DNA from: Thermococcus indicus
GTDB lineage: Archaea; Methanobacteriota_B; Thermococci; Thermococcales; Thermococcaceae
Assembly (NCBI RefSeq): GCF_006274605.1
Contig: NZ_CP040846.1
Location: 1,681,041-1,745,040 of the forward strand
Direction: 5' to 3'
Length of the DNA: 64,000 nucleotides
The notes below the pieces were generated by a model. That model was not told the DNA's origin, did no database searches, and saw only the letters and a list, made by a program, of their open reading frames with translations. The position numbers and the translations under genes are program-made. Below, piece after piece: positions 1-64,000 of this stretch (the stretch's first letter is position 1; each line of letters begins with the position of its first letter).

Positions 1-1
1 C

Positions 2-3000
2 TTGGCCGGAGACGAGAGGGCCGAGGCGAGGGTGAATTTCTACGTTGATACGACCCCTCCGGGAACGGTGGAAAACCTGACCCACGAGGTTGGGGCCGAT
101 TACATCCACTGGACGTGGGACAACCCGAGTGATGAAGACTTTGAAACGGCGCTGGTGTACATCGACGGTAAGTTCCAGGGCGAGACTGAAGAGGGCGAAT
201 GGTGGCTCGAGGAGCTTTCGCCCGGCGAGACTCACACCATTGGAATCCTTACAAGGGACTACGCCGGAAACGTGAACACCACGTGGGTGAACGACACGAC
301 AACCACGCTCACCCCCTCTGAAACCGTCTACGTCAACGAGAGCGGCTGGTGGTACGAAGGGAGTAGCTTTAACCCGAGCGAGACGCCGCTCCAGGACGGC
401 GTAAAGGCTGCACTCGAAGGGGGGACGGTGATAGTCCTCTCCGGGACGTATCCGGAGAGCGTTGAGATAGACAAATCCCTCACGGTGGAGACAGACGAGG
501 GAGCCGAGGTTCGCGGCGATGGAGAGGAATGGGACAACGGAATGAAGCCGGTCTTCTACGTGAGTTCGGACAACGTTACGCTGAGGGGGTTCACCATAAA
601 CTCATCCGTTTCTAACATCGGCGTCTGGATCGACGGGGTTGGGAACTGCACCGTCGAGGGGAACGCGATAATCGTGACCGAAACCAGCGAGACCGTCCGT
701 TATGGTGTTTACCTCAGCTACGGTGGCAACAACGCCGTGAGGAACAACGAGATAAGCGTCTCAGGCTTCCAGGGGATCGGAATCTACGTCTACGAGGAAG
801 AGAAGGAGAGCACCGTCAACGGAAACACGGTGACCGTCATGGGGGACAGCGCCGATGGAATAGAGGTCTTTTACACTTCATCCGATGTCTACGACAACGT
901 GGTTTCCATAGACGGGGTTGCTGAGAACGGGGGTTACGCCCTCTATCTATACCTCGCGGGAGATTCCTCCATCAACGCCAACAACCTGACCACCAACTTA
1001 AGCGAGGCCAGCGCCTGGGCGATAAACGTCGTTGCAGAGTTCAGGGGCTCGCTCAACGGGAACAGGATAAACGGCGTTCTCACCGAGATTACCTGCCCCG
1101 GGGACTGCATGATACGGGGCGTTTCCCAGGAGGAGAGACCCGCACCGCCAGAAGGCTACGGGGACGTCGGGGAGTATCTCGAGGCCGAGATGGACTCGTG
1201 GCTCTGGCTGGCGTTCTACTACGAGGATGATGCCCTAACAGGTCTTCAGGAGGACACCCTCCAGGTGTGGCGCTTCATCGAGGGCTGGACTCTCGAGGGA
1301 ACCTCTGACCACCAGCTCGAGGCCTCGAAGAACCTCGTTGGGGCGAACCTCACGCAATCGGGGATCTTCGCGCCGCTCGCCCAGGAGGAGAATGATGTTA
1401 CCCCACCGGTTCTCACGTTCGCCGAGCCGACGCCGGGGAATGGCTCCCTGATCGAGCAATCGCACGTGATCTTCAACCTCACTTCGAACGAGAACCTCAG
1501 CTCAGCAACCATCGAGCTTGACGGGGTAAACCACACGATGACCGGTTCGGGAAAGGAGTGGAGTTACGAGACGGACGTCGCCGATGGAGTCCACACCTTT
1601 AGAGCCTACGGCCGGGACCTGGCCGGGAACACCAGGACGAGCGAGAAGAGGAGCTTTGAGGTTGATACGAAGGCCCCTAAGTATTCAAGCGTTGGCCAAG
1701 ACAGGGATGGAATCCCACAGGGAGGAACGGTCAATATCCATGCCCTCTGGAGCGACCCCCATCTTGCCGGAGCGGTCCTCTACACGAACGTAACCGGCTC
1801 CTGGGAGGACTTCGATGAGGTAACCTTTGAGGGAACGGAGGGCTGGAGCAACTTCTCGGTAACCCTCGACGAGCCGGGCCTCTACTGCTGGAGGATAACG
1901 GGCTACGATGCCTTGAACCACGAAAACACCACACCGGTTTACTGTTTCGAGGTGTACGCGCCCCCGGAGATAATCTCGCACTCCCCGGAGAGTCCCGTTG
2001 AGAGCTACGAGGGGCAGGAAGTGAGCTTCTCAATTACTGCAGACCAGCTCGTAAACGTTACCTGGTACGTCGGTGAGAGGGAGGTTTTCTCGGAGGAGAA
2101 CGTCTTCACCTCGACCTACACGAACTCCACGCCTAAAGCCGGTGAATACGGCGTTACAGCCATTGTTCAGAACGCCAACGGGAGCGCGAGCTGGAGCTGG
2201 GTCTGGTACGTCTATCCGAGGCCGAGCCTTAGCTTAGAGTTCGTTCCCCCGACGCCTGAAACCCGGGCCATGCTGAACGTCAGGACGGTAACGATAAACG
2301 TCACGTCCTCGATGGAGCTTGACGGGGCAACGCTGGAGTGGAACGGCGTCAACGAGAGCATGAGCGGCGAAGGGACGAACTGGTGGGTTTCAAAGGAGAA
2401 CCTGCCGGACGGAACCTACACCTTCCGCGTTTACGGCTCATCGGGGGATCTAACCAACTCCACCGAGGAGAGAACCGTGGAGATAGACGCCACTCCACCC
2501 AGGGTTCTCGAGGCCGGGCAGGAGAGCGAGAGGGTAATAGCTGGAGAGAGCGTTGAAGTCTTCGCACTCTGGAGCGACTCTCACCTCGACAGTGCTGTTA
2601 TGTGGACGAACGCGAGCGAGGGCTTTGAGTGGGTCGAGATTCCGCTCGAGCCCTCCAACGGCTGGAGCAACCACACCATACAGACCGATGAAAGCTTCGC
2701 CGGAAAGACCCTCTGCTGGTACATCGAGGCGAACGACACCTTCGGGAACGAGAACGAGACGGAAACCCTCTGCTTCAGGGTGGTCGAGCCGCTGAGAATC
2801 GTCTCGTTCTCGCCGGAGGCGGAGGAGGTAACCTTAGGAAGCGACGAGACCGCTGATTTCTCGGTGGAGCTGAGCAGGGAGGCCAACGTGACGTGGTACG
2901 TGAACGAAAGCGAGGTCCTGAGGGAGGAGGGGAGTTCCTCGACGTACTCGAACTCAAGTCTCATTCCCGGAATCTGGAACGTGAGCGTTGTGGCGAGGGT

Positions 3001-4201
3001 CGGCGAGGAGATGATAAGCCACTGGTGGCTCATGAGGGTTGGAAACGAGGACACCACACCTCCAAGGCTTGTTTTCGTGGAGCCAACCCCGGAGAACGGA
3101 GGGCTCGTTGGGCGTTCCGAGGTGGTGTTCAACCTCACCTCAAACGAGGAGCTTTCATGGGCGGTCCTTGAACTCGATGGGGAGAACCACACGATGAGCA
3201 GTAACGTGGACGGGAAAAACTGGTGGCTCGAGATGGAGCTGTCCGAGGGGGACCACCACTTCAGAGCCTACGGGAGCGACGTTGCTGGAAACACGAACTC
3301 CACCGGGGAGGTGAGGTTCAAGGTAGACTTAACCCCGCCGGATATCGAAGTGAGCGTTCCCTCGAAGGTGGAGATGAACTCCGAGGCCGAGGCAAGGGTG
3401 GTCATCACCGATGCCGCTCCCGACAGATACGAGGTGAGGCTCAACGGAAGGACGATAGCAAACGGCACCTACGCGAGCGGCAACCCCATATACGTTCCGA
3501 TAAACACGTCAAAGACCGGCAACCTGACCTACCACGTCTATGCCACGGACGTTCTCGGGCACGGCAGCGAAAGGAATTTTACGGTTGAGGTAGTGGACAC
3601 AACGCCCCCCATGATGTGGTTCATTGAACCAACCCCCGAAAACGGTTCACTCCTTGGCTGCTCCACCGTTCACTTCGTCCTGACCTCCAACGAGCCCCTG
3701 GCATCGGCTTCTCTTTACATAGACGGTGTCAGGTACTCACTCACCGGCTCCGGATACGAGTGGAGCGCCTCAATCACCCTTGAAGACGGCGTGCACGTGT
3801 TTTATGCGGACGGAAGGGACGAGCACGGTAATGAAAACGAGACCCCGCTCGAAACGTTTGAGATCGACACCACGGCCCCGGCCTACCTGCGGTACGGGCT
3901 GAGCGAGTATTCGGTCGTGAGGGGCAGTAAAGTTACAGCGTACTCCCTCTGGGGCGAGGAGCATCCGTGGAGGGCGTTTCTTGAGACCAACGAGAGCGGC
4001 TCGTGGGAGGTCGCCGGAGAGGTGGAGTACTCGGACTGGGCCAACTTCACCGTGGATACCGGAGGCCTCACTCCAGGTGTCTACTGCGCAAGGATCCGGG
4101 CGCTGGATGAACTGAATCATGAGAACCTGACTCCCCCATGTGCCTCATCGTCAGAGAACCCCTCAGCCTTCTGGCATTCTCCCCGGAAAGCCAAGAAATA
4201 G
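2..4201 (+). CDS. Giant modular surface protein, 5' part (partial, frameshifted)
   Basis: The reading frame is open at the left edge, so the true start lies outside the window. Modules in order (residues of this part): a fibronectin-III-like domain at about 10-100; a right-handed parallel beta-helix at about 110-375, with NosD-like runs of short strands; then four copies of a roughly 75-residue Ig-like module near 464, 741, 1017 and 1199, marked by TPP, PTPENGS and an Asn-rich strand. A second module type (PLRIVSFSPEA, ANVTWYVN) alternates with them. Many N-x-S/T sequons suggest a glycosylated extracellular protein. The frame is lost at a run of five C at 4133-4137. Reading one base back continues the module correctly in the frame of the next feature, so both parts are almost certainly one gene of more than 4400 codons. 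Ligand and role are unknown; adhesion or envelope structure is an inference. Confidence 0.85.
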   Translation: MAGDERAEARVNFYVDTTPPGTVENLTHEVGADYIHWTWDNPSDEDFETALVYIDGKFQGETEEGEWWLEELSPGETHTIGILTRDYAGNVNTTWVNDTTTTLTPSETVYVNESGWWYEGSSFNPSETPLQDGVKAALEGGTVIVLSGTYPESVEIDKSLTVETDEGAEVRGDGEEWDNGMKPVFYVSSDNVTLRGFTINSSVSNIGVWIDGVGNCTVEGNAIIVTETSETVRYGVYLSYGGNNAVRNNEISVSGFQGIGIYVYEEEKESTVNGNTVTVMGDSADGIEVFYTSSDVYDNVVSIDGVAENGGYALYLYLAGDSSINANNLTTNLSEASAWAINVVAEFRGSLNGNRINGVLTEITCPGDCMIRGVSQEERPAPPEGYGDVGEYLEAEMDSWLWLAFYYEDDALTGLQEDTLQVWRFIEGWTLEGTSDHQLEASKNLVGANLTQSGIFAPLAQEENDVTPPVLTFAEPTPGNGSLIEQSHVIFNLTSNENLSSATIELDGVNHTMTGSGKEWSYETDVADGVHTFRAYGRDLAGNTRTSEKRSFEVDTKAPKYSSVGQDRDGIPQGGTVNIHALWSDPHLAGAVLYTNVTGSWEDFDEVTFEGTEGWSNFSVTLDEPGLYCWRITGYDALNHENTTPVYCFEVYAPPEIISHSPESPVESYEGQEVSFSITADQLVNVTWYVGEREVFSEENVFTSTYTNSTPKAGEYGVTAIVQNANGSASWSWVWYVYPRPSLSLEFVPPTPETRAMLNVRTVTINVTSSMELDGATLEWNGVNESMSGEGTNWWVSKENLPDGTYTFRVYGSSGDLTNSTEERTVEIDATPPRVLEAGQESERVIAGESVEVFALWSDSHLDSAVMWTNASEGFEWVEIPLEPSNGWSNHTIQTDESFAGKTLCWYIEANDTFGNENETETLCFRVVEPLRIVSFSPEAEEVTLGSDETADFSVELSREANVTWYVNESEVLREEGSSSTYSNSSLIPGIWNVSVVARVGEEMISHWWLMRVGNEDTTPPRLVFVEPTPENGGLVGRSEVVFNLTSNEELSWAVLELDGENHTMSSNVDGKNWWLEMELSEGDHHFRAYGSDVAGNTNSTGEVRFKVDLTPPDIEVSVPSKVEMNSEAEARVVITDAAPDRYEVRLNGRTIANGTYASGNPIYVPINTSKTGNLTYHVYATDVLGHGSERNFTVEVVDTTPPMMWFIEPTPENGSLLGCSTVHFVLTSNEPLASASLYIDGVRYSLTGSGYEWSASITLEDGVHVFYADGRDEHGNENETPLETFEIDTTAPAYLRYGLSEYSVVRGSKVTAYSLWGEEHPWRAFLETNESGSWEVAGEVEYSDWANFTVDTGGLTPGVYCARIRALDELNHENLTPPCASSSENPSAFWHSPRKAKK

Positions 4202-7200
4202 CAATCCTGGCCAACGAAACGGCAACTTTTGAGATAAGCCTAAACCAGATCGCCAACGTTACGTGGTCGGTGAACGGAAGCCCCACCCTCAGCGAGGAAA
4301 CCTCAATTTCCATGTACTCCAACTCAAGCCTGATACCGGGCAATTGGAACGTCAGCGTTAGGGCGGAGAACAAGAACGGCAACGTTACCCTCTGGTGGCT
4401 CATGAGGGTCAGAGAAGCCGATAGAGCGCCTCCCGCTTTGATGTTCACGGAACCAACCCCGGAGAACGGTTCCCTGATTAACACGTCGAGGGTTACCTTC
4501 AACCTGACCGCCAACGAGGAGCTTTCAAAGGCCATTCTTGAACTGGACGGGGTCCCATACACCATGCAGGGCTCGGGGAGAAACTGGTGGGTCACGCTGG
4601 AGCTGCCGGATGGCCTCCACACGTTCAGGGCCACGGGAGAAGACGTCCACGGAAACACGAACTCCACCACCGAGGCAAGCTTTGAGATAGATACCGCCCC
4701 CCCGGAGATAAGCGTAGAAGCCCCCGAGGTCGTGGAGAGGGGAGAAGAAACCAGGGCAACGGTTGTAATAACCGATTCTCACCCGGACTTTTACAGGATA
4801 ATCCTAAACGGCGAGGTCATTGCAGAGGGGCAATACTCCAGCGGGGAAGGGATTCAGCTCGAACCAAACACATCATCCTCCGGAAACCTGACCTACACCG
4901 TTGAAGCCCGGGACGGGGCAGGAAACGGGGCAAGCCTTGGCTTCACCATCCGGGTTGTGGACACGACCCCACCAGAGGTGTGGTTCATTCCACCCACCCC
5001 AGAGAACGGCTCCATTTTGGGAAGGTCACGGCTCACCTTCAACCTCACCGCCAACGAGAACCTCTCGGCGGCGGTTCTTGAAATAGATGGGAGCAACCAC
5101 ACGATGGAGGGCAGCGGGACCGCATGGGTCCTGACCCTTCAGGTTCCCGACGGGGAGCATGTTTTTAGGGCCTACGGGACGGATGAGAGCGGGAACGTTG
5201 GGCACAGCGAAACCAGGGTCATCGAGACCGACACCACTCCTCCTATCGTCCATGATCAGTTCGTAAACCTCACCCTTGAGTGGGAGAGGGACGGGATATA
5301 CTCGACTCACGCAGAGAGGGGAGTCCGGGCCGGACTGCTCATCAACGTCACCGAGCCCCACCCTGGCCACTACGACGTCTACTTCAACCCGGACGCGAAC
5401 GACCCCAACAACGGCTGGGTGATGCTCTACTCCGGGAACTACACCGATGGGGTTCCCTTCTTTGTGCCTTTCAACACGAGCGAACCAGCGTACGTCATGT
5501 ACTACATCACGATATACGATGCCCTCGAGCACGGGGCCTACGGAAAGTACTTCTTCCTGCGCGTGAGGGACACGACTCCCCCGGCAAAAATAGAGGTTCT
5601 CGTCGTCACGACGTTCGTGGGCGGTGCGGAAGTGGCGTGGATCAACCCGAGCGACGACGACTTCAACCACACGGAGCTGTGGCTCGATGGAAGCCTTATA
5701 GGGAACTTCTCGGCGGCCCCTGGCTTGTGGGACGGGACAACCCTCACGCTCACTCCCGGGGAGACCTACAACATCTCGGTCGTTCCGGTTGACAGGTATG
5801 GAAACAGGGGCGATGCAACGTGGAAGGTCGTGACGATACCGTATCCGAGCCTTAACGCCGGCTACGTTCCCCCAACTCCCCCCGATGGAACCGAGCTGCC
5901 CCCGGACACTGACGAGATAAAGATACGGATAGAGTCGGAGGACAGTTTTGCATCGTGCGCCCTTTCGTGGGACGGCCAGTACTACAACCTCCAAGTCAAG
6001 ACGGCGTGGAGGAACTACGTCGACGACAGGGGGCACATCCACACGAAGCTCATCTACTACTGCGAGAAAACCTTCTCCGGGCACCTGAACGGGGAGCACA
6101 GCTTCTTCGCCGTTGTGGGGGACGGCTACGGGCACTTCAGGTCGCTACCAACGAGGCACCTAACCGTTCTGTGGCCGTGCTTTGAGAACTGCCGGCTTGA
6201 GCTGAACTCGGTTGAGATGAACTACATGACGCTCCGCATACCCATCAACTTCACCCTCGACACCAACGCCATGCCATCGGGTTACTCCTATTCACTGAGT
6301 AACCTTGGCCTGGAGGAAACATTTGAGCCAAACGTCACGAGCCGGTGGGTCGGCGAGAGGCTTCTCGTAACCGGTAGCTACGTTCTCGACCTCCGGGAGA
6401 TTCTCCCGAATCTCGGAAAGAAAGACCCCGAAAGCCTGGAGAGGATACTTAGCGGGGAGGAACCGCTGGAGCTCCAGATTACCGCGAGGGGGCCCTGCGG
6501 AAACGAGGTGTCTGGGGGAGCAGCTTTCACGGTCTGCCGGGGCAACGAGAGGCCGAGCCTCAAGGTAAAGCTCGACGGAGAGTACCGGCCGGGCGAGAGC
6601 GTCGTTCCGGTGGTTGAGGCCACCGACCCGAACGGCAACCTTGAGGGGGTTTACATATCGATCAACGGGGCGGAGTACATGGAGTACACGGCCGGCATGG
6701 ACATCTCGAGCTACCTCGTCCCCTACAGCACCAACGTCGTCCGGATAAAGGCAGTTGACCTGTGCGGAGCTTCAACGGTGGTCACTGTGAAGGTCAGAAT
6801 AACCGGGCCACCGGTGAACGGGAGCTGGGTGGTTGATGGGCCCCAGAACTGCGTAAACAAAGAATACACAGTGAACGGGAGCCTTCTAATAACTTCGAGC
6901 GGCTCCCTCGAGATGAGGAACTGCAGGATTCACGTTTTGGGAAGAAAAGTCGAAGTGAACGGCACCCTCAGGGTCCTTGAAGGCTCTCTGATAGAGGGCG
7001 GCAGGCTGGAAGGCTACGGAGGCAGCGTTAGCATCGAAGACTCAGCCCTGAAGAGCACGGGTGGCGGAACTCTTGCTGATGGAACGTTCACGGCCATCGA
7101 CTCGTTCCTGGCCGGGGAGTTCTCCTTCGACATGACTCCGATTGAGATAGAGGAAAGCACGGTCGAGGGAGGCGTGAGCGGAAACTGGGAGGTCACCGTG

Positions 7201-10200
7201 AGGAACGCCATGTTCACGAGCGGAAGCGGGCTAACGCTCGTCAACCCCTCCTCGGTCACCGTCGAGAACGTGAGCTTCATTGATTGCGACTACGGGTTAA
7301 GGCTCCTCGACGGGCTTCCGTTGGAGATGACCTTCAGGAACATCAAAATAGACAGCCCCAGGGGGGCGGGGATAAAAGTAGATGTCTTCCCGGCTTTTGG
7401 GGAGGTCGAGTTCGTCAACGTGACCATCGAAGGAGGCGGCGTTGAGCTTTCGGGGGTAACCGTTCGCTTCGAAAACTCCAGGATAAGCTCGGAGGGAAGC
7501 GCCTTCACCCTGGACATGGCGGGGAAAGCCCTGACGCTCGTAAACTCCTCCGTATCGGGCGATGAAGCCTTCCGGGCAAGCCACCTCCAGACCCTCGAGC
7601 TGAGGAACACCAACGTGACCGGGAGCATTTCGGGTGAGATAGCGAACCTGGAGATAGACGTTGAAAAAGGCGCGGAGGCATTCATGAAAAGCGGGGAAGC
7701 TCGGAACGCCGACCTTCTCGTTGAAGGAATCATGACCCTGAGGAGCTATACCCTTGACGGAGGACTCGCGCTCGTCCTGGGGAACGGAACCTTCAAGATG
7801 GAAGACCTCGACGGAGTGCCCGCCACCAGCGATTTGGACGAAGATGCGAGCGTTTTGAGGAACATCAGGGTAGAATTCCCGGAGGAGGGGCACCTGAGTC
7901 TCCTCAACTCCAGGCTTGAGAACGTCACCCTCGTCTCGAACTCGAAGTGGGTCTTCATAAGGGGGAGCGTTGTAAACGGATATCTCAGCCTTAGCTCGAA
8001 CGAAGATTCCATGGAGCAGGAGATATCCACCGAGAACCCCATAATGCAGGAGAGCAGCTGGTACTACTCAAAGAGCACCCCCTCCGCAGACTGGTATCGC
8101 TCAACCTCGACGGACGGCATGAGCGAGGGGAATGGTCCCTTCGTTACCGACTGGAGCTACGATCCCCTCGGCTGGAGTGGGGTGTACTCGGAGATTCGGG
8201 AGTTTTCGGAGCTCTACCTCAAGAGAACGATAAACGTGGAAGAGATGCCCCTGAGGGCCCTTTTCTACTACAGCGCGGTTGGTAGGGTTGAGGTGTACGT
8301 GAACGGCAGAAAGGTGGTCAGCGAAGAAGATTACACCCCCGACTACCGGGTGAACTTCTGGACCGGCCTTCACGGCGTTCCACACACCAACGTAGTTGAC
8401 ATAGCGGCCTACCTGGTTCCCGGGAGGAACCTGATAGCGGTAAAGGTGACCCTGCCAGATGAGTATCCCTACACCTCAATAGGGGCCTTTAAAGCAACCC
8501 TGCAGACGGAAAGCGGGGTCGCGGGGATAACCGACAGCATCATCAGGGGAGAGGTTAAAGGCTACGGAACGAGGGCGATATTCGCCAGGGACGACGTGAA
8601 CGCGGATATTGAGTTCGGCTACCTCTCGTGGGTCTCCATCTCGGATTCCAAGGTTCACGGGGGAATCAAAGTCCTCGGAAGGCTCAGCGTTGAGAACTCC
8701 GAACTAGAAGGAAACGGCTCCGGAAACGGAATAGACACCGGTCGGGACTGGTCGCACGTGAGCGTCAGGGATTCCACGATAAGGAACTTCGAGCGGGGCA
8801 TCAAGGCAATAGGCGAGCTCACCGTGAACGGGAGCGAGATAAGCGGGAACAGGATAGGTATAAGCACCAGGGGCTCGGTTGTTCACATCGAAAGCTCCTA
8901 CATAACGGACAACGACATCGGCATTGAACTGTCAAACGTCACCGGAGAAATCCGCAACAACGTGATATACTCCAACGGAATCGGGATACACCAGTGGATG
9001 GGGAGCGACGACGAATACGGCTACGACAGAGGCAACCACCTCACGATATGGCACAACACGATCGTGTCCAACGACCTCGGCGCCCGTTTCGACGGGAAGC
9101 CCTACAGCATCGGAGGGGTTGGCTTTTACTACAACCTCGTCCAGAACAACGAACTCGGCCTTTACATCAACGACACCACCGGTCTCGGAATAAGGAACGA
9201 CTCCCTGATCAACGAGAAGGACGTCTACATAACCTCGGAAACCCGGCTGACACCGTCCCTCATGGGAATAGACTGGGGCGGGCACCTCCCGGTTCGGGTC
9301 CTCAACTACTCCGCCGGCGTGATGTACACGGAGAGCGGCGACGTGGAGGAAAACTACGACGTCCTGGATATGTCCTGGAGGGCCCTGGTGGCCAGGGAAG
9401 GAACGACGGAGGAGGACTGGGGTTCAAACCTTCTCTCGGCTTTCCTCGATATAGAGCCCATGGAGGGGAACACCGTTCAGGGAGTAATCACCCTCAGGGG
9501 AAGGGCATCCTCACGGAACGGGCTGTCGAGGGTGGAGTACTGGGTCGTCCACGATGGGAACGTGACGACCGTACTGAACGCCACCGTGAACGGAAGCCTC
9601 TACGACGACTACGTGGTTCTCGACACCGCAGGGATGAACCTTACAGGAAAGGGCCTCCTCGCATTCAGGGCAACGGATTCCAGAGGGAGGACTTTGAGCT
9701 GTCTCAGGGGAGTGTACTTCGACAACGGGAGGCTGGTCATCACCAACGTTACGGTCAGAAACGCGACCAACATCTACACCCTCTACCGGGTGATATACGA
9801 GACCTTAGAGGACGGAACGGAGTATCCCGCAGAATGGCTACCATACACGGACAGGTTCGCCAACATCACCGTTGGGCTGGAGAACATCGGCTCCCTCAAC
9901 GGTACCGCCAGGATAGAGATAGACCTGCCGGAGTTCATCGAGAGCCACACCGGAAAGGTGGATCAGTGGATAGCCCTGCCGCCCAACACCTCCGGGGTGT
10001 TCTACGCCGCCATACCGATAGTCGACTACGACTGGACGACGCTCACATGGACGGCTACGCCCGACGAACTGCCGCAGTACGACCGGTTCCAGGCGACGGT
10101 GAGGCTCTACGACCTCGACAACAACCTGCTCGACGAGAGGGAGATAACTGTTGGCTTCACCCTCGGCCCAGTCTTCGAGATAACCAGCTACAACATGTAT

Positions 10201-13200
10201 GCGTACAGCAGGGCGTACTGCGAGAGCTATCCCGACTACTGCCACCAGGAGCCGCCCTACGACGGGGACGGCGACGACGTGGTCGAGGCGGCCGAGAGCC
10301 ACCACTTCGACTTCGGCTACAAAAACGTGGGCGACGTCAAGGCCATCGTGAAGATAATCGACGTTGACGACAACATCCTCGAGAAGTCCAGAGAGACGGG
10401 CCGTATGATGAGCAAGAGCGCCTACCTCTTCCCAGGCTCCTCGGCATTGAAGGACGCTGGTTCCTCTGGAACGAACCTTTTTGGCGAGGTGGGAATAGAC
10501 GAAACCAGGCTTGCAATGGACCTGTACATGGACTGGTGGACCGACCTGCCACCGGTTTTCATACCCCCGGTGAACTACAGCGGGCCTTATATCACCAACG
10601 CCCTCTTCTACTACGGCATAGGGGATAACAACGATACCGTTTACTACAGCCCGAGCCTGAACTACAAGAAACGGTCCGTCAGGGCCCTCAACAAGACCTT
10701 CGTTCCGCAGACGGTTTTCCTGAACCCGCTGGAAATTAAGGTGGTGGCCGTCAAGGACGGCAAAACGTACCTAACGCTCCGCAACACCCACGACGAGGTC
10801 TACTACGACTACTACGCCTACGGCTACTTCGGTGCGATGGAGGGATGGAAGTGGTACAACCTCCTTCCACCGGGCTTCACGATGAGGGCCGTTGCAGAGG
10901 ACAGCCTCGAGCCCAACAAGGTGATTCCCCACTACCGGGTGATAGTCGGGACCAAGCCGTCCCTCATCGGGAACGAGTTCAAGGTGATAGCCACGGCAAT
11001 AGAGGGCATCCTGGGCATTTTGGGGGTTGACGTTCCCGTTGAACTCATAGCGGTCACCTCCGGAAAGGTTCTCCTGAAGATGGTGAACCTGGCGGACACC
11101 GTTGACTTCCAGAGCGAATCGGAGACGTTCTCGGACCTGGCCAAGGGCTCCCAGAAAAATGAAACCGACGAGGCCCTCGTTTCGAGCAATGAAACGGTCA
11201 TAGCGGTCGTTGACACCGACACCTTCGCCAGACTGGAGGAGAACTACGGGATGGACAGGAGCTACTACCAGAAGGTCAAACATCTCGACGAGCTCGATTT
11301 CGACGAGCAGATGGACGTTCTGGCGAAGTTCGGTAAGGCTGTTGTCATGGACGACGACATGCAGACCCTGTTCCTCGACACCCTCTTTGAGGTCCTCTTC
11401 AGCTTCGACCAGCTGGAAACCTACAAGACCACGTACGACGTTATCAAGGCGAGCTACCAGGTTGGAGCCGGAGTGGCCCACGGGAACGCCGGGGAGAGCG
11501 CCGGCGGTGCGGCATCTCTGTTTGCGATGGGCAGCAAAAAGGCCGCAAAAACCCTCGCCAAGGAGCTGGTTCTCAGTGAGCTCAAGAAAAGCAAGAGCTT
11601 CAGGAGCCTGAAGCCTGCAGATCAGAAAAAAATGCTCAAAAAGACCAAGAAGGGCGTGGCTTCTTTAGTCGCAACGACCCTGGAAATCTCGGAGTTCGTA
11701 GCCACTGTTGTCCTGGCTCCCCAGGGAGGCTCGAAGGTGATATACGTCCTCGATCCCCCCGGCAACTACACCGTTAGAGCCGAGGAAAGTGAGGGGATGC
11801 TCGTCTTCGGAGGTTCCGGCGGTGAAGGCCTGGGAAGGGGGAACGTCTCGCTGACATTCGGCGAGAGGGACGTTTACAGGGCCAGCTACGTTGCCCTGAC
11901 CCAGAGCCTTCCGCTGGGGAGGCTCTTCAACGGGACGCTCGAGGAGATGGCCGTTAGGCTTGATGGGAGAAGAAACGGAAACATGACCGGCAACCTCACG
12001 ATGGTCATCAAGCCGGCACCGGAGAAGGCGAAGTACGTTATAGCGGCGTTCCGCGATGAGGAGGTTGCAAAGGGCTTTGCGGGAAGCTATCTCTCGGGCA
12101 TCTCCAGCCTGAGCGTCTCCATGGAGGGCAACCTTATCCTCCTGAGGGCTAAAGGCACGGTTAACGCCCAGCCCGAGGACGAGGAGATACACCTAAACGT
12201 TACTGTTAACAGAGACACGCTCCGCGCGAGCATCGTCAGGATAGGCTACTACCGCAACGTCGAAATCAGGTCCTCCTTCGGGGTTCCGCTCAACGAGACG
12301 ACCGTGGAGGTAAGGGGGGAGAACGTCACCGTCGGGAGTGGCCAGGAAAGTGTGGTGATATCCAGAACCGAGGAACGCCCCAACATCACGATATCCTCCG
12401 AGAAGGTTATTGAGGGCGAGAAGCTGTTTATCCATACCTCAACCCCGTGTTCGCTGAGCTGGAGGCTCGGCAACGTTTCCGGTTCCGGGAACTTTGTGGC
12501 CACAGCAGGCGTTGAGCCAGGCAACTACTCGCTCCTGGTGGAATGCACCTACGGCGGCGGGAAGGCCGAGGAGAGGTTCCCCGTCCGCGTGGTTTCAAGA
12601 CCTCTCGTCAGAAATGCCACCGATGGAGCCCTGGTGAGCCTCAAAGAAGGCTTGCAGGGCTTCTTCGAATTCGGAACGGACCTATACTTCCTGAGCTTCA
12701 AAGCCCTGAGCGACCTGGGAGGAGTTCTCGGCGTTTATCAGCGCTCAGGAAGCGTGGAAGCGCCGGAGGGATACAGGTACGTCACCTACGCGCTCTTTAA
12801 CGTCACCCACCCGGCCAACTGGTCGGTGGAGAACGTTACGATAAAGTTCAGGGTCTCAAAGGAATGGCTGAGGGAGAACAACGTAAGCCGGGAGGAGGTT
12901 CTCCTAATCCACCGCGAGAACGGCTGGGTGGAGTACAGACCAAACCTCGAGCGCGAGGATCGGAGGTACGTTTACTACCGCGCCAAGGTTCCATCGCTTT
13001 CCCTCTTCGCCGTCGCGGGCAAGGTAAAGGTCGAAACGCAGGAGGAGCCCACCCAGACGGAAACGGAAACGCCCACCCAAAGCGGGAGCCAGGAAAGCCC
13101 GTCCCAGACAACGCCGGCACCGGAAAGGGGAAACGCCCCCTACTACCTCCTCGCGGCGCTGGCAATCCTGGCGCTGGTCGGGATTTACCTGTACAGGAGG

Positions 13201-13206
13201 GGGTAA
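4138..13206 (+). CDS. Giant modular surface protein, 3' part with membrane anchor
   Basis: This continues the preceding feature after the apparent frameshift; the ATG at 4138 is not a convincing real start because it falls inside a repeat module. Residues of this part: third copy of the FSPE module at 5-90, two more Ig-like modules near 95 and 275, further beta-sandwich domains to about 890, a long beta-helix at about 900-1300, a jelly-roll-like carbohydrate-binding-type domain at about 1318-1460 (YLVPGRNLIAVKV), a second beta-helix at about 1460-1700, then mixed domains. A domain resembling the archaeal PGF-pre-PGF module lies at about 2828-2960. A Thr/Pro/Ser/Gln-rich linker and one transmembrane helix (YYLLAALAILALVGIYLY) followed by YRRG end the protein, so it is anchored in the membrane with the bulk outside. 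Paired beta-helices and a jelly roll suggest glycan binding or processing, but no catalytic residues could be assigned. Confidence 0.88.
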   Translation: MCLIVREPLSLLAFSPESQEIAILANETATFEISLNQIANVTWSVNGSPTLSEETSISMYSNSSLIPGNWNVSVRAENKNGNVTLWWLMRVREADRAPPALMFTEPTPENGSLINTSRVTFNLTANEELSKAILELDGVPYTMQGSGRNWWVTLELPDGLHTFRATGEDVHGNTNSTTEASFEIDTAPPEISVEAPEVVERGEETRATVVITDSHPDFYRIILNGEVIAEGQYSSGEGIQLEPNTSSSGNLTYTVEARDGAGNGASLGFTIRVVDTTPPEVWFIPPTPENGSILGRSRLTFNLTANENLSAAVLEIDGSNHTMEGSGTAWVLTLQVPDGEHVFRAYGTDESGNVGHSETRVIETDTTPPIVHDQFVNLTLEWERDGIYSTHAERGVRAGLLINVTEPHPGHYDVYFNPDANDPNNGWVMLYSGNYTDGVPFFVPFNTSEPAYVMYYITIYDALEHGAYGKYFFLRVRDTTPPAKIEVLVVTTFVGGAEVAWINPSDDDFNHTELWLDGSLIGNFSAAPGLWDGTTLTLTPGETYNISVVPVDRYGNRGDATWKVVTIPYPSLNAGYVPPTPPDGTELPPDTDEIKIRIESEDSFASCALSWDGQYYNLQVKTAWRNYVDDRGHIHTKLIYYCEKTFSGHLNGEHSFFAVVGDGYGHFRSLPTRHLTVLWPCFENCRLELNSVEMNYMTLRIPINFTLDTNAMPSGYSYSLSNLGLEETFEPNVTSRWVGERLLVTGSYVLDLREILPNLGKKDPESLERILSGEEPLELQITARGPCGNEVSGGAAFTVCRGNERPSLKVKLDGEYRPGESVVPVVEATDPNGNLEGVYISINGAEYMEYTAGMDISSYLVPYSTNVVRIKAVDLCGASTVVTVKVRITGPPVNGSWVVDGPQNCVNKEYTVNGSLLITSSGSLEMRNCRIHVLGRKVEVNGTLRVLEGSLIEGGRLEGYGGSVSIEDSALKSTGGGTLADGTFTAIDSFLAGEFSFDMTPIEIEESTVEGGVSGNWEVTVRNAMFTSGSGLTLVNPSSVTVENVSFIDCDYGLRLLDGLPLEMTFRNIKIDSPRGAGIKVDVFPAFGEVEFVNVTIEGGGVELSGVTVRFENSRISSEGSAFTLDMAGKALTLVNSSVSGDEAFRASHLQTLELRNTNVTGSISGEIANLEIDVEKGAEAFMKSGEARNADLLVEGIMTLRSYTLDGGLALVLGNGTFKMEDLDGVPATSDLDEDASVLRNIRVEFPEEGHLSLLNSRLENVTLVSNSKWVFIRGSVVNGYLSLSSNEDSMEQEISTENPIMQESSWYYSKSTPSADWYRSTSTDGMSEGNGPFVTDWSYDPLGWSGVYSEIREFSELYLKRTINVEEMPLRALFYYSAVGRVEVYVNGRKVVSEEDYTPDYRVNFWTGLHGVPHTNVVDIAAYLVPGRNLIAVKVTLPDEYPYTSIGAFKATLQTESGVAGITDSIIRGEVKGYGTRAIFARDDVNADIEFGYLSWVSISDSKVHGGIKVLGRLSVENSELEGNGSGNGIDTGRDWSHVSVRDSTIRNFERGIKAIGELTVNGSEISGNRIGISTRGSVVHIESSYITDNDIGIELSNVTGEIRNNVIYSNGIGIHQWMGSDDEYGYDRGNHLTIWHNTIVSNDLGARFDGKPYSIGGVGFYYNLVQNNELGLYINDTTGLGIRNDSLINEKDVYITSETRLTPSLMGIDWGGHLPVRVLNYSAGVMYTESGDVEENYDVLDMSWRALVAREGTTEEDWGSNLLSAFLDIEPMEGNTVQGVITLRGRASSRNGLSRVEYWVVHDGNVTTVLNATVNGSLYDDYVVLDTAGMNLTGKGLLAFRATDSRGRTLSCLRGVYFDNGRLVITNVTVRNATNIYTLYRVIYETLEDGTEYPAEWLPYTDRFANITVGLENIGSLNGTARIEIDLPEFIESHTGKVDQWIALPPNTSGVFYAAIPIVDYDWTTLTWTATPDELPQYDRFQATVRLYDLDNNLLDEREITVGFTLGPVFEITSYNMYAYSRAYCESYPDYCHQEPPYDGDGDDVVEAAESHHFDFGYKNVGDVKAIVKIIDVDDNILEKSRETGRMMSKSAYLFPGSSALKDAGSSGTNLFGEVGIDETRLAMDLYMDWWTDLPPVFIPPVNYSGPYITNALFYYGIGDNNDTVYYSPSLNYKKRSVRALNKTFVPQTVFLNPLEIKVVAVKDGKTYLTLRNTHDEVYYDYYAYGYFGAMEGWKWYNLLPPGFTMRAVAEDSLEPNKVIPHYRVIVGTKPSLIGNEFKVIATAIEGILGILGVDVPVELIAVTSGKVLLKMVNLADTVDFQSESETFSDLAKGSQKNETDEALVSSNETVIAVVDTDTFARLEENYGMDRSYYQKVKHLDELDFDEQMDVLAKFGKAVVMDDDMQTLFLDTLFEVLFSFDQLETYKTTYDVIKASYQVGAGVAHGNAGESAGGAASLFAMGSKKAAKTLAKELVLSELKKSKSFRSLKPADQKKMLKKTKKGVASLVATTLEISEFVATVVLAPQGGSKVIYVLDPPGNYTVRAEESEGMLVFGGSGGEGLGRGNVSLTFGERDVYRASYVALTQSLPLGRLFNGTLEEMAVRLDGRRNGNMTGNLTMVIKPAPEKAKYVIAAFRDEEVAKGFAGSYLSGISSLSVSMEGNLILLRAKGTVNAQPEDEEIHLNVTVNRDTLRASIVRIGYYRNVEIRSSFGVPLNETTVEVRGENVTVGSGQESVVISRTEERPNITISSEKVIEGEKLFIHTSTPCSLSWRLGNVSGSGNFVATAGVEPGNYSLLVECTYGGGKAEERFPVRVVSRPLVRNATDGALVSLKEGLQGFFEFGTDLYFLSFKALSDLGGVLGVYQRSGSVEAPEGYRYVTYALFNVTHPANWSVENVTIKFRVSKEWLRENNVSREEVLLIHRENGWVEYRPNLEREDRRYVYYRAKVPSLSLFAVAGKVKVETQEEPTQTETETPTQSGSQESPSQTTPAPERGNAPYYLLAALAILALVGIYLYRRG

Positions 13207-13241
13207 GGTTTAATTTCCAAGAAAGGGGCGCTGTCCCCTGG

Positions 13242-14792
13242 TCACTTTTTACCCCAGTAGAAACCCTTGAAAAGCTCAACCTCCTGGACGTAGCTCCTGC
13301 CGAGCTTCAGCGCAGTTTTGGCCCTCTCAAGCTCCCTGCCGAGGTAGAAGGCGTGCCTTGGGGAGATTTCAAAGCGCTCAAGAATCGTGTCGATTATCGC
13401 GTTCGGTTCGTCGCCCACTACCGTCAGAACCGCCTCCGTTCCGCGGTGGGCGTTCACCCAGATTCTGCCGTTTTCAACCCAGATACGGAAGTAAACCGGT
13501 TCAAGCTCGACCGGTTTTTCCTCGGCCTCAACTATCGCTCCGGCGGGTTCAAACCTCCAGTCTGAGGCTCTCTTCTCCTTAAGGATCAGCAGGTCGAAGC
13601 CGAGATCCTTGGGCATATCGAAGAGGTTCATGTCGATTGCTCTCCTCAGCTCCCTCACAGAACCCCTGGCTTTGGCGCTGGTCTCAGTTGTCAGGAGCAG
13701 GTTTATCGAGAGTTCCTTGGCGATTCCGGCGAGGAGGGCGTTCATTCCAGGACTGTCCGCGTCGTATAGCTCGACCACGTTGCCGACGCCGGCCAAAAGA
13801 ACGTCGTCCGGATTCCTCTCGCGGTAGAGCTGGAAGGCAGTAACCGAGCGCGCCAGGTGGGGAACGTGCTCAAGGATCAGGTCGGGGATTACGGTTTTGT
13901 AACCCAAATCGAGGGCCCTCTCCTTCAGCCTCTCCAAGAATTCAACCCTATCCGCCGGCTTCACAGGGAAAAAGCCCTTCCTCTGGTTGGTAGGGATTAA
14001 AACGACAGGCTTCTCCGTTACGGGCTCCTCAAGGTTGCCCTCGTCAACGCTCAGGAAAAGGTCCGCATAGTTCAAAGCCGCCTCGATTTCAGCAGTGTTG
14101 AGCGAGTCGAAGCTCACCGGGACGTGGAAGCCTTCCTCACCAAGCCGCTCCCTTATCTCGGGGATTTCCTCGATGAAATCGAGATTCGTCTCTCCCGCCA
14201 CCATGCCGATGTCGATTATATCCGCCCCCTCGTGGAGGTAGTAGAAGGCCTTCTCAACCGTTTTTTCAACGCCCAGCCTTGGGGCATCAACCACCTCTCC
14301 AAGAACCCTCGCCGGAAAGTCTCTTCCCGCGGGAAGGTTGCCTATGAGGACGTTCCACGGCCTTTTGAGGGCCTTCTCAATGTAGCGCCTGTTTCTGGTC
14401 TTATTTCTGATGTCATCGACCCTTTTGAGGGCATCGAAGGAGAAAAGATCATCGGCCGGGAGCTCCTTGCTGAGTCTGAAGCCTTCGCTTAGGGCCTTGA
14501 GAGTCTGGGGGATGTCCATTGCGTTCCTCGGCCCCTTAAAGGCCGGGATTCCGAGTTCGTCTTCGATGAGCCCTGCAGAACCCCTGACGAGGCCGGGGAT
14601 GAGGATCAGGTCGTAATCCTCGCTATTTACGCGGGCCTGTTTCAGGTAGCGGACTATCATCTCGGGAGTCAGGAAAGCGGCGACGCTGACCGGCGTGACG
14701 AAGACGTCACAGCCTTTGCCATACTTCCTCACGATGGGTTCCGCGAGCCTGCCCGTAACCAGGAGCATCCTTTCACAGGGGATTCCGCTCAT
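13242..14792 (-). CDS. Dihydropteroate synthase-related protein (archaeal family)
   Basis: A 516-residue protein matching the archaeal dihydropteroate-synthase-like family. The N-terminal third is an extra domain (LILIPGLVRG); the middle holds a TIM-barrel part similar to pterin-binding enzymes (GADIIDIGMVAGETNLDF, VPVSFDSLN); the C-terminal third is a family-specific tail. Its reaction is not established and classical folate synthesis should not be assumed. A longer frame reaches 14861, but ATG at 14792 follows a good GGTGGT site, so that start is chosen. It is divergent from herA, with 87 bp between the two starts, and convergent with the giant surface gene. Confidence 0.85.
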   Translation of the reverse strand: MSGIPCERMLLVTGRLAEPIVRKYGKGCDVFVTPVSVAAFLTPEMIVRYLKQARVNSEDYDLILIPGLVRGSAGLIEDELGIPAFKGPRNAMDIPQTLKALSEGFRLSKELPADDLFSFDALKRVDDIRNKTRNRRYIEKALKRPWNVLIGNLPAGRDFPARVLGEVVDAPRLGVEKTVEKAFYYLHEGADIIDIGMVAGETNLDFIEEIPEIRERLGEEGFHVPVSFDSLNTAEIEAALNYADLFLSVDEGNLEEPVTEKPVVLIPTNQRKGFFPVKPADRVEFLERLKERALDLGYKTVIPDLILEHVPHLARSVTAFQLYRERNPDDVLLAGVGNVVELYDADSPGMNALLAGIAKELSINLLLTTETSAKARGSVRELRRAIDMNLFDMPKDLGFDLLILKEKRASDWRFEPAGAIVEAEEKPVELEPVYFRIWVENGRIWVNAHRGTEAVLTVVGDEPNAIIDTILERFEISPRHAFYLGRELERAKTALKLGRSYVQEVELFKGFYWGKK

Positions 14793-14879
14793 GTTACCAC
14801 CTAGCACCCGGGGCCTTTTAGGGTTTCGGCCGGCGAAAGGTTTTTGTTCATCCCCCTCCAATCAACTTAGGGTGGTAAT

Positions 14880-16550
14880 ATGGTCGGAGACAACGCCGTT
14901 GGAATAGTTTTTGGCGAATCAAGCACGGATCACTTCACGTTCATAGTGAACCCGAGGAACGAGCTGCCGCGCTTCGGGGAATTTCTGGTCGTTAAAAACC
15001 GGGACGGTGACGAGGTTTTAGCACTTCTGAAGTCGATTAGAAACATAAACTGGCTGATGGAAGCAGGCAGGGGGAGCTACGATTACGTTGAGAAGACAGT
15101 GAACGTATTCTCAAAGGGCGTCCTGGACAAGAGCGAGGCGATTCTGGCGACGGCGAAGGTTCTCGGCGTGCTGAGGAGGCACGACGGCGAGTTTCTAACG
15201 AAGCCCGCCCCGAACCGCGTCCCGATAAAGCCGGGCGAGAAGGTCTACCTCGCGAGGGATGAGGACCTCCAGAAAATCTTCTCGGAAGGGCACATACGCC
15301 TCGGCAGGCTCATCGCAAGGGAGAACATAGAGGTGGGGCTGGACGCCAACAGGCTCGTCTCGAGGCACTTCGCGGTCCTGGCCGTCACGGGTGCAGGAAA
15401 GTCCAACACGATAGCGGTTCTCACGAGGGAGCTGGTCGGCAACGTCAACGCGACCGTGGTTATACTCGACCCGCACGGAGAATACCAGAGGCTCAGCTGG
15501 CCCGGCGCGCGCGTGAACCCGATAAAGGCAACGATAGATCCGGGGAGGATAAGGCTCAGCGAGTTCGCCACACTGCTCGGGATAGCTGAAAACGCCAGTC
15601 TGCAGAGACGCTTCCTGGGGCTGGTTTACAGGACGGTCAGGGAGGAGATGCGGAGGAAAGGACAGGTCGTCGGCGGAATTGCCTTCATCCACGAGATGGA
15701 GGACAAGATAGAGGAGTGGATAAGGGTTTACGAGAACACCGACGACAAGATCATCCACTACTACGACGAGAAGGGCATAGAGACGCCGAGGAAAATACAG
15801 TCAAGGGACATAGAGGCCCTCATAAGGCTGAAGGACTACCTCAGCGAGCTCAGGGCCAATTTCGGCGAGTTCATAAGCCCCGTCAACGTGCTGAGCGAGA
15901 TAAGGCCGGGGATGGTGAACGTTATAGACCTCAGCGGAATGGAAGAGGAGCAGATGATAACGCTGGCGAGCTTCGTCCTCCGCGGAATCCTCAAAAACAG
16001 GATAGACTACGTTAAGGGCGTCAGAACCAACGACAGGGCCCTCGTCAGGGAGGTTTCCGAGAGGTATCCGGCTTTAACGAGGCCCGTGCTGATCATAGTG
16101 GAGGAGGCACACATATTCGCGCCGAGGGGCGAGAAGAACCCCGCAACTCTGTGGCTCGGCAAGATAGCGCGCGAGGGCAGGAAGTTCGGAGTCGGCCTCG
16201 GAATAGTGTCCCAGAGGCCGAAGAAGCTGGACGACGACATACTCAGCCAGACGAACACCAAGATAATCCTCAAGCTCGTTGAACCGAACGACCAGCGCTA
16301 CGTCCAGCAGGCGAGCGAGCAGATAAGCGAGGATCTGCTGAGCGACATTGCCTCCCTCGGCGTTGGCGAGGCCGTCCTGGTGGGCTACGCGATAACGATC
16401 CCGGCGATGGTGAAGATATACAGCTTCGAGAGGGACATGAACGGCCACTACGGCGGCGGGGACATAGACATCGTCGGCGAGTGGCTCGCTGGGAGGGACG
16501 AGGAAGAGGAGATAACCGAGGAGGAGGCCATAGAGGCCCTCCCGCTGTGA
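14880..16550 (+). CDS. herA: HerA bipolar DNA helicase/translocase
   Basis: HerA is a hexameric ATPase that works with the nuclease NurA and the Mre11-Rad50 complex to resect double-strand breaks for homologous recombination. The 556-residue protein has an N-terminal HAS barrel (residues 1-100), a Walker A motif (TGAGKSNT, near 170), a Walker B motif (VLIIVEEAHIF, near 400) and an SQRPKKL sensor segment typical of the FtsK-HerA superfamily. Length fits the family. The ATG follows GGTGGT. It is the first gene of herA-mre11-rad50-nurA-DUF72, with a 15 bp gap to mre11. Confidence 0.97.
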   Translation: MVGDNAVGIVFGESSTDHFTFIVNPRNELPRFGEFLVVKNRDGDEVLALLKSIRNINWLMEAGRGSYDYVEKTVNVFSKGVLDKSEAILATAKVLGVLRRHDGEFLTKPAPNRVPIKPGEKVYLARDEDLQKIFSEGHIRLGRLIARENIEVGLDANRLVSRHFAVLAVTGAGKSNTIAVLTRELVGNVNATVVILDPHGEYQRLSWPGARVNPIKATIDPGRIRLSEFATLLGIAENASLQRRFLGLVYRTVREEMRRKGQVVGGIAFIHEMEDKIEEWIRVYENTDDKIIHYYDEKGIETPRKIQSRDIEALIRLKDYLSELRANFGEFISPVNVLSEIRPGMVNVIDLSGMEEEQMITLASFVLRGILKNRIDYVKGVRTNDRALVREVSERYPALTRPVLIIVEEAHIFAPRGEKNPATLWLGKIAREGRKFGVGLGIVSQRPKKLDDDILSQTNTKIILKLVEPNDQRYVQQASEQISEDLLSDIASLGVGEAVLVGYAITIPAMVKIYSFERDMNGHYGGGDIDIVGEWLAGRDEEEEITEEEAIEALPL

Positions 16551-16565
16551 AGTCGGTGATGAGCC

Positions 16566-17972
16566 ATGAAGTTCGCGCACATCGCTGACGTCCACCTCGG
16601 CAGGGAGCAGTTCAACCAGCCCTTCCGCTACGACGACTACCTCAATGTCTTCAGAGAGTCCATCGAAAAGGCCGTAAAGGCCAGGGTGGACTTCATACTC
16701 ATCGCCGGCGACCTCTTCCACGTGAGCCGGCCGTCCCCGAGGACTATACGCGACGCGGTCGAGGTGCTCGAGCTCCCGAGGCGGAGGGGAATCCCGGTCT
16801 TCGCGATAGAGGGCAACCACGACAAGACCATAAGGGAAACCTCAGTCTTCGACCTCCTTGAGCATCTCGGGCTGATATACACCGTCGGGCTGAAGAGGGA
16901 GCCGAGGGAGGGCGAGTTCCAGAGGAGCAGGAAGATAAGTGAAAATCGCTACCTCGTCTGGGGGCAGGTTGGGGACGTTGAAATCCACGGCCTCAGGCAC
17001 CACACCCGCTGGCAGCTCATAAGGCAGGACGGTGCCGTAAACGTCCTCAAGGCACTCTTCAAGGGAAAGAAGGGCATCCTGATGCTCCACCAGGCGGTCG
17101 ATTACCTCGCCAAGGACACGCCATACCAGGACGCCTTCGACCTGAAGCTCAACGAGCTCCCCGACGGCTTTTCCTACTACGCCCTCGGCCACATCCACGT
17201 GCGGAGGATAGCGGAGACGGCCCAGACGGGCCTGAGCGGGCCCCTGGTCTATCCGGGCTCGCTGGAGAGGACGGAGGTAAGGGAGGCGAGCCACATAGTC
17301 CGCTACTCCCTTAGGGACAGGAAGCCGAAGGTGATGGAGAACCGAGAGGGGCCGAAGGGCTTCTACATCGTTGAGGACTTCCAGCCGGAGTTCGTTGAGG
17401 TCGAAACTAGGCCCTTCTACTCGATCAGAGTCGAGGGAAACAGCAAGTCCGAGCTGAGGAGGAAGGTCGAGGAGGTCTCCTCGCTGATACCAAGGGACGC
17501 GATAGCGGTCATAACGCTCGAAGGAACGATTAAGGGCGGGGTGAGCCTGGCCGAGTTCAACGACCTCCTTAAAGATTCGGGGATAATGTACTACACCTTC
17601 CGGAGCAGGGTCGTCGGGGAGACGGTGCTTTCAGGGGAGAGGCTGAGCGAGGAGGAGCTGTTCACCGAATGGGAGAGGGAGCTCCTACTGAACCTGAGGG
17701 TCTCCCCGAAGGAGTTCTCCGAGGGGCTCACCGAGTTCGTCTCCTGGCTGATCGGGAGGTACGAGAAGGGAATCCCTGAAAAAGCCCGGAAAGTTCCGGA
17801 AACTGAAAGGAAGGAAAGGCCAGGGAAGAAGGTGTCTGAGAGCACCGCCAAGCCAGAGAAGCCCAAACCGGAAAAAGATCGGGAAAAAGAGCCTCCCAAG
17901 AAACCCAAACCCGTTTCTAAACCCAAAAACCCATCGAGCCTCGACGCCTGGCTGAGGAGGGGTGGACAGTGA
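16566..17972 (+). CDS. mre11: Mre11 DNA double-strand break repair nuclease
   Basis: Manganese-dependent nuclease that processes DNA ends as an Mre11-Rad50 complex. Phosphoesterase motifs are all visible: HIADVHLG at the N terminus, AGDLFH, EGNHD, and GHIH near residue 210. The capping domain follows. The C-terminal region is a Lys/Pro/Glu-rich low-complexity linker (about residues 400-450) ending in a short conserved tail (SLDAWLRRGGQ), which is usual for Thermococcales and may contact Rad50 or DNA. The stop overlaps the rad50 start by four bases, indicating translational coupling. Confidence 0.97.
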   Translation: MKFAHIADVHLGREQFNQPFRYDDYLNVFRESIEKAVKARVDFILIAGDLFHVSRPSPRTIRDAVEVLELPRRRGIPVFAIEGNHDKTIRETSVFDLLEHLGLIYTVGLKREPREGEFQRSRKISENRYLVWGQVGDVEIHGLRHHTRWQLIRQDGAVNVLKALFKGKKGILMLHQAVDYLAKDTPYQDAFDLKLNELPDGFSYYALGHIHVRRIAETAQTGLSGPLVYPGSLERTEVREASHIVRYSLRDRKPKVMENREGPKGFYIVEDFQPEFVEVETRPFYSIRVEGNSKSELRRKVEEVSSLIPRDAIAVITLEGTIKGGVSLAEFNDLLKDSGIMYYTFRSRVVGETVLSGERLSEEELFTEWERELLLNLRVSPKEFSEGLTEFVSWLIGRYEKGIPEKARKVPETERKERPGKKVSESTAKPEKPKPEKDREKEPPKKPKPVSKPKNPSSLDAWLRRGGQ

Positions 17973-20632
17973 GGGTAAGGAGGATAAAGATCAGGAACTT
18001 CAGGGCACACGAGATGAGCGAGGTGGAGTTCAGCGACGGCATAAACCTGCTGATAGGGCAGAACGGCGCCGGCAAAAGCTCGATCCTCGAGGCGATTTTC
18101 GTGGCCCTCTACATGGGGCACCCGAGCTTCCCGAGGGGCTACCTTCAGGCAAACACCCGCGTCAACTCGACCGGGGGACTGGGATTGATACTGGAGTTCG
18201 AGCACAACGGAAAGAGCTACAGAATCGTCAGGGACTCCAAGAAGAGCGAGCTCCTTGAGGGCAGGGAGATGATAGCTGAGAAGAGCTCCGACGTGGCGCG
18301 CTGGGTCGAGAGGAACGTCTACCCGATCCAGGTATTCACCAACGCGCTCTACATAAGGCAGGGTGAGATAGAGGGTATAATCACGAACCGCGAGGTAATG
18401 GAAAAGGTTCTGCGCAAGGTTCTGGGCATAGAGGACTACGAGAACGCCGAGAGGAACGCGGCGGACGTGATAAGGGAACTCAAGCGGAGGAGGGACTACC
18501 TCAGAAAGCTCATCGAGAGAAAGGCCGAGGTGGAGGCGAACCTCCGCGAGGCCGAGAAGCGCTTCTCCGAGACGCTGAGGAGGATAAGCGGGCTCCGGAA
18601 GAGAGTTGAAGAACTCGAAGGTGCCTTCAGGAAAGCGGAGGAGGATTACTCGCGCCTCAAGGCCCTGAAGAGTGAGCTTGAGGGGCTGGAGAAGAGAAGG
18701 GCAGTCCTGGAGCAGAGGATAAAAGCCGAAAAGGGTAGAATAGAGGACTACAAAGCGCAGATCGAGGAAGTGAAGAGGGAGATAGGAGAACTTGAGGAGA
18801 AACTCGCACGCCTCAGAGAGCTCGAACCCCTCGAAAAGGAGTACCTGAAGCTGAAGTCGCTCCTCTCCCTCAAGGACGAGCTGTCAAAGCTTGAAACCGC
18901 CGAAGCAAGACTGGCGGAGAAGAGAAAGGCGCTTGAGGAGAGAGCCGCCAGGATCAAGGAGGTCTCCGCAAGGATAGCGGAGCTCGAGGGGGAGGAAAAG
19001 TCCCTCCGCGAGACCTACGAGGAGCTGAAGAGGAAGAACGGCCTCTACCAGCGCGCCCTCCAGAGGAAGGCCGAGGCGGAGAGGTATCTGAAAGAACTCG
19101 AGCGGGCAGGGGTCACCCCCGAGAGCCTGGAAAAGGAGCTAAAAGCTGTCGAGAACTCCAAGGAGGAGCTTGAGAGCCTCCGCGAGGAAGTGACCGGGAT
19201 AAGGGAGGAGATCGCGACTCTCAAGGGACTGAGGGAGAGCCTCATCGAGAACCTCTCGAAGCTGGAAGGCGCCAGGGTCTGCCCGCTGTGCAAGAGGCCC
19301 ATCGGGGAGCACGACGAGGAGGAGATACGGGCAGAGTACGACGCCGAGATAACCTCCATCGAGAAGAAGCTGAATAGGCTATCAAAGAAGCTCAAAAAGC
19401 TCAATGAACGGGAAATTGAGCTCAGGGGGGTTATTCGGAAGGAACCAAAGCTCATAAGGCTGAAGAAGACGGCGGACCTCCTGAGGGAGGTCGAGGAGAA
19501 GCTGGCGAAGTACGACCTGGAAGAACTCGAGAAGGCCGCGGAGGAGTTTGAAAAGGCCAAGGCAAGGCTCATCGAGATAAAGAAGGAGCTGAGGCACCTC
19601 AGAGAGGAACTTGAGGAGCTTGAGAAAGCAAAAGACGAGCTGGGGAGGATAGAGAAAAAGCTCCAGGAGATAGGCAGGGAAACGAGGAGGATAATGGAAA
19701 GGCTGGAGAACGAGGGCTTCGGCTCGTTCGAGGCCGTCGAGGAAAGGATGAAGGAGCTCGAGCCGGCCTACCGCGAGTACCTCTCGCTCAGGGACGTCCC
19801 GACCCAGCTTGAGAGGATGAAGAAGAAGCTCTCCCTCCTGGATAAGAGGCGCGATGAGAGCATCGAGGCCCTCAGAAAACTGGAGGGGGAGTTCAGGGAG
19901 CTGGGGGCGGAGATAGAAAAACTCTCGCGGGAGTTCTCGGAGGAAGCCTATGCCGAGGCAGAGAAGAGGTACATGGCGACCGCGAGGGAACTTGAGAAAG
20001 CCAGAACGGAGCTCAGAGGCGCTGAAGAGCTGAGGGACGAGGTAATGAAGCTCCTCGACGAGCTGAAGGCAAAGAGGAAGGAGATAGAAGGGGCCGAAAG
20101 GGAGCTGGAGACCGTCGAGAAGGCCATGGCAGACATGACCGCTTTCAGGGAGAAGGTGGCGAGGCTCAAGGCAGAGGAGGAACTCAGGGGTCTCGAGGAG
20201 GTACAGAAGCTCGCCGGCGAGACCTTCTCGGAGATGACGGAGGGCAAGTACCAGGGGATAAAGCTCAAACGCGAGAAGAAGTTCGGAAAGGAGCGGATAG
20301 AGCTGAAGGTGCTCTACGCCGGCAACGAGGTCGGTCTGGAATTCCTGAGCGGTGGGGAGAGGATAGCGCTCGGTTTAGCATTCCGCCTGGCGCTCTCGCT
20401 CTACAAGGTGGGGAACCTTGAGCTTCTGATCCTGGACGAGCCCACGCCCTTCCTGGATGAGGAGCGCAGGAAGAAGCTCGTGGAGATAATATCGAGCCAG
20501 CTGAGGAAGATACCGCAGGTCATAATCGTTTCCCACGACGAGGAGCTGAAGGACGCGGCGGACTACGTGATAAGGGTCCTGAACGTCGGCGGCAAGAGCC
20601 GCGTGGAGGTGGAGAGCATTGGAGCGTATTAG
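17969..20632 (+). CDS. rad50: Rad50 ATPase of the Mre11-Rad50 complex
   Basis: An 887-residue SMC-like ATPase that tethers DNA ends and controls Mre11. Walker A is GQNGAGKSS near residue 31. Two long coiled-coil arms (about 180-430 and 470-740) flank a zinc hook CPLCKRPIG near residue 437, whose two cysteines coordinate zinc between two molecules. The C-terminal lobe has the signature LSGGERIALGLAF, Walker B LLILDEPTPFLDEE and the His switch VSHDEEL. The start is GTG, overlapping the mre11 stop as GTGA. It overlaps nurA by 14 bases. Confidence 0.97.
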   Translation: MRVRRIKIRNFRAHEMSEVEFSDGINLLIGQNGAGKSSILEAIFVALYMGHPSFPRGYLQANTRVNSTGGLGLILEFEHNGKSYRIVRDSKKSELLEGREMIAEKSSDVARWVERNVYPIQVFTNALYIRQGEIEGIITNREVMEKVLRKVLGIEDYENAERNAADVIRELKRRRDYLRKLIERKAEVEANLREAEKRFSETLRRISGLRKRVEELEGAFRKAEEDYSRLKALKSELEGLEKRRAVLEQRIKAEKGRIEDYKAQIEEVKREIGELEEKLARLRELEPLEKEYLKLKSLLSLKDELSKLETAEARLAEKRKALEERAARIKEVSARIAELEGEEKSLRETYEELKRKNGLYQRALQRKAEAERYLKELERAGVTPESLEKELKAVENSKEELESLREEVTGIREEIATLKGLRESLIENLSKLEGARVCPLCKRPIGEHDEEEIRAEYDAEITSIEKKLNRLSKKLKKLNEREIELRGVIRKEPKLIRLKKTADLLREVEEKLAKYDLEELEKAAEEFEKAKARLIEIKKELRHLREELEELEKAKDELGRIEKKLQEIGRETRRIMERLENEGFGSFEAVEERMKELEPAYREYLSLRDVPTQLERMKKKLSLLDKRRDESIEALRKLEGEFRELGAEIEKLSREFSEEAYAEAEKRYMATARELEKARTELRGAEELRDEVMKLLDELKAKRKEIEGAERELETVEKAMADMTAFREKVARLKAEEELRGLEEVQKLAGETFSEMTEGKYQGIKLKREKKFGKERIELKVLYAGNEVGLEFLSGGERIALGLAFRLALSLYKVGNLELLILDEPTPFLDEERRKKLVEIISSQLRKIPQVIIVSHDEELKDAADYVIRVLNVGGKSRVEVESIGAY

Positions 20633-21845
20633 CGACGCCCACGTAAGGGCGATGAGGGACTACCTGAAGAACCAGCTGGAGCTCATGGAAGAACTCACCC
20701 GGGAAATATCGAAGAGCTATCAGTGGCTGCCCTTTCCCGAGCCTAAAAGGGCCAGCGTTTACGCCGTTGACGGCAGCAGAATGATGAAGCGCCTCAGCGG
20801 GGCGATAATCTACGGCGTCGCCTCGGTCGCTATCGGGGAGAACCTGTACCACTGGAGCGAAGTCGGCTTCGTGTCGCCGTACAAGCACGTTGATGAGAGG
20901 ATAAGGATTCACATGGAGCTCCTTGAGAAGCGCATAGGGGCCATGGCATCGGAGATGGGGGCCGAGCTGGTGCTGATGGACGGCACGATAAGCGGCTCGA
21001 TAATCCGTCCCCCCAGCTACATAGGGAGCAACACGGATAAAATGTTCAAGAGGCACAGCGACGAGCTGGTTGCCCTGGCGGATGGCTTTCTAAAGCTCCT
21101 GGATGAGAAATGGGAGTCCTGGCTGGAGACGCTTGAGAGGGACGGCATCATAAACGCCCCGACCCTCGTTGCGAGGGGGGACGGCAGGAAGGGAATATTC
21201 ACGCTGCTCAAGGAGAGGGGTGTCGAGGAGGCCAAGATAACCCGCTGGCAGGACGATTACGAGGATGTGATAATCCTCCTGGAGTACCTCGAGTTCCTCC
21301 ACGCCCTCGACAGACTCCTTGCCGCCAGAACCGCCGCGATAGCCAAAACCTTCTACCGCGACGACATAGTGAGGCAGGTAAGGCCTGGCACCCCCATGCT
21401 CGACGTCCCGGTCCTAGACATGATTTCGAAGGAGGCGGGCTACGTACCGTTCAGGTACTCGAGGGAGGAGAAAAGGAAGTTCCCTGACGTCGTGGAGAGG
21501 CTCATGGACATGGGGCACTTCGGGAACCTCATGAGGCTCCTCGACAAGACCAAAGACGGCTACAGAGTAAAGGTGCAGCCGTTCTACGTCCGCTTCGTGG
21601 ACGGCGGCGTCATATACCTCCTGGAGGTGCCCGGTGAGAGCGAACGGGATGCCCTCGAAACACTCTCGATGATGCTCTCCGTCGCGGAGGATGAATACGT
21701 CATCCCGCTGGAGTACGCCCACCACTCAGTGGTCATCAAAAAGCAGGAGTTCGACGCATACGTGAGCGCGGTGCTGAGCGCGCTGGTGGGAGAAGACGAG
21801 AGGTTCCTAAGCTTCCTGCGCTACGGGAGGGAGCCGCTGGAGTGA
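20619..21845 (+). CDS. nurA: NurA 5'-3' nuclease
   Basis: NurA is the nuclease partner of HerA; the HerA-NurA motor produces the long 3' overhang loaded by RadA. The 408-residue protein shows the NurA acidic motifs (AVDGSR near residue 50 and LMDGTISGS near residue 117) and the usual length. The start is TTG at 20619, preceded by GGAGGTGG with good spacing inside the end of rad50, which makes this non-ATG start plausible. The stop touches the next gene, so expression should be coupled. Confidence 0.95.
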   Translation: MERISDAHVRAMRDYLKNQLELMEELTREISKSYQWLPFPEPKRASVYAVDGSRMMKRLSGAIIYGVASVAIGENLYHWSEVGFVSPYKHVDERIRIHMELLEKRIGAMASEMGAELVLMDGTISGSIIRPPSYIGSNTDKMFKRHSDELVALADGFLKLLDEKWESWLETLERDGIINAPTLVARGDGRKGIFTLLKERGVEEAKITRWQDDYEDVIILLEYLEFLHALDRLLAARTAAIAKTFYRDDIVRQVRPGTPMLDVPVLDMISKEAGYVPFRYSREEKRKFPDVVERLMDMGHFGNLMRLLDKTKDGYRVKVQPFYVRFVDGGVIYLLEVPGESERDALETLSMMLSVAEDEYVIPLEYAHHSVVIKKQEFDAYVSAVLSALVGEDERFLSFLRYGREPLE

Positions 21846-22573
21846 TGGGAACGATACGGGTCGGAACCTGCGGCTTCTGCGAGGGCCACGCGAAGTACTA
21901 CCGCGACTTCGACGCGATAGAGGTGCAGCAAACCTTCTACCGCATTCTCCAAGAGAAAACCCTAGAACGCTGGCGGGAGGAAGCTCCAGGGGGCTTCACC
22001 TTTGCCGTCAAGGCCTTCCAGGGCGTGACGCACCCACCGAACAGCCCGACGTGGCGCAGGAGCAACGTAAAGCCGGGCAGGGAAGTCGGCCTGCTCAGGC
22101 CAACGAGCGAGGTGCTCCACTTCTGGCGTTTGACGCTGAGGGAGGCCGAGATTTTAGGGGCACGTTTTATTTTAATCCAGTTGCCGAGGAGCTTCAGGGA
22201 GAGCGAGGAGAGCTTCGCCAACGCGGAGAAGTTCTTTGCGAGGATAGACAGAGGGGGCTTCGAAATAGCTGTTGAGCTCCGCGGCTGGAGCGAGAAGGGA
22301 ATTAAGCGCTTCGTCAGGGAGTTCGACGTTATAGACGTTACCGACCCGCTCGTGAGGATTCCTCTCCATAACGGGGAGACGAACTACCACCGCCTGCACG
22401 GCCGCTACGAGAACGGGCGGATAATCTACAGACACTCCTACGGCGACGGGGAGCTGCAGAAGATAAGGGAGAGGGTTCTCGGCTGGAACCGCGGGGAGGG
22501 CTTCGTCTTCTTCAACAACTCGGACATGTGCAGGGACGCGAGGAGGTTCAGGGCGATGGTGAAAGAAATGTGA
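21845..22573 (+). CDS. DUF72 (YecE-like) family protein
   Basis: A 242-residue DUF72 protein with a TIM-barrel-like fold. Family signatures visible are the N-terminal VGTCGFCEGHAKYY, a central FILIQLPRSF and the terminal FNNSDMCRDARRF. Biochemical function is unknown. It overlaps the nurA stop by one base (TGATG), or by four if a GTG at 21842 is used, so it is the last gene of the end-resection operon. That position hints at a role in DNA repair, but this is only guilt by association. Confidence 0.88.
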   Translation: MGTIRVGTCGFCEGHAKYYRDFDAIEVQQTFYRILQEKTLERWREEAPGGFTFAVKAFQGVTHPPNSPTWRRSNVKPGREVGLLRPTSEVLHFWRLTLREAEILGARFILIQLPRSFRESEESFANAEKFFARIDRGGFEIAVELRGWSEKGIKRFVREFDVIDVTDPLVRIPLHNGETNYHRLHGRYENGRIIYRHSYGDGELQKIRERVLGWNRGEGFVFFNNSDMCRDARRFRAMVKEM

Positions 22574-22586
22574 AGCTTCGATAAGG

Positions 22587-22594
22587 CTTTATAC
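22587..22594 (+). promoter_or_regulatory. TATA box of the broken vapBC operon
   Basis: The sequence CTTTATAC lies 31 bp upstream of the small vapB ATG, leaving a very short leader that contains the GGTGGG site. Confidence 0.5.
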
Positions 22595-22624
22595 AACCTC
22601 ATTGAATTCCATTTAGGTGGGAGC

Positions 22625-22801
22625 ATGGGAGAGATAATGATAAAGGTTCCGGCGGGAGTTGACCTCGAAAGGCTGAAAAAACTCCTCGAAGCTGATGCAG
22701 AGTTCCTTGCAAAGGCCATGAAAAAGAAGGTTCACCCAGGAATACTCGGAAAGGCGAGCGTTGAAGAACTCGAAGAATACGCCGAGGAGGTCGGCCGGTG
22801 A
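22625..22801 (+). CDS. VapB-type antitoxin (58 aa), partner of the interrupted vapC
   Basis: A 58-codon gene starting MGEIMIKVPAGVDLERLKKL and ending EELEEYAEEVGR. The GGTGGG site precedes the ATG. Its size, charge, N-terminal beta strand followed by helices, and its GTGA overlap with a downstream PIN-domain start identify it as a VapB-like antitoxin, which would bind and neutralise VapC and repress its own promoter. The toxin partner is destroyed by the tnpB element, so this antitoxin now appears to be an orphan. It is itself intact. Confidence 0.75.
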   Translation: MGEIMIKVPAGVDLERLKKLLEADAEFLAKAMKKKVHPGILGKASVEELEEYAEEVGR

Positions 22802-22820
22802 TATACATCGACTCAAACCT
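22798..22820 (+). pseudogene. 5' remnant of vapC (PIN-domain toxin)
   Basis: GTG at 22798, overlapping the vapB stop, begins the reading (M)IYIDSN, the characteristic first strand of a PIN-domain ribonuclease with its first catalytic Asp. The frame then runs into the end of the tnpB element. The C-terminal part of the same gene lies about 1.45 kb away at 24276-24628. Confidence 0.72.
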
Positions 22821-22990
22821 GACCTCCTCCCCGCCTTGAGGGCGAGGGTTCCAACGAGCTAACCCCTCGCCAAAGGCGGGGAGGTTCGAGGGGTTCTCAT
22901 CAGGGCAACCCTTGAAAAGGGTTCTTCGAACCCCTCGGGGAGGGCCTTCCCCCCGTTACCCCTACCTCCCGATAAGGCCGGAAGGTTCGG
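22821..22990 (-). ncRNA. Candidate omega RNA (reRNA) of TnpB
   Basis: In IS605-family elements the guide RNA is transcribed from the 3' end of tnpB through the right end, and the flanking DNA supplies the guide. Here this segment holds two GC-rich hairpins, 22828-22846 (between the stop codon and the element end) and 22862-22880 (inside the last codons). The guide would then come from the flank, reading TTTGAGTCGATG on the minus strand, which is the vapC 5' remnant. Location is inferred from the family; no RNA evidence is available. Confidence 0.45.
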
Positions 22991-24169
22991 GGTTATGGTT
23001 TTCACAACCTTCTTCAAAATGTTGAAAGCTCCAACCAAGTCGGCATTAAACACAAGCCCCGTCCCTGGACACTTAAACAAACCCCTAACAAAGCGAGCCC
23101 CCTCATGGGGCTTCCCGCAGACAGGGCAAAGCTTAGACGTGAAAGCCTCATTAACCACCTCAACCACAATACCATACTCCTCAGCGACTTCGGTTAAACG
23201 TTTGATAACGTAATTAAACCGCCAGACGTGGGAGAGGATGAAGTTTTGCTTTTTGCCCTTCCTCGGGTTTTGAGCAATGCCTTTAGGATAACCAACGACA
23301 ATCCTCGAAACGCCCAACTCGTAAAGCTTCCGGACTACTTGTCTAACTGCCGTGTTAATGTAATGTTTAGCCTGAAGTTTAGCCTGCTGGTGGAGTTTTC
23401 TGAGCATTCTACTCTTCTCTCCACCACTCTTGTTGAGTTTGGATTGGTACCTTGCAATCCGCTTTTGAAAGTAGAAGTCAATCGCCTTAACAGGTCTTCC
23501 GTTCACGAGGAAGCTTTCTCCGTTTTCCACATAAACGGCCATCAAGTTGTTCACTCCCAAGTCTATCCCCGCTGAGAGGTTTCCTTTCGGAGTTCTTGGA
23601 ACGCTCACCCACTCATTATTTTCAAGTTTTTCCTCGACAGTAATGCTGGTGTGGGCATACCATTTGCGTTTTACCTCGTCATAAGTGATTTCTAAGCGTC
23701 CCTGCTTGCCCTTCAAGTGTATTCTGCCCTTGAATTGAACTTCCAAGCGTTTGAACTTTCCAAGACCTTTTAGAATAAGCTTGTTGCCTTCAATCTTGTA
23801 CTGGTCGTTGCGGAGAATGATTAAGGGTTTTCTTTTTCCGTTCTTTTTGTGGTATTTGGGCGGTTTGGGTTTGAGCTGGTCGGAGAGTTCCCCGTTCCGC
23901 TTTTTCCTTAATAAGGAGAAGAAGCTCCGCCAGGCTTCAGCGTTTTTGCGACATATTTGTTGAACGGTTGCGGAACCGATTTCACGTTTAAACTCTTCAT
24001 AAACGGTTTTCTCGGTTGTATTGAAGTCCACGATTTTGCCCTCGAAGAATTGTTGTCTCCTCAGGTAGTTCACCCGGTTCCAGACTTTGGCTCCAAGGTC
24101 AGCTAACTCGAAAAGAACTTTTTCCTGCTCTTTGCTCGGCTGGAGTTTGATGGTTACTGAGCGCTTCAT
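22859..24169 (-). CDS. tnpB: TnpB RNA-guided nuclease of IS605 family (Cas12 ancestor)
   Basis: A 436-residue TnpB with an N-terminal helix-turn-helix and wedge region, then a split RuvC nuclease. RuvC-I is GIDLGVNNL with its Asp near 204. At RuvC-II the usual catalytic Glu is replaced by Gly in RIVVGYPKGI (near 293). RuvC-III Asp is in NADLVGAFN (near 378). A conserved-looking Glu in NEAFTSKLCP (near 340) could serve as an alternative. The zinc finger keeps CPVC, but the second pair is reduced to FKCPGTG. The last 30 residues read through the right-end hairpins. The frame is intact, so the protein may be expressed; whether it cuts DNA is uncertain. Confidence 0.93.
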   Translation of the reverse strand: MKRSVTIKLQPSKEQEKVLFELADLGAKVWNRVNYLRRQQFFEGKIVDFNTTEKTVYEEFKREIGSATVQQICRKNAEAWRSFFSLLRKKRNGELSDQLKPKPPKYHKKNGKRKPLIILRNDQYKIEGNKLILKGLGKFKRLEVQFKGRIHLKGKQGRLEITYDEVKRKWYAHTSITVEEKLENNEWVSVPRTPKGNLSAGIDLGVNNLMAVYVENGESFLVNGRPVKAIDFYFQKRIARYQSKLNKSGGEKSRMLRKLHQQAKLQAKHYINTAVRQVVRKLYELGVSRIVVGYPKGIAQNPRKGKKQNFILSHVWRFNYVIKRLTEVAEEYGIVVEVVNEAFTSKLCPVCGKPHEGARFVRGLFKCPGTGLVFNADLVGAFNILKKVVKTITPNLPALSGGRGNGGKALPEGFEEPFSRVALMRTPRTSPPLARG

Positions 24170-24275
24170 TCCAAAGTATGGTATGGTTTTTGGGTTTTAA
24201 AAAAGATTGCTTTCCTGTTTGAAGGCTTGTTGATTGCTTACTGCATCCCCGCCGTGAACGGCGAGGCTCTCAAAA

Positions 24276-24628
24276 GTAACCTCCTTCTCCACCATCGAAG
24301 AGAGTGCGTATGTAGTGCTGAGAAAACTGCTCTCGGAAAAAGCCGGAATACGAAATAGATACGACGCAAAAAGATATTTGAGGACTCCAGAAGGCAAAGT
24401 TCTTATTGACGAGGCGTTTACTTCCGTTCTGACACTGATTTTCCAGTATGATGTTGAGTTGATTGAAGACGCCACGAGTTCTGGAATCGTTCAAAGCTAT
24501 GCGGTCAGGTATGGTTTAATGCCAAGAGACGCCCAGATTGTTGCTACATGCGTCATGAACGGAATAAAAAGATAGCAACTTTTGATGAGGATTTTGACGA
24601 CGTTGCAGAAGTCTTCATCATCAGGTAG
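24276..24628 (+). pseudogene. 3' remnant of vapC (PIN-domain toxin), also frameshifted
   Basis: After the element the PIN frame resumes as VTSFSTIEESAYVVLRKLL and continues with an acidic PIN motif (LMPRDAQIVATC). At a run of five A (24568-24572) the frame breaks: as written it ends IKR-stop, while one extra A gives the expected IATFDEDFDDVAEVFIIR ending at the TAG at 24626-24628. About 35-40 codons expected between the start remnant and this part are not recognisable, so the insertion seems to have come with a deletion. The toxin is inactive as written. Confidence 0.75.
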
Positions 24629-24684
24629 GCTCAGCCACGGGTCCAGCTCATCACGGGTCAGACGAGGGTGCTGTCATCATCGCC
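24628..24684 (-). ncRNA. C/D box guide sRNA (2'-O-methylation guide)
   Basis: All four boxes are present in order and spacing typical of archaeal C/D sRNAs: C box ATGATGA (24680-24674), a 12-nt guide, D' box CTGA (24661-24658), a 3-nt spacer, C' box GTGATGA (24654-24648), a 13-nt guide, and D box CTGA (24634-24631). A short GGC/GCC terminal stem closes it. Guides are CAGCACCCTCGT (D') and GCTGGACCCGTGG (D); by the N+5 rule each would direct methylation of a G in its complementary RNA. The RNA starts just after the stop of the gene ending at 24690 and may be processed from that transcript. Targets were not identified. Confidence 0.85.
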
Positions 24685-24689
24685 AGTGT

Positions 24690-24914
24690 TCATTGTTTCC
24701 CCCTTAATTCTCCCTTCATCCGGAGGTACTGCTCCCTGCTCAGCGGAAAATTTCTGGCCGAAGCGAGGAAGGAGTTCACAAGCCTCACCTGCTGTTTAAA
24801 GACCTCATCAGGGTCTGCCTTCAGCCTCTTCACGTAGAGCCTGATGAAGGAGAGCCTCTCCTCCAGATCACGCTTAGAACGGAACCTCAACGCCGAGCCG
24901 CCCCGCGTAGTCAT
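24690..24914 (-). CDS. Small conserved-looking protein of unknown function (74 aa)
   Basis: A 74-residue, Arg/Lys-rich helical protein (MTTRGGSALRFRSKRDLEER start, FPLSREQYLRMKGELRGKQ end). ATG at 24914 has GGAGGG six bases upstream, better placed than the TTG at 24932. A promoter-like AT-rich stretch lies around 24975-24985. No domain is recognised. Its 3' end abuts the C/D box RNA on the same strand, so the transcript could be the sRNA precursor. Confidence 0.6.
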   Translation of the reverse strand: MTTRGGSALRFRSKRDLEERLSFIRLYVKRLKADPDEVFKQQVRLVNSFLASARNFPLSREQYLRMKGELRGKQ

Positions 24915-25045
24915 TGAGAGCCCTCCGGTCAATTACCTCCTTGAACGAATCCGATGTATTTAGCCCTTTTGGAGTATTAAAAACTAAAAGCCCAAGCTAT
25001 GCATATGAAACACCTGAAAACAAAATCACAAATAAGGACTGAACT

Positions 25046-26053
25046 TTATTTGCCAAACCCAGGCTCCCTTACCTCCAGCACCTCCCGATTGACCGGCGTG
25101 GGCGGAACCTCGCCGTTCTTGAATGCTATCAGGTTCCTGGCCACGAGTTCGGCCATTCCTTCTCTGGCACCGTGGGTGGCGCTGCCTATGTGGGGGGCCA
25201 GAACCACGTTGTCGAGGCTGAAGAGCTCCTCGTGGTAGTAGGGCTCCTCCTCGTAGACGTCCAGGCCGGCCCCGGCAATCCAGCCCTCCTTGAGCGCCTT
25301 TACGAGCGCCTCCGTGTCGACGACCTTGCCCCTCGCTATGTTGACGAGTACCGCGGTGGGCTTCATGAGTTTAAGCTCCCGCTCGCCTATCATGCGGTGG
25401 GTCTCCCTCGTCAGCGGGACGGCCAGAACCACGAAGTCGCTCTCGCGCAGGAGCTCGTCGAGGGGCCTGAACTCCGCGTTGAGTTCCTTTTCTACCTCCG
25501 GCTTCCTCATGCGCGAGTTGTAGAGTATCCTCATCCCGAAGCCCTTAGCGCGCCTCGCTATCGCCTGGCCGATTCTCCCGAAGCCGACTATGCCGATGGT
25601 CTTCCCGTAAACGTCGTGGCCCAGCAGCATCCTTGGGTGCCAGGCTATACCGCGCTTTTTCCATTCGCCCGAGCGGATGAATCCGTCCGCCTCCACGAGC
25701 CTCCTCGCAGTAGCTAAGAGGAGGGTCCAGGCGAAGTCCGCTGTGGCGTTGGTGAGGACGTCGGGGGTATTGGTGACGTATATCCCGCGCTTGGTTGCCT
25801 CCTCAACGTCTATGTTGTCGTAGCCGACCGCGTAGTTCGCCACTATCCTCAACCTGGGGGCACTGTCAAAGACTTCAGAGTCCACCCTCTCGCTCAGCAT
25901 AGTGACGAGTGCATCGACGTCGCGAACCTTTTCGAGCAGGACTTCCCTCGGAATCTCGTGTTCGTCCTCCCAGACCTCGACCTCGAAGTGCTCCCTCAGG
26001 AGTTCGATGCCGTTTTCGGGAATTGCACGGGTGATGAAGACCTTTGGCCTCAC
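25046..26053 (-). CDS. gyaR: Glyoxylate reductase (NAD(P)H-dependent)
   Basis: A D-2-hydroxyacid dehydrogenase of 335 residues closely resembling the characterised Thermococcus litoralis glyoxylate reductase, which reduces glyoxylate to glycolate. The nucleotide-binding [12 protein letters not shown] lies near residue 158. The catalytic triad is recognisable: Arg in NIARGKVVD, Glu in LDVYEEEP and His in APHIGSAT. The start is GTG preceded by GGAGGTGA. The gene stands alone between the small gene and minD. Confidence 0.93.
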
Positions 26054-26101
26054 GATTTCACCTCCGCACGGGATTCATGAGTTTGAAATGGAACGATAAA
26101 A

Positions 26102-26839
26102 TCACACCATAACCCTTGCCTTGAACCCAGCTATCCGGGTTATCCTCTCCGCCAGCTCCATGAATGCCCTGGCACCGGCAGAGTTCGGCCTGTACTCGAC
26201 GACCGGGACGCCCTCAAGCGTCGCCTCCCTTACAGGTGGATCCTCAGGGATGACCGCCAGCAGGGGGATCTCCATGACCTCCTCCGCTACATCCGGCGGG
26301 ATATCGTTATCGCTCCTGCCGTAACGGTTGAGCACGAAACCCAGAACGGCGAGACCTGCTTTTTTAAGAACAATCCCCACCTTCATCGTGTCCGTGATGC
26401 AGGATATCTCAGGGTTCGTTACGAGCAGAACCTCCTCGCCGCTCAGCATTGCGTTCATGGCGTCCATCTGGAGCCCCGCTGGGGAGTCGATTATCACGAA
26501 ATCGAAGCTCTTTTTGAGGGGTTTTATGGTCTCGGGAAGCTTCCTCGGGTCCGCACGTATGACGTGTTCCCAATCTATCGAGGCGGGGATGACGTGGACG
26601 TTCTCGTATGTCGTGGCGTATATGGCGTCGTTTATGTCCGCCCTACCGGAGAGGACGTCATGAATTGTGGTGTAAGCGTCGTCTATTCCCATAACCAGGC
26701 TGAGGTTTGCCATGGTTAAATCCGCATCGACGGCACAGACCTTGTATCCCATCTTGCCGAGGGCTATCGACAGATTCGCGGTAGTGGTGGTTTTTCCGGT
26801 GCCCCCCTTGCCGGAGGCTATTGATATAAGCCTTCCCAT
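26102..26839 (-). CDS. minD: MinD/ParA-family P-loop ATPase
   Basis: A 245-residue ATPase with the deviant Walker A motif SGKGGTGKTTTTANL at residues 8-22, the FVIIDSPAG Walker B-like motif and the usual MinD length. In archaea MinD homologues organise polar structures or chemoreceptors rather than division; the partner here is unknown. The frame extends upstream to 27094, but that part has no homology and overlaps the divergent gene; ATG at 26839 has GGTGGG upstream. It is divergent from the PINA gene across an 82 bp region holding both promoters. Confidence 0.9.
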   Translation of the reverse strand: MGRLISIASGKGGTGKTTTTANLSIALGKMGYKVCAVDADLTMANLSLVMGIDDAYTTIHDVLSGRADINDAIYATTYENVHVIPASIDWEHVIRADPRKLPETIKPLKKSFDFVIIDSPAGLQMDAMNAMLSGEEVLLVTNPEISCITDTMKVGIVLKKAGLAVLGFVLNRYGRSDNDIPPDVAEEVMEIPLLAVIPEDPPVREATLEGVPVVEYRPNSAGARAFMELAERITRIAGFKARVMV

Positions 26840-26921
26840 CTTCCCACCCACCCTATTTTCGGCTAAACCTTTATGAACCTTTAGCAGCAGAGGGCGTTGA
26901 GAGAGAAAAGGGGTGGGAGAG

Positions 26922-28730
26922 ATGAAGGTATTCGTTGCAGATACGAGCGTTATCGTCGATGGCAGGCTCACGCAGTTCCTTTCGTCGTTTGGCGAGAAGG
27001 TCAAGGTCGTGGTTCCCGAAGCCGTCATCGCCGAGATAGAGCACCAGGCAAACGAGGGAAAGGCCATAGGCCACGTGGGCCTCGAAGAGCTCAAAAAACT
27101 CCGCGAGATGGCGGACAGTGACAGAATCCTCCTCGAGTTCTACGGCGAGAGGCCCGAGCTCTGGCAGATACGGAGGGCGAAGTCCGGCGAGATAGACAGC
27201 ATGGTTCGTGAGGCCGCACAGGCCCTCGGAGCGACGCTCATCACGGGCGACAGGGTTCAGAGGGACGTGGCCATCGCCAAGGGCATAGACGTGGTCTATC
27301 TGACCGCGAAGAAGGAGGTACGGCACCGCCTCGAGGACTTCTTCGATGAGACCACAATGAGCGTCCACCTCAAGGCCGGAATGAGGCCGTTCGCAAAGAA
27401 GGGCCGGCCCGGCGAATGGAGGCTCGTGCCCGTCCGCGATGAGGTTCTGAGCGATGGGGAGCTTGAGGAGATAGCGGACGACATAGTGGAGAGGGCCAGA
27501 CGCGACCCCGAGAGCTTCATAGAGCTCGACGAACCGGGCGCCACCGTCGTCCAGCTCCGCAACTACAGGATAGTCATCGCCAAGCCGCCCTTTGCGGACA
27601 GGATAGAGATTACGGCAGTCAGACCCGTCAGGAAGCTGAGCATCGAGGAGTACGAGCTCAGTGAAAAGCTCTTGGAGAGGCTGGCGGACAAGGCGGAGGG
27701 CATACTCATAGCGGGAGCGCCGGGTGAGGGCAAGACGACCTTTGCACAGGCATTGGCGGAGTGGTACGCGGGCATGGGTAAGATAGTGAAGACCATGGAA
27801 AAGCCCCGCGATCTCCAGGTGGGTGAGGAAATCACCCAGTATACGGCCCTGAGCGGCAGGATGGAGCTGACCGGCGATATACTGCTCCTCGTCAGGCCGG
27901 ACTACACGATATTCGATGAGATGAGGAAGACGAGCGACTTTAAGATCTACGCCGACCTCAGGCTCGCCGGCGTCGGGATGGTCGGTGTCGTCCACGCAAC
28001 GAAGCCGATAGACGCCGTCCAGAGGTTCATCGGAAGGGTCGAGCTGGGAATGATTCCCCAGATAGTTGACACGGTCCTGTTCATCAAGGCAGGGAGGGTC
28101 GCGAAGGTTCTCACGCTGGAGTACCTCGTCAAGGTGCCGAGCGGCATGAGGGAGGAGGACCTCGCCAGGCCCGTCATCGAGGTTCGCGACTTTGAGACCG
28201 GCGAGCTCGAGTACGAGATATACACCTACGGCGAGGAGATAAGCGTCGTCCCGGTAAAGAAGGAGGAGAAGGCCCCCGCACTAAAACTCGCGGAGAAGAG
28301 GCTCAAGCAGGAGATAAAGAAGTTCCTGCCCGATGTCTATGCGGAGGTCGAGATAGTCAGTCCCCACAAGGCGGTGATCTACGCGGACGAGTTCGACATC
28401 CCCGCAATAATCGGAAAGAAGGGCAAGAGAATCACCGAGCTGGAGAAGAGGATAGGGATAAGCATCGACGTCAAGAGCTTCACCGAGCGCGAGGAAGCCA
28501 AGCCCAAGGAGAAGCTCCCCGTGGAGATCGAGGAGAAGAAGAAAACCATAGTCCTCCGCGTCTCGCCGGACTACGCGAAGAGGCCGCTCAAGTTCTACGG
28601 CGGGGAGCAGTACGTCTTTACAGCAACGCCGAGCAAGAAAGGGCTCGTGAAGGTCAGCAAGAGCACTCCCATAGGCAAGGAACTCAAGAGGCTCCTTGAG
28701 GCGGGGATACCCATCTGGGCGACCGCCTGA
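26922..28730 (+). CDS. pina: PINA ATPase (PIN domain, PilT/VirB11-like ATPase, KH domain)
   Basis: A 602-residue archaeal PINA protein. An N-terminal PIN domain (FVADTSVIVDGR, TGDRVQRDVA) is followed by a secretion-type ATPase core with Walker A GAPGEGKTTFAQ near 270 and Walker B DYTIFDEMRK near 330. A C-terminal KH-type RNA/DNA-binding domain has the GKKGKR loop near residue 505. Sulfolobus PINA is a hexameric helicase that acts on Holliday junctions with Hjc; the same role is plausible but not shown here. ATG at 26922 follows GGGTGGGAG; an in-frame GTG nine bases upstream is less likely. Confidence 0.92.
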   Translation: MKVFVADTSVIVDGRLTQFLSSFGEKVKVVVPEAVIAEIEHQANEGKAIGHVGLEELKKLREMADSDRILLEFYGERPELWQIRRAKSGEIDSMVREAAQALGATLITGDRVQRDVAIAKGIDVVYLTAKKEVRHRLEDFFDETTMSVHLKAGMRPFAKKGRPGEWRLVPVRDEVLSDGELEEIADDIVERARRDPESFIELDEPGATVVQLRNYRIVIAKPPFADRIEITAVRPVRKLSIEEYELSEKLLERLADKAEGILIAGAPGEGKTTFAQALAEWYAGMGKIVKTMEKPRDLQVGEEITQYTALSGRMELTGDILLLVRPDYTIFDEMRKTSDFKIYADLRLAGVGMVGVVHATKPIDAVQRFIGRVELGMIPQIVDTVLFIKAGRVAKVLTLEYLVKVPSGMREEDLARPVIEVRDFETGELEYEIYTYGEEISVVPVKKEEKAPALKLAEKRLKQEIKKFLPDVYAEVEIVSPHKAVIYADEFDIPAIIGKKGKRITELEKRIGISIDVKSFTEREEAKPKEKLPVEIEEKKKTIVLRVSPDYAKRPLKFYGGEQYVFTATPSKKGLVKVSKSTPIGKELKRLLEAGIPIWATA

Positions 28731-28776
28731 GCAAACTTTTTATAGTTTGCTTTCTTCTTTTCCATGGTGGTAAGCA

Positions 28777-29010
28777 GTGGGGGAGAGGTACGACCCCCTT
28801 GAAACGCTCGGTGCCGTTTTGAGCGCCCTTGGGCTGGCGGGTATTCTGATAACAGAGGGCCGTGCCCTAGGGCTTGGTCTCCTCGTCATCGCCTTTGGCA
28901 CCGTCGTCTGGAAGATGGGGGAGATGAGGAGGGAGTTCAACGAGAAGCTCGAATCCCTGAGGACGGAGCTGGAATCCATGAAAGGCCGGGAGGATGTCGT
29001 CGATGGCTGA
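28777..29010 (+). CDS. Small membrane protein with C-terminal coiled coil (77 aa)
   Basis: Starts with GTG after GGTGG. Two hydrophobic segments (LGAVLSALGLAGILI and ALGLGLLVIAFGTVVW) are followed by a charged heptad helix (MRREFNEKLESLRTELESM). It overlaps the next gene, which has the same two-helix-plus-coil plan, so the two may form a hetero-oligomer through their coils. No known family is recognised. Confidence 0.7.
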   Translation: MGERYDPLETLGAVLSALGLAGILITEGRALGLGLLVIAFGTVVWKMGEMRREFNEKLESLRTELESMKGREDVVDG

Positions 29011-29227
29011 TATCTCCACCCGGGGGTTTGCCATAATCGCCCTTTCAATCCTCACACTGGTGTATCCCGTGGGATGGTTCTTCGCCCTGATGACGGTGCT
29101 GATCTTCTCCGCGGTTGGATGGACGATCCTGGGGATAGCGGATGAACTCGGGGGGCTGAACTCGGAGATACGGGAGCTGCGGCGCGAAATAAAGGCGCTG
29201 GAGAGGAAGGTTGATGGGATGGGGTGA
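29003..29227 (+). CDS. Small membrane protein with C-terminal coiled coil (74 aa), partner of the preceding gene
   Basis: Begins MADISTRGFAIIALSILTLV; two hydrophobic helices are followed by SEIRELRREIKALERKVDG, a short coiled coil. ATG at 29003 has GGGAGG nine bases upstream and overlaps the previous gene by eight bases; ATG at 28994 sits too close to that site. The shared architecture with its neighbour suggests a duplicated pair. Function is unknown. Confidence 0.68.
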   Translation: MADISTRGFAIIALSILTLVYPVGWFFALMTVLIFSAVGWTILGIADELGGLNSEIRELRREIKALERKVDGMG

Positions 29228-29270
29228 ACCGTCTCGCAAGATTTTTTAACCCTTTCCGGAAGGGGATACC

Positions 29271-29831
29271 ATGCTGGTTCTGGCATCGGCTTCACCGAGG
29301 CGGCGGGAGATACTCGCCAGGTTCATACGGGAGTTCGAGGTTATTCCCAGCAATGCGAGCGAGGAGTGCAGCCTGGAAAACCCCGCCGAGTACGCGCTCG
29401 AGCTGGCGAGGAGGAAGGCGAGAGAAGTTCACGGCCGCGTGGGCGGAACCGTCATCGGCGCCGACACCGTCGTCAGCATAGACGGCCACATCCTCGGCAA
29501 ACCGGGGAGCAGGGAGGAGGCCTTCGAGATGCTCCGGCTCCTCAGCGGCCGAGTCCACCAAGTCACCACGGGGTACTGCATAATCCACGGTGGGGATGAG
29601 CTCTGCGGGGCCGTGACGACGGACGTGAAGTTCCGCGAGCTGGACGACGGCATCATTTGGGCGTACATCGACACCGGCGAGCCGATGGACAAGGCTGGAG
29701 CGTATGGCATACAGGGGAAGGCGGGCCTCTTCGTTGAGTGGATCCGCGGGGACTACTACAACGTCGTCGGGTTCCCGCTTGAGATAATCTGGAAGCTGAG
29801 GGAGCTGGGGTTTAAGGTTCTATCACGTTAA
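29271..29831 (+). CDS. maf: Maf-family nucleotide pyrophosphatase
   Basis: Maf proteins hydrolyse non-canonical or canonical nucleoside triphosphates to monophosphates. The 186-residue protein has the N-terminal signature LASASPRRREIL, the central GADTVVSIDG and the C-terminal DKAGAYGIQGKAGLFV, all expected for the family. The gene is complete and immediately precedes the CRISPR leader. Confidence 0.95.
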   Translation: MLVLASASPRRREILARFIREFEVIPSNASEECSLENPAEYALELARRKAREVHGRVGGTVIGADTVVSIDGHILGKPGSREEAFEMLRLLSGRVHQVTTGYCIIHGGDELCGAVTTDVKFRELDDGIIWAYIDTGEPMDKAGAYGIQGKAGLFVEWIRGDYYNVVGFPLEIIWKLRELGFKVLSR

Positions 29832-30285
29832 TACCCCCCGTTTTCTGGTTTTGGACTCCCTTTGGGCAGATTTTTGGTTTCGAAGCCCCGCTGTGACCTT
29901 GGAAATCGATTTTTAGGTTTCCCGAATTGTGACCCTTAGTTATGTCTTTGCCGCATTTTTGTAACGAATTTTTTTCGGAAATCGGAAAGAGGGTAGTTCT
30001 GGCCCACGCTGTGGCAAATCTCCACTTAAATCGTGTTTTATATCATTCTGACCAATTTGATGGGCCAGCTTCCAATTTTCCATTGTGACAGCCCCCGGGA
30101 AATCTCGGGTCTGTTTTCGCGCATCCGGAAACCGGCTCGAACGTGTCTTCTTATATCCCTTTGGACTTTTTCAGAGGCTTTGCTTAATGGCCTCTATGGG
30201 TTTCTTTTGCCCGGGTTCTCAGAAAGACTTAAATATTTGAAGGTTCTTAGGGCTTCATAGGCCAATCTGGGCAAAATTCTCGCCT
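29832..30285 (+). promoter_or_regulatory. CRISPR leader
   Basis: This 454-bp AT-rich non-coding stretch separates maf from the first repeat. It is on the leader side because the repeat ends in ATTGAAAG (the 5' tag of Pyrococcus-type crRNAs) and the degenerate terminal repeat is at the other end. A TATA-like TTAAATATTT at about 30227-30236 would start transcription about 30 bases before the first repeat. New spacers should be added at this end. No credible coding region was found in it. Confidence 0.8.
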
Positions 30286-32277
30286 GTTGCAATAAGACTC
30301 TAGGAGAATTGAAAGAGGCTGAGGAACGCATCAAAGTCTTGGCCGTAGAAGTTGCAATAAGACTCTAGGAGAATTGAAAGAGGTTCGCTCGCTCTTCCAC
30401 TTCAACTCGAAAGCCCCGTTGCAATAAGACTCTAGGAGAATTGAAAGCTGGCTCCCTCTCATACTCCCCGACATCGTAGATTTTTGTTGCAATAAGACTC
30501 TAGGAGAATTGAAAGAGGTGCTCCTTTCTCGAAGAGATAGGCCGGGTAGTCGAGTTGCAATAAGACTCTAGGAGAATTGAAAGGTTCACGAGGGGCTACT
30601 CGTCCCGCCGCCTTGACCAGTTGCAATAAGACTCTAGGAGAATTGAAAGAGAGGTTGGGCCAGGGACGAGAAGATAAGGGCAAAGGTTGCAATAAGACTC
30701 TAGGAGAATTGAAAGTGTGCCTTGAGGTTAGGTTATATCTGTAGAATACGGGTTGCAATAAGACTCTAGGAGAATTGAAAGTTGTGACCTTCACGACAAA
30801 GAATTGGGTTAGATTATGTTGCAATAAGACTCTAGGAGAATTGAAAGCCCACAAAATCTTATAATCACCATCAACTTCCTCTTTGTTGCAATAAGACTCT
30901 AGGAGAATTGAAAGACAATCATACACTCCACAATACCATCCTCATCATCATGTTGCAATAAGACTCTAGGAGAATTGAAAGTTGTAACCTGTCCTGACGT
31001 ATGTCACGAGCTTCCGCGGTTGCAATAAGACTCTAGGAGAATTGAAAGGGCTCAAGGCTGTCAGTTCTGATGAGGTAAAGGCTTGTTGCAATAAGACTCT
31101 AGGAGAATTGAAAGGGCTCAAGGCTGTCAGTTCTGATGAGGTAAAGGCTTGTTGCAATAAGACTCTAGGAGAATTGAAAGAGAATGCCGCTTCCCGCGCT
31201 TCCTGAATCTCCTGCTCAAGTTGCAATAAGACTCTAGGAGAATTGAAAGGAGAAAGAAGCTCGCGTCTCTAAATAAACGCAAAAAGGTTGCAATAAGACT
31301 CTAGGAGAATTGAAAGAAGCTGGGACTTTATCCACCTCGGATACCACCCAGCCGTTGCAATAAGACTCTAGGAGAATTGAAAGTAGGGATTATTAAGTTC
31401 GTTAGGGGAAAGCGGGGCGACATCATGTTGCAATAAGACTCTAGGAGAATTGAAAGGATTGACGACATACAGAACCTGCTGGCCACCTTGTTGCAATAAG
31501 ACTCTAGGAGAATTGAAAGAGGAGCCTCTGAATAGCCCTCACCGAGCGAGCACCATTGTTGCAATAAGACTCTAGGAGAATTGAAAGATAGTGTTTCCTG
31601 TCGTTTTCCACTTCACCGACACCCTGTTGCAATAAGACTCTAGGAGAATTGAAAGTTAGAACCGCCTCCCGAACATAGTCCAACCCCAACCTCGTTGCAA
31701 TAAGACTCTAGGAGAATTGAAAGATGGCCTCGATTGGCGTGGAGAAAGTGAACCTGCCACGTTGCAATAAGACTCTAGGAGAATTGAAAGATCGTGAAAG
31801 ACAGGAGAGGGCGTTTTTAGCCAAAGGTTGCAATAAGACTCTAGGAGAATTGAAAGAAGGCCCCCGACAATAATCCCGGTTATGACGCCCATGTTGCAAT
31901 AAGACTCTCCCATGTTGCAATAAGACTCTTAGGAGAATTGAAAGTGAGGTCTCAACCACAGTTCTTAACAGGGTGTCCGGTTGCAATAAGACTCTAGGAG
32001 AATTGAAAGACAATCTCTTTTTGGTAGATTGGATACCCCCCGAAGGTTGCAATAAGACTCTAGGAGAATTGAAAGTTTCGTTAAGGATTAGAGAGGCCTT
32101 TTTGTAGCTCAAGTTGCAATAAGACTCTAGGAGAATTGAAAGGAGAGGGAAGGGTGTTGATTTCATAGTGGCGGTATTTGTTGCAATAAGACTCTAGGAG
32201 AATTGAAAGCTGAGCGGAAGGTTAATAGTGTAATTGATGATATGGAGGTTGCAATAAGACTCTAGGAGAATTGAAAT
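30286..32277 (+). CRISPR. CRISPR array, 30 repeats and 29 spacers
   Basis: The 30-nt repeat begins GTTGCAATAAGACTC and ends GAGAATTGAAAG, closely related to the Pyrococcus furiosus repeat with its eight-base 5' tag. Twenty-eight copies are identical. The unit at 31893-31944 is rearranged, and the final copy ends in T instead of G, marking the leader-distal end. Spacers are 33-43 nt, mostly 36-38. The spacers at 31049-31084 and 31115-31150 are identical, so there are 28 different ones. No cas gene lies in the window, so the array depends on effector genes elsewhere. Transcription should run on the plus strand. Confidence 0.98.
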
Positions 32278-32353
32278 GAGAACCAGCGGCTTCGTCTCGC
32301 TTTTTCAGGTTGCCGGTTTCACATACAGAAAATCCAATCTGAAATGTTGCGTC

Positions 32354-33010
32354 TCACAGGAACTCCCCAAACAGCAGGTCTTCCCTCGCCCCGCCCGCCT
32401 TCTTGAATATCCTTTCACTCCAGGAAACGCCGCCCACCTCCCCCGGTGAGTGGGCATCGCTCGCGAAGGTGAGCTTTATCCCGCGCCTTATGCACTCACG
32501 GATGAAGTCGATGTCAGGTACCCGGTAGCGGGAGCTTATCTCAAAGGCCTTGCCCCTGGCCTCCGCCAGATCGAGTATTTCCTCCAGCTCGTCGGCGGGC
32601 GGGAAGCCGATGTAGGGGAAGCTGGCTCCGAAGTGGCCGATGATGTCAACGTTGTCGTCTTCGAGGGCGAGCTTCACCAGCTCCACGTATTCCTCCGGCC
32701 TCTCGAGCCACTCGTGGACGCTCGCTATCACGTAGTCGAGCTTCTCCGCCATGAAGTCAGGGACATCGATGCCCCCGGCCGTTATGTTGCCCTCCACCCC
32801 GACCAGAACAGTCAGCTCTGCGTCCTCGCTCCAGTACCTGACCTCCCTGACGTAGCGACCGAGGGTTCCGGGTTCGAAGTAGTGGCTGTGGTCGGTTATT
32901 CCGAGCAGCGCCAGCCCCCTCGCCTCCGCCGCGGCCACGCTGTCGGCTATTGATCCCCTGCCGTCCGAGTAGGTGGTGTGGGTGTGGGCATCGTGGGGAA
33001 ACCTGAGCAT
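32354..33010 (-). CDS. PHP-domain metal-dependent phosphoesterase
   Basis: A 218-residue PHP protein with the metal-binding motifs HDAHTHTTYSDG at the N terminus, ITDHSHY, ASVHEW, IIGHFG and the C-terminal FASDAHSPGEVG. The family includes histidinol phosphatase and other phosphoesterases; the substrate cannot be told from sequence. ATG at 33010 has AGGAT upstream. The 76 bp between the array and its stop hold nothing recognisable. Confidence 0.88.
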   Translation of the reverse strand: MLRFPHDAHTHTTYSDGRGSIADSVAAAEARGLALLGITDHSHYFEPGTLGRYVREVRYWSEDAELTVLVGVEGNITAGGIDVPDFMAEKLDYVIASVHEWLERPEEYVELVKLALEDDNVDIIGHFGASFPYIGFPPADELEEILDLAEARGKAFEISSRYRVPDIDFIRECIRRGIKLTFASDAHSPGEVGGVSWSERIFKKAGGAREDLLFGEFL

Positions 33011-33131
33011 GCTCTATCCTCCCGTGGAGACGTTATAAAGCCTTCTGGACAAAATATCCAACGTAAAGCTTAACCTTGAGTTTTGACAATCTTTAAATAC
33101 CGCGGGAAACAAAAGTGGGGCGGTGGTGAAG

Positions 33132-33563
33132 ATGGTCGAGCGCTCCAAGGTTAGGGTTCTCGTTGCGAAGCCGGGACTTGACGGTCACGACAGGGGGGCC
33201 AAGGTCGTCGCCAGGGCCCTGCGCGATGCCGGTTTTGAGGTCATCTACACTGGAATCAGGCAGACCCCCGAGCAGATAGCCGAGAGCGTTGTTCAGGAGG
33301 ACGTTGATGTCCTTGGAATAAGCATCCTCTCCGGGGCCCACATGGTTCTCATACCGAAGATACTCAGGCTCCTCGAAGAGCGCGGCCTGAAGATCAACGA
33401 GGACGTTCTCGTTATAGCCGGTGGAATAATCCCGCCCGACGACGCTGAACAGCTCGAAAAGATGGGTGTGGCCAGGGTTTTTGGCCCCGGCAGTCCGATT
33501 GAGGATATAATCGGCTTCATAGACGAGAATGCGCCGAAGCTGAAGAAATTCAGGGAGAACTGA
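33132..33563 (+). CDS. Methylmalonyl-CoA mutase, B12-binding (small) subunit
   Basis: A 143-residue cobalamin-binding domain protein. It carries the base-off B12 signature [10 protein letters not shown] (Asp-x-His-x-x-Gly), ISILSGAH and IAGGIIPP. It is the stand-alone C-terminal subunit of a split methylmalonyl-CoA mutase, which interconverts methylmalonyl-CoA and succinyl-CoA. The catalytic large subunit is not in the window. Start chosen at ATG 33132 after GGTGGTG; an in-frame GTG at 33123 is possible. meaB and the epimerase follow on the same strand. Confidence 0.93.
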
Positions 33564-33610
33564 GCAAACTTTATAATTTCTTACCTGGATAATTTGTCCT
33601 AGTGGTGGCG

Positions 33611-34570
33611 ATGTTAGACGGTCTCATAGAGAGGATGCTCACCGGCGACAAGCGCGCCACTGCGCGCCTCATAACCCTCGTTGAAAACGATGAGGAAAAG
33701 GCGAGGGAGATAATCTCGAAAATCTATCCCCACACGGGCAACGCCTACATCGTTGGCATCACCGGCCCGCCGGGGGCCGGAAAGTCCACCCTTCTCGACA
33801 AGCTCATCCGCGTTGCGAGGGAGGAAGGCAAGGTCGTCGGCGTTATAGCCATAGACCCAACCTCACCCTTCACCGGCGGTGCCCTTCTCGGGGACAGGAT
33901 AAGGATGCAGAGGCATTCGACCGACCCGGGCGTCTTCATCAGGAGTATGGCGACGCGCGGCTCCCTCGGGGGCCTTGCCAAGGCCACGGCCGATGCCATC
34001 AAGGTCCTCGATGCCTACGGCTGCGACGTGATCTTTGTGGAGACCGTCGGCGTCGGTCAGATCGAGATCGACATCGTCAAGACCGCCGACACGGTCGTCC
34101 TCGTCACGGTTCCCGGCCTGGGTGACGACATACAGGCAATAAAGGCCGGGCTCATGGAGATAGCCGACGTGTTCGTCATCAACAAGGCCGACAAGGAGGG
34201 GGCCGATGCCACGTACTTCGAGCTCAGCATGATGCTCGACCTCGAAAAGGAGCGCTGGGAGAGGCGGGGCTGGCGGCCGCGGATCGTGGAGACGGTCGCG
34301 ACGACCATGCGGGGAATACGCGACCTCTGGAGCGCGATCAGTGAACACAGGGAGTTCCTTGAGGGGAGCGGGGAGATAGAGCGGAAGAGGCAGTTCAGGG
34401 CCGAGGAGGAAGTCAAGACGATAGTCTCGGGGAGGATATCAAGGATAGTGGGGGAGAAGCTCGGCGAGGAAGAGATTTCGTCTTTGATAGGGATGGTTGT
34501 GAGGCGCGAGATCGACCCGTACTCTGCCGCGGATAGGATACTCGAAAAAGCCCTGGGGGTGAAGGTATGA
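33611..34570 (+). CDS. meaB: MeaB/ArgK-type GTPase, chaperone of methylmalonyl-CoA mutase
   Basis: A 319-residue G3E GTPase. Walker A is [14 protein letters not shown] near residue 60; [11 protein letters not shown] and NKADKEGAD (guanine specificity) follow. MeaB protects the B12 cofactor of methylmalonyl-CoA mutase and helps reload it. The older ArgK arginine-transport name should not be used. It has its own TATA-like AACTTTATAAT just upstream (33568-33578), and its stop overlaps the epimerase start (ATGA). Confidence 0.94.
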
Positions 34571-34968
34571 TAAAGAAGATAGACCACGTTGGTATAGCCG
34601 TTAAGAACCTGGAGGAGGCCATCAAGGTCTGGGAGGGCCTAGGTCTCAAGGTGGAGGAGATCGAGGAGGTGCCCGACCAGAAGGTGAGGACCGCGATAAT
34701 CCACGTCGGCGAGAGCAGGATTGAGCTCCTCGAGCCGACCGCCGAGGACTCGCCCATAGCCAAGTTCATCGCCAAGCGCGGTGAGGGGATACACCACATA
34801 GCCCTGGGCGTTGATGACATCGAGGGACAGATTGAGAAGCTCAAGGAAGAGGGCTACAGGCTGATCGATGAACAGCCCAGGATCGGGGCGGGAGGTGCCA
34901 GGATAGCCTTCGTCCACCCGAAGGCCGTGACCGGTGTGCTTCTCGAACTGTGCGAGAGGAAGGAGTAA
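34567..34968 (+). CDS. mce: Methylmalonyl-CoA epimerase
   Basis: A 133-residue vicinal-oxygen-chelate protein. Metal ligands are visible: His in IDHVGIAV, Glu in RIELLEP, His in IHHIALGV and Glu in LLELCERKE. It converts (S)- to (R)-methylmalonyl-CoA for the mutase, which fits its overlap with meaB and proximity to the B12 subunit. Confidence 0.94.
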
Positions 34969-35060
34969 CCAACGAAATCATCGGTTCTAAGGTTCCTGCT
35001 TTCCTTTTCTCTTTAACCCGATGGGTCATGTATTGGTCTGTTCAGTCCCATACAGTAACG

Positions 35061-35108
35061 TTTATAAGAGGATTAACAAACTCACTGTGCCGCGTAATAT
35101 GATACGCG
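35061..35108 (+). promoter_or_regulatory. TATA box and inverted repeat before the DUF835 gene
   Basis: TTTATAAG at 35061-35068 is a clear TATA box. About 25-30 bases downstream, at the expected transcription start, lies CGCGTAATATGATACGCG (35091-35108), a perfect six-base inverted repeat with a six-base loop. It could be an operator or a 5' leader hairpin. Confidence 0.5.
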
Positions 35109-35142
35109 TGAACCTCATTGAACCCACGCGAAGTGATGGCTT

Positions 35143-35568
35143 ATGCTGTTTAGGGGGCGACCCCTTAAAAAGGACTCAAGGATACTGGATTACCGGCGTC
35201 TCAACGAGATTCTGGAGAAAAACCCCAGCAAAGGAAAGATTCTCATAACCCGAAGGCCTCCCTTCGAAGTCAGCCGCCCCAACGTCTACCTGATGTGGAT
35301 CACCAAAGTCTCCCACCCTAACGCGGTATCTCCATCAAAACTTCATGCCATCGAGCAGATGGTGTGGGAGCAGCTTCAGAATGAGGATGTGGACGTCATT
35401 CTGGATGCCATCGAGTACCTCATGATTGAGAACGGGATTGAGCCGACGCTCAGGTTCGTCAGCAAACTTCGAGACATGACCCTCCTCACGAACTCCGATT
35501 TTTACGTCACCGTCAGCGACGGCCTCGACAGCAGGGTCCTGAACATCCTCCGCAGGATAGTCGAGTGA
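35143..35568 (+). CDS. DUF835 domain protein
   Basis: A 141-residue protein matching the DUF835 family common in Thermococcales (GKILITRRPPFEVSRP, WITKVSHPNAVSPSKLHAIE, VILDAIEYLMIENG, DSRVLNILRRIVE). The family resembles a response-regulator-like or sensory accessory domain, but its function is unknown. ATG at 35143 is the first good start. It has its own promoter with an inverted repeat. Confidence 0.8.
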   Translation: MLFRGRPLKKDSRILDYRRLNEILEKNPSKGKILITRRPPFEVSRPNVYLMWITKVSHPNAVSPSKLHAIEQMVWEQLQNEDVDVILDAIEYLMIENGIEPTLRFVSKLRDMTLLTNSDFYVTVSDGLDSRVLNILRRIVE

Positions 35569-35581
35569 GCATGCAGCCGAG

Positions 35582-35620
35582 TACTCCTCGCCCCAAGGGA
35601 CGGGGCTTTCAAAAGGAGTA
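35582..35620. repeat. Complex inverted repeat resembling an IS605-type end
   Basis: TACTCCT (35582-35588) pairs with AGGAGTA (35614-35620), and inside GCCCC (35590-35594) pairs with GGGGC (35602-35606). The order CTCCTCGCCCC-loop-GGGGCTTTC resembles the CTCCTCCCCGCC hairpin at the end of the tnpB element at 22825-22848. It may be a relic of an IS605/IS1341 end, or a structured 3' end of the DUF835 transcript. Confidence 0.4.
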
Positions 35621-35621
35621 A

Positions 35622-35632
35622 AGTTATATAAC
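35622..35632 (+). promoter_or_regulatory. TATA box of the smc operon
   Basis: AGTTATATAAC lies 34 bp upstream of the smc ATG, giving a start site about 10 bases before the coding region. It directly follows the inverted repeat at 35582-35620. Confidence 0.6.
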
Positions 35633-35665
35633 CTTCTTCGCCATTCTCCCGTTTAGGTGTAGGGC

Positions 35666-38600
35666 ATGCCGTACATTGAGAAGATTGAAATGAAAGGTTT
35701 CAAATCTTACGGTAACAGGAAAGTCGTCGTTCCGCTTTCTAAAGGGTTCACAGCGATCGTCGGTGCCAACGGTTCTGGAAAGAGCAACATCGGTGACGCC
35801 GTACTCTTCGTCCTCGGTGGTCTGTCCGCCAAGGCGATGCGTGCCACGAGGATAAGTGACCTCATATTCGCGGGCACCAAGACGGAATCGCCGGCAAAGT
35901 ACGCCGAGGTTGCCATGTATTTCAACAACGAGGACAGGGGATTTCCCATTGACGAGGACGAGGTCGTCATAAAGCGGCGCGTCTATCCCGACGGCAGAAG
36001 CACCTACTGGCTCAACGGCAAGAGGAGCAGCAGAAGCGACATCCTCGACGTCCTCAGCGCGGCGATGATTTCGCCTGAAGGATACAACCTCGTTCTGCAG
36101 GGGGACATCACCAAGTTCATCAAGATGAGCCCCACCGAGAGGAGGATGCTCATAGACGAAATTTCCGGCATAGCGGAGTACGATGCCAAGAAGGAGAAGG
36201 CCCTGAAGGAGCTCAAGCAGGCCGAGGAGAACCTCGCGAGGGTCGATCTGCTCATCCGCGAGGTCAAAACCCAGCTTGACAAGCTTGAGAAGGAGAGAAA
36301 CGACGCGCTCCGCTACCTTGACCTTAAGGACCGCGTCGAGAGGGCGAAGGTCACGCTCCTCCTCGGAGAGATAAGAAAGCTCGAGTCCCTGATAGAGGAG
36401 AGCAACCTGCGCGACAAGGAGATAGAGGCGGAGATAGCCGCCATGGAGGCCCGCCTCACGGATATCGCCAGGGAGATCGTGGCAAGGGAGAAGGAGCTGA
36501 ACACGATCGAAAGGGAGCTCGAGGAAAAGAGCGAGGACAGCATCCTTGAGGTAACCAGAAAGATAAGCGAGGTCAAGTCTAAGATAGAGATGGCAGGAAA
36601 GAACATCGAGCTGGCCCGGAAGGAAATCGAGGACGGCCAGCACCGCCTTGCCAAGGCGAAGGAGGAGCTCAAGAAAGTTTCCGAGGAGATAGAGAAGAGC
36701 AGAAATGCCATAAGTCGCTGGAGCAAGAGACGCGAGAAGCTCAAGGCGGAAATAAAGGAGAAGGAAGTCATCAAGAACGAGCTGGTTGTTAAGCTGGGCG
36801 AGATAGACAGGGATTTTGCCATCGCGAAGCAGGACTTTGACCGGGTAGTTGAGGAGCTGGAGGAGGCCAAGAAGGAGCTCTACATGAAGGAGAGCGATAT
36901 CAAGAAGTTCGAGGAGGAAATAGAGCGCGCAAAGGGCAGGATAGCTCAGAACAACGCCAGAAGGATTTCTCTCAAGGCCCAGATTGAGGAGGCCAGAAGG
37001 TCTCTGGAGGCGAAGCGCTCCGAGCTCGGCGATATTGACGGGAAGATGTCAAAGGCCGAGGCGAGGCTGAAGAAGGCCGAGAAGGAGCTGGAGGAGAAGA
37101 GCAGAAAGCTCAAGAAGCTTGAGGGTGAACTCTCGAAAGCCAGGGAGGAGCTTATCAAAGCCGAGGCGCAGCGCGAGGTCCGCGGGAACCGTGCCATAGA
37201 ATTCCTCAAGGCCCAGAACATCCCGGGCCTCTACGGCTCCCTCGGTGAGCTGATCACTGTTCGCGATGAGAGCTACGCCCTGGCCGTTGAGGTCGCCCTC
37301 GGTGGAAGCTACGACAACGTCGTCGTTGAGGACGACCGCGTTGCAGAGAAAGCCATAAAGCTGCTCAAGGAGAAGAAGCTCGGCAGACTGACTTTTCTCC
37401 CGCTCAACAAGATAAAGCCGCGCTCCATGAAGGGGGAGCCCACTCTCGGAGTTCCGGCCCTGGACGTCGTTCAGTACGACCCGCGCTTCAGAAACGCTGT
37501 AGCTTATGCCCTCGGAGACACGCTGATAGTGAACGACATGGACGAGGCCAGGACCGTCGGCATAGGGAAGGTCCGCATGGTGACCCTTGGCGGGGAACTC
37601 CTCGAGCGGAGCGGGGCGATAACCGGTGGTCACTACAGGCCCAGGGGCAAGCTCGGGGTCAACGTGGATGAGATACGGAAGCGTGTTGAGAAGCTGGAGC
37701 GCGAGAAGGAGGCCCTGGAATCGGCCGTTAACGCCCTCAGGGTTGAGGTCAGAGGTCTTCAGAACGAGCTCTTTGAACTCCGTATGAAGAAGAGCGAGCT
37801 GGCCAAGGACCTCCAGGTTGCCCAGAAGGACATGGAGCGACTTCTGGCAGAGGACCGTGCGCTTAAGGAGGAGATCGAAGAAAACGAGAGGCTTATCGAG
37901 GGGCTGGAAAAGAGGATCCACGAGGCCAGGGGCGAGATGGCAAAGCTCCGCGGCAGGATTGAGCGGCTGGAGAAGAAGAGGGAGAAGTTAAAGAAGGCCC
38001 TGGAGAACCCGGAGGCCAGGGAGCTGAACCAGAGGATCAGGGAGGTCGAGGCAGAGATAAGCAAGCTCCGCGAGGAGCTCGGCAAGGTCGAGAGCAAACT
38101 GGAGGGCCTCGACGTCAGGATAAACGAGGAGCTGCTCCCAAGGAGGGCGGATCTGGAGGAGGAGATAGAGGGTCTGATCAACAGGATAAACGCTCTCAAG
38201 GCCAACATCGAGGAGAACGAGAGGGCCATAGCCGACTTCAAGGCCGAGCTGGAGGAGCTCAAGAAGGCCGAGGAGAACGTCAAGGATGAGCTCAAGGAGC
38301 TCCGCGAGAGGCGCGAGAGGCTCAGGAACGAGATCATCGACCTCCGCGCCGAGAAGGACGAGCTGAGCTCCAAACTCCAGGAGCTCCGCATAGAGGCCAA
38401 CACTCTCAAGATAAAGCTGGCCCAGTACGAGGCAACGCTGAAGGAGAAGAGGGATGAGCTGAGACACTACGATGCCAAGCTCATCAAGAGCATCAAGGAG
38501 GTTCCCCTGGAGCTCGACGCCCTGAGCGAGCAGATAGAGAAAATGGAGGAGGAGATACGTGCCCTCGAACCGGTTAACATGAAGGCCATCGAGGACTTCG

Positions 38601-39232
38601 AGGTCGTGGAAAGGCGCTACCTCGAGCTGAAGAGCAAGCGCGAGCAGGTCGTTGCCGAGAAGGAGAGCATAGAGGAGTTCATCGAAGAGATAGAGGGGCA
38701 GAAGAAGCAGGTCTTCCTCCAGACCCTCAATGAGATAGCCAGGAACTTCTCCGAGCTCTTCGCCAAGCTCTCCCCGGGAGGAAGCGCCAGGCTCATCCTT
38801 GAGAACGAGGACGATCCCTTCGCGGGCGGTCTTGAGATAGAGGCCAAGCCTGCCGGAAAGGATGTTAAGCGCATAGAGGCCATGAGCGGTGGAGAGAAGG
38901 CTTTAACGGCTCTGGCGTTCGTCTTCGCCATCCAGCGCTACAAGCCGGCGCCGTTCTATCTCTTCGATGAGATCGATGCCCACCTGGACGATGCCAACGT
39001 CAAGCGCGTTGCCGACCTCATCAAGGAGGCCTCCCAGAACAGTCAGTTCATAGTCGTTACCCTGAGGGACGTCATGATGGCCAACGCGGACAAGATAATA
39101 GGCGTCAGCATGAGAAAGGGCGTCTCGCGCGTCGTTGCGCTCAGCCTCGAGAAGGCCATGAAGATACTGGAGGAGGCAATGAAGAGGAGCGAGGCCGAGC
39201 ATGCTGAGATGTTCGGCCATCTGAGCGGGTGA
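35666..39232 (+). CDS. smc: SMC chromosome condensation ATPase
   Basis: A full-length 1188-residue SMC. Walker A VGANGSGKSNIGDAV starts near residue 30; long coiled coils occupy about 170-500 and 680-1010; the hinge lies at about 515-670 (IPGLYGSLGELI to ERSGAITGGHYRP). The C-terminal head has MSGGEKALTALAFVF and Walker B FYLFDEIDAHLDD. It works with ScpA in organising the chromosome. Unusually, a HEPN-MNT pair separates it from scpA; the stop overlaps the HEPN ribosome binding site, so all four genes look co-translated. Confidence 0.97.
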   Translation: MPYIEKIEMKGFKSYGNRKVVVPLSKGFTAIVGANGSGKSNIGDAVLFVLGGLSAKAMRATRISDLIFAGTKTESPAKYAEVAMYFNNEDRGFPIDEDEVVIKRRVYPDGRSTYWLNGKRSSRSDILDVLSAAMISPEGYNLVLQGDITKFIKMSPTERRMLIDEISGIAEYDAKKEKALKELKQAEENLARVDLLIREVKTQLDKLEKERNDALRYLDLKDRVERAKVTLLLGEIRKLESLIEESNLRDKEIEAEIAAMEARLTDIAREIVAREKELNTIERELEEKSEDSILEVTRKISEVKSKIEMAGKNIELARKEIEDGQHRLAKAKEELKKVSEEIEKSRNAISRWSKRREKLKAEIKEKEVIKNELVVKLGEIDRDFAIAKQDFDRVVEELEEAKKELYMKESDIKKFEEEIERAKGRIAQNNARRISLKAQIEEARRSLEAKRSELGDIDGKMSKAEARLKKAEKELEEKSRKLKKLEGELSKAREELIKAEAQREVRGNRAIEFLKAQNIPGLYGSLGELITVRDESYALAVEVALGGSYDNVVVEDDRVAEKAIKLLKEKKLGRLTFLPLNKIKPRSMKGEPTLGVPALDVVQYDPRFRNAVAYALGDTLIVNDMDEARTVGIGKVRMVTLGGELLERSGAITGGHYRPRGKLGVNVDEIRKRVEKLEREKEALESAVNALRVEVRGLQNELFELRMKKSELAKDLQVAQKDMERLLAEDRALKEEIEENERLIEGLEKRIHEARGEMAKLRGRIERLEKKREKLKKALENPEARELNQRIREVEAEISKLREELGKVESKLEGLDVRINEELLPRRADLEEEIEGLINRINALKANIEENERAIADFKAELEELKKAEENVKDELKELRERRERLRNEIIDLRAEKDELSSKLQELRIEANTLKIKLAQYEATLKEKRDELRHYDAKLIKSIKEVPLELDALSEQIEKMEEEIRALEPVNMKAIEDFEVVERRYLELKSKREQVVAEKESIEEFIEEIEGQKKQVFLQTLNEIARNFSELFAKLSPGGSARLILENEDDPFAGGLEIEAKPAGKDVKRIEAMSGGEKALTALAFVFAIQRYKPAPFYLFDEIDAHLDDANVKRVADLIKEASQNSQFIVVTLRDVMMANADKIIGVSMRKGVSRVVALSLEKAMKILEEAMKRSEAEHAEMFGHLSG

Positions 39233-39237
39233 ACCCA

Positions 39238-39642
39238 ATGTTTGACAGAGAAGAGTTCGAGCGGTGGCTGTCCCAGGCTGAATATACCCTCAGAAGTGCC
39301 GAGAATGACCTAAATTTTAAATTTTATTCATGGGCCTGCTTTAAGGCCCAGCAGGCGGCGGAGTATGCCGTCAAGGCTTTGCTCTTTGGGCTGGGGATCA
39401 TGGCTTACGGCCATTCAATAAAGAAACTGCTCGACATACTATCCAAAGAGATCGAGGTTCCAGAGGAGCTTTTTGACAATGCCAGGATGCTGGACAGGCA
39501 TTATATCCCCCCACGATACCCGGACGCGTACATAGAAGGTGCTCCCTACGAGTACTACGGAGAAAGGGATGCCCTTGAGGCCATTAATTCAGCACGCGAG
39601 ATAATCGCTTTTGTGAGGAGGGTGGCGGATGATGTCAAGTGA
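39238..39642 (+). CDS. HEPN-domain toxin (predicted RNase)
   Basis: A 134-residue HEPN protein with the typical FKAQQAAEYAVKALL helix and the catalytic RX4H motif RMLDRHY near residues 83-88. HEPN toxins of this type are RNases neutralised by a neighbouring MNT nucleotidyltransferase, sometimes by AMP addition to a Tyr near the active site. ATG at 39238 has GGTGA five bases upstream; GTG at 39229 is an alternative. The base composition is visibly more AT-rich than smc (for example around 39310), suggesting acquisition. It overlaps the MNT gene by 14 bases. Confidence 0.88.
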   Translation: MFDREEFERWLSQAEYTLRSAENDLNFKFYSWACFKAQQAAEYAVKALLFGLGIMAYGHSIKKLLDILSKEIEVPEELFDNARMLDRHYIPPRYPDAYIEGAPYEYYGERDALEAINSAREIIAFVRRVADDVK

Positions 39643-40048
39643 ACTGCCGTACGGGGGAGACATCCAGAAGTACGTGGAAGCCATCAAAGCGTCACTCCGG
39701 CCTAAATTAATACTGCTATACGGTTCACTGGCAAGGGGAACCTTCGGTCTGGGGAGTGACGTTGATATCCTTGTGATAGCCGAAAGCCTCCCCAAAAACC
39801 CAAACGAGCGGTTAAAACTTCTCTACGACCTCGATAGAACCCATGCTCCGATCGATGCCAAAGCATACACTCCAGAGGAAGTTAAGAGGATGCTTCTCAA
39901 GGGACATCCCCTCATCATGGACGCCTTGGCAGATGGGAAGGTTCTCTACGCCGATGAAGGTTATCTAAGAGAGCTTATGGCGATGTTCAAGGCAGCCAGG
40001 AGAAAATTCCGCCGTTTTGAGAGGGGCTGGATTAGGATTGAGAGGTGA
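39629..40048 (+). CDS. MNT-family nucleotidyltransferase antitoxin
   Basis: A 139-residue minimal nucleotidyltransferase. The catalytic GSX10DXD motif is intact (LYGSLARGTFGLGSDVDIL, near residue 30-48), and a third acidic residue follows in APIDAKAYTPEE. MntA-type antitoxins inactivate their HEPN toxin by adding AMP, so this gene should be the antitoxin of the preceding HEPN. Its end overlaps the scpA ribosome binding site. Position inside the smc operon is unusual. Confidence 0.9.
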   Translation: MMSSELPYGGDIQKYVEAIKASLRPKLILLYGSLARGTFGLGSDVDILVIAESLPKNPNERLKLLYDLDRTHAPIDAKAYTPEEVKRMLLKGHPLIMDALADGKVLYADEGYLRELMAMFKAARRKFRRFERGWIRIER

Positions 40049-40053
40049 TAACC

Positions 40054-40713
40054 ATGGAATCGCGCCGTGAGGAGGAGATAACGCCCGTTGACATTCTCCT
40101 CCAGCTCGTCACCATGGGAAAGGTTGATCCCTGGAACATCGACATCGTTGACCTGACCGAGAAGTACATCGAACGACTCAGGGAGATGAAGGAGCTCGAC
40201 CTCCGCGTTTCGGCGAGGGCAATCCTTGCTGCATCAATCCTCGTCAGGATGAAGAGCGAGGCCCTGCTCTACGGCGACGAGGAGGAAGAGGAGGAGCACG
40301 AGGAGAAGCTCCACGTTGATGTCGAGCCGCTGGCCCCGCCCCTCCGCAGGGTGGAGCGCTACTACACCTTCGACGACCTGCTTGATGCACTCATGGACGC
40401 CCTTGAGGAGGCGGAGAAGAGAAAGCCGCGGAAGAAAAAGAAGGTCGAGATAGAGGAGGAGGTCTTCGTCGTCGATGACTTCCGCGTTGACATCGAGAAG
40501 CACGTCTATCGGCTCCACGAGATAGTCGTGGACATGTACAGGGAAACCAGGGAACCCATAAACTTCTGGGACCTTGTCTTCGACCCAACACCGAAGATAG
40601 TGGCCAGAACCTTCCTCTACCTCCTGTTCCTCTCCAACATGGGGAAGGTGGACCTCATTCAGGAGGAGCCCTTCGGGGAGATATTCGTCGTGCCCGTGGA
40701 GGAGAGCGCCTAG
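40054..40713 (+). CDS. scpA: ScpA, kleisin subunit of the SMC complex
   Basis: A 219-residue ScpA that bridges the SMC heads. The N-terminal domain ([20 protein letters not shown]) is the conserved SMC-neck-binding region; a Glu-rich and a Lys-rich linker lie at about 75-90 and 125-140; the C-terminal winged helix ([20 protein letters not shown]) binds the other head. ATG at 40054 follows GAGGTGAT. It ends tail to tail with the next gene, sharing the palindrome CTAG. Confidence 0.93.
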
Positions 40714-41141
40714 TCCGCGCATTCCCTTTCGCTTTTCTTCGCCGGCCGCAGGGTTATCGCAAGCAGCGGCGGGGCGCTGCCTATGTAAAGGCTCCTCTTC
40801 TCCCTGTTGATGTAGAAGCAGTACTCGCCGTCCGGGACGGACTCGAGAAACTTCCTGGGAATGGTTTCTCTGGCGGTTCTCCCGTCGAGAAAAACGCACT
40901 CACAGGCTCTGGAGATGCCCCCAACGCGCTCTTTTATTTCCCCGAGTGGAAGTCTCTCGCATTCGAGCTTAGCACAGACCAGGCTCTTTCTCCCGTCCGT
41001 GAAGATCACCACTTTCTCGTTCACGTCAATCCTCCGCGAGCGGTCGAGGAAGGCCCATAGGGCAGAATACACCCGTTCGAGCTTCTTCCTCTTTGCCAGT
41101 CTCTTGACGAGCCTCTCCTTGGCGTGTCTCGTGAGGAGCAT
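40710..41141 (-). CDS. Uncharacterised protein (143 aa)
   Basis: The sequence begins [20 protein letters not shown], a basic helix seen in small RNA-interacting proteins, and continues with strands ([38 protein letters not shown]). It contains four cysteines before a final one in SERECAD. No family was recognised with confidence; the HAKERL start weakly recalls RelE-like or DUF4258 proteins. Codon use matches the neighbours, so it is likely real. Confidence 0.65.
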
Positions 41142-41193
41142 GGTGGCCGGTGAGGTGAACAGCTTAAATCATTTGCCCATCAATAGTGTACGT

Positions 41194-41243
41194 ACCTATG
41201 TTTGTACACATGTAGGTTCTGACTACGTAGTAAAGTATTTAAA
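41194..41243 (+). promoter_or_regulatory. Promoter with upstream palindrome for the DUF5658-like gene
   Basis: TATA-like AAGTATTTAAAG (41233-41244) lies about 35 bp before the ATG. Upstream, 41194-41217 is an imperfect 24-bp palindrome centred on GTAC (ACCTATGT at one end, ACATGTAGGT at the other), overlapping a GTGTAC/GTACAC pair (41187-41209). A site upstream of TATA is where archaeal activators often bind. Confidence 0.4.
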
Positions 41244-41274
41244 GGGAACAACGTAGAAAACATTGGTGAAAGGG

Positions 41275-41691
41275 ATGCGCGGAAAAGTGTACGCAGGATT
41301 TTTTGTGGCGTTTTCGGTTCTTGATATGTTTACAACCTGGTTTGGCGTGAGTAGAGGGTTCTCCGAGGCAAATCCTGTCATAGCCCAGAGACTCTCTGAC
41401 CCGGTTCTCTTCTTCGGAAGCTTCGCCCTCTTCACGGCCCTGGGTGTTGCCCTGATCCTTGCGTCCTCCGCCTTAACAGGCATCTCCGGTGTTTTCGGAT
41501 ACTTCCCCGCGGTCTTTGTGCTCCTTAAAGCCGCTCCCGCGGTCAACAACCTCTACCTGCTGTTCGGCTTTGGATTCCTGATACCGTTTGTTTCAGTGCT
41601 TCTTCTCGCGGCGATGTTCATCTTCAGGCCCGAAAAGCCCGCATGCACCCGGGGCGTCAGGAAAGCTTTTATTCGCTCCCTCCAAGCTTAA
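41275..41691 (+). CDS. DUF5658-like integral membrane protein
   Basis: A 138-residue protein with four predicted hydrophobic helices and the family-like pattern LDMFTTWFGVSRGFSEANPV near the N terminus (Asp and Glu-x-Asn-Pro within the first helix-loop). Function is unknown. ATG at 41275 follows GGTGAAAGG, with TTG and GTG alternatives 9-12 bases upstream. It ends three bases before the hef start but hef is probably expressed separately or as read-through. Confidence 0.7.
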   Translation: MRGKVYAGFFVAFSVLDMFTTWFGVSRGFSEANPVIAQRLSDPVLFFGSFALFTALGVALILASSALTGISGVFGYFPAVFVLLKAAPAVNNLYLLFGFGFLIPFVSVLLLAAMFIFRPEKPACTRGVRKAFIRSLQA

Positions 41692-41694
41692 ACC

Positions 41695-44040
41695 ATGTAC
41701 CTTCGCCGAGACCTCATCGAGCCCCGCGTTTACCAGGAGGTAATTTACGCCCGCTGTAAAGAGACCAGCTGCCTCGTCGTTCTCCCGACGGGGCTGGGAA
41801 AGACGCTGATAGCGATGCTCATAGCCGATTACCGGCTCTCCAGATACGGCGGCAAGATCCTCATGCTCGCGCCAACCAAACCCCTGGCCATCCAGCACGC
41901 GGAGAGCTTTAGGCGCCTCTTCAACCTCCCTCAGGAAAAAATAAACGTCCTCACCGGAGAACTCTCCCCCGAAAAGCGCAGACGGGTGTGGGAGGAGAGC
42001 GTGATCATCACCGCCACCCCCCAGACCGTCGAGAACGACATCCTCACGGGCAGGATTTCGCTGGAGGACGTTTCCCTTCTGGTAATCGACGAGGCCCACA
42101 GGGCCGTTGGCGGTTACTCGTACGTTTTCATCGCCAGGGAGTACCTCAAAACCGCCAGGCACCCGCTGGTTCTCGGCCTGACCGCATCCCCGGGGAGCGA
42201 CGCCGATAAGATCCGCGAGATAGTGGAAAACCTCGGCATCGAACACGTCGAGGTGAGAACCGAGGCTTCCCCCGACGTTAAACCATACGTGCAAAAAATG
42301 AGCTTTGAGTGGGTGAAGGTCGAGCTGCCCGAGATATACAAGGAGGTTAGAAGACTACTCCGCGAGATGCTGAAGGAGAGTCTCAAGCCCCTCGCCCAGT
42401 TCAAGCTCGTCTCGACTTACTCGCCGGACATATCAAAGAGGGAAGTGCTTCAGGCGGGGTCAAAGATCAACCAGGAGGTCGCGAGGGGCAACTATGAGAT
42501 CGGCCGCCTCAGACTCCACCAGGCCAAGGCCGTCAAGCTCCAGCACGCGATCGAGCTCCTCGAGACCCAGGGGCTGACCGCCCTGCGCACCTACCTCAGG
42601 AAGCTCCGGGAGGATAAGCGGGCGAAGTCGAGCAAGCAGCTAATGGAAGACCCGCGCATGAGGAAGGTGGTTTACCTCCTCGTTCAGGCAAAGGAGAGCG
42701 GGGTGGACCATCCGAAGATGGAGCGGCTGAAGGAGCTCGTCAAAAGGCAGCTCGAAAGAAAGCCGGACTCCAAGGTAATCGTCTTCACCAACTACCGGGA
42801 CACGGGGAGGAGAATAGTGGAGGAACTGGAGGCGATGGGGATCGCGGCCGAGAGGTTCATCGGTCAGGCGAGCAGGGGGAAGGACAAGGGCATGAGCCAG
42901 AAGAAGCAGAAGGAAGTCCTCGACCGCTTCTCCCGCGCCGAGTTCAACGTCCTCGTCGCCACAAGCGTTGGCGAGGAAGGACTGGACGTTCCGGAGGTGG
43001 ACCTGGTCGTCTTCTACGAGCCGGTGCCTTCGGCCATAAGGAGCATCCAGAGGCGTGGCAGGACCGGCAGGCATAGACCGGGGAAGGTTGTAATCCTGAT
43101 GGCCCGGGGAACGAGGGACGAGGCATACTACTGGAGCTCGAAGCGAAAGGAGAAGGGTATGTTCGATGCAATAAGGGCCATAGCGAGGGAGCTCGAAAGG
43201 GCCCGCCCCAGGGAGCGGTCGGAACCTGCTGAAATCGTTGAAAAAACACCGGAGCGTGCCGGAATGAGCAGGGGGAAGATAACTTCCCTTGATGCGTTTC
43301 TGAAGCCCAAGGGTGCCCCGAAAACTGAGGAAAAATCCGGGGCTTCCGAAAAGCCTCCGAGGAAAGGGGTTTTCGTAAAGAAACCGAGGGTTATAGTGGT
43401 CTACGCCGACAGCCGCGAGCTGAGGAGCGGGGTGCCGAAGCACCTCCGCGAGCTTGGCGCCGAGGTTGAGGTCAGGACGCTCGACGTTGCCGACTACGTG
43501 GTGAGTGAGGACGTCGGCATAGAGCGCAAGAGCGCCAACGACTTCATCCAGTCAATCATCGACGGCAGACTCTTTGACCAGGTTGAGAGGCTCAAGAGGG
43601 CCTACGCGAAGCCGGTCATAATCATCGAGGGCGAGCTTTACGGGGTGAGGAACATCCACCCCAACGCCATCAGGGGTGCCATAGCGGCGGTGACCCTCGA
43701 CTGGGGGGTGCCCATTCTTTTCTCCTCCGGAACAGAGGAGACGGCACAGTTCATATACCTGATGGCAAAGCGCGAGCAGGAGGAAAGAAAGAAGGAGGTT
43801 CGCCTGAGGAGCGAGAAGAAGGCGCTAACGCTGGCCGAGAGGCAGCGCCTGATAGTCGAGGGCCTGCCCAATGTCTCCGCAACCCTTGCCAAGCGCCTCC
43901 TCGCGCACTTCGGCAACGTTGAGCGAGTTTTCACCGCGACGGAGGAGGAGCTGAAGGAGGTCGAGGGAATAGGGCCGAAGAAGGCGAGGGAGATAAGGAA
44001 GGTGATAACCGCGCCCTACGTAGGGGAGGATAAAATTTAA
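41695..44040 (+). CDS. hef: Hef helicase-nuclease (archaeal FANCM/XPF homologue)
   Basis: Hef acts on stalled replication forks, unwinding and cutting branched DNA. The 781-residue protein has an SF2 helicase core (PTGLGKTLIAML, VIDEAHRA, QRRGRTGRHRPGK) in residues 1-510, a variable linker with a PCNA-binding-like segment (KITSLDAFLKPK near 525), an XPF-type nuclease (VGIERKSANDFIQS near 607) and C-terminal helix-hairpin-helix repeats (VEGIGPKKAREI). All catalytic residues are present. The stop overlaps the promoter of the H/ACA RNA candidate. Confidence 0.96.
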   Translation: MYLRRDLIEPRVYQEVIYARCKETSCLVVLPTGLGKTLIAMLIADYRLSRYGGKILMLAPTKPLAIQHAESFRRLFNLPQEKINVLTGELSPEKRRRVWEESVIITATPQTVENDILTGRISLEDVSLLVIDEAHRAVGGYSYVFIAREYLKTARHPLVLGLTASPGSDADKIREIVENLGIEHVEVRTEASPDVKPYVQKMSFEWVKVELPEIYKEVRRLLREMLKESLKPLAQFKLVSTYSPDISKREVLQAGSKINQEVARGNYEIGRLRLHQAKAVKLQHAIELLETQGLTALRTYLRKLREDKRAKSSKQLMEDPRMRKVVYLLVQAKESGVDHPKMERLKELVKRQLERKPDSKVIVFTNYRDTGRRIVEELEAMGIAAERFIGQASRGKDKGMSQKKQKEVLDRFSRAEFNVLVATSVGEEGLDVPEVDLVVFYEPVPSAIRSIQRRGRTGRHRPGKVVILMARGTRDEAYYWSSKRKEKGMFDAIRAIARELERARPRERSEPAEIVEKTPERAGMSRGKITSLDAFLKPKGAPKTEEKSGASEKPPRKGVFVKKPRVIVVYADSRELRSGVPKHLRELGAEVEVRTLDVADYVVSEDVGIERKSANDFIQSIIDGRLFDQVERLKRAYAKPVIIIEGELYGVRNIHPNAIRGAIAAVTLDWGVPILFSSGTEETAQFIYLMAKREQEERKKEVRLRSEKKALTLAERQRLIVEGLPNVSATLAKRLLAHFGNVERVFTATEEELKEVEGIGPKKAREIRKVITAPYVGEDKI

Positions 44041-44041
44041 G
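44033..44041 (+). promoter_or_regulatory. TATA box of the H/ACA RNA candidate
   Basis: AAATTTAAG spans the hef stop codon and is centred 26 bases before the predicted 5' end of the RNA (about 44063), the standard archaeal spacing. Confidence 0.45.
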
Positions 44042-44062
44042 TTCCCGTCGGAATTACAAGAT

Positions 44063-44135
44063 AGCGCCCCCGGAAACCGCGGGGAGGGAGCGTCCTGGCG
44101 AGCCGTGACCTCCCTTCGCTCCCCGGGGGCACAAA
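44063..44135 (+). ncRNA. H/ACA guide RNA candidate (pseudouridylation guide)
   Basis: A single hairpin with every H/ACA element. The lower stem GCCCCCGG (44066-44073) pairs perfectly with CCGGGGGC (44123-44130) and is followed at once by ACA (44131-44133). The upper stem GGGAGG (44082-44087) pairs with CCTCCC (44109-44114). Between them is an internal pocket with arms AAACCGCG and TTCGCTCC. GA (44088-44089) opposite TGA (44106-44108) forms a k-turn-like motif for L7Ae. The 16 nt from upper stem to ACA is close to the usual 14-16. The implied target reads GCGAA-UN-CGCGGU; which rRNA or tRNA site this is was not determined. Confidence 0.68.
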
Positions 44136-44140
44136 CGCTA

Positions 44141-44719
44141 CTACTCCTCCTCTTCCACCTCTTCCCCGGCCAGCTTCCTCAGCTTGTCGAGATCGGAGCC
44201 AACCGCTATGAGAACGTCGCCCTCTTTTAGGACGTCGTTTCTTCCAGGGTTGTAGATGTACCTGCTCCCGCGCTTTATGGCGAGTATCCTCGTGCCTATC
44301 TTGCTCGGAAGCTTGAGCTGGGCGAGGGTCTTGCCATGGAGAACGGAGCCCTCGTGGATAACCACCCTTCCCAGTTCTTCCTCCGTGTCCTCCATTATCC
44401 TCAGGATTATCGGGTGGGGCTCCACATCGCGCAGGATCAGGTCGGATATCTTGTATGCCGCGTCGCTTATCTGCTCGTTTATCTCCGCCATGTCTATGAC
44501 GCTGAGGAGCTTCACCGGATCCTCCTCGTTCTTGGCGAGCCTCAGGGCGAGTTTCTTGACCTTCAGGGTGAGCTCGTCCATGCGCTCTTCAAGCAGGTAA
44601 ACCTCCTCCGCGATGTCTTCACTCTTGTACATGACGGAGGAGAACGCCAGGTCAACCATCAGGGACGAGAGATCCTTCATCTCGATGAGGCAGTTCCTGA
44701 TCTCCTCAAGCTCACTCAT
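44141..44719 (-). CDS. PhoU-like/RCK_C domain regulatory protein (192 aa)
   Basis: Helical PhoU-like N-terminal half (residues 1-105) followed by an RCK_C (TrkA-C) ligand-binding domain (GSVLHGKTLAQLKLP, IKRGSRYIYNPGRNDVLKEG, LIAVGSDLDKL). There is no NAD-binding Rossmann domain. RCK_C domains gate ion channels or transporters on binding small ligands. It overlaps its paralogue upstream by eight bases, so both form one operon divergent from the SLC41/MgtE-type gene. Confidence 0.85.
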   Translation of the reverse strand: MSELEEIRNCLIEMKDLSSLMVDLAFSSVMYKSEDIAEEVYLLEERMDELTLKVKKLALRLAKNEEDPVKLLSVIDMAEINEQISDAAYKISDLILRDVEPHPIILRIMEDTEEELGRVVIHEGSVLHGKTLAQLKLPSKIGTRILAIKRGSRYIYNPGRNDVLKEGDVLIAVGSDLDKLRKLAGEEVEEEE

Positions 44720-45320
44720 TGGACATCACCTTGATGTTGCCCCGGGCTATCTCCTTGAGGTAGTCCACCGAGGTGTTCGTCCCGCGCCCGATGAGTATGT
44801 CCCCGGGGAATATCTTGAAGTCCCCGTCGGGGTCGAAAATCCAGCGTTTGCCCCTCCTCACCGCCACTATCCAGACGCCGGTGTTGGCCGCGAGGTCCAG
44901 CTCCTCCAGCGTTTTTCCGACGAGTATGGACTCAGCGGAGACGTAGATTTTGCCTATTATCTCCTCGCTCCCCAGTATGGCCTCGGTTATGACCGGGTGA
45001 AGCTCGACGCCGTCGATGACCATTTTCGCGAGGTCCGCCGCCGCGTTGGACATGTCGTCTATGGCGTGCGCCATGTGGAGGATGGAGGTTATCTGCTCCG
45101 CCTCCTTCGGCCTGCGCGCGGCAAGAACCGCATGGACCATGAGGTGATAGTTGAGCAGGTCGAGGTACTCCTCAAGCTCAAGCACCTCCTCGGCCATCTC
45201 CTCCTCGTTGAAGAGTATGGAGGAGTAGGCCAGGTCAACCATCAGCTCGGCGGTGTTCTTCATTTCAACGAAGATGTCCTTAACGTTCCTTGGAACCTCG
45301 ATTTCGTCCCACTCTTCCAC
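44712..45320 (-). CDS. PhoU-like/RCK_C domain regulatory protein (202 aa), paralogue
   Basis: Same two-domain plan as the downstream gene: helices with MVDLAYSSILFNEEEMAEEV (compare MVDLAFSSVMYKSEDIAEEV), then an RCK_C domain (ESILVGKTLEELDL, WIFDPDGDFKIFPGDILIGRG). The pair arose by duplication and may form a heterodimer. The likely partner is the divergent membrane transporter. Confidence 0.85.
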   Translation of the reverse strand: MEEWDEIEVPRNVKDIFVEMKNTAELMVDLAYSSILFNEEEMAEEVLELEEYLDLLNYHLMVHAVLAARRPKEAEQITSILHMAHAIDDMSNAAADLAKMVIDGVELHPVITEAILGSEEIIGKIYVSAESILVGKTLEELDLAANTGVWIVAVRRGKRWIFDPDGDFKIFPGDILIGRGTNTSVDYLKEIARGNIKVMSNE

Positions 45321-45428
45321 CCGGATCTCACCGATGGGGGAAAGGGGGGAAATCTTATTTAGTTTTCGCCTCGAAAAGTTTAATACCCGCGAGGGTCAAC
45401 GTCTACGGGGTGAGGGCGATGGAGAGTG

Positions 45429-46622
45429 ATGGCAGTGATCGGCGGAGAGGTCAGGGGGGAACTGAAGGAGAAGGTCAGGGAAGCCTACAGGGTTACGCTG
45501 CCGTCCCTGTTCACCTCCCAGATATTCGGCCTGTTCGGCGGCACGTTTCTGGGCAAGTACTTTGAAATCATCAGAACCCAGTTCCCGGGTTTGCTCGTGG
45601 TTCTGCCGGGCATAATGGGCCTCCGCGGAAACGTTTTCGGCTCGATGGCCTCGCGCTTCTCCACAATGCTCTACCTCGGTGAGTTGGAGCCTTCGCTGAG
45701 GGACAAGAAGGTTCTCAAGGAAATAGTACTCAGAATGCTCATCTCGCTCATTCCAATCTTCCTGCTCTGGGCCATCGGTATTGCCACGGGAATAAAAAAG
45801 AACGCCCTCGACGTCCTCCTCATAGTGGTTACCTCGACGATACTCGTGTCCTTCATACTCGGCTACTTCACCTCCTTCGTCACCATCTTCGCTTTCAGGC
45901 GCGGCACCGACCCTGACAGCGTGGCCGCTCCTTTGGTGGCATCAATGGGCGACTTTCTCACGGTTCCCTCCTTGGTGTTCTTCATACTACTCATCGAGCG
46001 CTCACCGGGGGGATTCAGGCTCTTCAACTACTCTATGATAGCCCTCTTCGCCATCGTGGCAGCAATAAGCCGGGTCAGAAAGGCGGAGTTCATCGAGCTT
46101 AAGCAGGTGTTCCTGACGATAACGGGGCTGGCGCTCCTCTCAACGGTATCCGGTTCAATACTTGCCAGGTTCAGCGGGATAATCCAGGCCTCGGTCGTAC
46201 TGAGCTTCATCTATCCCTCGCTCCTCAGCAGCTTCGGAAACTACGGCTCCATAATAGCCGCGAAAACCTCGACAAAGCTCCACCTAGGTGAGATAGAGGG
46301 CCTCATCTGCCCGAAGGCCTTCACCGACATACTGGCGCTCTTCACCACGGCGCCGGTCATCGGAACGACGAAACTCCTCATAGGCATCGCCCTTGTGAAG
46401 TTAACCACCGGAATGGCCGTTCCAGGCTCCGCGTGGATGATAGTCCTCACGTACCCGTTCATGGTCCTGTTCATCATGCTCTACTCATACACGGTTTCCT
46501 ACTTCCTCTTCCAGAAGAACATCGATCCGGATCACGTGGCGATACCCCTCATCTCGAACAACAGCGATATATTCGGAACGGCCTATGTGGTTTTGATGGC
46601 CAAGCTGATGGTGGGTGGTTGA
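45429..46622 (+). CDS. SLC41/MgtE-type divalent cation transporter membrane protein
   Basis: A 397-residue protein with two homologous halves. Each half begins with a conserved LP-rich helix and a glycine-rich loop: LPGIMGLRGNVFGSMASRFS and later YPSLLSSFGNYGSIIAAKTS, typical of the MgtE/SLC41 pore domain. About ten transmembrane helices are predicted. The cytoplasmic gating domain is absent, and the two RCK_C proteins encoded divergently may replace it. Mg2+ is the likely ion but others are possible. ATG at 45429 is preferred to GTG at 45426. Confidence 0.85.
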   Translation: MAVIGGEVRGELKEKVREAYRVTLPSLFTSQIFGLFGGTFLGKYFEIIRTQFPGLLVVLPGIMGLRGNVFGSMASRFSTMLYLGELEPSLRDKKVLKEIVLRMLISLIPIFLLWAIGIATGIKKNALDVLLIVVTSTILVSFILGYFTSFVTIFAFRRGTDPDSVAAPLVASMGDFLTVPSLVFFILLIERSPGGFRLFNYSMIALFAIVAAISRVRKAEFIELKQVFLTITGLALLSTVSGSILARFSGIIQASVVLSFIYPSLLSSFGNYGSIIAAKTSTKLHLGEIEGLICPKAFTDILALFTTAPVIGTTKLLIGIALVKLTTGMAVPGSAWMIVLTYPFMVLFIMLYSYTVSYFLFQKNIDPDHVAIPLISNNSDIFGTAYVVLMAKLMVGG

Positions 46623-47390
46623 ATGATAGGTCTCTCCATGACGGCCTACCCGGGAAGGAACCTCCTCGAATTTGAGGGCTGGGTGGGCAGGGCGAAAAAG
46701 CTGGGCTTTGATTTCGTTGAGATACTGAGCGAATGGCCCCACTACCTGACGAGGGACAACTGCCGCCACTTTGCAGAGGTTCTTGACGGCTGGGGCATGA
46801 AGAGAACCGTCCATGCGCCCTTCAGCGACGTCAACATAGGCTCCTTCAACGAGAGGCTGAGGAGAACATCGCTGGAGGTAATCCGCGAGGCCATCGAACT
46901 GGCGGCCGAGCTCGATGCCCTCTCCGTCACGATACACCCGGGCCACTGCTCGCCGGTCAGCGTAAAGAACAGGAGGAAGTACCTGGAGATACACCGGGAG
47001 TCCCTGAGGAAGATCTCCGAATGGGGACTCGAGTACGGGGTGAAGATCGGCGTCGAGAACATGCCGCGCTTCGTGATCCTCGATGCACAGACGTGCGAGA
47101 GGCTCTGGGAGATACTCGGGGACGTCGAGATAGGGGTAACCTTCGACGTAGGACACCTGAACACCACAACGGGGAAGTTCGAGCGTTTCCTGGAGGTCCT
47201 CGGAGACAGGATAGTCCACGTTCACCTCCACGACAACCGCGGCGAGAGGGACGAGCACCTGGCCCTGGGCGACGGCACTGTTCCCTGGGTTAGAGTGTTC
47301 CCAAGGCTCCCGAGGGTGACCTGGGCCCTCGAAGTCAGCGACATTGAATCCGCCCGGAGAAGCCTCGAATTTTTGAAAAGCCTGCATTGA
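46623..47390 (+). CDS. Sugar phosphate isomerase/epimerase family TIM-barrel protein
   Basis: A 255-residue xylose-isomerase-like/AP-endonuclease-2-like barrel. Metal-ligand motifs are visible: TIHPGHCSP, GVENMPRF, VTFDVGHLNTT and HVHLHDNRGERDEH. The substrate cannot be assigned; the barrel is shared by isomerases and by endonuclease IV, but the EH/HLHDN pattern fits the isomerase group. It follows the transporter stop directly (TGAATG). Confidence 0.85.
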   Translation: MIGLSMTAYPGRNLLEFEGWVGRAKKLGFDFVEILSEWPHYLTRDNCRHFAEVLDGWGMKRTVHAPFSDVNIGSFNERLRRTSLEVIREAIELAAELDALSVTIHPGHCSPVSVKNRRKYLEIHRESLRKISEWGLEYGVKIGVENMPRFVILDAQTCERLWEILGDVEIGVTFDVGHLNTTTGKFERFLEVLGDRIVHVHLHDNRGERDEHLALGDGTVPWVRVFPRLPRVTWALEVSDIESARRSLEFLKSLH

Positions 47391-47435
47391 TGGACGTTTC
47401 AGTTCATTGGCGTCCGATTTTTACAAAACGCAACT

Positions 47436-47444
47436 CTTTTATAC
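47436..47444 (+). promoter_or_regulatory. TATA box of the acyl-CoA synthetase operon
   Basis: CTTTTATAC lies about 50 bp before ATG 47494, predicting a start near 47467 and a short leader with the GGAGGGAT site. This supports the downstream ATG over the longer frame opening at 47407. Confidence 0.55.
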
Positions 47445-47493
47445 ATTTAACCTGAAGTTCTTGCGAGAAGCAGTTTCTGGCGGAGGGATACCA

Positions 47494-48912
47494 ATGGCGG
47501 AAAAGATAGTGGAGGAAATGAGGCCCTTCTTCGACCCGAAGGCGGTCGCTATCATCGGCGCAACGAACAAAAAGGGAAAGGTTGGGAACGTTATCTTCGA
47601 GAACTTCAAAATGAACAAGGAGCGCGGAATCTTCAAGGGGAACATCTACCCGGTCAACCCGAAGCTCGATGAAATTGAGGGCTACAAAGTCTATAAGAGC
47701 GTTAAGGAGCTCCCCGATGATACTGATCTGGCCGTTATATCGATTCCGGCCCCCTTTGTTCCGGCAACCATGAAGGACATAGCTGAGAAAGGGATAAAGG
47801 CCGTCATCATCATCACCGGCGGCTTCGGTGAGCTCGGCGAGGAAGGAAAGAAGCTGGAGCGCGAGATACTTGAGATAGCCAGGGAGAACGGGATAAGGAT
47901 CATCGGCCCGAACTGTGTCGGTGTTTACGTGCCAGACACCGGTGTTGACACCGTTTTCCTGCCGGAGAGCAAGATGGACAGGCCGAAGAGCGGACCGATA
48001 GCCTTCGTCAGCCAGAGCGGTGCCTTCGCGGCGGCTATGCTCGACTGGGCGGCTATGGCCGGGATAGGAATCGGCAAGATGGTCAGCTACGGCAACAAGC
48101 TCGACGTCGACGACGCCGACCTTATGGACTACTTCATCCACGACGACGGCATAAACGTCGTCACCTTCTACATCGAGGGTGTGAAGGACGGAAGGAAGTT
48201 CATAGAGGCCGCCAAGAGGATAACCAAGGTCAAGCCAGTCATAGCCCTCAAGAGTGGAAGGACCGAGTACGGAGCAAAAGCAGCCTCTTCCCACACGGGT
48301 TCTTTGGCTGGAGCAGACACGATTTACGATGCCGTCTTCAAGCAGACCGGCGTCATCCGTGCCGAGGACTTCGAGCACATGTTCGACCTCGCGAAGGCCT
48401 TCGCTGCGCTCAAGGACAAGCTCCCGAAGGGGGCCAGGATAGGAATAATCACCGACGGCGGTGGAGCCGGAGTCATGGCCAGCGATGCCGTTGCCAAGTT
48501 CGGCCTCAAGATGGCCGACCTCAGCGAGGAGACGCTCAAGTTCCTCAAGGAGAACTTCCCGCCGCACGCGGTTGCAGGAAACCCGACCGACGTCGTCGGC
48601 GACACCGACGCCGAGCGCTATAGGATAGCCATCGAAGGCTTCGTTAACGACCCCAACGTTGACGCAATACTCGTCATAGTCCTCTTCCAGGTCCCGCTCC
48701 TCGAGGAGGAGAAGATAATCGACATTCTCGCCGAGTACCAGAAGAAGAGCGACAAGCCGATCGTTGCCGTTGCCATGGGCGGTAAGAAGACCGACCACTA
48801 CGCCAGAATCCTCGAGGACAAGGGAGTTCCCGTTTACCCGACCCCCGAGAGGGGTGTCCGCGCCCTGGCGGGCCTTGTTAAGTACGCCCAATACCTCAGG
48901 AGGGGGGCCTGA
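47494..48912 (+). CDS. acdA: Acyl-CoA synthetase (ADP-forming), alpha subunit
   Basis: A 472-residue alpha subunit. Residues 10-130 form the CoA-binding Rossmann domain (FFDPKAVAIIGATNKKGKVG); the phospho-His loop is AASSHTGSLAG near residue 260; the C-terminal ligase domain follows. With its beta subunit it converts acyl-CoA, ADP and phosphate to the acid, ATP and CoA, the main energy-conserving step of peptide and sugar fermentation in Thermococcales. The isoenzyme (acetyl, aryl or succinyl preference) cannot be fixed from sequence. ATG 47494 has GGAGGGAT upstream. Confidence 0.93.
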   Translation: MAEKIVEEMRPFFDPKAVAIIGATNKKGKVGNVIFENFKMNKERGIFKGNIYPVNPKLDEIEGYKVYKSVKELPDDTDLAVISIPAPFVPATMKDIAEKGIKAVIIITGGFGELGEEGKKLEREILEIARENGIRIIGPNCVGVYVPDTGVDTVFLPESKMDRPKSGPIAFVSQSGAFAAAMLDWAAMAGIGIGKMVSYGNKLDVDDADLMDYFIHDDGINVVTFYIEGVKDGRKFIEAAKRITKVKPVIALKSGRTEYGAKAASSHTGSLAGADTIYDAVFKQTGVIRAEDFEHMFDLAKAFAALKDKLPKGARIGIITDGGGAGVMASDAVAKFGLKMADLSEETLKFLKENFPPHAVAGNPTDVVGDTDAERYRIAIEGFVNDPNVDAILVIVLFQVPLLEEEKIIDILAEYQKKSDKPIVAVAMGGKKTDHYARILEDKGVPVYPTPERGVRALAGLVKYAQYLRRGA

Positions 48913-48939
48913 CCCCCCCAATCTTCCGGTGGTGATATC

Positions 48940-49701
48940 ATGAAGGAGGAAGCCCTTAAAGTTATTGAAGAGGTTTTGAAGTCCGGAAGGACTTCGCTCG
49001 TTGAGTACGAGGCAAAGCAGGTTCTCAAAGCCTACGGCCTCCCGGTTCCGGAGGAAAAGCTCGCCAAGACCCTTGATGAAGCGCTCAAGTACGCGGAGGA
49101 AATCGGCTATCCCGTCGCCATGAAGCTGATGTCCCCCCAGATTCTCCACAAGAGCGACGCGAAGGTTGTGCTCCTCAACATCAAGACCCCCGAGGAGCTG
49201 AAGGAGAAGTGGGAGCTCATCCATGAGAACGCGCGCAAATACCGCCCGGACGCTGAAATCCTTGGCGTTCTCATAGCCCCGATGCTCAAGGTGGGCAGGG
49301 AAATCATCATAGGCGTCACCGAAGACCCGCAGTTCGGACACGCACTCATGTTCGGTCTCGGTGGAATCTTCGTCGAGGTTCTCAAGGACGTCACCTTCCG
49401 CATAATCCCGATAACCGAGCGCGACGCCAGGAAGATGATAACGGAGATAAAGAGCTACCCGATTCTCGCTGGGGCCCGCGGCGAGGAGCCGGCAGACATA
49501 GACGCCATAGTCAACCTCCTCCTCAAGGTCAGCGAACTCGTCAACGACCTCGACGATTACATCAAGGAGATGGACCTCAACCCGGTTTTCGTCTACGAGC
49601 AGGGCAAGGGTGCCGTCGTCGTCGATGCGAGGATAATCGTCAAGGAGCCGACCGAGAAGAGGGAGGAGATAAGCACCGAGTACAGGGAGAGGTGCGCCTG
49701 A
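48940..49701 (+). CDS. acdB: Acyl-CoA synthetase (ADP-forming), beta subunit
   Basis: A 253-residue ATP-grasp protein (VLKAYGLPVPEEKL, YPVAMKLMSPQILHKSD, FGLGGIFVEVLKDV, EMDLNPVFVYEQG) that binds ADP/ATP and exchanges the phosphoryl group with the alpha-subunit His. It lies 27 bp after the alpha gene with GGTGATATC before the ATG, so the two form an operon. In several Thermococcales such alpha and beta genes are unlinked; here they are adjacent. Confidence 0.93.
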   Translation: MKEEALKVIEEVLKSGRTSLVEYEAKQVLKAYGLPVPEEKLAKTLDEALKYAEEIGYPVAMKLMSPQILHKSDAKVVLLNIKTPEELKEKWELIHENARKYRPDAEILGVLIAPMLKVGREIIIGVTEDPQFGHALMFGLGGIFVEVLKDVTFRIIPITERDARKMITEIKSYPILAGARGEEPADIDAIVNLLLKVSELVNDLDDYIKEMDLNPVFVYEQGKGAVVVDARIIVKEPTEKREEISTEYRERCA

Positions 49702-49712
49702 CTCCTCTCTTT

Positions 49713-50818
49713 TCAAGTTTTCCTCCTCTGGCGGGCGAGGAGAAACAGCCCCAGCGACAGGATTCCGAATATTCCGATGAATGTAAAACCGGTTCTAAGG
49801 CCAAGAAACCCTATCAAAACCGGCCCCAGCGCCTGGCCTACGTCCTTTATGCTCTCCAGGAAACCCAGCGCAGTTCCGCGGAGCTTTGAAACTTCCGTGG
49901 CCAGGGGTTTCGTTGAGGCCTCGCTTATCGAGGCGCCCACCGAGAAGACCACCGCACCCAGAACCACCAGCGGAAGTGAGTCCGAGAGGGCAAAGGCAAA
50001 CATCGCCAGGCCAACCATTGTCATGCCCACCACTATCGGCTTCGTTCTGCCAATCCTATCGCTGAGATAGCCCGCATAGGGCTTAACGACCGCCATTATA
50101 GCGATTTCCACCGTCAGTATCAGCCCGGAGAGCCAGGCCTTGTCCTGGAGGTAGTAGAAGAGGGGCAGGAAGGTTTCTATGCCCTGGTAGGCCATGTACA
50201 CGGCCGCGTCCAGGAGACCTATCAGGAGGAGCTCCCCACTGAACGTGAACTCAAATCTCCCGAGCCCGCCCCCGGTCTTGGGGAACCTGAAGGTGAGGGC
50301 AAAAACCACCAGCCCAGTCAGCGAGCAGAGGACGAAGACCACGGAAAATCCAAGGAAGTATATTATGCTCCCCGCAAGGACCGGGGCAAGTGCACGGCCG
50401 ACTAGGGTTGACGAGCTCAGGAAGCCCATGAAAGTGCCCTTCCGGCCTGGATAAAGGTCGCTGACCAGGGCGAAGGACACAGGGACGAAGATGGCCGTCG
50501 CAACGCCGTAGTAAACCCTGACGAGGGCGAGGGTCAAAGCGTCGCCCGCGAGGAAGTACAGCAATGGTGCGCTGAGAAAAACGAAGCCGCTCATCTTGAG
50601 AAGTTTCTTCCTCCCGTAAACGTCGCTGAGAAGACCCGACGCGAAGTTTATGAAGATACCCGTCACCGTCGAGGCGGCAGCGACGAGGCCTATCCCCCCT
50701 TCCCCAGCCCGATGCTCCAGGCGTAGAGGGGAAGCGTGGGGGACTTGCTCATCGTGGAGCCTAGGATCGCGAAGAATCCCGCGATAAGGATGAGGTAGAG
50801 GGCCTTGGAGGTTCTCAT
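49713..50818 (-). pseudogene. Major facilitator superfamily transporter, apparent frameshift near N terminus
   Basis: The main frame carries eleven hydrophobic helices and the MFS loop GLLSDVYGRKKLL. Its N terminus is out of frame: upstream, ATG at 50818 opens MRTSKALYLILIAGFFAIL, a proper first transmembrane helix, and runs to LGKGG before a stop. One more G in the G6 run (50694-50699) joins both frames into a normal protein of about 370 residues. The gene is broken as written, either by a sequencing error or a real mutation. Substrate unknown. It is convergent with acdB. Confidence 0.82.
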
Positions 50819-50855
50819 ACCCTGCATCCCCAGTTGCTGACGAGAGACAACTCAC

Positions 50856-51197
50856 TCATTCCTCCACACCGGATTCGGGTTCCTCTCCCGCCTCTTCCAG
50901 AGTCACCTCTTTGATGTAGCCCAGGATGTCGTGGAGTATGAAGAAGCTTATCGCGGCATCGATCGCTGAAAAGAGGTTGCCGGCGATAAGGAACAGCAGG
51001 GCGAAGAAAAACTCGATGGCCGCGTAGATGAGCGCCACCTTTACTGCAGTCCTGTTCTCCGCTCCCACACCGTATGCAAGGACAAGGCTCAGGAGGGCAA
51101 AGGCCAGGTAAATCATGGAGCCCCAAGAATAAGCGTAGTACAGCAGCAGTACTCCATTGATTGAAAGAAGGAGAGTGGCAAGGGCAAGTCGCTTCAT
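50856..51197 (-). CDS. Small integral membrane protein (113 aa)
   Basis: Four hydrophobic helices with a Glu-rich C terminus (EVTLEEAGEEPESGVEE). The ATG overlaps the stop of the cysteine synthase gene by four bases, so it is translated from the same message. No family recognised; a three- or four-helix helper for a neighbouring transporter is possible but unsupported. Confidence 0.72.
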   Translation of the reverse strand: MKRLALATLLLSINGVLLLYYAYSWGSMIYLAFALLSLVLAYGVGAENRTAVKVALIYAAIEFFFALLFLIAGNLFSAIDAAISFFILHDILGYIKEVTLEEAGEEPESGVEE

Positions 51198-52094
51198 GTC
51201 ATCCCCAGATAGCTCTCAAATACCTCGACGTATTTAAACCCATCGTCGGGGAATATGAGAACGTACGTCCCCTCGCCTAGCTCCCCGGCAACCTTCTCAT
51301 AGCCCTTAACAACGGCACCGGAGCTGAGGCCTATGAGAAGGCCGTCTCTCCTCGCAACGCGGATGGCCCCTTCGATGGCCTCTTTCCTCGTTATCTCCAA
51401 GACCCTGTCTATCTCGACCTGGAAGTACCACTTGGGCCTCGTCTCAAGCCTCTTGATGCCGGGTATCTTCTCGCCCTTCGCTGGAACCACACCGATAACC
51501 TGCGTATCGTAGCGCTCCTTGAAGTAGCTAGCTATGCCTGCTATGTGTCCGGAAGTTCCGATGCCTGCTATTATGACGTCGGGCGTCTTCCCTATGCTCC
51601 TCAGCTGTTCGTCTATCTCCCTGGCCGTGAAGCGGTGAGCCAAGAAGTTGTCGTCGTTCTCAAACTGGTTGAGGTTCACGGCTCCTGCCTTTCTGGCCTC
51701 CCCCTGCACAAAGCGCACCATCGTCGGGTCTATCGTCTCGAAGTCCGTCATAACTACTTCAGCACCGAGAACCTTCAGGAGAACCTGCGTGGCCTTGGGC
51801 GTTGGCTTCGGCAGATAGGCTCTGAACTCGATGCCAAAAACGTTGCTCAATGCCGCCAGAGAAATCCCGACGTTGCCGGATGTGGCCTCAAAGAGCTTTC
51901 TTGTGCCGTTGATGTCGCCGCGCTCCAGGGCCTTCATAAGCATGTTAAAAACGGTCCTGTCCTTTATGCTCCTGCTGAAGGGGTTAAAGAACTCTAATTT
52001 GGCAAAAGACATCCCCCCTCTCGGCTGAGAGTCTGACCAGGGGGGTCGGCTTGTACTTCTCAAACAGCTCTAAGGTGCTGTTAAACACGTTCAT
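51194..52094 (-). pseudogene. Cysteine synthase-family PLP enzyme, apparent frameshift near N terminus
   Basis: Fold-type II PLP enzyme with FSRSIKDR (PLP lysine), ATSGNVGISLAAL, GIGTSGHIAG and SSGAVV, matching the O-acetylserine/O-phosphoserine sulfhydrylase family. The intact frame lacks the true N terminus. ATG at 52094 opens MNVFNSTLELFEKYKPTPLV, the conserved beginning, but changes frame at the C6 run 52013-52018; one base less gives AERGMSFAKLEFF and a complete enzyme of about 300 residues. A TATA-like CCTTTAAAAG lies upstream at 52120-52130. Broken as written; sequence error is a strong alternative. Confidence 0.85.
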
Positions 52095-52172
52095 TTGCCC
52101 TCACCGTAAAAGGCTCGGAAAAATCCTTTAAAAGCTTTCCCAAAACGAACAGTTATGGACAAAATTGGGTAA

Positions 52173-52763
52173 TCAGAGCGCCCCTTCCCTCACGAGCCTC
52201 TCCTTTATCTTCTCAAACTCACCGAGCGAGCCCCTCACCACAGGATACCTCGGCACAAACGGGCACGGCTCCTCCTGCTCGATGCTCACCTCGAACGTCC
52301 CTATCTCCTTTGCGATTCTAACTATCTCCTCCTTGTCAAGGCCTATGAGCGGCCGCAGAATCGGGAGGTCGCTCGCGGTGCTTATGATGAGCAGGTTGTC
52401 GAGGGTCTGCGAGGCGACCTGGCCGAGGCTGTCCCCGGTGATTATCGCTTTCGCCCCTACCAGGTGCCCTATCCCGCAGGCCTTCCTCAGCATCGTCCAC
52501 TTGCAGAAGAGGCACGTCCACTTTCCCTTTCCAATCTCCGCCAGCTTCGAAAAAACCGGTGCCTGTTCCTCGTAGGCATCTACTATAACCGGCTCATTCA
52601 GCTTTCCGTACTTTCCGAGAACCTCGCAGAGCTCAAAAACCTTGGACTCCTTCGTACCGCTCTGTCTGAAGTGAACGGGGGTCACTTCAAAGCCCTTTCT
52701 AAGCATGAGGTAGATCGCCACCGGCGAGTCAATGCCTGAACTTAAGAGCGCCACTGCCTTCAT
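52173..52763 (-). CDS. ThiI-like PP-loop sulfurtransferase lacking the THUMP domain
   Basis: A 196-residue stand-alone PP-loop ATPase: LLSSGIDSPVAIYLM at the N terminus, the CxxC pair WTCLFCKW near 83-86 and GDSLGQVASQTL. It is very similar to the C-terminal half of the full ThiI encoded at 54101-55246, but the THUMP and ferredoxin-like domains that bind tRNA are absent. It may thiolate another tRNA position or a small molecule. The gene stands alone. Confidence 0.85.
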   Translation of the reverse strand: MKAVALLSSGIDSPVAIYLMLRKGFEVTPVHFRQSGTKESKVFELCEVLGKYGKLNEPVIVDAYEEQAPVFSKLAEIGKGKWTCLFCKWTMLRKACGIGHLVGAKAIITGDSLGQVASQTLDNLLIISTASDLPILRPLIGLDKEEIVRIAKEIGTFEVSIEQEEPCPFVPRYPVVRGSLGEFEKIKERLVREGAL

Positions 52764-52805
52764 GATTGAGGAAAGCGGGGAAGAATATATGAAGCTTTCC
52801 TCAAC

Positions 52806-53360
52806 TCAGAGTTTGAAACCCTTGAGCTGGAGCAGGCCGATGTATGTGAACCACGCAAGTATCGTGGCGGCGCCAACCAGCTCTGGAATCGCGAGCCCCT
52901 TGAAGACCCTCGCCTTAACGAGATAGAGCATCAGGGCAAAGGTGAGGACCGCCAGAACGCTCCAGGCATAGCCGGCCAAAAGTCCATTCCTCCCGAGTTT
53001 CAGACCGATAATTGTTATGTCCGTTAAGGCAAGAACGTAGAAGAAGACCGCCGCCGGGGCGTGGGGCGCGTACTCCTCGGGAAAGACTCCCACGAGGAAC
53101 AGGAGAACCATCGCGAGGGGCATCAGGTAGGACAGCCCGTTTCTCAGGGCACCGATGGAGGCGATGAAGCCAATGACCGCGAAGACCATCAGGAAGCCAT
53201 TGAAGTAGTAGTTAACCGGATTCCGTATTGACCCCATGTCGCTGAGGGCGTTGTCCGTGAAGGAGAACCACGGGTTCTGGCTCAGTACGATGAGCAGACC
53301 CACGATGAAGACGAGGGGAAGGGATAGACTGAGAGATGGAGAAAATTTTAACGGCCCCAC
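52806..53360 (-). CDS. DUF998 membrane protein (184 aa)
   Basis: Six hydrophobic helices with the DUF998 signature NALSDMGSIRNPVNYYFNG in the first loop and FPEEYAPHAPAA in the middle. The family is widespread and uncharacterised. The start is GTG with GGTGAGC upstream. Confidence 0.8.
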   Translation of the reverse strand: MGPLKFSPSLSLSLPLVFIVGLLIVLSQNPWFSFTDNALSDMGSIRNPVNYYFNGFLMVFAVIGFIASIGALRNGLSYLMPLAMVLLFLVGVFPEEYAPHAPAAVFFYVLALTDITIIGLKLGRNGLLAGYAWSVLAVLTFALMLYLVKARVFKGLAIPELVGAATILAWFTYIGLLQLKGFKL

Positions 53361-53371
53361 AGTTGCTCACC

Positions 53372-53785
53372 TCAGGGTAACTTTATGAAGCCAGCGGTTT
53401 CAAAGTCATCGTCAAAGGTGAAGGCTTTTCTGATTCCAAGCCGCCTCATGATTGAGAAGCTCAGGCAGTCAAAAACGTCAATCCCGTTGTTATCCACGTA
53501 TTTTTCAAAACATTTCCATGCATCCTTCCAGTCTCCGTCTTTTTCCGCCACGATCTCTATGAACTTGCTCTCCAGCAGTTTTTCCCTGATTAAAATTGCC
53601 CTTCTTTTCCCGACCCTCTTCGAGGCACCGCTCAGAAACTCAAGGAGAGTGTGCCTTCCAATGATGAAGCTGCTTCCCTCAAGAGCCATTTCTCGAAAGA
53701 ATGATGTGGCAGCCTCGTGATTTCTATCCCTGGGGTTAAAGAACGCAATCAGCGCGCTTGTGTCCATGTAAATCTTCTCGTTCAT
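53372..53785 (-). CDS. vapC: VapC-type PIN-domain toxin
   Basis: A 137-residue PIN ribonuclease. Acidic active-site residues are in YMDTSALIAFF, TLLEFLSG, GIDVFDCLSFS and TFDDDF. ATG at 53785 has GGTGA five bases upstream, which overlaps the vapB stop; an in-frame ATG at 53797 is possible. VapC toxins cut tRNA or rRNA when freed from VapB. This pair is intact, unlike the vapBC locus at 22625-24628. Confidence 0.88.
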   Translation of the reverse strand: MNEKIYMDTSALIAFFNPRDRNHEAATSFFREMALEGSSFIIGRHTLLEFLSGASKRVGKRRAILIREKLLESKFIEIVAEKDGDWKDAWKCFEKYVDNNGIDVFDCLSFSIMRRLGIRKAFTFDDDFETAGFIKLP

Positions 53786-53790
53786 TCGCT

Positions 53791-54042
53791 TCACCATTCC
53801 GGGACACCCCAGTCGTCCCTTTCGCTGGCGTCCTCCTCGTTCGTTTCCAGCAACCCAACGGCTTCCCATATGGGGTCTTTTTCAACCTCCTCAAGAAGCT
53901 TTTTCTTCTTTTTCTCCGCGTAGTCCCTTAGTATCTCCCGGATAATTTCCTTGAGGGGTTTTTTCTCAGCACTGGCCACGGCTTTCAGGGTTCTGTAGAC
54001 CTCCATGTCCACCTCCGTCTGCACGACTTTTGTCTCCGACAT
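53791..54042 (-). CDS. vapB: VapB-type antitoxin
   Basis: An 83-residue protein starting MSETKVVQTEVDMEVYRTLK, a ribbon-helix-helix-like DNA-binding start, followed by a Lys-rich helix (DYAEKKKKKLLEEVEKD) and an acidic C terminus that would block VapC. A TATA-like AAATAAACC is about 45 bp upstream. The stop overlaps the vapC ribosome binding site. Confidence 0.85.
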   Translation of the reverse strand: MSETKVVQTEVDMEVYRTLKAVASAEKKPLKEIIREILRDYAEKKKKKLLEEVEKDPIWEAVGLLETNEEDASERDDWGVPEW

Positions 54043-54100
54043 GTTTTTCCCCCTATTTTTGATGTTGAATGCAATCGCAAATAAACCTTTTGTTAAATGT

Positions 54101-55246
54101 CTAACACCCTCCTCGCTTTGGTTCCTCTCCAAAGACCGCCCTGTAGATCTTCCTGAACTCCTCCCAGGAGCCCCTTATGACGGGGTGCTTGGGAATGAAC
54201 GGAATCTCGTCCTCCTGCAGGGTCGAGAGCTCGAAGGTTCCTATCTCCTTCGCTATCCTGACGATTTCCTCCTTGTCAAGCCCCACGAGCGGACGGTATA
54301 TCGGTAAATCAGTCGCCTGGCTGACTATGTACATGTTCTCAAGGGTCTGGCTTGCCACCTGTCCAAGGGAATCGCCCATGACGATGCCCTTCGCCCCGAA
54401 CTCCCGGGCTATTCTATCGGCGTGCCTCACCATCATGTACTTGCAGAATACGCAGGTGTACTTCTCCTTCTTCATCTCGCGTAACTTCTCGATTATTCTC
54501 TCGCGCTCCTTAGGTTTAACGACTATCAGCTCGCCCTTTCCGCCGTAGCCGTACCGCTTGAGCTGGTTCCATATCCTCCTGACCTTTTCGAGGGTTTTCT
54601 CGCCCATGTAGATGTGGACGGGAATGACCTCAACGCCGCGCTTCATCATGAGGAAAGCGGCGACCGGTGAGTCTATGCCCCCGCTGAGCAGTGCCACCAC
54701 CTTGCCCTGGGTGCCAATCGGCAGGCCGCCCCAGGAGTAGATTTTATCAACGAAGACGTAGGCTTTACCCTCCATCAGCTCGATGCCGACCTCGATGTCG
54801 TACTCGTGCAGATTAACCTCGCTCTCCTCGTTTTCAAGGATGTACTCGCCGACCTTGGCCTGAACCTCGGGGCTCTTGAGGGGGAACTCCTTGGTTATAC
54901 GTCTCGCCGTGACGCGGAACTTCGGCTTCTCAAGCCCAACTTCACGCTTCTTCCTCCTGAAGAGCTTCAAAGCCGTCCTGTTGATCTTATCAAGGTCTGC
55001 GTCGGTTTCCATCGCAGGGGAGAGCGACACTATGCCGAAGACCCTCCCGAGAACGTCAACGGCTTCTCTCGCTTTGTTCGTCTTCACGAGAATCCTTCCG
55101 TGCTTCGCCTCGACCTTCTTGAACTCTATATCCTCGCTCACCAGGGCCTCGCGGATGTTGTTCATGAGTATACTCTCGAACCATCTTCTCGTCTGTCGGG
55201 ATTTCGTTCCTATCTCACCGTATCTGACGATAACCACGTTGAACAT
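54101..55246 (-). CDS. thiI: ThiI tRNA 4-thiouridine synthetase
   Basis: A 381-residue ThiI with a ferredoxin-like domain and THUMP domain (residues 1-165) and a PP-loop domain (LLSGGIDSPVAAFLM near 185, YTCVFCKYMM near 264). It adenylates U8 of tRNA and adds sulfur, a modification important at high temperature. No rhodanese domain is present, as usual in archaea; the CxxC probably carries the sulfur. ATG follows GGGGTGATAG. Confidence 0.94.
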   Translation of the reverse strand: MFNVVIVRYGEIGTKSRQTRRWFESILMNNIREALVSEDIEFKKVEAKHGRILVKTNKAREAVDVLGRVFGIVSLSPAMETDADLDKINRTALKLFRRKKREVGLEKPKFRVTARRITKEFPLKSPEVQAKVGEYILENEESEVNLHEYDIEVGIELMEGKAYVFVDKIYSWGGLPIGTQGKVVALLSGGIDSPVAAFLMMKRGVEVIPVHIYMGEKTLEKVRRIWNQLKRYGYGGKGELIVVKPKERERIIEKLREMKKEKYTCVFCKYMMVRHADRIAREFGAKGIVMGDSLGQVASQTLENMYIVSQATDLPIYRPLVGLDKEEIVRIAKEIGTFELSTLQEDEIPFIPKHPVIRGSWEEFRKIYRAVFGEEPKRGGC

Positions 55247-55250
55247 CCTA

Positions 55251-55577
55251 TCACCCCACCATGTGCGGGAACTTGATTATTATCTCCACGTACTTCTGTA
55301 TGCCCTCGTAGAGTAGCAGGGAAACCAGGTACGAGGAGAGCAGGATGAGTTCGTTCATCTCAAAGATGTGCGCCGCTATGGCCTTGGCCCTGGGCGTCGC
55401 ATCGACTATCGTGCTCATGTACTTCCTCTTGAGGGAGTGGTTGACCAGGATGAACCCGATGAGCAGGGCGACGCCGACAAGGCCCCACGTCTGACCCAGC
55501 GCGAGCATCAGGAAGAGGGTCGAGGCCACTATTATCCAGCCGCCTATGACCCCGAGCAGTATCACGAACTCTATCAT
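55251..55577 (-). CDS. Small integral membrane protein (108 aa)
   Basis: Three or four hydrophobic helices (VILLGVIGGWIIVASTLFLML, GLVGVALLIGFILV and a C-terminal LILLSSYLVSLLLYEGIQ). It lies four bases upstream of thiI on the same strand. No family recognised; the position does not by itself imply a role in thiolation. Confidence 0.7.
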   Translation of the reverse strand: MIEFVILLGVIGGWIIVASTLFLMLALGQTWGLVGVALLIGFILVNHSLKRKYMSTIVDATPRAKAIAAHIFEMNELILLSSYLVSLLLYEGIQKYVEIIIKFPHMVG

Positions 55578-55621
55578 CGTCCCACCGGAGGTTGGTAGGG
55601 TGGGGGGAATAAAAAGGTAAC

Positions 55622-56230
55622 TCAGACGAACCTGAGCACCTCGTCGATGCTTTTTCTCCGTCTTCTAGGCCGTGTCTCCTCCCGCGGATAGCCGACAGGG
55701 ATGACCCCAACGAGGTAGTGGTTCCCGTCGAGGCCCGCAAGCTCCCTGACTTCCCCCTCTATGCCCGGGAAATTGGTAACACCGATGTAGACCGTTCCGA
55801 GGCCGAGCTCAACGGCCTTGAGCATGAGGTTCTGGATGGCCATGGCTGCGCTTTCCACACTCCAGACGAACTCAAGCTCGTCGAACTCACGCCCCTTGAG
55901 GAAGCGAACGCGCCTGTCAATGAAGACCGCCACGTAAACAGGTGCGCGGTACATCCCGCTTTCGTACATACGTTTCTTTAGCTTCTCTATCTTCTCATCG
56001 GGCAGGTTCACGGCGCGGTAATACCGGATCATGCCCTCCGCTATGAGGTTGTAGAGCCTCTCCCTCGCGTTTTCACTTTCGAAAATCACGAACTTCCAGT
56101 TCTCCAGGCCGCTCGCTGTGGGCGCCCTCACCGCGGCCGCGATGAGTGCCCTAACTTGCCCCTCGGGGACGTTCCTCTCCTCAAAATACCTCACGGAAGT
56201 CCTGTTCGATATCGCGTCGTCGAGCTCCAC
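55622..56230 (-). CDS. Nitroreductase-family FMN protein
   Basis: A 202-residue nitroreductase-fold protein: NRTSVRYFEERNVP at the N terminus binds FMN phosphate, followed by APTASGLENWKFVIF, an inserted helical segment, and GLGTVYIGVTNFPG. Electron donor and substrate unknown. The start is GTG with GGGGTGATAGC upstream. Confidence 0.85.
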   Translation of the reverse strand: MELDDAISNRTSVRYFEERNVPEGQVRALIAAAVRAPTASGLENWKFVIFESENARERLYNLIAEGMIRYYRAVNLPDEKIEKLKKRMYESGMYRAPVYVAVFIDRRVRFLKGREFDELEFVWSVESAAMAIQNLMLKAVELGLGTVYIGVTNFPGIEGEVRELAGLDGNHYLVGVIPVGYPREETRPRRRRKSIDEVLRFV

Positions 56231-56325
56231 GCTATCACCCCCAGAGATTTCTCGCCGGCCTTAATCAGCCTTTCCGAAACCAAAGGTTTAAGAGAACTCC
56301 CGAGTAGTCCCCAAGAGGTGAAAGC

Positions 56326-57039
56326 ATGTACGGATGGAGAGGCAGGCTTGGTCTTATCGTTCCATCATCGAACACTACCATGGAGATGGAGCTTCACTCC
56401 GCGCTCCCCGAAGGGGTCTCCCTTCACACGGCGAGGGTTCCGCTGAAGAACGTAACGGAGGAAGAGCTGGTCAAGATGAACGCCATGGCCGTTGAGAGCG
56501 CCAGGCTTCTGCGTGACGCGGGCGTTGAGCTTATCCTCTACGGCTGCACGAGCGGCTCCTTCATCGGGGGAAAGGACTACGAGAAGGAGATCGAGGCGAA
56601 AATCGAGGAGGAGGTAAACGTCCCCGTTGTCAGCACGAGTACGGCCGTTGTCGAGGCCCTCAAGATACTCGACGCCCAGTCGATCCTTGTGATAACCCCA
56701 TACACGGACGAGATAAACGCGCGGGAGAGGGAGTTCCTCGAGGCCAATGACTTCGAGGTCCTTGACATCAGGGGGCTGGGAATAGAGGACAACACCCAGA
56801 TTGGAAAGCTCGAGCCCCACGAGGCCTACCGCCTCGCCAAGGCGAGCTTCATGGACGAGGCCGATGCGATTTTCATCAGCTGCACCAACCTCAGAACCTT
56901 CGAGATAATCGAAGTTCTCGAGGAGGACCTCGGCGTCCCGGTCGTTACGAGCAACCAGGCCTCGCTGTGGCTGGCCCTCCGCCAGATGGACGTTATGGAG
57001 CGGATCCCGGGGCTGGGTAGGCTGTTCCTTGATTTCTGA
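56326..57039 (+). CDS. Maleate isomerase/Asp-Glu racemase superfamily protein
   Basis: A 237-residue protein with the two catalytic cysteines of the superfamily in LYGCTSGSF and FISCTNLRTF, and the N-terminal GLIVPSSNTTMEMEL typical of maleate cis-trans isomerases and arylmalonate decarboxylases. Substrate not determinable. AGGTGAAAGC precedes the ATG. Confidence 0.87.
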   Translation: MYGWRGRLGLIVPSSNTTMEMELHSALPEGVSLHTARVPLKNVTEEELVKMNAMAVESARLLRDAGVELILYGCTSGSFIGGKDYEKEIEAKIEEEVNVPVVSTSTAVVEALKILDAQSILVITPYTDEINAREREFLEANDFEVLDIRGLGIEDNTQIGKLEPHEAYRLAKASFMDEADAIFISCTNLRTFEIIEVLEEDLGVPVVTSNQASLWLALRQMDVMERIPGLGRLFLDF

Positions 57040-57070
57040 CCCTCTTCCTTCCGCCCCTTCATTCCGAAAC

Positions 57071-57121
57071 CCTTTTAAGAACTCCCCCACATTTCTTAGG
57101 TGTTAGTCACTGAGGGTGATA
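57071..57121 (+). promoter_or_regulatory. pfkC promoter with TrmBL1/Tgr operator (TGM-like)
   Basis: TATA-like CCTTTTAAGAA at 57071-57081 is followed by AGTCAC-TGAGG-GTGATA at 57105-57121. This matches the Thermococcales glycolytic motif TATCAC-N5-GTGATA at 10 of 12 positions. The site lies downstream of TATA and overlaps the ribosome binding site, the position from which TrmBL1 represses glycolytic genes in the absence of maltodextrin-type sugars. Confidence 0.72.
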
Positions 57122-57124
57122 CAT

Positions 57125-58504
57125 ATGGGGCTCCTGGACGAGGCAAGGAAGCTTTCGGTATACACGGCCTACAACACGAACGTCGATGCGATAACCTTTC
57201 TGAAAGGGGAGGTAGTGCAGAGGCTCATAGACGAGTTTGGGGCCGAAGCGGTCAGGAAACGGATGGACGACTATCCGAGAGAGATAAACGAGCCGCTGGA
57301 CTTCGTTGCCAGGCTGGTACACGCCCTCAAGACTGGCAAGCCGATGGCAGTGCCCCTCGTCAACGAGGAGCTCCACACATGGTTCGATTCCCACTTCAAA
57401 TACGACGTTGAGAGGATGGGCGGTCAGGCAGGAATCATAGCCAACCTCCTGGCGAATCTGGACTTCAGGCGGGTGATGGTTTACACCCCCCACCTCGCGA
57501 GGAAGCAGGCCGAGATGTTCGTGGACAGGCCCAACTTGGCGTATCCTGTCGTCGAAGACAGCAGGTTGGCCTTCAAACACCCGCGCGAGGCTTACCGCGA
57601 GGGCGATCCGATAAAGGTGAACCGCATTTTTGAATTCCGCGCCGGGACGACCTTCAGGCTCGGAGACGAGACGATACAGGTCCCCTTCTCTGGCAGGTTC
57701 ATAGTCTCCGCCCGCTTCGAGAGCATAAGGATCTACACCGACCCCGAGCTGAAGCGGTTCCTGCCGGAGATAGGTCTTCAGGTTGATGGGGCTATTCTGT
57801 CGGGCTACCAGGGGATAAAGCTCCGCTATTCCGACGGAAAGGATGCGAACCACTACCTGAGGGAGGCTAAAAAGGACATACTCCTGCTCAAGCGCGAGAA
57901 GGACGTTAAGGTTCACCTCGAGTTCGCCTCGATACAGAACCGCGAGCTGAGGAAGAAGGTCATCTACAATCTCTTCCCCCTCGTTGACAGCGTCGGCATG
58001 GACGAGGCGGAGATAGCCCACGTCCTCAACGCCCTCGGCTACTCCAAGCTCTCAGACAGGATCTTTACCTACAACCGCATCGAGGACACGGTTCTCGGCG
58101 GAAAAATCCTGATAGATGAGATGAACCTCGAGGTGCTCCAGATACACACGATTTACTACATCATGTACATCACCCACTCGGACAACCCGCTGAGCGAGGA
58201 GGAGCTGAGGAGCAGCCTCGAGCTCGCCACGACCCTGGCCGCTGCCCGCGCGTCCCTTGGGGAAATCCGCTCGCCCGAGGACTTCAGAGTAGGTTTAAGC
58301 GTACCGTACAACGAGCGCGGGGAGTACGTCAAACTGCGCTTCGAGGAGGCGAAAAGGCGCCTGAGAACCAGGGAGTACAAGGTCGTCATAATCCCGACGA
58401 GGCTCGTCAGGAACCCTGTCTCAACCGTCGGTTTGGGCGACACCATCTCCGCTGGAGCCTTCACGAGCTACCTCGCGATGCTGAGGGGGAAGGGGGAGCT
58501 CTGA
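57125..58504 (+). CDS. pfkC: ADP-dependent phosphofructokinase
   Basis: A 459-residue ribokinase-fold kinase using ADP, which phosphorylates fructose 6-phosphate in the modified Embden-Meyerhof pathway of Thermococcales. It resembles P. furiosus ADP-PFK more than the ADP-glucokinases: VYTAYNTNVDAIT, PLDFVARLVHALKTGKPM, ARFESIRIYTD and the catalytic VSTVGLGDTISAGAF. GGGTGAT precedes ATG 57125; GTG at 57116 is in frame but has no site. The promoter carries the glycolytic operator. Confidence 0.93.
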   Translation: MGLLDEARKLSVYTAYNTNVDAITFLKGEVVQRLIDEFGAEAVRKRMDDYPREINEPLDFVARLVHALKTGKPMAVPLVNEELHTWFDSHFKYDVERMGGQAGIIANLLANLDFRRVMVYTPHLARKQAEMFVDRPNLAYPVVEDSRLAFKHPREAYREGDPIKVNRIFEFRAGTTFRLGDETIQVPFSGRFIVSARFESIRIYTDPELKRFLPEIGLQVDGAILSGYQGIKLRYSDGKDANHYLREAKKDILLLKREKDVKVHLEFASIQNRELRKKVIYNLFPLVDSVGMDEAEIAHVLNALGYSKLSDRIFTYNRIEDTVLGGKILIDEMNLEVLQIHTIYYIMYITHSDNPLSEEELRSSLELATTLAAARASLGEIRSPEDFRVGLSVPYNERGEYVKLRFEEAKRRLRTREYKVVIIPTRLVRNPVSTVGLGDTISAGAFTSYLAMLRGKGEL

Positions 58505-58518
58505 ACCTTCAAATTTTT

Positions 58519-58536
58519 GGTACGGTGTGGCGTACC
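58519..58536. promoter_or_regulatory. Upstream operator GGTAC-N8-GTACC
   Basis: GGTACGGTGTGGCGTACC, an inverted repeat 35 bp (start to start) from an equivalent downstream copy. It lies just upstream of the TATA box (GCTTTTAAAG, 58541-58550) of the ATPase gene. Confidence 0.65.
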
Positions 58537-58540
58537 AAAT

Positions 58541-58550
58541 GCTTTTAAAG
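58541..58550 (+). promoter_or_regulatory. TATA box of the DUF4143 ATPase gene
   Basis: GCTTTTAAAG lies about 26 bases before ATG 58572, so the transcript should be leaderless or nearly so. It is bracketed by the two operators. Confidence 0.6.
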
Positions 58551-58553
58551 ATT

Positions 58554-58571
58554 GGTACTGTATACTGTACC
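58554..58571. promoter_or_regulatory. Downstream operator GGTAC-N8-GTACC
   Basis: GGTACTGTATACTGTACC, palindromic at 16 of 18 positions, ends immediately before the ATG. A protein bound here would cover the transcription start, so repression is the likely effect. The regulator is unknown. Confidence 0.68.
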
Positions 58572-59888
58572 ATGAATCCCGAAGACATCAAACGCTATAT
58601 CCGCCTCTTTCACGAGAGGGATTTGCCACGGGTTGTGGGGAGGGAGTTAGAGCTTTCTCTGAACAGGGGAAAGGCGACGGTGATAATCGGTCCAAGGCGC
58701 TCCGGGAAGACGTATCTCCTTTATTCGATGGTTAGGGAGGAAAGGGAACGCTACGTTTACCTGAACTTTGAGAACCCGCTCCTGTTCGGGATAACTGGAC
58801 GAGACTTTCCGGGAATTGTTGATGCCTACTTTGACCTCTATCCGGAGAACGTTGGGGGCAAGGTTTTCTTCCTTCTCGATGAAATTCAGAACGTCCCCGA
58901 CTGGGAAATCGGCGTAAGGTATCTGCTTGACGAGGGTTTCATGGTGGCGGTTACAGGCTCGTCCTCGCGGCTGCTCTCGAGGGAGGTCGCGACCCAGCTG
59001 AGAGGACGCGGAATTTCATACACTCTCCTCCCGCTCTCGTTTCGAGAGTTCATTCGATTCAAGGGTGTGGACTTTAAAAAGCGCGACCTCTACGGCAGAA
59101 AAGTGCACGTGATAAAAAATCTTTTGGATGAGTACCTAAAATACGGCGCCTTTCCAGAGGTGGCCCTGCTCAGCGATAAGGTCAGAATACTTGAAGAGTA
59201 CCTTTCGGTGATGATAACGAAGGACGTCGTAGAGAGACACGGGATTCGGAACGTGGCCCTTATTGAGGCCCTTGTCAAGCTTCTGCTTTCGAACTACGCG
59301 AAGTACACATCGTACAGCTCAATCCACCGCTTCCTTAAGTCCGAGTTTGGAACGTCAAAAACGACGGTCCTCGAATACCTCAGAGCACTTGAAGACTCAT
59401 TCTTCGTCTTCTTCCTTCCGAAGTTTGCCCGCTCCGAAAAAGAGTCCCTCCGAGCCCCCAAGAAGGTTTACCTCGTTGATACCGGCCTGGCCCTTTTCTC
59501 AAGGAAAGACCCCGCAAGGGATATTGAAAACGCCGTGTTCCTTGAGCTTCTCAGAAGGAAGCACTATCTGAACCCGCTTCTCAACGTTCACTACTACGGA
59601 GGTTCCGGTGAGAAAGAAGTTGATTTCGTCGTCTCAGAGTCGGGGAGGGTTGTGGAACTGATTCAGGTGACCCTGAGCCTTAATGATGCACGGGAGCGGG
59701 AGCTGTCTGCCCTATCCATGGCCGGTAGAAATCTTGGCTGCGAGAACCTCACGGTTGTGACGCTTGGGGAAGAGGAAATCATTGAAAGGGACGGCCTCAG
59801 AATAAACGTCCTTCCCCTCTGGAAGTTCCTGCTGGGGCTCACTCCATCAGCCCCTCTATCAGCCTCGCCTTCTCCTGCGCCTTCCTGA
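58572..59888 (+). CDS. AAA-family ATPase with DUF4143 C-terminal domain
   Basis: A 438-residue ATPase of the archaeal AAA/DUF4143 family. Walker A is [16 protein letters not shown] near residue 38, Walker [11 protein letters not shown] near 97, sensor [10 protein letters not shown], and the C-terminal DUF4143 part ends with a PD-(D/E)XK-like fold ([20 protein letters not shown]). Biological role is unknown; many copies are linked with mobile or defence regions. ATG 58572 abuts the operator, indicating a leaderless message; an upstream in-frame ATG at 58527 lies inside the promoter. It overlaps convergent xerA by 50 bases. Confidence 0.87.
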
Positions 59889-60681
59889 GGTGCTCGACGG
59901 TGACTTTGGTGTAAATCTGCGTCGTTGAGAGGTTCGAGTGGCCGAGGAGCTCCTGAATGGCCCTTATATCGACGCCGTTTTCGAGCATGTGGGTCGCGAA
60001 GCTGTGGCGGAGCCTGTGGGGAGTAACTTCAACGCCGGCCCTGACGCCGTAGCGTTTCAGGAGGTACCATACTGTTTTGGTGGAGAGCTTATCCTTTTCT
60101 CTCCTCCTCTCCTCGACGAGGAGGTACTCGCTGTCGTCGGAGCGCGTTTCAAGGTATGCCCGTATCTCCCTCGCAAGGAACTCCGGAATTGGTATGACGC
60201 GGTCCTTGGCACCCTTGCCGCCACGAACCACGATGATGGAGCGCTCCAGGTCAACGTCGCGCCTCTTGAGGTTGCACAGCTCGCTGACGCGCAGACCGGC
60301 GCCGTAGAGGAGGAGGACTATGAGCCTATCGCGCTTTTTTGTCGGTGGAATAACCGAGAGGAGCCTCTTAACCTCATCGCGCGTCAGAGCCTTTGGAAGA
60401 CTCCTGGGAACCTTCGGGGGCTTGAGCTTCTCGGCCTCTTCATCGTAGCCCTCGAAGCGGAAGTAGGAGCGCAGGGCCTGGACGACCAAGTTTAAACTCC
60501 TGTTGGAGTAGCCTTCCTTTCTAAGCCTCGCGAGAAAACGGAGGGCGGAGCGGGCGTTTAGCTTTCCGCCCCACTCCAGATACCGGCGCACGTAGTAGGA
60601 GTACATCCTAATCGTGTTAGGGCTCTTCCCCTCGAGGTCGAGGTACGTCTCGTACTCCTCCATCAGCTCGGGGACTTCCAT
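59839..60681 (-). CDS. xerA: XerA tyrosine recombinase
   Basis: A 280-residue archaeal Xer protein, the chromosome dimer resolvase acting at dif. The N-terminal SAM-like core-binding domain spans 1-95; catalytic residues are Arg in [10 protein letters not shown], Lys in GGKGAKDR, His-x-x-Arg in [10 protein letters not shown], His in LLGHSNLST and Tyr in TQIYTKV. The start lies one base after the stop of the TOPRIM gene, so the two are co-transcribed. No dif-like site was found nearby. Confidence 0.95.
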
Positions 60682-60682
60682 C

Positions 60683-61579
60683 TCACAGCCCCTTCAGGAG
60701 TCCCTCGATGTCCTCGGGCTTTACCTCGGCGTTCTCAATCACTTTAGGCTCGCTTCGCTTGGGCTCGGAGGTTTTCGGTGGCTCTTCAACCGGTGGCTTG
60801 GGCGGCTTGGGAAGCTCCTCCTTTATACTCAGGCTCAGGTAGACCGTCTTCAGCAGCTCCTCCACGAGCTCCTTCTCTTCGGCGAAGATGTAGCCCTGCC
60901 CGACTATCACCTTACCAGCCAGACCGAGCTTCTCTACGGCCAGGGCTATGACATTTTCATCCGGCACAGGCTCCGCAGGGAAGAGGGACTTCCAGGCATC
61001 ATCTATTCTGAGGGGTCTGCTCTTTTTCTCCAGCAGTTCCCTCAATCCCTCGTTCTCGTTTCTAACCCTAACGTATTCGGCGTGAAGCTCCTCGTACTTT
61101 TCCTGGAGTTCCCCATGCTCCTTTTCAAGGTTCTCGTATTCCTGAGCCAGCAGGTCGTGCTGTCCCTTCACATCCAGCAGCTGTTTCCTCAGCTCCACAT
61201 ACCCAGGGAGAAGCTGGAGGGTCTTCAACCCTGCGCGGACGAGGGTGTTCTTGAGCTCCTTCCTGACGAGCTCGACGTCGACGTGCTCCAGGTCGTGACC
61301 GAGGGGGAGCTTCATCCTTTCAACGTGCCCGACCATCTCCCCCAGCTCGCTGAAGAGCCTCTCGGCCAGGTCCCTTCCGACCCTGTCGGCGTCGGTCGCT
61401 ATGATGAGGAGGTCAGCGCCCGCGGCGGCACTCTTCGCTATCTCAACGTTGGTCGTCGGGATTATCGCGGAAATCGTGATGTTGTACTCGCTTCCCAGAG
61501 CCAAGCCCTGAAGGGCCTTACTTACAACCTCAACGTCGCTCGCACCTTCCACGAGGATTCTAACATCGACTATGGCCAT
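60683..61579 (-). CDS. TOPRIM-domain coiled-coil protein
   Basis: A 298-residue protein. The TOPRIM domain (residues 1-115) has the catalytic-type Glu in [11 protein letters not shown] and the acidic motif [18 protein letters not shown] coiled coil occupies about 125-190 ([18 protein letters not shown]), then a small domain ([21 protein letters not shown]) and a Pro/Lys-rich tail ending [14 protein letters not shown] folds occur in topoisomerases, primases and OLD nucleases; activity here is unknown. ATG 61579 has AGGTG upstream. It forms a two-gene operon with xerA, hinting at a role in chromosome resolution. Confidence 0.82.
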
Positions 61580-61639
61580 ACGCATCACCTGACTTTCTCT
61601 CCCCCTTCGGGTTTAAAACGCTTCCGCGTTGGAGGCAGG

Positions 61640-61648
61640 CTTATAAGG
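61640..61648 (+). promoter_or_regulatory. TATA box of the glycosyltransferase gene
   Basis: CTTATAAGG lies about 35 bp before ATG 61679, with AGGGG as ribosome binding site. It confirms that the long frame reaching back to 60614 is not the real gene start. Confidence 0.6.
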
Positions 61649-61678
61649 AATAAAGAACATAACAACCGGAAGGGGCGT

Positions 61679-62917
61679 ATGGAACTGTTTGCTGAGACCG
61701 TTGAGCTCTTGATGTCAATTCTTCGCCTCATCTGGCTGTTCTCAGCCGCGGTTATCTACCCGGTGTTCCTCTACTACATAGCCCTGACGATAGCAGGGTT
61801 GAGATACAACTCAAAGTTTAAGGAGCCCGAGATTCCGGACGGGCTTCCCTCCGTCACCATCCTCATCCCGGCAAGGAACGAGGGGCTCGTCATAAGGGAC
61901 ACCCTCCTTGCGATGGCAAACCTCGACTATCCCAAGGACAAGCTGGAGGTTCTTCTCCTCGATGATGGCTCCACGGACGACACGCTGGGGATAGCCGAGG
62001 AGGTTGCGAAGGAGTACCCTTTCATCAGAGTAATCCGCGTTGAGGGCGGCGGCAGGGGAAAGAGCTACGTCCTGAACTACGGCTTAAGGCTGGCCAGGGG
62101 GGAGGTCATAGCGGTCTACGACGCGGACAACAGACCAGAGCCCGGGGCGCTCAAGGCTCTGGTGGCGATGCTGAGCGATGAGACACCCGCGGTTACCGGA
62201 AAGGTCCGGACGATAAACTGGGACAGGAACGTCCTCACGCGGTTCATATGCATGGAGTACCTCTACTTCCAGCTGGCCGGCCAGAGCGGAAAGAGCAGGC
62301 TCTACAAAACCGCGGTGCTCCCAGGGACCAACTTCGTAATCAGAAAAGACCTGCTCGAAGAGCTCGGCGGCTGGGACGAGGAAGCGCTTGCAGAGGATCT
62401 GGAGCTGTCATTCAGGATAATTGCCCTTAGAAAGAGGATAGCCTACAACCCACTCGCCGTCACCTGGGAGCAGGAGCCCGAGAGCTGGCGCGTGTGGTTT
62501 AGGCAGAGAACCAGGTGGGCGGCCGGGAACGTCTACACCGTGAGGGAGCACATAAAGAGGTTCCACGAGATTCCAGGCTGGGGCCTGCGCTTTGACCTGC
62601 TTCTCACTCTGATGGTGTACTATCTCCTGGCGATAGCGGTCATAGTGGCTGACGTGGCTTTTGTGCTCCTGGTTCTGACTTCGAGCGGTACCACCTGGTT
62701 CACCAGCTTCGTTCTGAGCTTCGTTTACGTATCATTCCTGCTGGAGATATTCGCCGGCCTCTACGACGGAAAGATAAGGAGCGTTGGCTGCTGGCTCCTC
62801 GCGCCGCTCATGTACTACACCTACTCCCAGATATGGATATTCATTTCGCTAGCCGGCCTGTGGGAGGCTGGAAAAGCCAAGAAGGTATGGTACAAGACCC
62901 CGCGGACGGCGGTTTAG
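61679..62917 (+). CDS. Family 2 membrane glycosyltransferase
   Basis: A 412-residue processive-type GT2. One N-terminal transmembrane segment precedes the catalytic domain (VTILIPARNEG, LLDDGSTDDT, AVYDADNRPEPG, LAEDLELSFR and RQRTRWAAG, the QxxRW-like motif), and three or four helices follow. It probably makes a cell-envelope or extracellular polysaccharide; the sugar is unknown. Confidence 0.9.
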   Translation: MELFAETVELLMSILRLIWLFSAAVIYPVFLYYIALTIAGLRYNSKFKEPEIPDGLPSVTILIPARNEGLVIRDTLLAMANLDYPKDKLEVLLLDDGSTDDTLGIAEEVAKEYPFIRVIRVEGGGRGKSYVLNYGLRLARGEVIAVYDADNRPEPGALKALVAMLSDETPAVTGKVRTINWDRNVLTRFICMEYLYFQLAGQSGKSRLYKTAVLPGTNFVIRKDLLEELGGWDEEALAEDLELSFRIIALRKRIAYNPLAVTWEQEPESWRVWFRQRTRWAAGNVYTVREHIKRFHEIPGWGLRFDLLLTLMVYYLLAIAVIVADVAFVLLVLTSSGTTWFTSFVLSFVYVSFLLEIFAGLYDGKIRSVGCWLLAPLMYYTYSQIWIFISLAGLWEAGKAKKVWYKTPRTAV

Positions 62918-63621
62918 AGCTCTATCCCCAGACTCGGCCTCTCAAGAACGACCCTCCCATCGGGCAGGAGAGAGATGCTGAGCGCGTGGATTTCAACGCC
63001 GGCTTTTTGTGCCTCCCTAAGGAGCCTCGCTATCTCCGGATCCCCTTTCTCGTACGGCCTGAACTTCTCAACGGCAGGCATCGCGCCGATGAAGAAAATC
63101 ATAGCCCTATTCCCGGCTTTCGCAAGTTCGATCAGCTCCTCAATGTGCTTCTGTCCCCTCAAGCTCGGGCAGTCCGGATACATCGCGTACTCGCCCTTCC
63201 TTCCCCCGCGCAGGACGGCGCTCTTCATCTCGGCGTAGACCTCGCCCTCCGGGCACTCAAAGAGGTAATCGAGGCGCGACTTGCCGACGCGGATTTCCTT
63301 CCGCTTTATCCTGCAGTCCTTCAGCCAGGGGACCATATCGAGCTCGACTGCCCTCTCAAAGGCCCTGGCCTGGGTTCGGGTGTCTATCACCGCCCCCCTT
63401 CCGTCCAGGTCCTCAAAGGCGACCAGAACGAAGTCCGTCTTTCCGCCGGTCTTGGGCGTGCAGAAGGCCTTCCTACCCGGAACCATGAACTCCTCCAAGC
63501 GACCTGTGTTGGTCACTAAGGCCCTTCTCTCCTCACCGCCAACCTCAACCAGCGCCACGAAGCGGTTGAGCCTTTTGAGGAAGGTACACGGGATGACCTT
63601 GAGCTTGAACAGGACGTGCAT
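62914..63621 (-). CDS. sfsA: SfsA family protein (sugar fermentation stimulation homologue)
   Basis: A 235-residue SfsA. It has the N-terminal OB-fold region (KRLNRFVALVEVGGEERRAL, TNTGRLEEFMVPG) and the C-terminal PD-(D/E)XK-like domain (SRLDYLFECPEGEVYAEMKS, YPDCPSLRGQKHIEEL). The family is nucleic-acid binding and probably nucleolytic; the traditional sugar name is not informative. It overlaps the end of the convergent glycosyltransferase by four bases. A TATA-like sequence on the minus strand (63649-63642) predicts a leaderless message. Confidence 0.92.
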   Translation of the reverse strand: MHVLFKLKVIPCTFLKRLNRFVALVEVGGEERRALVTNTGRLEEFMVPGRKAFCTPKTGGKTDFVLVAFEDLDGRGAVIDTRTQARAFERAVELDMVPWLKDCRIKRKEIRVGKSRLDYLFECPEGEVYAEMKSAVLRGGRKGEYAMYPDCPSLRGQKHIEELIELAKAGNRAMIFFIGAMPAVEKFRPYEKGDPEIARLLREAQKAGVEIHALSISLLPDGRVVLERPSLGIEL

Positions 63622-63678
63622 GGTCTAATCTCAGGGGAGGTGGATATAAGTTTTTGGAACATCCAAACCCTCGGAAAC

Positions 63679-63686
63679 TTTATATC
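63679..63686 (+). promoter_or_regulatory. TATA box of the terminal ATPase gene
   Basis: TTTATATC lies about 36 bp before ATG 63719; GGTGGTT is the ribosome binding site. This is divergent from the sfsA promoter. Confidence 0.55.
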
Positions 63687-63718
63687 CAGTTACAGGATAA
63701 TCCAGTTGGTGGTTACAA

Positions 63719-64000
63719 ATGTGGTTCTACGACAGGGAGCGCGAGATGGAATCCCCCAGGAAGGCGCTCGAACTGTCCCGCTCCCGGCTCGTGGTTGTGA
63801 CTATAACCGGACGCCGGCGAGTTGGAAAGACGAGGGCTGGTCAGGGAGTTTTTCAAAAGGGAGGGCGTTGATTATCTCGACTTCTTCATTCCAGTCAAAA
63901 GCGAAAAGCTCATCCTTGAGGACTTCTCTAGGGAGCTCAGGGCAAAGTTGAGGTATTCTCCGCGGTTTGAGACCTTCTCCGAGATGTTTGAATACCTGGA
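63719..64000 (+). pseudogene. Archaeal ATPase (partial at window edge, apparent frameshift)
   Basis: ATG 63719 opens MWFYDREREMESPRKALEL, the standard start of archaeal AAA ATPases, and reaches Walker A TGRRRVGKTR. The frame then breaks at GGG (63834-63836) and hits a stop at 63896. Removing one G restores LVREFFKREGVDYLDFFIP and continues open to the right edge. As written the gene is truncated; an insertion error is equally likely. The family is common near mobile elements. Confidence 0.78.

Follow-up and report, generated by a model that had tools for sequence, protein, structure and literature searches.

Restriction-modification C proteins and antitoxins read palindromes over their own promoters, with specificities that are private between paralogues, and the DNA reader in these systems is usually a small separate protein. 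Among the Thermococcales, the repressors TrmB, TrmBL1/Tgr, Phr and MDR1 bind a palindrome at the BRE/TATA box or the start site and so block recruitment of TBP/TFB or RNA polymerase, and autoregulation occurs (PMC4158304). The TGM of TrmBL1/Tgr is TATCAC-N5-GTGATA and the TrmB site is TACT-N3-AGTA (PMC4158304). PDC-S01, a single-gene defence candidate consisting of AAA_14 plus DUF4143, reportedly ranks fourth in abundance among defence candidates in prokaryotes, with 9,986 copies in archaea and an untested mechanism, experimental validation being reported as pending for most PDCs (PMC12988326). No description of PDC-S01 promoter architecture or self-regulation was found in the part of that article available to us, and the literature searched, from which subscription journals were largely absent, contained none of operators for DUF4143, COG1373, COG1672, DUF234 or PDC-S01 genes.

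The locus analysed here lies in a 64-kb window (the whole stretch of DNA studied, C1:1681041-1745040) of the 2.23-Mb genome of Thermococcus indicus, a member of the Thermococcales (genome G000). Two exact GGTAC-N8-GTACC sites precede a gene encoding a 438-residue AAA_14 + DUF4143 ATPase of the PADLOC PDC-S01 family (58572..59888, + strand). Operator 1, GGTACGGTGTGGCGTACC (58519-58536), is immediately 5′ of the BRE/TATA region AAATGCTTTTAAAG (58537..58550, + strand), the TATA core of which, CTTTTAAAG, is at 58542-58550. Operator 2, GGTACTGTATACTGTACC (58554-58571), covers the predicted start site and ends one base before the ATG at 58572. The original prediction of two inverted repeats that bracket the TATA box, the second touching the start codon, was exact in its coordinates. 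The pair occupies 53 bp (18 + 17 + 18 bp), and the spacing of 35 bp given for it is correct start to start or centre to centre but not as the gap, which is 17 bp. A leaderless start had also been proposed for the ATPase gene, and the TATA-to-ATG distance of approximately 27 bp fits this. Upstream is a gene for ADP-dependent phosphofructokinase/glucokinase (ADP-PFK; 57116..58504, + strand; Pfam PF04587, 5e-106), and a T-run behind its stop codon (58514..58518, + strand) may be a terminator between the two genes. On the other side a convergent gene (59839..60681, − strand), which judging by its translation may encode a Xer-type tyrosine recombinase, runs into the ATPase gene and overlaps its 3′ end.

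As anticipated, the sites resemble neither the TGM nor the TrmB site, and with GGTAC-N8-GTACC in place of TATCAC-N5-GTGATA, membership of the TrmBL1/Tgr regulon was rejected. An RNA hairpin was also rejected, because operator 1 is 5′ of the TATA box, outside any transcript that this promoter would produce. The arrangement differs from that of the described Thermococcales repressors in operator sequence, in having two sites at a fixed 33-35 bp and in having one target gene; moreover, every paralogue group has private operators, presumably read by an ATPase-nuclease-like protein.

The single motif turned out not to be rare when the proposed genome-wide search was made. G000 contains three exact GGTAC-N8-GTACC sites, and the reversed motif, used as a control, gave five. 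The third of the real sites is a brief tandem run within a coding frame, presumably that of ribosomal protein L1, and its 18-mer is also present in many relatives. Since the count is not enriched genome-wide, we dropped it as evidence. The twin arrangement, however, is confined to this locus: in a scan of 41 genomes for two sites separated by 10 to 24 bases, matches were obtained here only (seven genomes), while the reversed twin pattern gave 0 matches in the same 41. Orthologues at ≥70% identity were found in 11 genomes including G000 (protein identity to the window ATPase 70-92%), and the 18 + 17 + 18 bp layout is present without indel, with operator 2 touching the ATG, in 11/11. At most positions of the operator arms, 10 or more of the 11 carry the same base, and the alignment shows that AAAnnnTTntAA of the BRE/TATA region is also kept. 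Two of the orthologues (L009 and L010) have a third operator copy further upstream, about 34 bp away. The non-random part is therefore the pairing, position and conservation of the sites and not the motif itself. Far from being missing from orthologous promoters and frequent at random positions, as the original prediction had allowed it might, the pair is in every orthologue and the twin is nowhere else in the 41 genomes, which supports reading the sites as operators. The palindromic operator is over the promoter of the window ATPase gene and only there, and we conclude that these comparisons give good support to the view that the twin palindromes are conserved cis-operators dedicated to the adjacent ATPase gene.

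The ATPase matched Pfam AAA_14 (1.6e-33) and DUF4143 (3.7e-22), both over the curated cut-offs, and PADLOC PDC-S01 models at 3e-98, with six paralogue representatives matching at 2e-79 to 3e-110. In PDC-S01 as described (PMC12988326), an ATPase is joined to a PD-(D/E)XK-like domain, and the window protein and its paralogues may be built in the same way. A candidate operator reader is a predicted winged-helix domain at residues 228-302 (59253..59477, + strand). This segment is conserved, and an AlphaFold model built from four sequences, which is of low confidence (pLDDT 55.6), predicts helices at 228-240, 248-259 and 263-275 plus wing strands. Segments from members of the family gave weak Pfam matches to WhiA HTH, TrmB, FUR and ArsR, and Foldseek aligned the same low-confidence model with PerR at 3.5-3.8 Å over 93 columns, the matched part of which may be the winged helix. 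A sequence search of the PDB returned no useful relatives of the ATPase. The putative PD-(D/E)XK-like domain (residues 303-421; 59478..59834, + strand) is suggested by E349-V-D351-F ... E362-L-I-Q365, in which D351, E362 and Q365 are conserved (alignment A1), and by Foldseek matches to nuclease-fold proteins that are weak and made with the low-confidence model.

The evidence on operators and family is entirely comparative. Promoters of about 100 DUF4143 paralogues were fetched from the Thermococcales, with starts chosen automatically, and 105 were scored against 189 control genes from the same genus. Palindromes, judged against dinucleotide shuffles at p ≤ 0.05, were present in 64/105 DUF4143 promoters and 13/189 controls (Fisher 8e-24). 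In a direct-repeat scan over lags of 20 to 60 bp, in which the strongest lag was counted, 88/105 DUF4143 promoters peaked at 32-35 bp compared with 19/189 controls (Fisher 4e-38), and so did 14 of the 16 protein clusters formed by single linkage at 55% identity (binomial 1e-12). Elsewhere the scan was flat, with 14/104 behind the genes and 11/105 within them. Thermococcus paralogue L113 and the cluster L035/L036 are exceptions with no clear 32-35 bp peak. A blind check came from the controls themselves, where two of the most palindromic promoters proved to belong to AAA_14/ATPase_2 genes.

Each group of paralogues has its own palindromes around TATA, including GGTAAAGTTGAGTTTACC, TGTTTTATGTATAAAACA, TTGTGTATTAGTAATACACAA, TGTACTGTATGGAGTACA, TGTTCAGTATACTGAACA, TTTACCAGTATAATGGTAAA and TTTGTGGTTAGTAACCGCAAA as well as others; since the 32-35 bp lag is common to them, paralogues differ in operator sequence and agree in spacing. 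Most operator types bracket TATA, the F and K types being just upstream or overlapping it. There are up to about a dozen DUF4143 paralogues in a genome, with differing operators. Two operator types proved genome-wide to be dedicated to a single gene: the A-type twin of the window locus, as described above, and the H-type operator TTGTGTATTNGTAATACACA, for which a search of G000 allowing three mismatches gave just two positions, each of them before its own ATPase. Exact F-type sites number three in the 41 genomes, one at an intact ATPase promoter, one at a disrupted ATPase (L236) and one forming a fossil twin in G013, at the same locus but with the gene absent. The window locus is one case of this family-wide arrangement, in which the operator sequence differs per paralogue group. 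Nearly every relative of this candidate virus-defence ATPase has its own operator pair, spelled differently and about 34 bases apart, which suggests that a private DNA address lets each ATPase control its own gene.

Operators are also found where the ATPase is not. At the window locus, G001 has the intact twin and TATA box with the ATPase ORF cleanly missing, G025 has one operator site left, and G018, G008 and G029 have degenerate versions, while most other ATPase-less genomes have no operator trace. Three of these genomes, G001, G025 and G018, represent three lineages and form no single clade excluding ATPase-bearing genomes in the tree. We read this pattern as probable repeated loss of the ATPase gene followed by operator decay. 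The ORF is missing right behind operator 2 in L034/L207 (G001), L208 (G025) and L212 (G018), at a similar junction, GTACCGTTYTCTACTC or near it. Elsewhere, an F-type ATPase (L236; G004:C7:54500-58800) is split, residues 1-129 and residues 126-409 being encoded about 1.4 kb from each other, and three copies of the operator remain upstream; a truncated orthologue (L054; G015:C1:1374300-1376700) has only its C-terminal half after ADP-PFK, the promoter and operators being gone.

Loci that are empty but keep their operators might instead be excision products, with the palindromes serving as recombination sites of a mobile ATPase gene; inverted arms around an 8-bp spacer are what a tyrosine recombinase would use, and a recombinase-like gene is adjacent. 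Both copies, however, are on one side of the gene, 5′ of it and on either side of TATA. The 3′ end gave no sign of a repeat, neither the gene nor the DNA behind it contains another exact copy, and the sequence differs per paralogue group while the spacing is kept. We regard this explanation as extremely improbable. The narrower case of Xer/dif-like sites flanking a mobile segment is largely refuted by the 5′ position of both copies.

A more serious alternative is that one or more separate, unlinked repressors bind the operators and that the ATPase is merely the regulated gene. This would be in keeping with the known Thermococcales regulators, which bind palindromes at the same promoter positions, and with a window scan by partial correlation for covariation between operator and protein, in which the winged helix did not stand out. 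In favour of reading by the ATPase, operator distance tracked protein distance within clusters (r = 0.68), and half-site variants in the TGTNNA-type subgroup accompany, as judged by eye, altered residues where helix 3 begins. With private operators for every paralogue group, and two operator types unique to one gene genome-wide, the alternative would need one dedicated unlinked regulator per ATPase. Operators also decay where the ATPase is lost, and we consider this alternative unlikely. Given many paralogues per genome, each with a different operator, it is most economical to suppose that the ATPase reads its own sites.

To see how far the arrangement reaches, 35 DUF4143 loci were retrieved using the family model, most of them in other archaeal phyla but including eight from a MAG labelled Parachlamydiaceae and two from Thermococcales; the strongest lag was at 32-35 in 18/35. 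Several of these loci have direct non-palindromic repeats (L188, L192 and L196 among distant relatives) or three-copy arrays. Iteron-like tandem arrays of about three copies were noted 5′ of the archaeal ATPases L192, L196 and L197, with units of 33, 34 and 23 bp. In the Parachlamydiaceae-labelled MAG, where DUF4143 is matched 13 times, L116/L174 has a perfect 29-bp palindrome, GAATCCGTCTTTTCAGAAAAGACGGATTC, that stops a short way 5′ of the ATG. Among 12 plasmid homologues, the sole archaeal example peaked at lag 32, and the spacing was not general in the 11 bacterial ones. The 32-35 bp spacing thus recurs in other archaeal phyla, and in bacteria not clearly. Two of the plasmid homologues, from Ilyobacter and Monoglobus (L242 and L243), have a strong 40-bp direct-repeat lag upstream, and on a Treponema saccharophilum plasmid a DUF4143 ATPase gene (L248:678-1913) has type I restriction hsdR on one side and a gene for a DNA methyltransferase on the other. 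The DUF234/ATPase_2 ATPases of the same genomes, which match PADLOC PDC-S27, are similar in that upstream palindromes are enriched (9/28 compared with 13/189 controls, p = 4e-4) and differ in that the 32-35 bp spacing is lacking (1/28). Their palindromes are between TATA and ATG in a different layout (L137-L166), for example TTTACTTGCAAGTAAA and GTGATAATCACC..GGTGATTATCAC.

The three-copy upstream arrays with units of 33-34 bp (L192 and L196) would suit a role in which binding of the ATPase activates or autotunes the promoter, or in which the sites are mainly an iteron-like assembly platform for the ATPase; TrmBL1/Tgr, too, activate or repress according to site position (PMC4158304). At the window locus, however, operator 2 is on the predicted start site and touches the ATG, which is a repressing position, and several other operator types also bracket TATA. 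We therefore think activation or a platform improbable here.

Our preferred reading is that the twin palindromes are private operators of the adjacent AAA_14-winged helix-DUF4143 ATPase, which probably binds them itself as a repressor. Twin sites in 11/11 orthologues, their dedication to one gene, the family-wide spacing, the predicted winged helix and decay after gene loss all argue for this. Against self-binding repression are the intact twin in the gene-less G001 and the non-palindromic repeats of some distant relatives; in addition, about 34 bp corresponds to about 3.2 helical turns, so that two dimers would not be on exactly the same face of the DNA. We infer self-binding, repression, cooperativity and an inducing signal as follows. 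The ATPase would bind the twin sites through its winged helix as two contacting, cooperating dimers, the first next to the BRE/TATA box and the second over the start site and ATG. Once bound, they would exclude TBP/TFB and RNA polymerase, keeping the ATPase gene nearly silent until release, which might be triggered by nucleotide state, by engagement with foreign nucleic acid or by titration. Each paralogue group would read its own half-site, allowing paralogues to coexist without cross-regulation, and the 33-35 bp spacing would persist as a consequence of the protein architecture that all of them have in common. In contrast to C proteins and antitoxins, the reader would be the ATPase/effector polypeptide itself. 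In Thermus thermophilus, the DUF4143 gene TT_P0211 was up 6.6-fold with both plasmid and Argonaute present (PMC4406477), which is compatible with inducibility but does not prove it.

More tentatively, and with rather low confidence, archaeal PDC-S01 ATPases may be one-piece sensor-repressor-effectors, in which a private operator pair or array at 33-35 bp silences the ATPase's own gene and invading DNA releases it, coupling derepression to attack. A DNA address that can be read from sequence for each ATPase copy offers an immediate in vitro assay of which DNA is bound and what releases it. Such addresses also provide a route to annotating the regulation of thousands of PDC-S01 genes; fossil operators mark past gene losses, and the matched protein-operator pairs are a natural set for decoding winged-helix specificity.
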